From Endomicrobium sp. (GTDB taxonomy: Bacteria; Elusimicrobiota; Endomicrobiia; Endomicrobiales; Endomicrobiaceae): a DNA stretch of 38,777 bases. The notes beneath the pieces were generated by a model that made no database searches, had not been told where the DNA came from, and saw only the letters and a list, made by a program, of their open reading frames with translations. Both the position numbers and the translations under genes were made by a program. The stretch lies in the NCBI GenBank assembly GCA_031290155.1, contig JAITOB010000012.1, positions 1-38,777 on the forward strand, given 5' to 3'. Shown piece by piece: positions 1 to 38,777 of this stretch (position 1 is the first letter of the stretch; each line of letters opens with the position of its first letter).

Positions 1-2
1 AT

Positions 3-932
3 AGTGGGCAAAGTGGTCTTGAAAAACTCGCAACTATGCCTAAAGTAGATATAGTTTTAGCTGCTGTTGTCGGTTCAGTTGGTTTAAAATCAATAATAGC
101 GGCGATAAAAGCAAAAAAAAACGTTGCTCTTGCCAATAAAGAATCTCTTGTTATGGCGGGAGATTATATAATGAAACTTGCAGCAAAGAACAACGTTTCT
201 GTTCTTCCTGTAGACAGCGAACATTCGGCGATATTCCAATGCTGCGCTGGAGAGAAAAAAAACCAAATAAAAAAGATAATACTCACAGCTTCCGGCGGAC
301 CTTTTTATAAGTATAACGGTGATTTTTCTAAGATAACTGTTGAACATGCTCTAGCTCATCCTACTTGGAAAATGGGTAAAAAGATAACAATAGACAGTGC
401 TACGCTTATGAACAAAGGACTTGAAGCCATAGAGGCGTCAATTCTTTTTGGAGTTCCGATAGATAAGATTGAAATAGTTATACACCCACAGTCTATAGTA
501 CATTCTATGGTAGAGTATGTTGACGGATCTGTTATAACGCAATTGTCAAACCCTGATATGAAGCTTCCAATACAGTATGCGTTGACGTACCCTGAGAGAT
601 TAAAATCTAATATAAAGTTTCTAAGCCTTACTGACATTGGTAGACTTGAGTTTTATAAGCCAGATTTTGATAAATTTCCATGTTTGAAATTAGCATATTT
701 GGCGGCTAAAAAAGGAGGCGCGTTGCCTACTGTTATGAATGCGTCTAACGAGATTGCAGTAAAGAATTTTTTGGATAAAAAAATAAAATTTACAGATATT
801 GCAAAAATAGTTGATAAAACAATGAAGGCTCATAAAGTTTCAAACAATATGTTAGTGGAGGATTTTTTTGAAGCAGACTCTTGGGCAAGAGTTTATGCGC
901 ACAATTTAATAGAAAAGGAATTTAAATTATGA
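3..932 (+). CDS. dxr: 1-deoxy-D-xylulose 5-phosphate reductoisomerase, 5' end outside window
   Basis: DXR (IspC) catalyses the NADPH-dependent rearrangement and reduction of DXP to MEP, the committed step of the non-mevalonate isoprenoid pathway, in the cytoplasm. The open frame runs in from the left edge, so about 309 of roughly 385 residues are visible and the ATG at 36 is internal. Counting from that Met, seen motifs are NKESLVMAG (34-42), PVDSEHSAIFQ (58-68, with the Asp and Glu metal ligands), TASGGPF, the GKKITIDSATLMNKGLE block and HPQSIVHSMVEY in the substrate domain. The C-terminal domain (TVMNASNEIAV) is complete. The stop overlaps the rseP start (ATGA at 929-932), so the two are translationally coupled. 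No damage seen. Confidence 0.97.
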   Translation, partial: SGQSGLEKLATMPKVDIVLAAVVGSVGLKSIIAAIKAKKNVALANKESLVMAGDYIMKLAAKNNVSVLPVDSEHSAIFQCCAGEKKNQIKKIILTASGGPFYKYNGDFSKITVEHALAHPTWKMGKKITIDSATLMNKGLEAIEASILFGVPIDKIEIVIHPQSIVHSMVEYVDGSVITQLSNPDMKLPIQYALTYPERLKSNIKFLSLTDIGRLEFYKPDFDKFPCLKLAYLAAKKGGALPTVMNASNEIAVKNFLDKKIKFTDIAKIVDKTMKAHKVSNNMLVEDFFEADSWARVYAHNLIEKEFKL

Positions 933-1999
933 CGATAATTATTCAGATACTTGGTATATCCATAGGTTTTGGATTTTTGGTTTTTATACATGAGCTAGGA
1001 CATTTTCTTGCAGCAAGAGCGTGTAAAGTCAGAATACTAACTTTTGCTTTTGGCTTTGGTCCAGATCTAATAAAGCATACTCATAATGGTACAAAATATT
1101 GTATCAAGACAATCCCATTTGGTGGTTTTGTCTCCATGGCAGGTGATAATGCTGATACAGCTACAGGAGCTGCTGATGAATATTTATCTATGAAATGGTA
1201 TAAGAAAGTATTTATATGTTTTACAGGACCCATCTCAAACTATATTTTGGCTATATTTTTATTTGCTTTTGTATTTAGTATTTGGGGTGTTACTACTATT
1301 TCAAAAACATCTTCGATAGGCGGCGTCGTAGAAAATAAACCTGCAGCCCAAGCCGGAATTATAAGTGGAGACAGAATAAAGTCTATAGACGGAGTAGCAG
1401 TAAACACATGGCGCAAAATGATGGAAAATTTAAAAAATAAAGCCGACAAACAAGCTGTTTTTGCAGTTGAGCGAGGCACCTATACTTTTGATGTAACCAT
1501 GACTGTGGATAAAAACCCTGTAACTGGTGCGGGTGTTATTGGGATAGCTCCTTTAATAGAAAAATCAGAAGCTGGTTTTTTGAAGTCTGTTTACTTGGGC
1601 GTGGAAGAGTCTGCAGTTCAAACTTTTCTAACAGTTGCATATCTTATTGACAAACTACTTTCTTTAGAAAAACCTGATATTTCTGGACCTATAGGGATAA
1701 TGAAGTTAATGGGTGACAGAACTAAGTCAGGCATAGCAGATTACTTGAAGTTTCTTGCCGTTATATCTGTGGCTTTAGGTATGTTTAATTTATTTCCTAT
1801 CCCAATGATTGACGGTGGCATGATAGTTTTGTTTGTTATAGAAGGCATAATTAGAAAGCAAATAAGCACAAAAGTCGTGCAGATTTACAACACTATAGGT
1901 TTGATTTTTGTAATTGGAATTTTTGTTTTTGCTACATATAGCGACCTGTTAAGGTTGGGCGTCGGCAAACTCTTCGGCAAGCAAGGGCTTGGTTTTTGA
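929..1999 (+). CDS. rseP: RseP-type site-2 intramembrane zinc metalloprotease
   Basis: Membrane-embedded site-2 protease that cleaves transmembrane substrates such as anti-sigma factors and remnant signal peptides. The first membrane segment carries the zinc motif HELGH at residues 21-25. A periplasmic PDZ domain lies at about 110-190 (GVVENKPAAQAGI, then GDRIKSIDGV). The third catalytic element appears as NLFPIPMIDGG near 292-302, where the Asp is the expected third zinc ligand. At 356 residues with one PDZ domain it is the short form of the family. It overlaps dxr by 4 nt, an arrangement common in bacteria (dxr-rseP-ispG-proS). Substrates in this organism cannot be read from the sequence. 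Confidence 0.95.
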   Translation: MTIIIQILGISIGFGFLVFIHELGHFLAARACKVRILTFAFGFGPDLIKHTHNGTKYCIKTIPFGGFVSMAGDNADTATGAADEYLSMKWYKKVFICFTGPISNYILAIFLFAFVFSIWGVTTISKTSSIGGVVENKPAAQAGIISGDRIKSIDGVAVNTWRKMMENLKNKADKQAVFAVERGTYTFDVTMTVDKNPVTGAGVIGIAPLIEKSEAGFLKSVYLGVEESAVQTFLTVAYLIDKLLSLEKPDISGPIGIMKLMGDRTKSGIADYLKFLAVISVALGMFNLFPIPMIDGGMIVLFVIEGIIRKQISTKVVQIYNTIGLIFVIGIFVFATYSDLLRLGVGKLFGKQGLGF

Positions 2000-2092
2000 G
2001 TTTATGCTTCGCCGCCGCAAGCGTCGCCTAAATTTAAAATACATCGCTCTTGTTAGTTTGTTTTGAGCTTACGCTTTATTTAAAAGGACAAT

Positions 2093-2856
2093 ATGTCTAA
2101 TGTTTATAAAGATAGAAATCAAGAAATTGACGAACTAAAAGAGGAGATAGATAAATATGTCCTTTTAGTAAAGAGTTGATAAAAGAATTGCAAGAGTATT
2201 ACCGTATAGATTTTGCTTATACGAGCAATGCTCTTGAAGGAAATTCTTTAACCGAGTCCGGGACAAAAGTTGTCATTGAAGATGGACTTACTATAGGGGG
2301 TAAGTCAATAAGAGAGCATAACGAAGCTCTCGGACACAGCGATGCTTATACTTTGCTCGAGAAACTTGCAAGTAATAATACAATTACTGAATCTAATATT
2401 CTTGAGCTGCACAGGCTTTTTTATTTTAGAATAGATGAAAGCAAAGCAGGAAAATATAGAACTGAGCAAGTTTTTATCTCAGGAACCGATTATTTGCCTC
2501 CAAAATGTGGTGATGTTCCTAAACTTATGAAGGAGTTTGTTGATTCACTACCACAATTAAAAGAAGAAGCATTACATCCAGTGCATTATGCTGCTAAAGT
2601 TCACGAGAGAATTGCAACGATTCACCCTTTTAGCGATGGAACTGGTAGAACGGCACGACTCGTTATGAACCTTGCTCTATTTCAGTCGGGATATCCCATT
2701 GCTATAATCCCTCCGATACTAAGGAGCGATTATATATCTGCCATAAGACTGGCTAATAAATGTAATGTAGAGTTATTTTATAACTTCATATCAAATGTTG
2801 CGTATGAAAGTGCAAGAGATTACGTCAGGCTATTGAAGTATTATAACGGTAAGTAA
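2093..2856 (+). pseudogene. Fic-domain protein (class II type) with a -1 frameshift near its N-terminus
   Basis: Fic enzymes usually transfer AMP to target proteins. Reading starts at ATG 2093 behind AAAGGA (2083-2088) and gives an N-terminal stretch (residues 1-22, ending DELKEEIDKY) typical of this family. It then drops out of frame at about 2159-2160 and stops at 2177-2179. The next frame continues the homology immediately (PFSKELIKEL, from 2161), so one base is missing. The remainder holds an inhibitory-helix motif SNALEGN, matching (S/T)xxxE(G/N) of class II Fic proteins, and the catalytic loop HPFSDGTGRTAR. The usual Asn of DGNGR is Thr here. A TTG at 2176 could restart a shortened protein but has no spaced ribosome site. 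It sits between rseP and ispG, ending 1 nt before the ispG start. Confidence 0.85.
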
Positions 2857-2857
2857 A

Positions 2858-3955
2858 ATGAAATTATATAAAAGAAATCAAACTAGAAAGATAAATATAG
2901 GCGGTGTTATTATTGGTGGCGGCATGCCTATTGCTATTCAGTCTATGACTAATACAAACACAAAAGATTGGAAAGCAACCGTAAAACAAATAAAGCAGCT
3001 TGAAGAAGTTGGTTGTGAAATTGTAAGAGTTTCTCTCCCAGATATGGAGTCTGCTTATAATGTAAGCAAAATAAAAAAGAATATAAAAATTCCTTTGGTT
3101 GCAGATATTCATTTTGATTACAGAATAGCTTTAGAAGCAATAAGGCAAGGTGTAGATAAATTAAGAATCAACCCTGGAAATATCGGCTCAAAAGACAAAG
3201 TTGAAATTTTAGTAAAAGAAGCTAAAAAAGCTCATATTTCGATAAGAATTGGTGTAAATGCAGGATCACTAAAAGAAGTTCATAATTTCCATGACAATGC
3301 TTCGCGTGTTAAAGCCCTTGCCAACGCGGCAATGGAACATGTAAAGATTTTAGAAAAGCATGATTTTTTTGATATAGCTGTTTCATTGAAAGCTTCAAAT
3401 ATTGATACAACGATTCAAGCGTATAGAATTTTTGCTTCAAAGAGAAATTATCCGTTGCACTTAGGCATAACTGAATCAGGTTCAATTTTCAGTGGGACGA
3501 TAAAGTCTTCGGCAGGACTTGGTATCATGCTTTACGATGGGTTAGGTGACACGGTGAGAGTATCTTTAACTGCTGATCCTGTTGAAGAGGTAAAAGTTGC
3601 GTATTCTCTACTACAATCTTTAGAGCTTAGAAGCTCAGGGATAGAAATAATTTCGTGTCCTACTTGTGCAAGGACTCAAGTTGATTTGATAAAAATAGTT
3701 TCAGATATAGAAAAGAGAGTATCTACAATAAAAAATTTAAGAAAATTGTCTAAACCAATAAGAGTTGCGATTATGGGATGTGTTGTCAATGGTCCTGGTG
3801 AAGCAAAAGATGCTGATTTTGGTATAGCTGGTGGCAAAGTAGAGGGAGTTTTATTTAAAAATGGCGAAATTGTCGGGAAAGTAAAAGCTGATAAATGGGG
3901 GCAAAAGCTTGTTTCTATGATAAAAGATCGCCTAAGCGATATTTTACAGGAGTGA
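2858..3955 (+). CDS. ispG: 4-hydroxy-3-methylbut-2-en-1-yl diphosphate synthase
   Basis: IspG (GcpE) reductively converts MEcPP to HMBPP with a [4Fe-4S] cluster, the penultimate MEP-pathway step; it partners with dxr at the head of this block. The 365-residue protein has the N-terminal TIM-barrel (QSMTNT, then VADIHFDYRIAL, RINPGNIG) and a C-terminal iron-sulfur domain with CPTC at about 267-270, a third Cys at about 308 in MGCVVNGPGEA, and the following Glu that completes the ligand set. The ATG is 1 nt past the fic stop and has only a poor ribosome site (GGTAAG), so expression may depend on ribosomes leaving the fic 3' end. Looks fully functional. Confidence 0.97.
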   Translation: MKLYKRNQTRKINIGGVIIGGGMPIAIQSMTNTNTKDWKATVKQIKQLEEVGCEIVRVSLPDMESAYNVSKIKKNIKIPLVADIHFDYRIALEAIRQGVDKLRINPGNIGSKDKVEILVKEAKKAHISIRIGVNAGSLKEVHNFHDNASRVKALANAAMEHVKILEKHDFFDIAVSLKASNIDTTIQAYRIFASKRNYPLHLGITESGSIFSGTIKSSAGLGIMLYDGLGDTVRVSLTADPVEEVKVAYSLLQSLELRSSGIEIISCPTCARTQVDLIKIVSDIEKRVSTIKNLRKLSKPIRVAIMGCVVNGPGEAKDADFGIAGGKVEGVLFKNGEIVGKVKADKWGQKLVSMIKDRLSDILQE

Positions 3956-3959
3956 AAAA

Positions 3960-4424
3960 ATGGCAGAGATTTATTTGACAAGAGACGGCAGAGAAAAACT
4001 TATTAAAGAGTTGGAGGATTTGCAAAAAAGGAAACCTTTGATTCAAGATGAGATTGCTAGATCACGCGAACATGGCGATTTGAAAGAAAATGCTGAGTAT
4101 CATGCTGCAAAAGAGACTTTGACAAATCTCATGCGTAGGATAATGGAGTTGGATTCTAAAATATCGAGTGCAAAAATTATCGAAGATCAAAATATAGAAC
4201 CTGATAAAGTTTTTATAGGTGTTACTCTTACTATACAGGACGAAGATGGTGACGATTATGAATATACTGTTGTGGATTTGGAAGAGGCAGACCCGTCAGC
4301 AAATAAAATATCGGTACAGTCTCCTCTTGTACAAGGACTGCTTGGACACAAAGCTGATGAAACTGTAGAAGTTGAACTTCCTGTAGGCAAAAAGAAGTTT
4401 AAAATACTGAAGATTTCAAGATAG
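3960..4424 (+). CDS. greA: Transcription elongation factor GreA
   Basis: GreA binds the RNA polymerase secondary channel and stimulates cleavage of backtracked RNA. At 154 residues it has the standard size: an N-terminal antiparallel coiled coil (about 1-75) with the tip acidic region around residues 37-46 (EHGDLKENAEYHAAKE), then the FKBP-like C-terminal domain (SPLVQGLLGHKADETVEVELP). The start lies 4 nt after the ispG stop with AGGAG (3949-3953) as ribosome site inside the ispG end. It is part of the same transcription unit running into proS. Confidence 0.96.
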   Translation: MAEIYLTRDGREKLIKELEDLQKRKPLIQDEIARSREHGDLKENAEYHAAKETLTNLMRRIMELDSKISSAKIIEDQNIEPDKVFIGVTLTIQDEDGDDYEYTVVDLEEADPSANKISVQSPLVQGLLGHKADETVEVELPVGKKKFKILKISR

Positions 4425-4475
4425 TTTAATGACCTTCCGCTTATAGCGCTAAAAGAATAATAGATAGAGGTATTT

Positions 4476-6179
4476 ATGTTTTTCACGAAAATGTTGATTC
4501 CTACTTTAAGAGAAGCTCCTTCAGACGCAGATATCATATCTACAAAACTGATGATAAGAGCAGGAATGATACGTAAGTTGGCATCTGGACTCTATGAATT
4601 TTTGCCGTTGGGTTTAAAAGTTTTGAGAAAGGTTGAAAATATAATAAGGGAGGAAATGAATGCTGCAGGTGGACAAGAGATAACCCTACCTTTAATATTC
4701 CCTAAAGATTTATGGATTGAGACTGGCAGATGGAATGTTTACGGCAAAGAACTTTTCAGACTTAAAGACAGAAAAGAAGCTGAATTTTGTCTAGCTCCTA
4801 CGGCAGAAGAAGCTGTTACGGATTTAGTAAGAAAAGAAGTTAAGTCTTACAAACAGCTTCCTTTGATGTTGTATCAGTTCGGCACTAAGTTTAGAGATGA
4901 AATACGTCCACGTTTTGGTATTATGCGTTCAAGAGAATTTTTAATGAAGGACGCATATTCGTTTCATACAGACGAAGCTGATTTAGAAAAATATTATAAA
5001 GTTATGGTTGACGCTTATACCAATGTCTGCAAAAGATGTGGTTTTGAGTTCCGTGCCGTAGAAGCTGCTTCAGGTGCCATAGGTGGTTCTTTTTCCCACG
5101 AATTTATGATTTTGGCAGATACTGGCGAGGAAGAAATTGTATGGTGCGGTTGCGGTTATGGTGCAAATAGCGAGAAAGCAGAATGGCTACCGTTGCTGCA
5201 GACAAAAGAAGAGCCTTTGATTTTGGAAGAAGTATTGACTCCTAATGTTGGAGCTGTTGAAGACGTTGCGAAATTTCTAAATGCATCACCTGAAAAGTTT
5301 ATTAAGAGTATTGTATATAAAGTCGACGGTAATCCTGTAGTTGTTTTGGTAAGAGGGGATCATGAAATAAATGAGATAAAGCTTCAAAGCTTGCTTGGCG
5401 CAACTGAAGTTGTCCTTGCCGATGAGCAGACAGTTATCGCGGTAACCGGAGCACCTTTGGGCTTTGCAGGTCCTGTAGGACTTAAAGGTGTCAAAATTAT
5501 CGCTGATTTATCTGTGGTTGAAATCTCAAATGCAGTTGCCGGAGCAAATAAAAAAGATTATCATCTTAAAAACGTAAATTACAAGAAAGATTATAATGCA
5601 GATCTTATAGCCGATGTAAGAAAAGTTGCGCACGGAGATATATGCCCGAGATGCAAAAAAGAAAATTTGAGATTTTCAAGAGGTATTGAAGTAGGACACG
5701 TTTTTAAACTTGGAACAAAATACTCTAAATCTATGAATGCTACGTATCTAGACACAAACGGTAAAGAAAATCTTATAGTGATGGGTTGTTACGGCATAGG
5801 GGTTACAAGAATTCTAGCTGCTACTATAGAGCAATCCCACGATGACAACGGCATAGTATGGCCTGATAATATAGCTCCTTTCAACGTAGTAATAATACCT
5901 ATAAATTACTCCGATGTAAAAACTAAAGAAACAACAGATAAACTTTATAAAGATTTAACTTCAAAAGGCATAGATGTTTTGATTGATGACAGAGACGAAA
6001 GAGCTGGCATAAAGTTCAAAGATGCTGACTTAATAGGTATTCCATACAGAGTAACAATTGGCGAGAAAAATCTTGCAAATGGTAATGTGGAGTTAAAGAC
6101 AAGAAATGGTAGCAAGGATAGTTCTAGACTTTTAAAACCTGAAGATGCTATGTTGGAAATTGTAAAAATATTTAGTTGA
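4476..6179 (+). CDS. proS: Prolyl-tRNA synthetase, bacterial type
   Basis: Class II synthetase charging tRNA-Pro. The 567-residue length and an inserted editing domain (INS/YbaK-like, about residues 230-390, where misacylated Ala-tRNA-Pro is hydrolysed) mark the prokaryote-type enzyme. Visible class II motifs include motif 2 (RDEIRPRFGIMRSREF), the downstream LMKDAYSFH and motif 3 (MGCYGIGVTRILAA). The C-terminal anticodon-binding domain is present (about 470-567). ATG 4476 follows TAGAGG (4464-4469). It closes the dxr-to-proS block; the next gene belongs to a different kind of locus. Confidence 0.97.
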   Translation: MFFTKMLIPTLREAPSDADIISTKLMIRAGMIRKLASGLYEFLPLGLKVLRKVENIIREEMNAAGGQEITLPLIFPKDLWIETGRWNVYGKELFRLKDRKEAEFCLAPTAEEAVTDLVRKEVKSYKQLPLMLYQFGTKFRDEIRPRFGIMRSREFLMKDAYSFHTDEADLEKYYKVMVDAYTNVCKRCGFEFRAVEAASGAIGGSFSHEFMILADTGEEEIVWCGCGYGANSEKAEWLPLLQTKEEPLILEEVLTPNVGAVEDVAKFLNASPEKFIKSIVYKVDGNPVVVLVRGDHEINEIKLQSLLGATEVVLADEQTVIAVTGAPLGFAGPVGLKGVKIIADLSVVEISNAVAGANKKDYHLKNVNYKKDYNADLIADVRKVAHGDICPRCKKENLRFSRGIEVGHVFKLGTKYSKSMNATYLDTNGKENLIVMGCYGIGVTRILAATIEQSHDDNGIVWPDNIAPFNVVIIPINYSDVKTKETTDKLYKDLTSKGIDVLIDDRDERAGIKFKDADLIGIPYRVTIGEKNLANGNVELKTRNGSKDSSRLLKPEDAMLEIVKIFS

Positions 6180-6217
6180 AATCATCTATAAAAATTGAAG
6201 AAAATAAAAAGAATTGT

Positions 6218-7567
6218 ATGCTAAATAATATGAATAGAATGGCAATCCCAGAAGAAAACATTAAAATAATGAAGGAAAAGAGATATATTGATAAAAATGT
6301 TTATGACGCTACTAATGAACGGTTAGATATTATTTTTAATGATTTTAAGAAGATATATGTTTCTTTTAGCGGAGGAAAAGACAGCGGTGTTTTATTAAAT
6401 ATGTGCATTGATAAAGCACGAAAATTTAAACGTAAAATAGGATGTTTGTTTATAGACGTAGAAGCATTTTATGCGGTAAGTGCTGATTTTGTAGAGAGAA
6501 TGATATTTAACAATTTAGATGTGTTAGAGACATTTTGGGTATGTCTGCCTATGAAAAGCCCAAATTCTTTAAGTTATTTAGATCCTACTTGGATATGGTG
6601 GGATAAAGACAAGAAAAAGATTTGGGTTAGAAAAATGCCACAAAATGAATTTGTAATTAATGAGAAAAATAATAATTTTGGCTTTTATGAACAAAATATG
6701 TTGTTTGAGAGATTTATAAAGTCTTTTGGCGTTTGGTATGGGAAAGGAGAGAAAACAGCTTGTTTACTTGGACTGCGGACAGATGAGAGCTTAAATAGAG
6801 TTAGAGCAATTTTTTGTGACAAAATAAAATATAAAGATTTGAATTATTCAACAAAGGTAAACGAAGTAACATATAATTTTTGTCCTCTATATGATTGGAC
6901 AGTGTTAGACATATGGACTTACAATGCAAAATTCAATAAAGATTATAATAAATTATATGACTTGTTCTACAAAGCCGGAGTAAATATTAGCAGAATGCGG
7001 CTTGACGAGCCTTTTGGCAATTCAGCTAAAGCTGGATTAAGTTTATTTAAAATTATTGAACCACAAACTTGGAGCAAAGTTGTAAACAGAGTTAGTGGGG
7101 CAAATTTTGACAATATTTATAATGTAAACAAAATAATGAGCAGTGCATATACTCTGCCTAAAAATCACACATGGAAAAGTTTTACTAAATTCCTATTAAA
7201 GACAGTGCCTGTTGAAACAGCAACTACGTATAGACACAAATTCGTTAAATTTATCAAATATTGGCACAGAATCGGATGTCCTGTAGTGAGTGAGGATGTA
7301 AAAATTTTAGAAAATAAATATGCAAAGTATATTATAAATACTCACAAGTATAGCAATAGAGGTACAGGAGACAAAGAAGTAATTAAGTTTAAAAGAATTG
7401 TTGATGAGTTACCTGGACTTGACAATAAGTGCGATTATTTGACTTGGAGAAGAATGGCGATGTGTATAATTAAAAATGACATTATATGTTACAGCTTATC
7501 ATTCTCAATAACAAAAGACTTAACTTTACGTCAAAAAAAATTAGTAGATAAGTATAAAAATTTGTAG
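6218..7567 (+). CDS. PAPS-reductase-like protein with DUF3440-type C-terminus (IbrA-like)
   Basis: Adenine-nucleotide alpha-hydrolase-like protein of the PAPS reductase superfamily. The ATP-PPi loop VSFSGGKDSG lies shortly after the conserved N-terminus KRYIDKNVYDAT. The C-terminal part (about the last 60 residues, TWRRMAMCIIKNDIICYSLSF) resembles the domain that defines IbrA-like proteins. IbrA with IbrB was described in E. coli as controlling immunoglobulin-binding (eib) genes, and related pairs occur in phages and islands. The biochemical activity is not established to my knowledge. The frame is intact across about 449 residues. The start is uncertain: TTG 6176 (overlapping the proS stop), ATG 6218 and ATG 6269 all lack a good ribosome site; 6269 fits the family N-terminus best. 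A ParB-like partner follows 30 nt downstream. Confidence 0.85.
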   Translation: MLNNMNRMAIPEENIKIMKEKRYIDKNVYDATNERLDIIFNDFKKIYVSFSGGKDSGVLLNMCIDKARKFKRKIGCLFIDVEAFYAVSADFVERMIFNNLDVLETFWVCLPMKSPNSLSYLDPTWIWWDKDKKKIWVRKMPQNEFVINEKNNNFGFYEQNMLFERFIKSFGVWYGKGEKTACLLGLRTDESLNRVRAIFCDKIKYKDLNYSTKVNEVTYNFCPLYDWTVLDIWTYNAKFNKDYNKLYDLFYKAGVNISRMRLDEPFGNSAKAGLSLFKIIEPQTWSKVVNRVSGANFDNIYNVNKIMSSAYTLPKNHTWKSFTKFLLKTVPVETATTYRHKFVKFIKYWHRIGCPVVSEDVKILENKYAKYIINTHKYSNRGTGDKEVIKFKRIVDELPGLDNKCDYLTWRRMAMCIIKNDIICYSLSFSITKDLTLRQKKLVDKYKNL

Positions 7568-7597
7568 GATATTTAATTTTTATTATAGGGAGATTTT

Positions 7598-8122
7598 ATG
7601 TTTAGGAGTCCTGTATATGATGTTATAGCAGTTAAGGTCAGTAAAATCGAAGCAAATAATTATAATCCAAACAAAGTTGCGCCTCCGGAAATGAAGTTAC
7701 TATATGAAAGTATCAAAAACGACGGATACACAATGCCAATAGTTTGTTATTATGACAAAAAAAAAGACAAGTATATAATAATCGACGGTTTTCATCGTTA
7801 TACTATAATGAAACAATATAAAGATATTTATAAACGAGAAAAGGGAAAACTTCCGGTAAGTATAATTAATAAAGATTTAAGTGATAGAATGGCAAGCACT
7901 ATAAGACACAATAGAGCAAGAGGAAATTCTGACGTTGATTTAATATCTAGTATAATAGCAGAACTTATAGAAATAGGAAAAACTGATTCTTGGATATCAA
8001 AACATTTAGGTATGTCAGTTAATGAAATCTTAAGGTTAAAGCAGTTAACAGGACTAGCTTCTTTATTTAAAGATTATAAATTTTCAAAGTCATGGGAACC
8101 TGGTGAAGTAAAAAAGCGATAG
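7598..8122 (+). CDS. ParB-like nuclease-fold protein (IbrB-like partner)
   Basis: A 174-residue protein with an N-terminal ParB/sulfiredoxin-like domain: residues 13-50 (VSKIEANNYNPNKV, then LYESIKNDGYTMPIVCYY), the GFHRY motif at about 65-69, and RHNRARG near 104-110. A helix-turn-helix-like segment (ISKHLGMSVNEILRLKQLTGL) follows. This combination next to a PAPS-reductase-like gene is the IbrA/IbrB arrangement. ATG 7598 follows AGGGAGA (7587-7593), a good ribosome site. It has no partition partner (ParA), so a plasmid-segregation role is unlikely. Both genes are intact although most accessory genes in this window are broken, which suggests recent arrival or selection. Confidence 0.83.
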   Translation: MFRSPVYDVIAVKVSKIEANNYNPNKVAPPEMKLLYESIKNDGYTMPIVCYYDKKKDKYIIIDGFHRYTIMKQYKDIYKREKGKLPVSIINKDLSDRMASTIRHNRARGNSDVDLISSIIAELIEIGKTDSWISKHLGMSVNEILRLKQLTGLASLFKDYKFSKSWEPGEVKKR

Positions 8123-8270
8123 AGCAAGATTACTAGATAATCATTCAACAGCTTTTGTTTAAACTTAAACCATTTTATTAATTATAGTATCATCAAATTG
8201 TTTTGTCGTTTTTGTTTTTGCTCTTTTATGCCTTTTTAATAATTTAATAATAAATTGGAGTGTAATAAAA

Positions 8271-9689
8271 ATGAAGAATTTTTTTAAACTCAAAGAAAAC
8301 AATACTACGATCTATACTGAAATAATAGCTGGTATAACAACGTTTTTTACAATGGCGTACATAATTTTTGTAAATCCTACTATTCTTTCTCTTAATCCGG
8401 GGATGCCTTGGTTTGGCATCTTTGCTGCAACAATTTTCGCTTCGGCTTTTGGAACCATAGTAATGGCATTGTTTGCAAATGTTCCTTTTGCTCTGGCTCC
8501 TGGAATGGGCGCCAATGCATTCTTTACGTTTGTGATATGCAAACAAATGGGTTTTTCATGGCAAGAAGCTTTGTTTATCGTAACAATATGTGGATTGTTT
8601 ATTATTTTAATTACCGTGACGGAACTTAGAAAAATGATTGTTAAAGCAATACCGGATTTTCTTAAAGATTCTATTAGCGGAGGAATCGGATTATTTATAG
8701 CTTATATAGGTTTCAAAAATGCTTCTTTTTTAAAGTTTCTTTCCGATTCAGGCAGCTATAACATTTTGGATAACGGAAGCATTGTCGTAAACAGCTCTGT
8801 CGTGCCGTCTTTGGTATCGTTTAACAATGTGCATGCATTGTTGGGGCTTATAGGTCTTATAATAATGTCTTTGCTTGTTATAAAAAAAGTTAAAGGTTCA
8901 ATTTTTATAGGAATAGTTGCAACTATTCTAATAGGTATTACTATGGGTGTAGTTGACCTTTCAAATGTTAAACTTTTTGATTTCCATTCTCTAGGTGCGT
9001 TAAAAGATGTTGCTTTTGCTGCTTTCAGCCAAGAAGGTATGGGATCTCTTTTTTCTGATTTGAACAAGATAATTCTTACGATAACTGCAATACTTGCTTT
9101 GTTGTTATCTGTAACTTTTGATGCTATAGGCACATTTATAGGTGCAGGCAGAGTAAGCGGAATTTTTGATACTGAAGAAGAAAAGAATCTTGCAAATAAA
9201 AAAGGCATAAATTCAAAATTTGAAAAGGCTTTGTTTTCGGACGGAATTGCCGCAGCATTCAGCGGTCTTTTCGGTACAAGCAGCGTTACGACTTATGTTG
9301 AAAGCACAGCCGGAATATCTGCAGGCGGTAGAACAGGGTTGACTTCATTGGTTGTTGCGATATTATTCTTGCTTTGTCTTCCTTTCGCATCACTTTTCAG
9401 CATAGTTCCTCCAGAAGCTACGGCACCGGCGTTGATTATAGTAGGGGTACTTATGATGTCGTCGGTCATGAAAATCAATTGGTCAGATTTGGAGCAGGCT
9501 GTTCCTGCTTTTTTGACGATAAGTATTATGGCTTTTGCTTTTAATATAAGCTACGGAATTGCCGCAGGATTTATATTCCACTGCATTATTAAACTTGCTC
9601 GCGGAAAAATAAAAGAAGTTCATCCTATCTTGGCAGGTACGGCTCTTCTGTTTTTAATTAACTTCGTTATAATTGCAATTAGAGGATAA
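8271..9689 (+). CDS. NCS2-family purine permease (AzgA/PbuG type)
   Basis: Inner-membrane nucleobase transporter of 472 residues with about 12-14 hydrophobic segments. The N-terminus (TEIIAGITTFFTMAYIIFVNP) and the ANVPFALAPGMGANAFF signature are diagnostic of the AzgA branch, which imports hypoxanthine, guanine or adenine by proton symport. SVTFDAIGTFIGAG and GTSSVTTYVES correspond to the substrate-site repeats. ATG 8271 follows TTGGAGTG (8256-8263). The 148-nt AT-rich upstream gap shows no purine-riboswitch core. Uptake of host or co-symbiont purines would fit a reduced genome. Exact substrate cannot be told from sequence. Confidence 0.92.
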   Translation: MKNFFKLKENNTTIYTEIIAGITTFFTMAYIIFVNPTILSLNPGMPWFGIFAATIFASAFGTIVMALFANVPFALAPGMGANAFFTFVICKQMGFSWQEALFIVTICGLFIILITVTELRKMIVKAIPDFLKDSISGGIGLFIAYIGFKNASFLKFLSDSGSYNILDNGSIVVNSSVVPSLVSFNNVHALLGLIGLIIMSLLVIKKVKGSIFIGIVATILIGITMGVVDLSNVKLFDFHSLGALKDVAFAAFSQEGMGSLFSDLNKIILTITAILALLLSVTFDAIGTFIGAGRVSGIFDTEEEKNLANKKGINSKFEKALFSDGIAAAFSGLFGTSSVTTYVESTAGISAGGRTGLTSLVVAILFLLCLPFASLFSIVPPEATAPALIIVGVLMMSSVMKINWSDLEQAVPAFLTISIMAFAFNISYGIAAGFIFHCIIKLARGKIKEVHPILAGTALLFLINFVIIAIRG

Positions 9690-9690
9690 A

Positions 9691-11031
9691 ATGGGTTCAC
9701 CCGTATACGACATTGCCGTAATAGGCTCGGGTCCTGGTGGTTTTTCAGCCGCTGTAATGGCTGCTCAGTTAGGTGCAAAAGTAGTTTTAATAGAGAAATC
9801 TTTCATAGGAGGAGCTTGTCTAAACTGCGGTTGTATGCCGACTAAGTTTTTATGGCAGGTGTTAAAGTTAAAACAAAAAATCCAAAAATCTTATGAATAT
9901 GGTTTTAAAGCAAATCTTGACTCTATTGTTTTTGCTGATATAGTGAACAAAAAAGATAGAAATATCGCCAATATCAGAAAAGGAATGGAGTTAATATTGG
10001 CTTCTTATTATATAGAAGTTGTTAAAGGTTTGGCATCTTTCAAAGATAAAAATACTCTTATGGTTTTAAATGCCAAGAAAACTTCAGAGATTATAGCTGA
10101 TAAAATAATTATTGCATCAGGAACAAAACCTTCTTCAACCAAAAATTTTGATTTTGATGGAAATAAAATAATCAGTTCAACGGACGCGTTGAGTCTCACG
10201 CAGATTCCCGAAACAATACTAGTTATCGGCGGTGGAGCGATAGGTATTGAGCTGTCAACTATCTTTGCAGGTTTTGGGTGTCGAGTAACTCTTGCAGAAT
10301 GTGAAGGACAATTGCTTCCAAACGAAGACAGTGAAATTTCTGAAGAAGTAAAAAAGAACTTATCAAGACAAGGAGTAGAAGTACTTACATCTTGTGTAAA
10401 TGCATTAGATAATGTTGATAAATATGAAAAAATATTGATAGTAACTGGAAGATCTCCTGTCAACGATTTTGGTGTGGATAAAGTTGGCATTAAAACTACG
10501 CCAAAAAGGTTTATAGAGACTAATGAATTTTGCCAAACAAATATAGAAAATATTTATGCTGTTGGCGATATTGCAGGTAAAAATTTGCTTGCCTACACTG
10601 CTCAAAATGAAGGTTGCATAGCCGCAGAGAATGCTGTTAAAGGTAACTCTTCGGAAATAAATAATAAAGTCATTCCCCAAGCAGTTTTTTCAATGCCTCA
10701 AAGTTCTTCTGTAAAAGTATACGATTATTTGCAGTATAAAGAAGTAGTTTTTGGTAAATTTCCATTTACTGCAAGTGGCAGAGCTTTTATTGAAGGAGAG
10801 CGTACAGGTTTTGTCAAATGCGCTGTAGATAAAGTTACTCAAAAGCCTTTGGCTTTTTGGTTAGTTGGCGCCCATGCTGACGAATTAGTAAATACTGCTT
10901 CGCAAATATTGGCAAGTGGCATAAATCATATATACAGAGAATCAATGTTTCACCCATCCCTTAGTGAAAGTTTGTTAAACGCTTATGAAGATGCTTTGGG
11001 AAAGTGTGTAGAATTACCAAAGAAATATTAA
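9691..11031 (+). CDS. lpdA: Dihydrolipoamide dehydrogenase
   Basis: FAD-dependent E3/L protein that reoxidises dihydrolipoyl groups with NAD+. ATG 9691 is chosen because it has AGAGGA (9681-9686) at proper spacing, just before the FAD-binding IAVIGSGPGG. The redox-active disulfide loop reads CLNCGCMPTK, so the two canonical cysteines are present and the position usually occupied by Val holds a third Cys. The NAD-binding VIGGGAIGIELS, the second FAD contact YAVGDIAG, and the C-terminal HPSLSE (His-Glu catalytic pair from the partner subunit) are all there; length 446 is near normal. Followed 27 nt later by gcvT, which points to the glycine cleavage system as its client. Confidence 0.94.
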   Translation: MGSPVYDIAVIGSGPGGFSAAVMAAQLGAKVVLIEKSFIGGACLNCGCMPTKFLWQVLKLKQKIQKSYEYGFKANLDSIVFADIVNKKDRNIANIRKGMELILASYYIEVVKGLASFKDKNTLMVLNAKKTSEIIADKIIIASGTKPSSTKNFDFDGNKIISSTDALSLTQIPETILVIGGGAIGIELSTIFAGFGCRVTLAECEGQLLPNEDSEISEEVKKNLSRQGVEVLTSCVNALDNVDKYEKILIVTGRSPVNDFGVDKVGIKTTPKRFIETNEFCQTNIENIYAVGDIAGKNLLAYTAQNEGCIAAENAVKGNSSEINNKVIPQAVFSMPQSSSVKVYDYLQYKEVVFGKFPFTASGRAFIEGERTGFVKCAVDKVTQKPLAFWLVGAHADELVNTASQILASGINHIYRESMFHPSLSESLLNAYEDALGKCVELPKKY

Positions 11032-11058
11032 TCTTACTATTATAAAGGAACTGAAACT

Positions 11059-12126
11059 ATGAAGAGAACGCCTTTGTACGATGAACATGAAAAACTTGGA
11101 GCAAAGTTCACGGAGTTTAGTGGTTGGGAAATGCCTGTTCAGTATACATCAATTATTGATGAGCATACTGTGGTAAGGACAAATGTCGGCATGTTTGACA
11201 CTTCTCACATGGGTACGTTTATAGTTACAGGAGAAGATTCTGAAAAGTTTTTAAACCATGTTACTCTTGGCAATATGTCTGGACTTCCGGATAAAAAAGC
11301 AAGATATTCAATGATTTTAAACGAAAATGGTGGAATAAAAGACGATATTATTGTTTATAAGTTTGGCAAAGAGTATATGATTGTCGTAAATGCAGGAAAT
11401 CTTAATAAAGATTTTGAATGGTTGAGTAAGCATATCCAGAATATTGATGTTAAAATAGAAAATATCAGCAACGATATTTCGCTACTAGCTATACAAGGTC
11501 CAAAGGCTGTTAGTATATTGCAGAGCATAGCAGATAACGATATTACAAGTATGAAATATTTTACAGTGTCAGAATTAAAGTTAAAGATTAGTGATGCTAA
11601 ATTCTGCAGAATCGCAAGAACAGGTTACACTGGCGAAGACGGTTTTGAAATTTTTATATCAAAAGATAAAGCGTCTGAACTGTGGGAAAGATTAATAAGT
11701 CTTTCAGTAAAACCGTGCGGACTGGGCTGCCGCGATACTTTAAGGCTTGAAGCTTGTATGCCTTTGCACGGACATGAAATTGACGAAAATATAAATCCTA
11801 TTGAAGCAGGATTCCAAAAAACAATAAACTGGGAGAACGATTTTATCGGTAAAAATAAACTCCTTCCTTTAAAAGACAAACCTTTAAGAAAATTAATTGC
11901 TTTTGAATGCTTGTCAGGTATTGCCAGAAATTCTAATGAGGTTTTTCTTGGCGATAAAAAAGTCGGATATGTTACAAGCGGCTCATTTTCTCCTACTTTT
12001 AAAAAAGTTATAGGCATGGCGTTAATTGACGCTGATGTTCAATCTGACAACTTAAAAGTTGTAATTCACAATAATAAAAGAAAAATTAAAATACTTCCAA
12101 AACCGTTTTATAAAAGACAAAAATAG
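11059..12126 (+). CDS. gcvT: Aminomethyltransferase, glycine cleavage system T protein
   Basis: Transfers the aminomethyl carbon from lipoylated H protein to tetrahydrofolate, releasing ammonia and 5,10-methylene-THF. The 355-residue protein has the folate-binding fold: SGWEMPVQY near the start, DTSHMGTF, NENGGIKDDIIVY with the catalytic Asp, RTGYTGEDGFEI, and GCRDTLRLEACMPLHGHEI. The C-terminal barrel is complete. ATG 11059 follows AAAGGAAC (11044-11051). lpdA is directly upstream, but no H or P protein gene is in the window; downstream is a small unknown gene and then pseudogenes. Confidence 0.95.
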   Translation: MKRTPLYDEHEKLGAKFTEFSGWEMPVQYTSIIDEHTVVRTNVGMFDTSHMGTFIVTGEDSEKFLNHVTLGNMSGLPDKKARYSMILNENGGIKDDIIVYKFGKEYMIVVNAGNLNKDFEWLSKHIQNIDVKIENISNDISLLAIQGPKAVSILQSIADNDITSMKYFTVSELKLKISDAKFCRIARTGYTGEDGFEIFISKDKASELWERLISLSVKPCGLGCRDTLRLEACMPLHGHEIDENINPIEAGFQKTINWENDFIGKNKLLPLKDKPLRKLIAFECLSGIARNSNEVFLGDKKVGYVTSGSFSPTFKKVIGMALIDADVQSDNLKVVIHNNKRKIKILPKPFYKRQK

Positions 12127-12192
12127 TCAACAATATAATCTCTAACTAAATCTATCAAGCAGATATTTTTATTTTAATGCGAGGAATGTGTT

Positions 12193-12378
12193 ATGGCGAC
12201 AGAGCGATTATTAAAGTGGAGTAAAAACGCACAGAAATTTTTTGAAGAGTCTGCAGATAAAAGTCTTGATTTAAAATTTATGTTTTCGCAAGCAAACGAA
12301 AATCAAACTGGAGATGGTTTTGAGGAATTTGTAAATTCAATAAATAAACTGAATATTAACAGAAAAATTAAAAAGTAG
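12193..12378 (+). CDS. Small hypothetical protein, 61 residues
   Basis: Not recognised. The call rests on an ATG with a well-placed GCGAGGA (12180-12186) and an open frame filling the gap after gcvT. The product is highly charged and soluble-looking, with a Lys/Arg-rich end (INRKIKK), no Cys, no signal peptide and no membrane segment. It might be a remnant of a larger gene or a real small protein; no conserved motif helps decide. Confidence 0.45.
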   Translation: MATERLLKWSKNAQKFFEESADKSLDLKFMFSQANENQTGDGFEEFVNSINKLNINRKIKK

Positions 12379-12384
12379 TTATAA

Positions 12385-12413
12385 TTGATACTACATTTCT
12401 TTATAGATATTGT
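12385..12413 (+). promoter_or_regulatory. Possible sigma-70 promoter
   Basis: TTGATA (12385-12390), a 17-nt spacer and TATTGT (12408-12413) lie in the gap before the decayed histidine kinase. The -35 matches consensus at 5 of 6 positions and the -10 at 4 of 6. In such AT-rich DNA chance matches are common. Confidence 0.3.
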
Positions 12414-12457
12414 ATTCCTGACTTCTTTCAGCATTTAGATAAAAATATTCCAACTAT

Positions 12458-13316
12458 GTGGTTTTAAATAACGAAAATACAATAAAGAAAATAAATTGCA
12501 ATGTATTACTAGAATCGTATGTAGATCAAGTTAACACTGACTTGTTTAAAGAATGGCATAAAAAGATAGTTGACGATTTTAGTGCTGTAAAGGATTTTAA
12601 AAGATTAATAACGCAAGAAGCGGAATTATTTGTTTCTAAGGGCAAAGGCTCTTTTGATGAATGTTTGAATTTTTTATTAGAAGAATATGGTTATACATGT
12701 ACATTTTTAAAAAACAGAAATATTATTTGTCCAATGCCATTTTCTAAAACCATGGTAAATTTAATTGAACGTTATAATTTAAATATTATTGATTTACCCT
12801 ATGCTCTATCAAATTATGCAAGGAAACATAGCAATGAAAGCTATATGCGTGAAATTGTGAATGAAGGAATAATATCACTTTTAAAAATATCAGATTTGAG
12901 AATTAATTTTTTCGTAATAAATAAGAATGGTAGGTAGTATATATACAAAAAATAATATTTATCAAGAAACTGTAGGAATAGTTCCTTATGCTACAGATTC
13001 TAAAGCTTGGGGAATATCTTTAGATATTATGAAAGAAAGGAAGCAAATGGTTATAGAGGAAAAGTCACCGAAAGGCAATGTCTATTTATCAGTAAAAGTG
13101 CCATTGATAGTAAAAGAAAAAGTAGAGAGAGGAATAGGGTTATCTATTAGACATAACAGATAGAAAAAAGAAAGAAGAAAGAAGATATAGAAAATAAGTT
13201 AAAGATTAAGAGAGGAAATGTACGAGAAGCAAGAGAAGTAGCACACGATATATCATCACCGATAAGTACATTAAGAGTAGTGGAATATGTATCAGAGCTT
13301 GACTCTAACTTCAAAA
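12458..13316 (+). pseudogene. PAS-domain sensor histidine kinase remnant (multiple frameshifts, ATPase domain missing)
   Basis: Three reading frames line up as one broken protein. 12458-12937 encodes about 150 residues with no recognised domain and ends RINFFVINKNG, a typical PAS opening. The frame then shifts (about 12930) and continues SIYTKN through GIVPYATDSKAW and GNVYLSVKVPL to GIGLSI near 13146. After another shift DITDRK, the standard PAS exit, appears at 13150, and after a third the frame holds a coiled linker and the phospho-acceptor H-box REVAHDISSPISTLR (about 13232-13276), where the His in AHD is the expected autophosphorylation site. Homology ends near EYVSEL (about 13305). No HATPase domain follows, so the kinase is dead. 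The 159- and 78-residue open frames here are not independent genes. Confidence 0.78.
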
Positions 13317-13327
13317 GCGGGGCTAAA

Positions 13328-14026
13328 ATGAAAAAGCTAGGTATAGTTATGTTTTTGTTTTTTGCTTCTTTAGTTTGTGCATCGGAACAAATGATTGAAA
13401 TTTCGGTTGAAGTTACCGAAATGTACGAAAACAAAGCCAGAAGTTTGGGTATGCAATTGCCAGATTCTATAAACGCGACGGAGTTTAATATTCCAGCCAT
13501 TTTGGAGTCTGGCACTTGGGGAAGAGATACAAGGTTTTCTGCGACGCTTAAAGCTTTGGAAGAAAACGGCGCTGCAAAGGTTTTATCTCAACCTAAGATT
13601 GTTACAAAATCAGGAGCTAGTGCTAATTTTATGGTCGGTGGTGAAATACCGATTGTAGCCACAGGTGTTGGTACTTCTAGCATAAAATGGAAGAAGTACG
13701 GCATTATAATGGACATTAAACCAACACTATCAAAAGATGGTAAAATTGATATTGTTATAGAACCCGAACTTTCAAGAATAGACCATTCTATACAAGTAGC
13801 AGGATATCCTGCTATCAAAAAAAGAAAAGCTTCCTCACATTTGCAAATCAAAGATGGCGACACAATGGTGCTTGCAGGTCTAATAGAAACAATGAAAACT
13901 AAAACTAGAAAAGGTATTCCTTTCTTATGCAATATTCCAGTTTTAGGAATGCTTTTTGGCGTTACGTATTATAGAGAAGAAAAAACAAATGTACTTATCT
14001 TTGTTACCACAAAACTAATAAAATGA
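13328..14026 (+). CDS. Short secretin-domain protein (type II/IV/Tad secretion family)
   Basis: A 232-residue exported protein starting at ATG 13328 with a clear signal peptide (MKKLGIVMFLFFASLVCA, cleavage probably after CASA-like ACS/E context). The rest is a secretin C-terminal domain: LSQPKIVTKSGASANFMVGGEIPI, a central VGYPA-like AGYPAIKKRKASSHLQIKDGDTMVLAGLI, then IPFLCNIPVLGMLFG and the terminal strand TNVLIFVTTKLI. Secretins form outer-membrane gates for pili or type II export. The usual N-terminal ring domains are missing, so it is far shorter than a CpaC or PilQ protein. The frame is open upstream in phase with the histidine-kinase H-box, leaving a possible longer chimera. The stop overlaps the next start (ATGA). 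Confidence 0.8.
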   Translation: MKKLGIVMFLFFASLVCASEQMIEISVEVTEMYENKARSLGMQLPDSINATEFNIPAILESGTWGRDTRFSATLKALEENGAAKVLSQPKIVTKSGASANFMVGGEIPIVATGVGTSSIKWKKYGIIMDIKPTLSKDGKIDIVIEPELSRIDHSIQVAGYPAIKKRKASSHLQIKDGDTMVLAGLIETMKTKTRKGIPFLCNIPVLGMLFGVTYYREEKTNVLIFVTTKLIK

Positions 14027-14202
14027 GAAAAAATAAAGGACAGACTTTAATGGAGTTTGTTTTTATTTTTGTTGTTTTGCTTGTAGCTACAACGGGCGTT
14101 TTAATTATGTATAAAACCTTTTGGGAAACAAAATACCAGAAGGTGTCAGCTCCTTCCAGCGCACTTGTGGGAATAATAGCAAAAGTTAATTACGTAAAAT
14201 GA
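14023..14202 (+). CDS. Prepilin-like small membrane protein (TadE/Flp-type), 59 residues
   Basis: Starts at 14023 overlapping the secretin stop by 4 nt and ends overlapping the next start by 4 nt. The product opens with a basic leader MRKNKG followed by QTLMEF and one long hydrophobic helix (about residues 12-33). Gly before the cleavage point and Glu at +5 match a type IV prepilin-peptidase site. A short polar tail follows. This is what a Flp pilin, TadE-like minor pilin or pseudopilin looks like, and the neighbours support a Tad-like pilus cluster. Which of these it is cannot be decided. Confidence 0.65.
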   Translation: MRKNKGQTLMEFVFIFVVLLVATTGVLIMYKTFWETKYQKVSAPSSALVGIIAKVNYVK

Positions 14203-14847
14203 AATCAGTTGTCTCCACATTTATTTTTCAAGTTTTTATACGATTTAATTCTTCAAGCAACAACAAAGGACAATCAATGTTGGAAGCTCTTTTTGTTGTT
14301 ATTTTTATAACAGTCATAATGTTTGCATTTATACAAATATGCATTATGGGTGTAGATGATATGATTGCAAATGAGGCAGCTTTTGTAGCTATGCGATCAT
14401 CAGCGGTTACAAAAAGTAGGGTTCGTGTTAATGAAGCTGAAAATAGGGTAAAAAACTATCTCATATTTTTATCCTGGAGTTATTTTTGGAACAAGTGGAT
14501 TTAATCCTTCAAGATTTATTCTGTCAGATAAGAAAACGGTTGAAAAATACTTTAACAAAAATGATGATTGTGGTGGTTCAGAAAGCATTGTTGGAGGTAA
14601 TGATGTTGGTAAATCTGTAACTATATGGAAAGGCAAAAAGAAGTTCAAAGATTATTCAAGAAAGAATATATCCAAAGAAACAGTAAAGATATGTTATTTT
14701 ACAAGAGTTATGTTCGGCTCTTTAGTAGCAAAAGACAATTCTTTTAAAAATAAAAGATACCAATCCTCAAGAAATAGAATGATACCGTCTCCCGATGAAA
14801 AATATTATTACAAAGCATTTCCCGGAGGGAAGAATTTTGAAAAATAA
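14199..14847 (+). pseudogene. TadE-like minor pilin with a frameshift
   Basis: The first frame (14199-14504) has a prepilin-like site G/QSMLE with Glu at +5 and a hydrophobic helix, then an extracytoplasmic segment AAFVAMRSSAVTKS typical of TadE-like proteins. After the T5 run at 14466-14470 the sense shifts by one base: the other frame continues as FYPGVIFGTSGFNPSRF without a stop for about 120 residues to TAA 14845-14847. Removing one T would restore a protein of about 215 residues. As read, it ends at 101 residues with a nonsense tail. The start overlaps the preceding gene (ATGA). Slippage or a sequence error in the T run is possible, but neighbours carry similar lesions. Confidence 0.72.
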
Positions 14848-15951
14848 CAGAGGGCAGACGCTATATTATTTTTTGATTTTTACAGTGATTCTTGTCATAA
14901 GTTGGGCTATGATGTTAAATATAGCATGTCTTATAAGGGATAGAATTAGGTTACAAAATGAAGCTGACTACATAGCTTTGTCCATTGCTACTTATAAAGC
15001 TAGAGTTTTAAATTTTTTAGGCGGAACAAATTATCTTATCGGTGAAATATTATCACTCAGCATGAACCCAAGAATCACTCAGCTTGCTTCATATTCAACG
15101 GATATTATCGGTGGTTTTCCCGCAACAATGTACCCTTCTTTTGAAAATCCTCTGTCTGATATAAAACATGAAACTTTTGGACATAAAAAAGATGACGGCG
15201 TAAGAAAAATAAAATATGTAGTGGACACTCTATTCAAAAAGCTCAAGACTTAGCTGTAAAGGGATATTGTGTATATCATTGCGGTGTATTGGCTGACGAT
15301 ATGTCTAAAGACTATAGCATATTGCTATTTCCGTCGAAACCTGAAAAGAATTTAGGTTTAAAACGGAACTCAAAAGGGATAAATTATTATTCCACTACAA
15401 ATCTTGCCTGTATTTATTTGGACGATTCAATGCATTTTCATGTTTTATCGCGAGACAAATATAAGCAAAGCAAATATTCGTGGTTTGTTGAGGGTGATAA
15501 GTTTAGCGAGCAAAAAGTTAAAGTTGTTTTTCTCAAAAAAGCAAGTAACAGTAAACCGTTGTTTTCAAAGTTTTTAGGAATACATTACCCACAAATAATG
15601 GTATTTTCAGCTGCTTCCCCATACAATGTAAAAGGTTCAATGTTTCCAAAAATGGAAGATACTTTTACAGGTGCTACGAAAACTACAATGATTTTAGTTG
15701 AAGTCGCTTCACTTGCCCAGCTTGCTTTGATGGAGAGAGCTATAGCTAATGCTTCAGCCTTTGGTCCTTGCGCAGTTCCATTTATTGTGGCAGCTGAAGC
15801 TGCTATTGCTCTCAATTATGCAGAAAGCAAAACTGCAAGTGCTAAACTGTTAAACGGAAAGGACAACCCAATAGACGCATATTTAAAAGCAAAATCAGGC
15901 GGCTGGGGTGCTCATTTAGTTCCGTATGGTAAAAACAGCGATAGAGACTAA
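14837..15951 (+). pseudogene. TadG-like pilus-assembly protein with a frameshift
   Basis: Best start is TTG 14837, spaced from a strong GGAGGG (14824-14829); the ATG at 14795 lacks one. The N-terminus KNNRGQTLYYFLIF plus a membrane helix and RIRLQNEADYIALSIAT match TadE/TadG-like proteins, although Tyr replaces the +5 Glu of a prepilin site. The frame is lost near 15229-15231 and stops at 15253. The other frame continues at once as IQKAQDLAVKGYCVYHCG and runs to 15951, through an AYAxA-like hydrophobic region rich in Ala (about 15700-15830). A restored product would be about 370 residues. Together with the upstream genes this is a decaying pilus locus. Confidence 0.7.
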
Positions 15952-15991
15952 TTAAAATCCATGACTTTGAAGTATCATTTAAATTTTTACT

Positions 15992-16020
15992 TTGAAAAAC
16001 AATATTTACAAAGTTATTAT
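15992..16020 (+). promoter_or_regulatory. Likely sigma-70 promoter for the exported small protein
   Basis: TTGAAA (15992-15997), 17-nt spacer, TATTAT (16015-16020): each box matches consensus at 5 of 6 positions with ideal spacing. Predicted start near 16027, so the hairpin at 16036 would sit almost at the 5' end of the transcript, about 195 nt before the coding start. Confidence 0.5.
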
Positions 16021-16035
16021 TATATTATATAAACA

Positions 16036-16077
16036 TTGGCTAATACCCAAGTATACCAATACAATTGGGTGAGCCAA
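16036..16077 (+). other. Hairpin at the 5' end of a leader RNA
   Basis: TTGGCT (16036-16041) pairs with AGCCAA (16072-16077); ACCCAA (16045-16050) with TTGGGT (16065-16070); GTAT (16051-16054) with ATAC (16059-16062) around the loop ACCA. Small bulges separate the stems, giving 16 base pairs in 42 nt. There is no following T run, so it is not a classical terminator. It may stabilise the mRNA or be a regulatory fold; it resembles no riboswitch I know. Confidence 0.55.
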
Positions 16078-16221
16078 CAAAGTAAGAAGGAAATTTTTAG
16101 TGTAAATGAGGTACAAAGTTTAAACAAACAATTAAAATTTAATATTTCTTTTATCACATGTAGATTGAGAAAAAAAGACGTTTTAAGAAGAAGATGGGTT
16201 AATATCGAATTGGAGAAAAAA

Positions 16222-16620
16222 ATGTCTTTGAAAGTCAATAAATCTTTAGTTTATTTATTTGTGTGTGCTTTTTGTTTTATTCTTGGAGTAGAGATATCTT
16301 ATGGTCAACCTAGACCCATTCGTAATCAACAGGATTTCATTATAAAAGAACCTTTACAGTATTCAGGTTTATACACAAATGGACCTGGCTTAAAGTATTT
16401 TGAAAATTCGCTATCAGACTTCAGTGTAATCATAGCAGAAAATGGTGGTATTCATTCAAAAGGGCAAAATAGAATATCTGGCTTTTTAGGCCCTCACAAC
16501 AAAATTTTAGAAACCAGAAGAGGATATATTGCCAATTTTACAAATGGTAGACTTATTTATGATGAGGTTACTCCTGAACAAGTAGAAGAACATTTGACAA
16601 AAATAATCTATTTATTATAG
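16222..16620 (+). CDS. Small exported protein of unknown function, 132 residues
   Basis: Not recognised. ATG 16222 is chosen over the open frame starting at 16036 because GGAGA (16212-16216) is well placed and a signal peptide begins there: basic start MSLKVNK, hydrophobic core LVYLFVCAFCFILGV, likely cleavage after ISYG. The mature part of about 103 residues is rich in Gly and Asn (NGPGLKYFENSLSDF, ENGGIHSKGQNRISGF) and has no Cys. It is intact, with its own promoter and leader hairpin, between the decayed pilus genes and infC, which suggests it is expressed. Secreted or periplasmic is inferred only from the signal peptide. Confidence 0.7.
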   Translation: MSLKVNKSLVYLFVCAFCFILGVEISYGQPRPIRNQQDFIIKEPLQYSGLYTNGPGLKYFENSLSDFSVIIAENGGIHSKGQNRISGFLGPHNKILETRRGYIANFTNGRLIYDEVTPEQVEEHLTKIIYLL

Positions 16621-16621
16621 A
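16594..16621 (+). promoter_or_regulatory. Probable promoter for infC-rpmI-rplT
   Basis: A perfect TTGACA (16594-16599) inside the 3' end of the exported-protein gene is followed after 16 nt by TATAGA (16616-16621). A TATAAT at 16628-16633 offers an alternative -10. Transcription would begin around 16630-16640, leaving a leader of about 145 nt before infC. Confidence 0.45.
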
Positions 16622-16639
16622 ATAACATATAATGAATTT

Positions 16640-16785
16640 AATAGAAAAGAAGCCGCCCGGCTCACCTTGACCATTTTAGGGAAAAGGTTTAAATGTTAAC
16701 AATATTTTGTCGCATAGCGATGTATTTACGGGGCGGATATCTATTTATCTGGCCCGATTTTTTATTTAAAAATTGGGAAAGGGCA
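16640..16785 (+). promoter_or_regulatory. Structured leader upstream of infC, candidate ribosomal-protein autoregulatory RNA
   Basis: Pairings seen: ACCTT (16664-16668) with AAGGT (16684-16688); CCGCCC (16653-16658) with GGGCGG (16731-16736) at long range; TCGC/GCGA (16710-16720); and a 10-bp hairpin 16753-16777 (CCCGATTTTT with AAAAATTGGG, one G-T wobble) directly before the ribosome site AAAGGG. In several bacteria the infC-rpmI-rplT operon is repressed by L20 binding its mRNA leader, and this leader is in the right place. The match to any known L20-leader class was not tested. Confidence 0.45.
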
Positions 16786-17331
16786 ATGTCCCGACTGCCA
16801 AGAGGAGGAGCTGTCGAAAACAAAAGATTTCGTATAAACCAATTTATCAGGGACCCGGAAGTAAGACTTGTTGATTCTGACGGAAAAATGTTAGGTGTAG
16901 TAAAAACTTTTGATGCCTTATCAAAAGCACAGGCTAAAGATTTAGATTTAGTTGAAATCTCTCCACAGGCAAACCCGCCTGTTTGTAAAATAATTAATTT
17001 CTCCAAATTTAAGTATGAAATGGAGAAAAAAGAAAAAGAAGCAAAAAAGAAACAAAAAATTTCACACATTAAAGAAGTGAGAATAAGACCTCGAATCGGA
17101 GAACATGATTTAGAAGTTAAAATCAAACATGCCAGGGAATTTATTGCCGAAGGGGATAGAGTGCAGCTTACAGCTATGTTTTCGGGGAGGGAAATGCAGC
17201 ACAAAGATTTAGGAATTAAAATTATGGACAAAATAAAAGAGTCTTTGGTTGATATTGCGGAACCCGAAGGGAGAACTTCTTTAATGGGTACGAGGTTATC
17301 CTTGATCTTAATTCCTAAAAATAAAAAATAA
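16786..17331 (+). CDS. infC: Translation initiation factor IF-3
   Basis: IF-3 binds the 30S subunit, blocks premature 50S joining and checks the initiator codon-anticodon pair. ATG 16786 has GGGAAAGGG just upstream and gives 181 residues, the family's normal size; the frame is open further up but carries no IF-3 homology there. The N-terminal domain (FRINQFIRDPEVRLVDSDG), the lysine-rich linker (EKKEKEAKKKQK, about 80-95) and C-terminal domain (KEVRIRPRIGEHDLEVKI, GRTSLMGTRLSLIL) are complete. It heads the conserved infC-rpmI-rplT operon. Confidence 0.96.
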   Translation: MSRLPRGGAVENKRFRINQFIRDPEVRLVDSDGKMLGVVKTFDALSKAQAKDLDLVEISPQANPPVCKIINFSKFKYEMEKKEKEAKKKQKISHIKEVRIRPRIGEHDLEVKIKHAREFIAEGDRVQLTAMFSGREMQHKDLGIKIMDKIKESLVDIAEPEGRTSLMGTRLSLILIPKNKK

Positions 17332-17340
17332 TCTAATATG

Positions 17341-17363
17341 TGGCAAACTATACTTGTTTGCCA
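17341..17363 (+). other. Perfect 8-bp hairpin between infC and rpmI
   Basis: TGGCAAAC (17341-17348), loop TATACTT, GTTTGCCA (17356-17363), 9 nt after the infC stop and 20 nt before the L35 start. No T run follows, so a processing or translational-control element is more likely than a terminator. The ribosome site CGAGGGA (17371-17377) lies just outside the stem. Confidence 0.5.
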
Positions 17364-17382
17364 TTATAAACGAGGGACTGAA

Positions 17383-17583
17383 ATGCCTAAAATGAAAATG
17401 CACAGCGGCGCTAAAAAACGCTTTAAAGTTACGAGTAAAGGTAAAGTTAAATATAAAAAGCCCGGTCAGAGACATCTTTTAACTGGAGATTCAGGCAATC
17501 AGAACAGAAAAGCCAGGAAATCTGTTATAGTTGCAAAAACAGATATGAAGGTTATGAAAAAAATAATGCCATACGGCTTTTAA
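17383..17583 (+). CDS. rpmI: Ribosomal protein L35
   Basis: Small basic 50S subunit protein. ATG 17383 is chosen because GAGGGA lies 6-12 nt upstream and the product then begins MPKMKMHSGAKKRFKVT, the family signature; an in-frame ATG at 17338 would add an unrelated extension that crosses the hairpin. The 66-residue length, RHLLTG motif and C-terminal MKKIMPYGF are standard for L35. Lies between infC and rplT as in most bacteria. Confidence 0.96.
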   Translation: MPKMKMHSGAKKRFKVTSKGKVKYKKPGQRHLLTGDSGNQNRKARKSVIVAKTDMKVMKKIMPYGF

Positions 17584-17612
17584 GATATTTATTATGACAA
17601 AGGAGATTTGCT

Positions 17613-17960
17613 ATGCGCACAAAAAGCGCTGTATATACAAGACAAAAAAAGAAAAAAATATTTAGACTTGCAAAAGGATCTTATGCAACAAAGAAAAACC
17701 GTTGGAGAATGGTAATTCAGCAAGTAGAAAGATCTCTCAATTATGCTTATACCGGAAGAAAAGACAATAAAGCAAATTTCAGAACTCTTTGGATAATTCG
17801 TCTTAATGCCGCGGTAAGAGAAGAAGGAATTTCTTACAATAAATTTATTGTAGGTCTTAAGAAAGCTAATATTCTCATAGATAGGAAAATGCTGGCAGAA
17901 ATCGCAGTAAATGATAACGTTACATTTAAACAATTGATAGAAGCCGCCAAAGCCGCATAA
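17613..17960 (+). CDS. rplT: Ribosomal protein L20
   Basis: Essential early 50S assembly protein that also represses its own operon in several species. The 115-residue product has the basic N-terminal tail (MRTKSAVYTRQKKKKIFRLAKGS), the long central helix (YAYTGRKDNKANFRTLWI) and the globular C-terminal part (NAAVREEGISYNKFI, then DRKMLAEIAVND). ATG 17613 follows AAAGGAG (17599-17605). It is 29 nt from rpmI and only 15 nt from the next gene, so transcription probably continues into the potassium genes. Confidence 0.97.
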   Translation: MRTKSAVYTRQKKKKIFRLAKGSYATKKNRWRMVIQQVERSLNYAYTGRKDNKANFRTLWIIRLNAAVREEGISYNKFIVGLKKANILIDRKMLAEIAVNDNVTFKQLIEAAKAA

Positions 17961-17975
17961 TCAAAAATAAAATCA

Positions 17976-19280
17976 ATGAGTTATTCTCCTGTAAAATCGA
18001 TAGTATTATTTTTTCTTGGGCTTATAATAGCAGGTATGCTGCTTTTGTCGCTACCTGTTTCGTGGGGTTCCGGTAATTTTTCTTTTATTGCAAATTTATT
18101 TACGGCTGTCTCGGCAGTATGCGTTACGGGTCTTTCGGTTGTAGATATAGGAGAATATTATTCAATATTTGGACAAATAATCATTTTGCTTTTAGTCCAG
18201 TTTGGCGGTATGGGGTATATGTTTATTTCAACAGTTGTTACCTTGCTGCTTGGTAAAATGACTTTAAAAGACAGACGTATAATGCAGGATATGTTTGACG
18301 TATCGTCATTCAGCGGTTTAAAGAGACTTCTTTCAAAGGCTGTTTTTTTTGTTTTAAGTATAGAGCTTGTCGGAGCGGTAATATTAATTTTTATTTTTTT
18401 ACGTAATTTTTCTTTTTTAAAGTCTATATATTTAGGAGTATTTTATTCGGTAACCGCATTTTGTAACGCTGGTTTCAGCGTTTTTGAAGACAGCTTAGCA
18501 CAGTTTGCAGACAATCCGGGCTTGTTATACGTAATGTCAATTTTAATACTTCTTGGCGGGATCGGTTTTTTTGTAATAGTCGATATTTATGATACTTATA
18601 AAGAAAAACGTTTACATTTTGCAACTCATACAAAAGTTGTTCTTTCAATGTCTGTGGCGGTTTCATTTTTTACCTTTATACTGCTGTTATTTTCAGATGC
18701 GGTAAAAGGTCACGGCATACTTTATTTTATCAACAATATTTTTTTCCAAGCTGTAAGCATTAGAACTGCGGGTTTTTATTCTATACCGCTAAATCCGCTT
18801 GATGAGTTTACAAATACGATTTTAATATTTTTAATGTCAATAGGCGCTTCTCCCGGGAGTACTGCGGGAGGCGTTAAAGTTACTACGCTTGTATTGGTGT
18901 TTGTTTTTGTAAGAAGCGTCCTGAAAGGAAATGATGAATTCGTTTTATTTAAAAAACGAATTCCATTCGATTTAATAAAAAAAGCGCTTGCAATATTTAT
19001 CGTATTCTTTGCTTTGACCACGCTTTTTTCAGCGATTCTTGTTTTATTGGAAGGATATTTAGGCGCGCTTAATATTATTTTTGAAGTTGTTTCTGCTTTT
19101 GCTACGGTGGGATTGTCGTTAGGTATCACCAAAGATTTATCGGTTGCAGGCAAAATGCTTATCATTATTGCTATGATAGTCGGCAGGATAGGTATTCTTG
19201 CGTTGTTGATAGTTATGTTAAATCCTATTATTAAAAATAAAAAAATAAAATATCCTGAAGCTAAAATATTAGTTGGATAA
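17976..19280 (+). CDS. ktrB: KtrB/TrkH-type potassium channel subunit
   Basis: Membrane pore of a K+ uptake system, 434 residues with four M1-P-M2 repeats. The four pore-loop filters are visible: VCVTGLS (about 45-51), FCNAGFS (about 162-168), RTAGFYS (about 262-268) and FATVGLS (about 375-381). Repeat 3 has the Gly/Ser-rich gate stretch SPGSTAGGVKVTTL. The cytosolic partner KtrA is encoded next. Placed 15 nt after rplT, so it is part of the ribosomal-protein transcription unit unless an internal promoter exists. KtrB-type is preferred over TrkH because of size. Confidence 0.93.
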   Translation: MSYSPVKSIVLFFLGLIIAGMLLLSLPVSWGSGNFSFIANLFTAVSAVCVTGLSVVDIGEYYSIFGQIIILLLVQFGGMGYMFISTVVTLLLGKMTLKDRRIMQDMFDVSSFSGLKRLLSKAVFFVLSIELVGAVILIFIFLRNFSFLKSIYLGVFYSVTAFCNAGFSVFEDSLAQFADNPGLLYVMSILILLGGIGFFVIVDIYDTYKEKRLHFATHTKVVLSMSVAVSFFTFILLLFSDAVKGHGILYFINNIFFQAVSIRTAGFYSIPLNPLDEFTNTILIFLMSIGASPGSTAGGVKVTTLVLVFVFVRSVLKGNDEFVLFKKRIPFDLIKKALAIFIVFFALTTLFSAILVLLEGYLGALNIIFEVVSAFATVGLSLGITKDLSVAGKMLIIIAMIVGRIGILALLIVMLNPIIKNKKIKYPEAKILVG

Positions 19281-19322
19281 TATAATAATTACAGTTATAA
19301 AATTATGGAAGGGGAAGTATCG

Positions 19323-20018
19323 ATGAATAAAAAGCAGTTTGCAGTTATAGGGCTTGGAACATTCGGTTATAATGTTGCAGTGGAACTTGTAAAAAAAGAC
19401 ATACAGGTTTTGGCTATTGATAATGACAATGAAATAGTTAACCGCATAAGTCCGTTTGTTACACAGGCATTAATAGCCGATGCTACTGATGAAAAAGCTA
19501 TGGAAGACGCCGGTATTGCAGATTGCGACAGCGTTATAATCTCAATAGGAGAAAATATAGAAACAAGCATTTTAACTACGCTTATAGTTAAAGAACTCGG
19601 GGTTAAAAATGTTATAGTTAAATCTTCAAGTCATTGGCATTCAAAAGTTGCGGTGAAGCTGGGTGCAAGCACGGTGGTATATCCAGAATTAGAAATGGCA
19701 AGGAAATATGCTGACAGCATATTAACACCTAATATTTTAGAACAGATAGAACTTTCAAAAGATTATAATTTAGTTGAAGTTGTAGCTCCTAAAGAAATTT
19801 GGGGTAAAACAATAAAAAATTCAGATATTAGAAACAAGTACGGGATTAACATCATCGCCATACGCAAACAAATCCCTGTTATTAACGATGATGGACAAAG
19901 TGATATAAAAAAAGAAATAAATATGTTGCCTGGTTCTGACGATGAAATAAATCAAAATGACGTTTTGATTGTTGTGGGTTCTCAGCAGGCTCTATCAAAG
20001 TTTAAGGATAATTTATGA
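19323..20018 (+). CDS. ktrA: KtrA/TrkA-type RCK regulatory subunit of K+ uptake
   Basis: Cytoplasmic gating ring protein that binds nucleotide and controls the KtrB pore. ATG 19323 is favoured over ATG 19305 because AAGGGGAAG (19309-19317) is then a correctly spaced ribosome site. The product (231 residues) begins with a Rossmann fold (FAVIGLGTFGYNVAVEL), the acidic residue after strand 2 (LAIDNDNE), DATDEKAMEDAGI, and then an RCK_C (TrkA_C) domain from about residue 140. The stop overlaps the following TPR gene (ATGA). Confidence 0.93.
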   Translation: MNKKQFAVIGLGTFGYNVAVELVKKDIQVLAIDNDNEIVNRISPFVTQALIADATDEKAMEDAGIADCDSVIISIGENIETSILTTLIVKELGVKNVIVKSSSHWHSKVAVKLGASTVVYPELEMARKYADSILTPNILEQIELSKDYNLVEVVAPKEIWGKTIKNSDIRNKYGINIIAIRKQIPVINDDGQSDIKKEINMLPGSDDEINQNDVLIVVGSQQALSKFKDNL

Positions 20019-20305
20019 ACAATAAAAATATAAGCAGTAACAAAAACTCAAACGAAGCAGATTATATAGAATTAGGGAAATTTTATTTTCTTAATGATAA
20101 GTATGATGAAGCTGTCTCTGAATTTAAAAAGGTTTTAAAAATAAACCCTTCTAATGCTGAAGCTTATTATAACATAGGTCTTATTAAAGAGACTGCAAAC
20201 TTGCTAGAAGAAGCAAAAGAAATGTATTCAAAAGCATTAGATATTAATCCCGATTATAAAATAGCCAGAGGCAGGCTCAATAAACTTATAGGTATTAGAT
20301 ATTAA
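20015..20305 (+). CDS. Small tetratricopeptide-repeat protein, 96 residues
   Basis: Two clear TPR units: YIELGKFYFLNDKYDEAVSE to ILKINPS-like KVLKINPSN, and AEAYYNIGLIKETANLLEEA to KALDINPDYK, with the conserved small and aromatic positions. No signal peptide or membrane segment, so it is a cytoplasmic adaptor. It overlaps the ktrA stop by 4 nt and lies 16 nt before pheS, so it is co-translated in the operon. Its partner is unknown; coupling to ktrA is only positional. Confidence 0.8.
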   Translation: MNNKNISSNKNSNEADYIELGKFYFLNDKYDEAVSEFKKVLKINPSNAEAYYNIGLIKETANLLEEAKEMYSKALDINPDYKIARGRLNKLIGIRY

Positions 20306-20321
20306 CAAAAAGGATTCTCCA

Positions 20322-21341
20322 GTGAATGATATCGAACATATTGTTAACGAAGTGTCGGAAAAAATAAAGAATTCCGATATTGCAGCGCTTGAAAAAATAA
20401 GAACTGAGTATTTGGGCAAAAACGGCGTTTTAACGCATATTTTAAAGTCCCTGCATAAATATTCTATTAAAGAGAAAAAGAAAATCGGCTCGGAAGCAAA
20501 CAAAGCCAAAACTTTTATTGAAAATGAAATTGAAAAGAGAAAAGAAAATCTTAAAGAAGCTTTAGTTAATGAAAAAATGCAGAAAGAAAAATTAGATTAT
20601 TCTCAAAGTTTTTATTTCCCCTTTGCAAAAGGAAGTTTTCATCCTGTTATTGAAACAATTGAAACTATAAGCTCTGTTTTTAAATCGCTTGGTTTTTTTG
20701 TTGCTGAAGGTTATGAAATAGAAAATGATTGGTATAATTTCGAAGCTTTAAATATGCCTAAAAGCCACCCCGCAAGAGATACCCAGGACACTTTTTATCT
20801 TGAAGGGATGAGAAATTTACTTAGAACGCATACTTCTCCAAGCCAGATTCATATTATGGAAAAACAAAAACCGCCTGTAAGAGTTATTGTGCCCGGTAGA
20901 GTTTATAGAAATGAAGCTTCTGATTCTTCGCATTCATCTACATTCCACCAAATTGAGGGTTTAACGGTAGATGAAAATGTAACGTTTACAGATTTAAAAG
21001 CTGTTCTTACTGAGTTTGTAGGCAGATTTTTCGGTTCAGCACTGAAAGTTCGTTTTAGACCGTCTCATTTTCAATTTACAGAACCTTCTGCCGAAGTCGA
21101 TATACAATGTTTTTTTTGCGGAGGTAAAGGCTGCAGATTATGTAAAAATTCGGGATTTATTGAAATATTAGGCTGCGGAATGGTACATCCAAATGTTTTA
21201 AAAGCGGTTAATTATGATTCAGAAAAATATACGGGGTATGCTTTTGGCATAGGCATTGAAAGAATTACGATGTTAAAATATGAAATAGACGATATACGTC
21301 TGTTATATGAAAATGATTTAAGATTTTTAAAACAATTTTAA
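20322..21341 (+). CDS. pheS: Phenylalanyl-tRNA synthetase alpha subunit
   Basis: Catalytic subunit of the (alpha-beta)2 class II enzyme. It starts with GTG 20322 behind AAAAGGA (20308-20314). Residues 1-90 form the coiled-coil tRNA-binding arm (EKIRTEYLGKNGVLT). The catalytic domain shows NMPKSHPARDTQDTFYLE, the class II motif 2 region (GRVYRNEASDSSHSSTFHQIEG) and motif 3 (YAFGIGIERITMLKY). A Cys cluster (CFFCGGKGCRLCKNSG, about residues 264-279) may bind metal. Length 339 is normal. pheT follows after a 111-nt gap. Confidence 0.96.
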   Translation: MNDIEHIVNEVSEKIKNSDIAALEKIRTEYLGKNGVLTHILKSLHKYSIKEKKKIGSEANKAKTFIENEIEKRKENLKEALVNEKMQKEKLDYSQSFYFPFAKGSFHPVIETIETISSVFKSLGFFVAEGYEIENDWYNFEALNMPKSHPARDTQDTFYLEGMRNLLRTHTSPSQIHIMEKQKPPVRVIVPGRVYRNEASDSSHSSTFHQIEGLTVDENVTFTDLKAVLTEFVGRFFGSALKVRFRPSHFQFTEPSAEVDIQCFFCGGKGCRLCKNSGFIEILGCGMVHPNVLKAVNYDSEKYTGYAFGIGIERITMLKYEIDDIRLLYENDLRFLKQF

Positions 21342-21452
21342 AATAGTAGATACCGTTGAAGTTTGTTTATAATTTTTAATGAAGTATCAGTGCAATAATT
21401 TTAGCAGTCGTAGCCCTGAGAAGTTTTGTAGAAAATCCCAAGGATAATTAAA

Positions 21453-23819
21453 ATGAAAATATCATATAAGTGGCTTAAGAAATTTGTGGATTTTGATTTA
21501 AATCTGCAGGAGCTGGTATCAGTCCTTAATTCTATAGGCATTGAAACTGTTGTTGTTTCGGCCGGGAGCGGCTGGACTAATGTTGTTGCTGCAAAAGTTT
21601 TGACTGTGCAAAAACATCCGCAGGCGGATAAACTTTCTTTATGTAAAGTCAGCGACGGTTCAAACGATTATTCAATAGTATCCGCCGCAAAAAATATTGC
21701 AGTGGGGCAAATTGTTCCTCTGGCAAAAATCGGTGCGGTACTGCCAGGTAATTTTAAAATAAAAGAATCTAAAATAAGAGGAATAAAATCTGAAGGTATG
21801 ATATGTTCTGAAGCCGAACTTGGTCTGTTAGAAAAATCCGGAGGTATTTTGGTTCTTAATGAAATTGCAAAAATTGGCGATGCTCTTGAAAATGTTTTAG
21901 GCGAAGCTGATTCAATTCTTGAGATAGAAATAACGACAAACAGAGGGGATTGTTTAAGTCACTTAGGCGTTGCAAGAGAAATAAGCGCAAAATTACAAAA
22001 GGCAGTAGCCCTTCCTGCGATAAAAATTTTTAACACTGCGGATTTACAGTATGTTGAAATCAAATCTAATTTATGTTCTCGTTATATAGGAAGCGTAATA
22101 TCTGGAATTAAAATAGGTCCTTCGCCTAAATGGATTTCAGACGCTTTGGAAAAGTCCGGGATAAGATCTATTAATAATGTTGTTGATATAACCAATTATG
22201 TTATGATTGAACTGGGGCAGCCTTTGCATGCTTTTGATATAACAAAACTTTCATCTAAAAGGGTTATAGTAAGGAAAGCCGGTGATTCCGAAAAAATAAC
22301 GGCCCTCAACGGCATAGAATATAAACTTGATTCCGATATGCTTATAATAGCCGATAAAGAAAAACCTGTTGCAATTGCGGGAGTTATGGGCGGAGAATAT
22401 TCATGCATTGACGAAAAAACAAAAACTATATTTTTAGAAAGCGCAATTTTTGACTCAGCGTCAATAAGGAAAACTTCAAAAAAGCTGAATCTTTCAAGCG
22501 ATTCTTCCTACAGATTTGAAAGAGGTTTGGGATGGGATATGTCTGAATTTGCGTCATGGAGAGCCGTAAATCTTCTAACTGAGATAGCCGGTGGTAAATT
22601 AGAATCAAGAAAAGATTTGAAGATTGTTGAGTATGAACAAATAAGAATAGCTTTAAGAATTGAGAGGGTATCTAAAGTACTGGGATATGCTGTTGAAGAA
22701 AGCGAAATATTTTCAATTTTAAAATTTCTCGGCATAGACGTAAAATATGGTAACGGGAGAATTTTCTGTAATATTCCGTCATGGCGCAACGATATAAAAG
22801 AAGAAGTGGATTTAATTGAAGAAATTGCAAGAATTAAGGGGTATGATTTTATACCCTCTCCCAAAATATCTCATACTCAAATATATGCGCAGGATAATTC
22901 ATTTCTTCCTGTTGTTGTTAAAAAATTCAGGGTTAAATTAAACTCGCTTGGTTTCAGCGAAGCTTTAAATTATAGTTTTTCAGAAATCAGCGAATTAGAC
23001 AAGTTTGGTTTAAAATATTTTTATAAAATAATGAATCCTATATCTAAGGAAAACGAAGTGTTAAAACCGTCTTTGCTGCCCGCGCTGTATAAAAATTTAC
23101 TGCTTAATATTGACCAGGGCTGTGAAATTGCAGCTTTATTTGAATATGGTAAAATTTTTAACGAATTAGGCGAAAGAAAAACTTTTGCATTGATAATGTG
23201 CGGAAAAGTCTGGCGTGAATGGTGGAAATGGACAGAACAAAAAATTAGTCCAAAATACGATTTTTATTTTGGTGGCGGTATAATAAGAAATATTTTACCG
23301 GACGGTGAATTTAAAATTGATAAAAATTTAAATCCTAGAAGTTATTATCACTTCGGTAAAAACGCCGCTGTTTTATACAGAGGCAGACCTATAGGACAGT
23401 TAGGTATTTTGAATCCTTCAATATCAGATTCTGTTAAGGACGACGTCTTCTACTGTGAAATTGATTTAGAACCGCTTGAAGACGTTTATGTTGAAAAAAA
23501 ATCTGTTTATAAAGCCTATTCGAAATTTCCTGCCGTAAAAAGAGATATTTCAGTGACTGCAGATAAATCTTTGCGATTTGCTGAAATTGAAAATATTATT
23601 AAAAATTTTATAAAGTCAGGCAGTTGTTTAAAAGAATATTCGTTATTTTCAGTATATTCTGATGAAACTAGGCTAGGCGGTGGAAAAGTCGGCTATTCGT
23701 TCAGATTGTCTTATAAGAATAATGAAAGAACATTGACAGATGAAGAAGTTAATAAAGATATGGGCGCACTGTTAAAAAAACTTGATGATGAGACGGGGGT
23801 TAAATTAAGACGGCAGTAA
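21453..23819 (+). CDS. pheT: Phenylalanyl-tRNA synthetase beta subunit
   Basis: 788-residue partner of PheS. Domains in order: N-terminal start MKISYKWLKKFVDF, an OB-fold tRNA-binding domain (about 40-150, LTVQKHPQADKLSLCKV), the B3/B4 editing region (about 205-375, INNVVDITNYVMIELGQPLHAFD), B5 (about 400-470), a catalytic-like core, and the C-terminal anticodon-binding FDX-ACB domain (about 695-788, YSKFPAVKRDISVT). ATG 21453 follows AAGGAT (21440-21445). The frame is intact. The 111-nt gap after pheS has no recognised element. Confidence 0.96.
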   Translation: MKISYKWLKKFVDFDLNLQELVSVLNSIGIETVVVSAGSGWTNVVAAKVLTVQKHPQADKLSLCKVSDGSNDYSIVSAAKNIAVGQIVPLAKIGAVLPGNFKIKESKIRGIKSEGMICSEAELGLLEKSGGILVLNEIAKIGDALENVLGEADSILEIEITTNRGDCLSHLGVAREISAKLQKAVALPAIKIFNTADLQYVEIKSNLCSRYIGSVISGIKIGPSPKWISDALEKSGIRSINNVVDITNYVMIELGQPLHAFDITKLSSKRVIVRKAGDSEKITALNGIEYKLDSDMLIIADKEKPVAIAGVMGGEYSCIDEKTKTIFLESAIFDSASIRKTSKKLNLSSDSSYRFERGLGWDMSEFASWRAVNLLTEIAGGKLESRKDLKIVEYEQIRIALRIERVSKVLGYAVEESEIFSILKFLGIDVKYGNGRIFCNIPSWRNDIKEEVDLIEEIARIKGYDFIPSPKISHTQIYAQDNSFLPVVVKKFRVKLNSLGFSEALNYSFSEISELDKFGLKYFYKIMNPISKENEVLKPSLLPALYKNLLLNIDQGCEIAALFEYGKIFNELGERKTFALIMCGKVWREWWKWTEQKISPKYDFYFGGGIIRNILPDGEFKIDKNLNPRSYYHFGKNAAVLYRGRPIGQLGILNPSISDSVKDDVFYCEIDLEPLEDVYVEKKSVYKAYSKFPAVKRDISVTADKSLRFAEIENIIKNFIKSGSCLKEYSLFSVYSDETRLGGGKVGYSFRLSYKNNERTLTDEEVNKDMGALLKKLDDETGVKLRRQ

Positions 23820-23841
23820 ACCGGAATAAGCAATATAATTA

Positions 23842-23869
23842 TTGTCAAAAAAATTGATTTTTGTATAAC
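23842..23869 (+). promoter_or_regulatory. Probable promoter of the gatC-corA-gatA unit
   Basis: TTGTCA (23842-23847), 16-nt spacer, TATAAC (23864-23869); each box matches consensus at 5 of 6 positions. It lies in the 82-nt gap between pheT and gatC and would give a leader of about 25 nt ending in AGAGGT, the gatC ribosome site. Confidence 0.5.
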
Positions 23870-23901
23870 TTTAATAATAATCAATATCAAGAGGTATCAA
23901 T

Positions 23902-24195
23902 GTGTTAAAAGAAGAACTTGAAGCTATTGCTTTTCTTGCAAGAATAGATATTAACGAATCGGAAAAAGAAAAATATCTTGCAGATATGAATAAAATGTTT
24001 GATTATATTGAAATTCTGCAGGAACCGGATGTAAGCGGTTTAAATCCTACGACTCACGTTACAGAGCTGAGAAATGTTTGGAGAGAAGATGTTGTAAAAA
24101 AGTGTTCAAAAGAAATCATAGACCATATTCTTAATGCGGCCCCTGAAAAAGAGGGCACTTTTTATAAAATTCAAAAGGTAATAGAATCGGAATGA
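23902..24195 (+). CDS. gatC: Glutamyl/aspartyl-tRNA amidotransferase subunit C
   Basis: Small subunit that clamps GatA to GatB in the enzyme that converts Glu-tRNA-Gln or Asp-tRNA-Asn to the amidated form. It starts at GTG 23902, since the overlapping ATG at 23900 stops at once; AGAGGT (23890-23895) precedes it. The 97 residues show the family pattern IAFLARIDINESEKEKY, then MFDYIEILQEPDVSGLNPTTH and the C-terminal APEKEGTFYKIQKVIE. The stop overlaps the corA start (ATGA). Confidence 0.94.
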   Translation: MLKEELEAIAFLARIDINESEKEKYLADMNKMFDYIEILQEPDVSGLNPTTHVTELRNVWREDVVKKCSKEIIDHILNAAPEKEGTFYKIQKVIESE

Positions 24196-25184
24196 TAAAA
24201 GCAATTTATTTAACCAACGGTATAATTACTATCGAATATGATGCGGGAAAAATTTTGGAAGATTATAGAAAAAAACCCGATCTTATATGGATTGACATAT
24301 ATTTAGAAAACCACGAACTAAGTCAAGAAGAAACTATGATTCTTTCAGAACTGTTTAAGTTTCATGAGATGTCAGTAGAAGACTGCCTGTTTCCTCAGTA
24401 TTATCCAAAAATGGAAGAATTTGAAAATTATGTTTTCGGAGCCGTGCATGGCATACAGCTTAAACCGCACTATTTTAAAGAATTTGAAGACAGCATTTAC
24501 GAATTAAATGTTTTTATCGGCAAAGATTTTGTGGTTACCGTGCATATTGAGGAATTGTTTTTTCTTGAAACTCTTTTTGAAAAAGTAAAAGCCAGACCGC
24601 AGATTGAAATGAAAAGTCTTGAAAATTTGCTTTATAATATTTTTAATAAAGTTGTTTCCAGCTATGAGTTTACTTTAGAAAAAATCGACGATAAAATTGA
24701 AAGCTTAGAAGACGATATTCTTAAGGATCCTGAAACTGAAATTATGGAAGAAATTCTTGATACAAAAAAAGTGATTTTTGCTATGAAAAAAATAGCTGAA
24801 CCGCAGCAAGCGACATATTTTTATTTTACAAGGGCAAACAATAATTTAATATCAAAAGAATATTTGGTATATTTCCGCGATATTTATATGCAGTGCGTAA
24901 CAATGAATCAGTCTATACTTATGCGAAGCCAAATGGTTGTAAACCTGCTTGAAGTTTATATGTCAAGCGTTACGGTCAGACTTACCGAAGTTATGAAATT
25001 TTTGACAGTAATAGCTACAGTTTTAATGCCTGTTCTTATTATATCCGGTTATTACGGAATGAACGTTAAATTCCCTGAAAATTTTATTTTTGGCGATAGA
25101 GGCCTATGGCTTTTTGCGATGTGTTTAATGTTAGTTGCTATAATAGCAATGTTTATATATTTTAAAAAGAAGAAGTGGTTTTGA
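24192..25184 (+). CDS. corA: CorA-family divalent cation (Mg2+) transporter
   Basis: 330-residue protein with the CorA plan: a large acidic cytoplasmic domain (residues 1-265), a long stalk helix, and two C-terminal membrane helices (about 268-290 and 303-322). The pore signature GYYGMNVKFPEN contains the family-defining GMN at the end of helix 1, and a lysine-rich tail (FKKKKWF) follows helix 2. It overlaps gatC by 4 nt and is 2 nt from the gatA start, so it is co-expressed with the amidotransferase. Mg2+ is the usual substrate, but Co2+ or Ni2+ cannot be excluded. Confidence 0.94.
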   Translation: MIKAIYLTNGIITIEYDAGKILEDYRKKPDLIWIDIYLENHELSQEETMILSELFKFHEMSVEDCLFPQYYPKMEEFENYVFGAVHGIQLKPHYFKEFEDSIYELNVFIGKDFVVTVHIEELFFLETLFEKVKARPQIEMKSLENLLYNIFNKVVSSYEFTLEKIDDKIESLEDDILKDPETEIMEEILDTKKVIFAMKKIAEPQQATYFYFTRANNNLISKEYLVYFRDIYMQCVTMNQSILMRSQMVVNLLEVYMSSVTVRLTEVMKFLTVIATVLMPVLIISGYYGMNVKFPENFIFGDRGLWLFAMCLMLVAIIAMFIYFKKKKWF

Positions 25185-25186
25185 TT

Positions 25187-26641
<1,455 letters not shown>

Positions 26642-26674
26642 GACGATTTCAATATATGTCGTTTAAGGGAGGGC

Positions 26675-27212
26675 ATGACAATATTTGAAAAGGGAATTAT
26701 AAACCCGTTTAGCCGGAATTTAGAACATGTGGAATGCTTGCCTTGGATGAATTATCAAAATTTCAAAATAAATTTGAGATTTATAACGCAGACATAACTA
26801 TAAATATGATTAGAGACGCTATAATCGCAAATTATCTCGGTTATGATTTGTTGAATATTGATAAACACGGTTTTGATGCAAAGAAAAGCAAATAAAATAA
26901 ATTCTTAGAAATAAAACAATGTTTTATTTCGAGTAAATCGTGGGTGGTACGTGGAATGATACAAATAAAGAGAAAGCGTTGGCATTTTCCGATGAGAAAT
27001 TGTTTACTGTCATTGGTATTTGGAAAGACACAAGCGATTTGCAGTTTATGGTTTTTGGACAACATCATAAATCAGGTCATTACTTGTATAAGTTGGTAGT
27101 TTACAGGAAAAGAGATAGCCGCTCAACGCAATCTATTCCTATACAAAAACTAATCAAAGATTATAAATTCAACGTTATTTGTCCACCTGATAAAAAAGGA
27201 TTTTGTTTATAA
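26675..27212 (+). pseudogene. Type II restriction endonuclease remnant
   Basis: ATG 26675 has a strong AAGGGAGGG (26665-26673). The product begins MTIFEKGIINPFSRNLEHVE, then shifts frame near 26738 to LALDELSKFQNKFEIYNADI and NYLGYDLLNIDKHGFDAKKSK, hits TAA at about 26893, continues in phase as NKFLEIKQCFISSKS, and shifts again near 26940 to GGTWNDTNKEKALAF, ending at 27212 with CPPDKKGFCL. GFDAKK followed by FLEIKQC looks like a PD-(D/E)XK nuclease core. With the methyltransferase remnant 48 nt downstream this is a dead R-M pair. Restored length would be about 178 residues. The open frame 26940-27212 alone is not a gene. Confidence 0.72.
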
Positions 27213-27259
27213 ACTGCTGATTAGCTATCAGAAGAATTTATCTAATGTTTTGAGCAAAA

Positions 27260-28265
27260 ATGAAACTAGAGAAATACAAAATATTTAATAAGTCTTGTTA
27301 TGGATTACAGGAAATAGCCAATCCGTCTATCGATGTATTGATAACAGATCCCCCCTTATGGAATTTCTTATCAAAATAATTATTGGGATAAGATTTACCT
27401 AGTAAGGAAATTTGGAAAAATTCTTTTGATGTATTAAGGTTTAGTATTTTCTTCTGTACGATTAATGCATCGTCTTATGGTAGATTTGGAGGACAGCGGT
27501 TTTATAATTAAAGATGTGCTTTTTGGTCATATCTAAATGGGACGTCTAAAAGCAGGGATGTCGCATTAGATATTGATAAAGAATTAAATGTAGAAAGTGA
27601 AATTGCGGGTGAGTATAATTATGTTCAAGGCTATAGAAAGAATAAGGTAAAAAATTATTATACTAATGGTGTAAAATATAAAAAAGATAATGTCTAAATT
27701 GGGAAGAAAATATAATGGGTGCAGATTAGGATTAAAACCTGCTTATGAACCGATAATCTTAATTCAAAAACCTATAAATAAAAATTTGACAGCAGTACAA
27801 AATATAATAAAATACGGAGTCGGGGGGGGGGATTAAATATAGAAAATACTCGAATACCTTATGCAAATGGTGAAACTGAGGTGGGACACAATCCGCATGC
27901 AAAGGGACGCGTCCCATCGAATATAATTAGAACGTAAGCATATTGTGATAGATTGATAAATTTTTTAGTTCCTAAAGTCAGACAAAATGCGGAATACTTC
28001 AATATTCATCCAACGTTAAAACCGGTTGAATTAATGGGTCATTTAGTAAAATTAGTATCTTTTGAAGACCAAATAATATCAGATCCTTTTTCTGGAAGTT
28101 GTAAACACGGGAGTCGCAAGCTTAAAAAATAAAAAATAATTTATTGGCTATGAACTTGATAGTAAATATTATGAAATCTGTGAGAGAAGAATGAAAAATG
28201 CTAATTGTGAATCATTAGGGGCAGCTTTTTTAGCGGCACTTGAATTTGTGGATTGTAAATTATGA
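27260..28265 (+). pseudogene. Beta-class DNA methyltransferase remnant of the R-M pair
   Basis: Starts at ATG 27260 (MKLEKYKIFNKSCYGLQEI). The catalytic motif DPPYG is broken by one extra C in the C6 run 27350-27355; the next frame carries on with YGISYQNNYWDK, and further shifts occur about 27390 and 27450. Later pieces read LMVDLEDSGFIIKDVLFW, GLKPAYEPIILIQKP, LNIENTRIPYANGE, HPTLKPVELMGHL and DPFSGS, then GYELDSKYYEICERRM. DPPY before FSGS is the order of beta-class N4-cytosine/N6-adenine methyltransferases. Many shifts and stops show it is dead. It contains the G10 tract listed separately. gatB begins 27 nt later. Confidence 0.8.
27822..27831 (+). repeat. G10 homopolymer inside the methyltransferase remnant
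   Basis: Ten consecutive G in an otherwise AT-rich segment, encoding four Gly codons where family members usually read GVGGLNI with two. The surrounding frame is kept across the tract. Long G runs in methyltransferase genes are classical slippage sites. Confidence 0.9.
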
Positions 28266-28292
28266 ATGTATTGAAATAAATAGGATAAAGCG

Positions 28293-29747
28293 ATGTTTGA
28301 ATATGAAACGACAATAGGACTTGAAGTCCATATGCAAATCAATACAAAATCAAAAATTTTCTGCGACTGTTCTACGCAGTTCGGTTCAGAGCCGAATTCC
28401 AATACATGCGTAATTTGCACTTCGCAGCCGGGAGCAATTCCGATATTAAATAAAAAAGCGGTTGAAGCTGTTATAAAAACAGGGCTTGCATTGGGGTTTA
28501 CCATAAATAAACGATGCGCTTTTGCAAGAAAACAGTATTTTTATCCCGATGTTCCCAAAAACTATCAAATAACGCAGTTTGAACCGTCGTTATGTTCAAA
28601 AGGAAAACTATCAATAATGATAGACGGGAAAGAAAAAATTGTAAATATAACAAGAATTCATCTTGAAGAAGATGCGGGAAAGCTCGTACATGAAATAGGC
28701 AGCAGAAAATTAGATTATTCTCTTCTTGATTTAAACAGAGCTGGCGTGGGGCTAATGGAACTTGTTACTGAACCAGAGCTTAGTTCCCCGCGGGAAGCTT
28801 TAGAATTTTTAAATGAACTTAAAAACATTGTTGAATATCTAGGTACTTCAGAGTGCAGTATGGAAGAAGGTAAAATGCGTTGTGATGTAAATGTAAGCAT
28901 ACGGCCCGCCGGGCAAGAAAAACTTGGTACAAGAGTTGAAATTAAAAATATGAATTCTATGTCCGGAGTTAGAGATGCGATATCTTATGAAGTTGAAAGG
29001 CAGAAAGAGGTTCTTGATTCCGGCGGCAAACTTATACAGGAAACAAGGCTTTGGGAAGCAGAAGAAAAAATAACAAAGTCAATGCGTTCAAAAGAGGGTG
29101 TTTTAGATTACAGATATTTCCCTGAACCGGATTTGGTTCCTTTTGATTTATCGGATTCTTTTGTTGAAAATCTACGTAAACAGCTGACCGAGCTGCCCAG
29201 AGCAAAAAAAACAAGATTTATAAAAGATTATGGTTTATCTGAATATGATGCAGATTATTTAACCTCTGTCAGAATGACTGCAGATTATTATGAAGATGCG
29301 CTGAATGCTTCAAAAGATAAAAATTTAGCCGGCAAGCTGCTTGCAAACTGGATTTCTACGGAATTAAGCGCAAAACTTCACGCTTCCAAAATATGTATCG
29401 CAGAATCTCCTGTTTCAAGTAAAAATTTGTCAAAGCTGGTTTCTCTTATTTTAGATGGAACTATTTCAGGAAAAATAGCAAAAACTATTTTTGAAGAAAT
29501 GTATGAAAAATCGACGGACCCGGAAATAATAGTAAAGGAAAAAGGTCTTACACAAATTTCTGGCGAGTTAGCTATTATAAAAATGTGCGAAGAAGCTATT
29601 ATTGAAAGTCCTAAAGCCGTTGCGGAATTTAAAGCAGGAAAAGAGAGAGCGGTTGGTGCAATTGTCGGCCTTATTATGAAAAAATCAAAAGGACAAGCAA
29701 ACCCCCAGCTGGTTAACAAAATCCTCCTGGAAAAATTAAAAATATAA
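28293..29747 (+). CDS. gatB: Glutamyl/aspartyl-tRNA amidotransferase subunit B
   Basis: Kinase/transamidase subunit that activates the mischarged aminoacyl-tRNA. The 484 residues show the GatB N-terminal signature [13 protein letters not shown], the zinc-site cysteines (CDCSTQFG, then CVICTSQPG), [27 protein letters not shown] and [11 protein letters not shown] in the catalytic cradle, and the C-terminal GatB/Yqey tail domain (about 330-484, [20 protein letters not shown]). ATG 28293 follows AGGAT (28281-28285). It was presumably once contiguous with gatA. Confidence 0.97.
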
Positions 29748-29803
29748 CGTATTTCGAAGTTTATTTAAGCATCTAAAGTTAATATCTTAAAAGAGGTAAA
29801 GCA

Positions 29804-30892
29804 GTGAAAATAGTTATAAAGGTAGGTACAAGCACGCTTACCGGTAAAGATGGTTTATTAAATATAAAATATATATCAGATTTTAGTGAAAATATTGTTA
29901 AACTCCAAAAAGATAAACATAAATTTTTAATTGTAAGTTCTGGAGCTATTTCTGCCGGGCGCTCCCGTTTAAACGTAAATATTAAGCCTATAACTTTAAG
30001 AGAAAAACAGGCATACGCCGCTGTCGGACAGCCTTTGGTTATGAATGCGTATTCCGATGCTTTTTTAAGACATGGAAAAATAGCCGCTCAAATTCTTCTT
30101 ACAAGATATGATTTTGAAAAAAGAGTTCAATATATAAATGTAAGAAATACATTGAATACTTTAATTGAAAATGATGTTATTCCTATAATAAATGAAAATG
30201 ATTCTGTAGCGGTTGAGGAAATTAATTTTGGAGACAATGACACTTTAGCTGCGTTGGTTGCCGCCGCTATAGGAGCAGACAAGCTGATTATTTTTACGGA
30301 TGTTGATGGCTTTTACGGCGGGCATTTATCTAAACCCCATATTATACCTGAAATTGAAACAGTTACGGAACAAATTGAAAGTTTTGCTAGTGTTAAATCT
30401 TCAAACGGAACGGGAACGGGCGGTATGAAAACAAAATTAATTGCTGCGAAAATAGCTGTTTCTTCCGGGATTGATACAATAATTACTAACGGGCAGAAAC
30501 TTAATTTATTAAAAGATATTGTTTCAGGTTGTCGGGCGGGAACTATTATTAAAGCCAAACAACGATATCTCAAAGCAAAAAAATCATGGATAGCTTTTAG
30601 TAAAAAATCAAAAGGGACAGTTTTTGTAGACACTAAAGCGGCTGATGTTTTAGTAAGTAGGGGAAAGAGCCTGCTTGCTGCAGGTATAAAAAAAGTTAAT
30701 GGCAATTTTAAAAGAGGCGATGCTGTAACTATTTCTAATATTGACACTAATAAAGATTTTGCAAGAGGTCTAATAAATTATGACAGCGAAACAGTTGAAA
30801 GGATAAAAGGCAGGAAAACTTCAGATATAAAAAAGATTGCAGATGTAGTTGAGGAAGAAGTTATACACTGCGATAACTTAGTTATACTATAA
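29804..30892 (+). CDS. proB: Glutamate 5-kinase
   Basis: Phosphorylates glutamate to gamma-glutamyl phosphate, the first step of proline synthesis. It starts at GTG 29804 behind AAGAGG (29791-29796). The amino-acid kinase domain (1-255) shows VIKVGTSTLTG, VSSGAISAG, INENDSVAVEEINFGDNDTLAA, FTDVDGFY and GTGTGGMKTKL. A C-terminal PUA domain (about 275-355, RGKSLLAAGIKKVNGNFKRGD) is present, as in long-form ProB. Length 362 is normal. No proA neighbour is visible; the next gene is convergent. Confidence 0.95.
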   Translation: MKIVIKVGTSTLTGKDGLLNIKYISDFSENIVKLQKDKHKFLIVSSGAISAGRSRLNVNIKPITLREKQAYAAVGQPLVMNAYSDAFLRHGKIAAQILLTRYDFEKRVQYINVRNTLNTLIENDVIPIINENDSVAVEEINFGDNDTLAALVAAAIGADKLIIFTDVDGFYGGHLSKPHIIPEIETVTEQIESFASVKSSNGTGTGGMKTKLIAAKIAVSSGIDTIITNGQKLNLLKDIVSGCRAGTIIKAKQRYLKAKKSWIAFSKKSKGTVFVDTKAADVLVSRGKSLLAAGIKKVNGNFKRGDAVTISNIDTNKDFARGLINYDSETVERIKGRKTSDIKKIADVVEEEVIHCDNLVIL

Positions 30893-30964
30893 CTGATAAG
30901 AATGTTTCAAAATAAACGGTAAAATAAATCGATAAATAATAAAAACAAATAGAAAATTTATATT

Positions 30965-31002
30965 AAGACAGTAAAAGATTATTATTACTTTGAATATGTC
31001 TT
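30965..31002. terminator. Possible bidirectional terminator between proB and pcrA
   Basis: In the 112-nt convergent gap, AAGACA (30965-30970) pairs with TGTCTT (30997-31002), and AAAG/CTTT pair inside. The stem is weak and the T tracts on either side are poor, so this is tentative. Confidence 0.2.
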
Positions 31003-31004
31003 TA

Positions 31005-33275
31005 TTAAAGCAATGTAAGATTCGCTATTCTTGCAAGCAGTTTTTCCCGTTGTCCGCTTTCAAATAAAATCATAAGTTTTAAATCATTTCCCGCACCGGT
31101 TTTTTCAATGATTTTTCCTTTTCCGAAAGTAGGATGTGAAATTAATACTCCTATTTTATATGGATTTGAATCTTCGTTCGGATTGTAAAGTGATTCATCT
31201 TTTGTTATTTCGTCGTAATTATAATCGCTGTTGTCTATATACGCTACCGTGGCTTTATATGTTTTTTTATTTGATTTAAAATTTTCTTCATTATTAAATT
31301 TTACTTTATTAAGTCCCGAATAGGTTTTAAAGTTTTGACTAAAGTTTTTGGAAAACTCGTCTTTAAATCCCGATTCTGCAATAAATCTTGACGGCATATT
31401 CCATTTTGTTTTGCCGTAAACCGTTCTTTCTGTAGACCAGCACAAATATAAATGCTTTTTTGCTCTTGTCATTCCAACATACATAAGTCTTCTTTCTTCC
31501 TCAAGTTCTTCAGGATTAAAAGCAGATTCTCCTATAGGAAATAATCCTTCTTCCAGACCGCATATAAAAACATTGTCAAATTCCAGCCCTTTAGCTAAGT
31601 GCAGAGTCATTAAAGTAACTTTTCCGTTTGATTCGTCAAGAGAATCTATGTCGCCTATTAAAGCAACCTGTGTTAAGTAGCCGGCAAGGGATTTATCCGG
31701 GGAACGTTTTTCAAAGTCGCTGGTCGCCGAAATCAGCTCTTTTATATTTTCTATTCTTGTGTGCGACTCAAAAGTATTTTCTGTTTCAAGTTCTTTTAAA
31801 TATCCAGAATGAATTATAACTTTTTTTGTTATTTCTTTGATGTAAATGTCATTTTTTAATTCAAAGAAAATTTTTATAAGCTGGCTAAAAGAATTTAAAG
31901 AAGCAGCCGCTCCCTTAGTTAAACCTACCTCGTTAGCAAAAGGTATGGCTTGCCAGAGAGAGATCCCTTTGCCGACTGCTAATTTTTCCAGCGTTTCTAT
32001 AGATGTTTTGCCTATGCCTCTCCTGGGAGTGTTTATAATTCTTTTAAAACTCACATTGTCGTTAGGATTATGTATAAGTTTTAAATAAGCAATAATATCT
32101 TTAATTTCTGCGCGGTCATAGAATCTTAACGTTCCTATAATGACATAAGGTATCCCGGATCTTCTAAAAGCGTCTTCAAATGTACGCGACTGCGCATTTG
32201 TTCTGTAAAAAACTGCAAAATCCGAAAGATTATATTTATTGTTGTGTTTGTTTGACCAAATTAAATCAACAACTTTTGCCGCTTCGTCATTTTCATTTTC
32301 AGCTTTTAAAATCTCTACAGATCCGTCATCAGGATTTTGAGTCCATAACTGTTTGCTGACCCTGGCATTATTATTTTTTACAACTTGGTGGGCTATTGAT
32401 AAAATTTTTGGAGTTGACCGGTAATTTTGTTCCAATTTAACAGATTTTGCTTCAGGGTAATCTTTTTTAAAATCTAAAATATTGTTTATATCAGCTCCTC
32501 TCCACGAATAAACCGACTGATCATCATCACCGACAACGCATATATTTTGATGCTTTCCCGCAAGTAATTTTACAAACATATACTGAGCGTGGTTTGTATC
32601 CTGGTATTCATCAACCATAATATATTTATATTTTTCCTGGTAACGTTTTAACAATTCAGGATATTGCTGCAGAGCTAAAACAGTCTGCATTATTAAATCT
32701 CCAAAATCCAAAACGCCTGCTCTTAGTAATTTTTTTTGATATAATTCATAAATTTTTGATATCGTAATATCTAAAAAATTCCCTGTATTCTCAGCTTCGG
32801 AAGCCATATCGTACGGTAAATTTAAATCGTCTTTTGCTCGGCTTATTTTATCCGCTATTGTCGGGATTTTAAATTTTTTCTCATCAATGTTTAATTCTGA
32901 TAAGCACTCTCTAATTACATTTTTTTGATCAGAAAAGTCGTATATTAAAAAGTCTGGATTTAAATTTATTTTTTGAGATTCAATACGCAGAAAATAGGCG
33001 CAGAACGAGTGAAATGTTGATATCCATACATTTTGTCCTGTCTGCGGAACCAAATCAATTACTCTTTTTTTCATTTCTGCAGCTGCTTTATTAGTAAATG
33101 TTACAGCTAGAATAGACCACGGCGCAACGCCTAGGGAAAGCAGATATGCAATTCTATGAGTAATAGCTCTGGTTTTGCCTGTTCCCGCTCCTGCAAAGAT
33201 TATCAAGGGACCTTCGGTGTAAAGCACAGCTTCTACTTGCGAAAGATTTAAATTTTTAGTTATTATTTCTTTCAT
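31005..33275 (-). CDS. pcrA: UvrD/PcrA-type ATP-dependent DNA helicase
   Basis: Superfamily 1A 3'-5' helicase for repair and clearing of replication roadblocks, 756 residues. The start at 33275 is chosen because AAGGA lies upstream and the product then begins MKEIITKNLNLSQVEAV; a longer in-frame start at 33338 adds unrelated sequence. Motifs: LNLSQ (Q motif region), Walker A AGAGTGKTRAITH, motif Ia TFTNKAA, Walker B DEYQDTNHAQ, motif III GDDDQSVYSWRGA, motif V TLHLAKGLEFDNVF and motif VI RRLMYVGMTRAKKHLYL. A C-terminal Tudor-like fold (SHPTFGKGKIIEKTG) as in PcrA is present. It is divergent from the nitroreductase gene. Confidence 0.96.
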   Translation of the reverse strand: MKEIITKNLNLSQVEAVLYTEGPLIIFAGAGTGKTRAITHRIAYLLSLGVAPWSILAVTFTNKAAAEMKKRVIDLVPQTGQNVWISTFHSFCAYFLRIESQKINLNPDFLIYDFSDQKNVIRECLSELNIDEKKFKIPTIADKISRAKDDLNLPYDMASEAENTGNFLDITISKIYELYQKKLLRAGVLDFGDLIMQTVLALQQYPELLKRYQEKYKYIMVDEYQDTNHAQYMFVKLLAGKHQNICVVGDDDQSVYSWRGADINNILDFKKDYPEAKSVKLEQNYRSTPKILSIAHQVVKNNNARVSKQLWTQNPDDGSVEILKAENENDEAAKVVDLIWSNKHNNKYNLSDFAVFYRTNAQSRTFEDAFRRSGIPYVIIGTLRFYDRAEIKDIIAYLKLIHNPNDNVSFKRIINTPRRGIGKTSIETLEKLAVGKGISLWQAIPFANEVGLTKGAAASLNSFSQLIKIFFELKNDIYIKEITKKVIIHSGYLKELETENTFESHTRIENIKELISATSDFEKRSPDKSLAGYLTQVALIGDIDSLDESNGKVTLMTLHLAKGLEFDNVFICGLEEGLFPIGESAFNPEELEEERRLMYVGMTRAKKHLYLCWSTERTVYGKTKWNMPSRFIAESGFKDEFSKNFSQNFKTYSGLNKVKFNNEENFKSNKKTYKATVAYIDNSDYNYDEITKDESLYNPNEDSNPYKIGVLISHPTFGKGKIIEKTGAGNDLKLMILFESGQREKLLARIANLTLL

Positions 33276-33436
33276 TGGTTGTATCCTTGTAAATAAGATG
33301 CTATACTTGCCATATTGCTTATAAGATTTACAATACAAATGTAATAAAATATATAAGCAAGCGCAATATGCGAGGCATCTTTTAATTAACGCTGTTGAAA
33401 ATTATTGACCAACTAAATTAGTTTACCAGAAAAAAT

Positions 33437-33465
33437 ATTATACCATATCTATATTTTGGTATAAT
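33437..33465. promoter_or_regulatory. Divergent extended -10 promoters in a perfect palindrome
   Basis: ATTATACCA (33437-33445) and TGGTATAAT (33457-33465) are a 9-bp inverted repeat with an 11-nt centre. Each arm read outwards is TGG-TATAAT, a perfect extended -10 (TGnTATAAT). The plus-strand box would start RNA near 33472 towards nitroreductase-argS, the minus-strand box near 33430 towards pcrA. No good -35 is seen, as extended -10 promoters allow. The symmetry could also be an operator. The remaining 33276-33577 intergenic DNA shows only the AAAGGAGG ribosome site (33560-33567). Confidence 0.6.
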
Positions 33466-33577
33466 TCTAAACAGCGCCGATGCTTGGCAGCGGACAGACA
33501 GGTATTTAGAATTTGACAATAATTAAGTAGTCAGCGAAGGTATTATTCTTAAGTAAGTTAAAGGAGGAAACGGGAAA

Positions 33578-34078
33578 ATGGATATTTTATTTGAAAGAAA
33601 AAGCGTTCGTAAGTATACAGGAGAAGATGTTAAACAAGAAGATTTAAATTATATCTTACGCTCGGCAATGTCTGCTCCCACGGCAAGAAATACGAGATGT
33701 TACTCTTTTATAGTTGTAAAAAGTAAAGAAACACACAGGAAAATAGCAGAAGCTCATAAAACTGCGCAGATGATTTTACAAGCTCCTTTGGCGATTTTGG
33801 TTGTAGGCGATCAAAATATTGCTTACGGAGGATATTTATCGCAGGATTGTGCGGCGGCTACCCAAAATATCCTTCTTGCGGCTACCGCAAAAGGTTACGG
33901 GTCAGTTTGGTGCGGCATTTACTCAAACGAAGAAAGATCAAAAGCCGTAGAAAAACTTTTCAATCTTCCTGAAAACATAAAAGCTTTTTCTATAGTTGTT
34001 ATAGGGAAATCGGCTGGAGATCCGCCCCCAAAAAATGGCTGGCAGCCGGAAAAGATTAAATATGAAGCTTGGAAATGA
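33578..34078 (+). CDS. Nitroreductase-family FMN oxidoreductase
   Basis: 166-residue compact member of the flavin nitroreductase fold, normally a homodimer using NAD(P)H. It begins with the diagnostic ERKSVRKYTGEDV and has SAPTARNTRCYSFIVV (FMN phosphate contact region) and a C-terminal VVIGKSAGDPPPKNGW. DCAAATQNILLAATAKGYGSVW is the conserved central helix. ATG 33578 follows AAAGGAGG (33560-33567), the strongest ribosome site in the region. The stop overlaps the argS start (ATGA). The physiological substrate cannot be told; quinones, nitro compounds or flavins are all possible. Confidence 0.93.
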   Translation: MDILFERKSVRKYTGEDVKQEDLNYILRSAMSAPTARNTRCYSFIVVKSKETHRKIAEAHKTAQMILQAPLAILVVGDQNIAYGGYLSQDCAAATQNILLAATAKGYGSVWCGIYSNEERSKAVEKLFNLPENIKAFSIVVIGKSAGDPPPKNGWQPEKIKYEAWK

Positions 34079-35733
34079 TAAAACAACGTATAGCCAATAG
34101 CTTAAATAATATAATTATAAAATATTTACAAGCCAAAAATATAACGGACAAATTAAGTTTTAGCATTGAAATTCCGCCTAAAAATATTGATGCTGATTTT
34201 GCTTTCAATGCTGCTATGCTTATAGCGAGAAAAATTAAAACGAATCCAAAAACTGTCGCGCAGGAGCTTATATATCTTATTATTAAGGATATTCCCGAAC
34301 TTATAGAAAAAGCCGCCATAGCCGGAGCCGGTTTTATTAATTTAACTGTTAAAAATCAAGTCCTTTATAAAGAGCTTGAAATAATTCTTAAAGAAAAAAA
34401 TAAATACGGCGGGTTAACTAAAAATAATAAAGAAAAAATTATAGTGGAGTTTGTATCTGCAAATCCTACAGGACCTTTGCATATAGGGCATGGACGCGGC
34501 GCTGCGATAGGCGATTCTCTTGCAAGAATATTAAAATATTTGGGATATAATGTTACAAAAGAATATTATTTAAATGATGTTGGAAACCAAATATTTATTT
34601 TGGCAAAATCTGTTGAAATTCGTTACAGACAGCTGAAAGGGGAAAAAATTGACCTGCCTCAAGACCACTACCAAGGCGGATATATTATTGATATTGCAAA
34701 ACGTCTATTTGTTGAAGATAGAAATATTAATGGAATAGATTTTAAATGCGAGGCTGTAAAAGATATTTTAAAAACAATAGAAGATGATTTAAGAGATTTT
34801 GGCGTAGAATTTGACAGCTGGTTTTCGGAAAAGGATATAGCCGTTAGTGGCGGTGAAAACGGTATGACTGAAGTTGATAAGGCATGCGAATATTTACTTG
34901 CAGAAGGCGGCGCTTATAAAAAAGACGGCGCATTATGGCTTGCTTCCACAAAGTTCGGCGATGATAAAGACAGAGTTTTAAAAAGAAGCGACGGAAGATA
35001 CACTTATCTTGCTTCAGATACAGCATACCACAAAAATAAATTTGAAAGAGGTTTTTCAAAACTTATTAATCTTTGGGGGGCTGATCATCACGGTTATGTT
35101 GCAAGAATAAAACTCTGCATGCAAATGTTGGGTTTTAGTAAAGAAACGTTAAACATTATTCTTTATCAGCTTGTTTCGCTTGTAAGGTGCGGGCAGTCTT
35201 TGGCTATGTCGACGCGCTCAGGAGAATTTATAACGTTAAAAGAAGTATTAGATGAAGTCGGGAAAGACGCATGTAGATTTTTCTTTTTACTGCGCGCTCC
35301 GGATTCTCATCTTGAATTTGATTTAGAGCTTGCCAAGAAAAAGTCTGTTGAAAATCCTGTCTTCTATATTCAATATGTCAATGCAAGATGTAATTCTATT
35401 ATTAAAGAGAGCAGTAACAGAAACGGCATAATTAAAGATATTGAAAATGTAAAATTTGATTTGCTTAATACTAAAGAAGAAAGAGATTTAATAAAACAGC
35501 TTGCAGCATTCTGCGATACTCTTAGTATAGCTGAAAAAACAATGAGTCCGCATCATTTTACATCATATTTAATAGAACTTGCCGATAAATATCATAAATT
35601 TTATGAACGCCGCCGGGTTTTAACTGATGATATAAATCTTACTTCAGCAAGACTAAAACTTATTGAAGGCGTTATGGTGATAATTCAAAACGGGCTGAGT
35701 CTTCTAGGCGTTTCCGTTCCTGATAAAATGTAA
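34075..35733 (+). CDS. argS: Arginyl-tRNA synthetase
   Basis: Class I synthetase, 552 residues. ATG 34075 overlaps the nitroreductase stop; an in-frame TTG at 34069 adds two residues only. The N-terminal Arg-tRNA synthetase domain (1-90) is followed by the ATP-binding ANPTGPLHIGHGRGAAIGD, with intact HIGH. The second class I signature reads AMSTRSGEFITL where KMSKS-like motifs usually start with Lys; ArgRS enzymes often have relaxed versions. The C-terminal DALR anticodon domain (about 440-552) is present. The frame is intact. Beyond its stop the window turns into pseudogenes. Confidence 0.95.
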   Translation: MIKQRIANSLNNIIIKYLQAKNITDKLSFSIEIPPKNIDADFAFNAAMLIARKIKTNPKTVAQELIYLIIKDIPELIEKAAIAGAGFINLTVKNQVLYKELEIILKEKNKYGGLTKNNKEKIIVEFVSANPTGPLHIGHGRGAAIGDSLARILKYLGYNVTKEYYLNDVGNQIFILAKSVEIRYRQLKGEKIDLPQDHYQGGYIIDIAKRLFVEDRNINGIDFKCEAVKDILKTIEDDLRDFGVEFDSWFSEKDIAVSGGENGMTEVDKACEYLLAEGGAYKKDGALWLASTKFGDDKDRVLKRSDGRYTYLASDTAYHKNKFERGFSKLINLWGADHHGYVARIKLCMQMLGFSKETLNIILYQLVSLVRCGQSLAMSTRSGEFITLKEVLDEVGKDACRFFFLLRAPDSHLEFDLELAKKKSVENPVFYIQYVNARCNSIIKESSNRNGIIKDIENVKFDLLNTKEERDLIKQLAAFCDTLSIAEKTMSPHHFTSYLIELADKYHKFYERRRVLTDDINLTSARLKLIEGVMVIIQNGLSLLGVSVPDKM

Positions 35734-35818
35734 CAAAATACAAAAAATGAAACTGGAAAGCAAGGCTTAAATTCTGTATTTATTTTAAAAATTTTAATTA
35801 ATTTATATGTGTTTATTA

Positions 35819-37334
35819 ATGCGAAAAATCGATACAATAATCCTTGTGTTATTGTTTTTTTATATCATCAGTTTCTGCTGATTTATCTGTAACTCCTTAT
35901 GGAGCGGCTTCAACAATTTCCGGCAGTTGTTTTCTTTTGGAAACGGGGAATTTAAAAATTCTTATAGATTGCAGTCTTTTTATGACGGACGAAAGTAATT
36001 CTGCAGCCAGCGCAGAATTTAATAATCTGCAAATTCAACAGGAGCTTATTAAAGCAAAAGCGTCGTTTTTGACGCATGCGCATTTAGACCATGGCGGCAG
36101 AATCCTCTTTTAATACGCAGAGGTTTTAAAGGCAATATTTGTTCAACTCGTGCCACAAAAAAGCTTGCTATATCTCTTTTTAAAGAACGAAACGGATGAT
36201 TTGATAGAAAGAAAGTGGTTTTGGTTAAAAAAGCAGCATAATAACAATAAAATGATTATAGCTCATTGGAATGAGAGCCGCAAAGATGATGTAAAATTAA
36301 TCGAGTACTCTGATGATAAAATTTTATTGAAAGATTTGGAAAAAAAGAAAATATTAGATTTTTATTATGTAAAAAGTGTTGTAAGAAAGATATTGAAAAT
36401 GTAAAAAATAAATTTATTACGGCAGAATACAATGATAATATTAAAATTTCCGACAACATCGCGGTAAAATTTATAAGCCGGCATATTTCCGGTTCTGCCA
36501 GCGTTATTTTTCAGTTGGGAATCAAAAGTTTTGTTTTCCGGCGATTTAGGCGGTGGTTACTCAAGGTTTAACGGCATATTCGATATTCCTTATGCTGATG
36601 ATAAAAACTAGCTTTCCACAAAGCAGTATGAACTTTTAGTAAAGATTTACAAAACGCCGCTGCTTCCGGTAAAACTGTTTGGATCCCGGCGTTATCTTGT
36701 AACAGAACCCAGAAAATTTTATATGAATTAAAACTTATGCAGGATAACGGTAAATTATCAAGAGAAATACCAATTTATTCTGTTCCCCCGAGCACAAACG
36801 CTATAGCGTCTTTATATCAAAACGAAGAAAAAAAGAGGAACTAATTATCAAAGAGCAATATCTAACAGCTGGTTTTTAGAAGACATATATCAAAAAGGTT
36901 CGATTCTTCCTGAAAATGTGAAGCTGCAGAGGATAAAAAACTATGACGCTCAGATGATTTTAATTTCTTCAAGCGGCGATATGGATAAAGACATATCATC
37001 AATACTTTTACCTAAAATGTTGACAAGAGAAAATGTTTTTATAATGATAGTAATTATGTAATCCCTATAGCTGCGCCGTACTTCTTCTGCAAAATAAAAG
37101 AACACATTCCGGTATAAAAAGTCTTGCAAAAATAAAAAAATATAACATTTTTTCAGACCATATCGATTTTTATATTTTGCCGAAATGGCTTTTAAATCAA
37201 GATAAAAATGTTGAAATATTATAATACATTAGAGTGATAAAAACATGCAAAATGCTGTGAGATTTTTAAAAGATAAAGGATGGCGTAAAGTAAACAGTAC
37301 GAAAATCAGAAAATCAATTAGATATGCTTCTTAA
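35819..37334 (+). pseudogene. Exported metallo-beta-lactamase/beta-CASP protein remnant
   Basis: ATG 35819 begins a signal peptide (MRKIDTIILVLLFFYIIS) that shifts frame near 35865 to SVSADLSVTPYGAASTISGS. FLLETGNLKILIDCSLF and the metal motif THAHLDHGGR (about 36073-36102) follow. After a shift come RRGFKGNICSTRATKKL and a stretch open at 36150-36404. Later, out-of-frame pieces are HISGSASVIFQLG, FSGDLGGGYSRF, RTQKILYELKLMQDNGK and ISSSGDMDKDI, in beta-CASP order. The C-terminal region ends MQNAVRFLKDKGWRKV at about 37300. Enzymes of this fold are usually nucleases; a signal peptide makes an exported form unusual. At least six lesions, so non-functional. Confidence 0.75.
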
Positions 37335-37870
37335 AAACGGCTGATGAAAACTTTGTTATACAGCAGATAAAAATAATTTATAGCATATAAATTGTAATGA
37401 AAAAGAACAAAAAGCTTATTGTTAAAAAGTAATAGAAGACGTTGATTAATATAAGAGTTGCATATTTTAATTTTTTTTACGTATGATTCCAAGTTTATTA
37501 TTAAGAGCAAGTGTTAAAAACAATTAGTATTTAAATTATTCTTTTGTTGTAATAAAATATATATTTGTAATTCCAATACAGAATAATTACTGATGTCGGA
37601 GAAAAATATATGTTTATTGGTTTTTTAATTTTTTATTAAACTAATAACTTTAAATATACTTAAATGTTGTATATTTGCAAAATGTGTGTTTAGAATTATG
37701 ATGTGTGTATTTGTTATTGCCTCATCTAAAAAATATATGAAATCTAGATTACCTATTGAATTAATGCAGAAAGTCTCTAAAATCTGTTTTAAACAAAAAA
37801 GCAGTTATCGTTAAAATGATATGGCATGCGTTAAAATAAAAATGTAAACTTTAAAGGGGTATATAATAAA
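37335..37870. other. AT-rich stretch without a recognisable gene
   Basis: 536 nt of very AT-rich DNA with no open frame of useful length, no tRNA and no clear terminator. A 25-codon frame at about 37737-37814 (MKSRLPIELMQKVSKICFKQ then stop) looks faintly like the start of a small DNA-binding or antitoxin-type protein, too short to call. TATATAATA near 37860 just precedes the next remnant. Confidence 0.5.
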
Positions 37871-38660
37871 ATGAACAGTAAATTAAGCCCTTTTTTTAAA
37901 TTTAAAGATGTATATTTGTATAAAGGAAATGTTTTATATATAGATATTTTACAAAAGAATTCTATGATTTAATTGTAACTCCGCCGCCATATAATGTAGG
38001 GATAGAATATAACTCCAATAATGATATTTTAAATTATGATATTACTAGTCAATGGATTAAGAATTGTTATTATTGGTCAAAATAGGCGGCAGGTTAGTAT
38101 TGAATATTCCATTAGATAAAAACAAGGGTGGACAAAAAGTGTAGGAGCAGATATTACTTCAATAGCACAAAAAGTTGGTTGGAAATACCATTCAACAATT
38201 ATTTGGAACAAAGGTAATATATCAAGACGTACCGCTTAAGGTTCTTTTATGTCAGGTCAGCTCCTTATGTAATTGCACCTGTTGAATTAATAATTGTTTT
38301 ATATAAATTGGAATGGAAAAAAATGCAGGAAGTAAAATTTCAGATATAACAAAAATGAATTTATGGATTGGACAAATGGTTTATGGACATTTAATGAAGA
38401 AAGTAAAAAACGCATAGGACACCCTGCTCCTTTTCCTAAAGAATTGTCATACAGAGCTGTTAAGCTTTTTAGTTATGTTAATGATATTCTTTGATCCATT
38501 TAGTGGCAGTGGAACTACAGCATTAATCGTAGCTACGAGTAATCGTATTGGAGTTGATTTAGATATCGGTACAACATATTGCAAACTTGCTAGAAATAGA
38601 ATATTACAAGAATTAGATAATCTAGATTTGGAGATAAAAATTGGGAAAAATTTTACAAAA
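37871..38660 (+). pseudogene. Second beta-class DNA methyltransferase remnant
   Basis: ATG 37871 opens MNSKLSPFFKFKDVYLYKGN, then shifts near 37960 to FYDLIVTPPPYNVGIEYNS, where TPPPYN stands for the catalytic DPPYN (first residue changed to Thr). Shifts and stops near 38083 and 38240 follow. Recognisable later pieces are NIPLDKNKGGQKSVGADITS-like (split), GWKYHSTIIWNKGNISRR, GLWTFNEESKKRIGHPAPFPKEL and DPFSGSGTTALIVATSNRIGVD. The order, catalytic motif first and then the AdoMet-binding FSGSGTT, marks the beta class (N4-C or N6-A). The frame stays open past 38660 only because it runs antisense through dnaN sequence. No endonuclease is seen next to it. Confidence 0.8.
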
Positions 38661-38777
38661 AGAGTTAGTAAATTCAAATATTGTAAAATCTTCATTAATA
38701 TTTTGCAGCACTTCTTTTACAAAATTGGGATTAAAATTAATCTCAACAGGCTCTCCTTTATATTCAATTTCAAGCTC
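38622..38777 (-). pseudogene. dnaN: C-terminal fragment of DNA polymerase III beta subunit, 3' end abnormal
   Basis: Reading leftwards from the window edge, the frame gives ELEIEYKGEPVEINFNPNF then VKEVLQNINEDFTIFEFTNS, which matches the last domain of the sliding clamp. Normally about 35-40 further residues follow, ending in a MPMR-type motif. Here homology stops near 38660 and 12 unrelated residues lead to TAG at 38622-38624. The junction coincides with the end of the methyltransferase remnant. Either this is a broken extra dnaN copy, or a clamp gene with a replaced tail. The upstream part lies outside the window. Confidence 0.6.

Follow-up and report, generated by a model that had tools for sequence, protein, structure and literature searches.

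Why should a shrinking endosymbiont genome keep two adjacent accessory genes whole while other loci near them decay, and what might such a pair do? The question arises from a stretch of 38,777 nucleotides of Endomicrobium sp. (contig JAITOB010000012.1), here called the window. It belongs with Candidatus Endomicrobiellum, the flagellate endosymbionts of termite guts (PMC11257099). The original prediction described an intact pair of the IbrA/IbrB type among decayed neighbours. The decay is partly borne out, by pieces of N6/N4 DNA methylases at 27938-28129 and 37924-38491, broken remains of restriction-modification loci, and by a secretin domain in a shortened frame at 13280-14023, presumably what is left of a secretion or pilus locus.

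The pair itself consists of two complete, adjacent frames on the forward strand, ibrA before ibrB, lying between proS (4476-6179) upstream and a permease gene (8271-9689) downstream. The first frame had been read from position 6218; the frame is real, but that in-frame ATG is missing from the two other intact copies that we found in the genus, whereas ATG 6230 is conserved, and the start is therefore better set at 6230. So delimited, the ibrA-like gene (6230..7567) encodes 445 amino acids, with an ATP-using PP-loop domain of the PAPS-reductase class (Pfam PAPS_reduct, 2.3e-13, 51 bits against a cutoff of 22.5) and a DUF3440 region (6.8e-45, 153.5 bits, cutoff 25), and it matches phrog_2302 in PHROGs (2.2e-94). 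The protein carries SGGKDSG, and the PP-loop motif SFSGGKDS (6362..6385, plus strand, residues 45-52) is nearly or fully invariant across 83 homologues. The ibrB-like gene (7598..8122, plus strand), preceded by a putative Shine-Dalgarno sequence, AGGGAG, at 7587..7592 on the same strand, encodes 174 amino acids with a ParB/KorB-type NTP-binding domain and a helix-turn-helix. It matches phrog_2159 (1.4e-75), while its hit to Pfam ParB_N (7e-05) lies under the family cutoff. Two nucleotide-binding boxes of the ParB/sulfiredoxin fold are present on the plus strand. In the first, DGFHRY (7784..7801), residues D63, G64, H66 and R67 are invariant among 62 homologues; in the second, RHNRARG (7904..7924), R103, H104, N105, A107 and G109 are invariant and R106 and R108 are conserved in at least 90% of the same set. 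The pair has a GC content of 29.7%, lower than the 34-37% of those other window genes for which it was measured. A promoter scan was uninformative, with 22 matches where 15.6 were expected. By these sequence criteria the window pair is a member of the known two-gene accessory family IbrA/IbrB, called YbdN/YbdM in E. coli K-12, and the identification made in the original prediction stands.

Survival of the pair had been taken to imply selection, and substitution patterns agree. Between the three intact copies in the genus (the window and genomes G009 and G042), dN/dS is 0.127-0.135 for ibrA (CI 0.086-0.190) and 0.070-0.178 for ibrB, similar to the values for neighbouring vertically inherited genes (0.047-0.172) and resembling those of housekeeping genes. 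When the pairwise values are split, the window branch itself has 0.13 for ibrA and 0.07 for ibrB; neutrality would predict about 30 stop codons on that branch, and none is seen. The window protein departs from 77 strongly conserved IbrA columns at a single position, Y218C (a residue 92% conserved), and from 54 strongly conserved IbrB columns (at least 90%) at three, with the catalytic motifs kept. Judged from these comparisons, the window pair is under clear selection.

The pair has fared differently elsewhere in the genus. It occurs in 7 of the 42 Endomicrobiellum genomes (a further match, in G051, was unconfirmed by a second search and left out of the count), and four of the seven copies, in related species (G054, G023, G047 and G007), are broken by stops or frameshifts. 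The checks named in the original prediction thus favour selection on the window copy, by its dN/dS and its catalytic residues, but the frames of four other species are disrupted, and retention of the pair is lineage-specific. That most genus copies are broken could mean that the window copy is a young pseudogene or passenger that happens to be unbroken still. The low dN/dS on the window branch, the missing stops and the conserved residues have already largely refuted that explanation, to which we give very little credence.

The copies also sit in different places. The window copy lies between proS and the permease gene, those of G009 and G054 between tRNA-Leu/tRNA-Gly and der, those of G042 and G023 beside tRNA-Leu(caa), and that of G047 next to an apparent rpmE gene: four clearly different sites for six of the seven carriers, with G007 outside the site count. 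Wherever another genome allowed the proS-permease junction to be read, it proved empty, also in G009 and G042, which carry the pair elsewhere. Comparison with the empty site places the left junction at 6180..6229, so that no more than about 50 bases separate the proS stop codon from the start of the inserted unit; a stem-loop found 3' of proS in G042 is absent there. On the right (8123..8256) homology to the empty site resumes at about 8254-8257, and part of 8123-8175 is common to the window and the G009 copy. The genes beside the inspected copies include no recognisable integrase, transposase or phage gene. The window, G009 and G042 copies are flanked by ordinary chromosomal genes, and we rejected a prophage remnant, as these flanks hold no other phage genes.

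Where sister genomes have a site in common (G042/G023 and G009/G054), the pair and the genes flanking it have diverged to a similar extent, which indicates that the pair was inherited at that site and then broken in one sister. Synonymous divergence hints at a further episode. For ibrA, dS is 0.53-0.55 in all three comparisons of intact copies, against 0.54-1.49 for vertical genes, as might follow from transfer within the genus after the species split; the argument is suggestive only, because one vertical gene has an equally low dS. The source assembly adds a complication of its own. A second version of window positions 1-12125 is present in the same bin on another contig (L073, G000:C32) at 70-76% nucleotide identity, and because this block occurs twice, the assembly is probably a mix of two Endomicrobiellum species. 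The later part of the window includes gatB, which is found once in the bin, and the window contig (C11) may come from a different species than the rest.

Beyond the genus the family is widespread. Relatives of IbrA were found in 211 phage and 597 plasmid records, and pattern scans recovered the pair family in 380 genomic and 348 viral stretches, with Heimdallarchaea among the genomes; heimdallarchaeal elements are known to carry IbrA/IbrB (PMC8813620). Altogether the range takes in phages, plasmids, many bacterial phyla and Heimdallarchaea. Among 160 loci inspected closely, 80 genomic and 80 viral, ibrB immediately follows ibrA in 146 (78 and 68, respectively), bearing out the proposal of a two-gene unit; most exceptions have ibrB upstream or run into a contig end, and one (L219) shows no ibrB. 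In a phylogenetic tree all genus copies form one clade (support 100/100), whose neighbours are copies from Clostridium, Bacilli, Victivallis and Spirochaetales together with streptococcal phages. The ancestor of Endomicrobiellum would then have acquired the pair from a source related to these Firmicutes, Lentisphaerota, spirochaete or streptococcal-phage copies, after which the two genes, with no others attached, would have come to occupy different places in the genus. The original suggestion that a function in an endosymbiont would be new was accordingly overstated, given a pair so widespread and horizontally acquired.

Among the best phage matches are IbrA and IbrB of Streptococcus phage CHPC1230 (54% and 67% identity) and IbrB of Fusobacterium phage phiFN37 (68%). 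Both phage pairs are embedded in phage genomes, unlike that of the symbiont, and the phiFN37 locus additionally has a helicase gene. About 3 kb from its IbrAB genes phiFN37 also encodes a second ParB-like protein (L070, 8766-9287) followed by a queuine tRNA-ribosyltransferase, an arrangement similar to the DpdB-DpdA pair known from DNA 7-deazaguanine systems. In some phages IbrB carries an extra N-terminal part annotated as ectoine synthase-like (L071, 4335-5234), and in many viral loci the ParB domain stands correspondingly farther from ibrA.

The E. coli K-12 proteins are full-length homologues of the window proteins (YbdN 35%, YbdM 46% identity) with gene order and motifs in common, but they form a distant branch, in which YbdN is without part of the C-terminal region and YbdM has an N-terminal extension. 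In E. coli, ybdNM is under the control of CitR (PMC9068703), and IbrAB activates the prophage eib genes in strain ECOR-9 (Sandt 2002, as cited in PMC7649339). The pair might on this basis be a pure regulator, a transcriptional co-activator in which the ATP chemistry of IbrA serves metabolic sensing or is directed at a protein and not at DNA. The helix-turn-helix of IbrB and the likeness of its predicted model to the repressor KorB would suit such a role. The carriers of the pair, however, include unrelated phages, plasmids and archaea that share no target gene, and the family-wide invariance of the PP-loop active site suggests catalysis. We regard pure regulation as possible, though on the unlikely side.

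Predicted single-chain structures point to what each protein may do. The IbrB model (mean pLDDT 83.6) matches KorB, Noc and ParB across the NTP domain and helix-turn-helix, and the fold would thus be common to all four; IbrB differs in having no C-terminal dimerisation domain, and no parA partner was seen. A partition ParB (ParABS) was rejected, with TIGR00180 scoring 28.7 bits against a cutoff of 58.45. Proteins of the ParB fold can bind CTP, ATP or GTP, and which of these is bound is not yet predictable from sequence (PMC12704722). The IbrA model (pLDDT 84.9) matches PAPS reductases, ATP sulfurylase and FAD synthase over its PP-loop half only (TMq about 0.3). Nothing obvious matched the DUF3440 half, and the IbrA sequence gave no useful match among solved structures. 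A true CysH PAPS reductase was also rejected (TIGR00434, 27.3 bits, cutoff 165.1).

The original prediction had further drawn a comparison with sulfur transfer in Dnd systems, which did not survive. DndC and BrxP have a PP-loop protein in common with IbrA, and DndB also belongs to the ParB superfamily (PMC11662687), but IbrA falls far below the family cutoffs (TIGR03183 for DndC, 18.7 bits against 290.4), and the pair has proS and the permease gene for neighbours, with no dnd, ssp or other system genes. In place of the DndC-type iron-sulfur cysteine set, only C105 (94%) and C420 (99%) reach 90% conservation among the 83 homologues, and two near-universal cysteines argue against a DndC-type sulfur relay.

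Many relatives include a third gene. In 21 of 52 non-redundant genome loci and in 13 of 54 viral loci, ibrA is immediately preceded by a gene for an SNF2-type helicase of about 400 residues, assigned with a check against Pfam; in 17 of the genome loci this gene overlaps the ibrA start. A published example is Listeria lmo1309-lmo1311 (PMC5736727), three adjacent genes corresponding to ibrB, ibrA and SNF2 whose IbrA and IbrB are 41% and 57% identical to the symbiont proteins. There the SNF2 gene overlaps ibrA; the symbiont form, by contrast, is helicase-free, and a query that was positive in 5 of 5 control genomes found no SNF2 helicase of this kind in any of the 42 genomes of the genus. Our search of the literature for a link between phosphosulfate reductase, ParB, SNF2 and phage returned none. 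In most of 21 viral loci (for example L193, 8854-10215) ibrA is followed, at a distance of about 1.4-1.5 kb, by a helicase gene of a different type, DEAD/ResIII.

Phage and plasmid carriage, patchy presence and rapid decay within the genus bring to mind restriction-modification, and the pair might likewise be a cassette for phage defence or counter-defence, one that would mark DNA or shield it from restriction, or help to keep phages out, and hence would be quickly gained and lost. The SNF2 partner of its relatives resembles, at the superfamily level, helicases that belong to defence systems, such as ZorD, DpdE and DrmD, but such similarity is generic, and no nuclease or other effector gene adjoins the pair. 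PADLOC (2023) has no model naming it and returned only weak, superfamily-level matches to DndC, BrxP and SIR2. We consider a defence role doubtful.

We favour, with a probability of about one half, a reading in which IbrB positions IbrA on DNA, the purpose being modification or the control of genes. IbrB would be a DNA-binding protein of the ParB/KorB class that has a helix-turn-helix and is switched by an NTP, and IbrA a PP-loop enzyme that spends ATP on activating, by adenylation, a substrate most likely on the DNA at the position of IbrB. In effect, DNA would be modified locally or transcription would change, and mobile DNA would thereby be protected or controlled. In many relatives the SNF2-type ATPase, absent here, may remodel DNA or move along it for the pair. 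The activation of eib, the carriage by phages and plasmids and the SNF2 neighbour fit this reading and its rivals alike, and we found no biochemistry of the IbrA step in the literature. More speculatively, and to our minds improbably, IbrA/IbrB, often with the SNF2 ATPase, could be a hitherto undescribed system for marking DNA, with a ParB-type clamp to guide the PP-loop enzyme. Its two-gene core would then spread between termite-gut endosymbionts without a recombinase of its own and survive where restriction-modification dies.

For the family, the frequent SNF2 neighbour of ibrA in relatives is a concrete hint at action on DNA, and the symbiont supplies a small, helicase-free version that is testable in E. 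coli. For the endosymbionts, a bare gene pair with no recombinase in view occupies different places within an intracellular lineage, and offers evidence for selection in shrinking genomes, where useless genes disappear.
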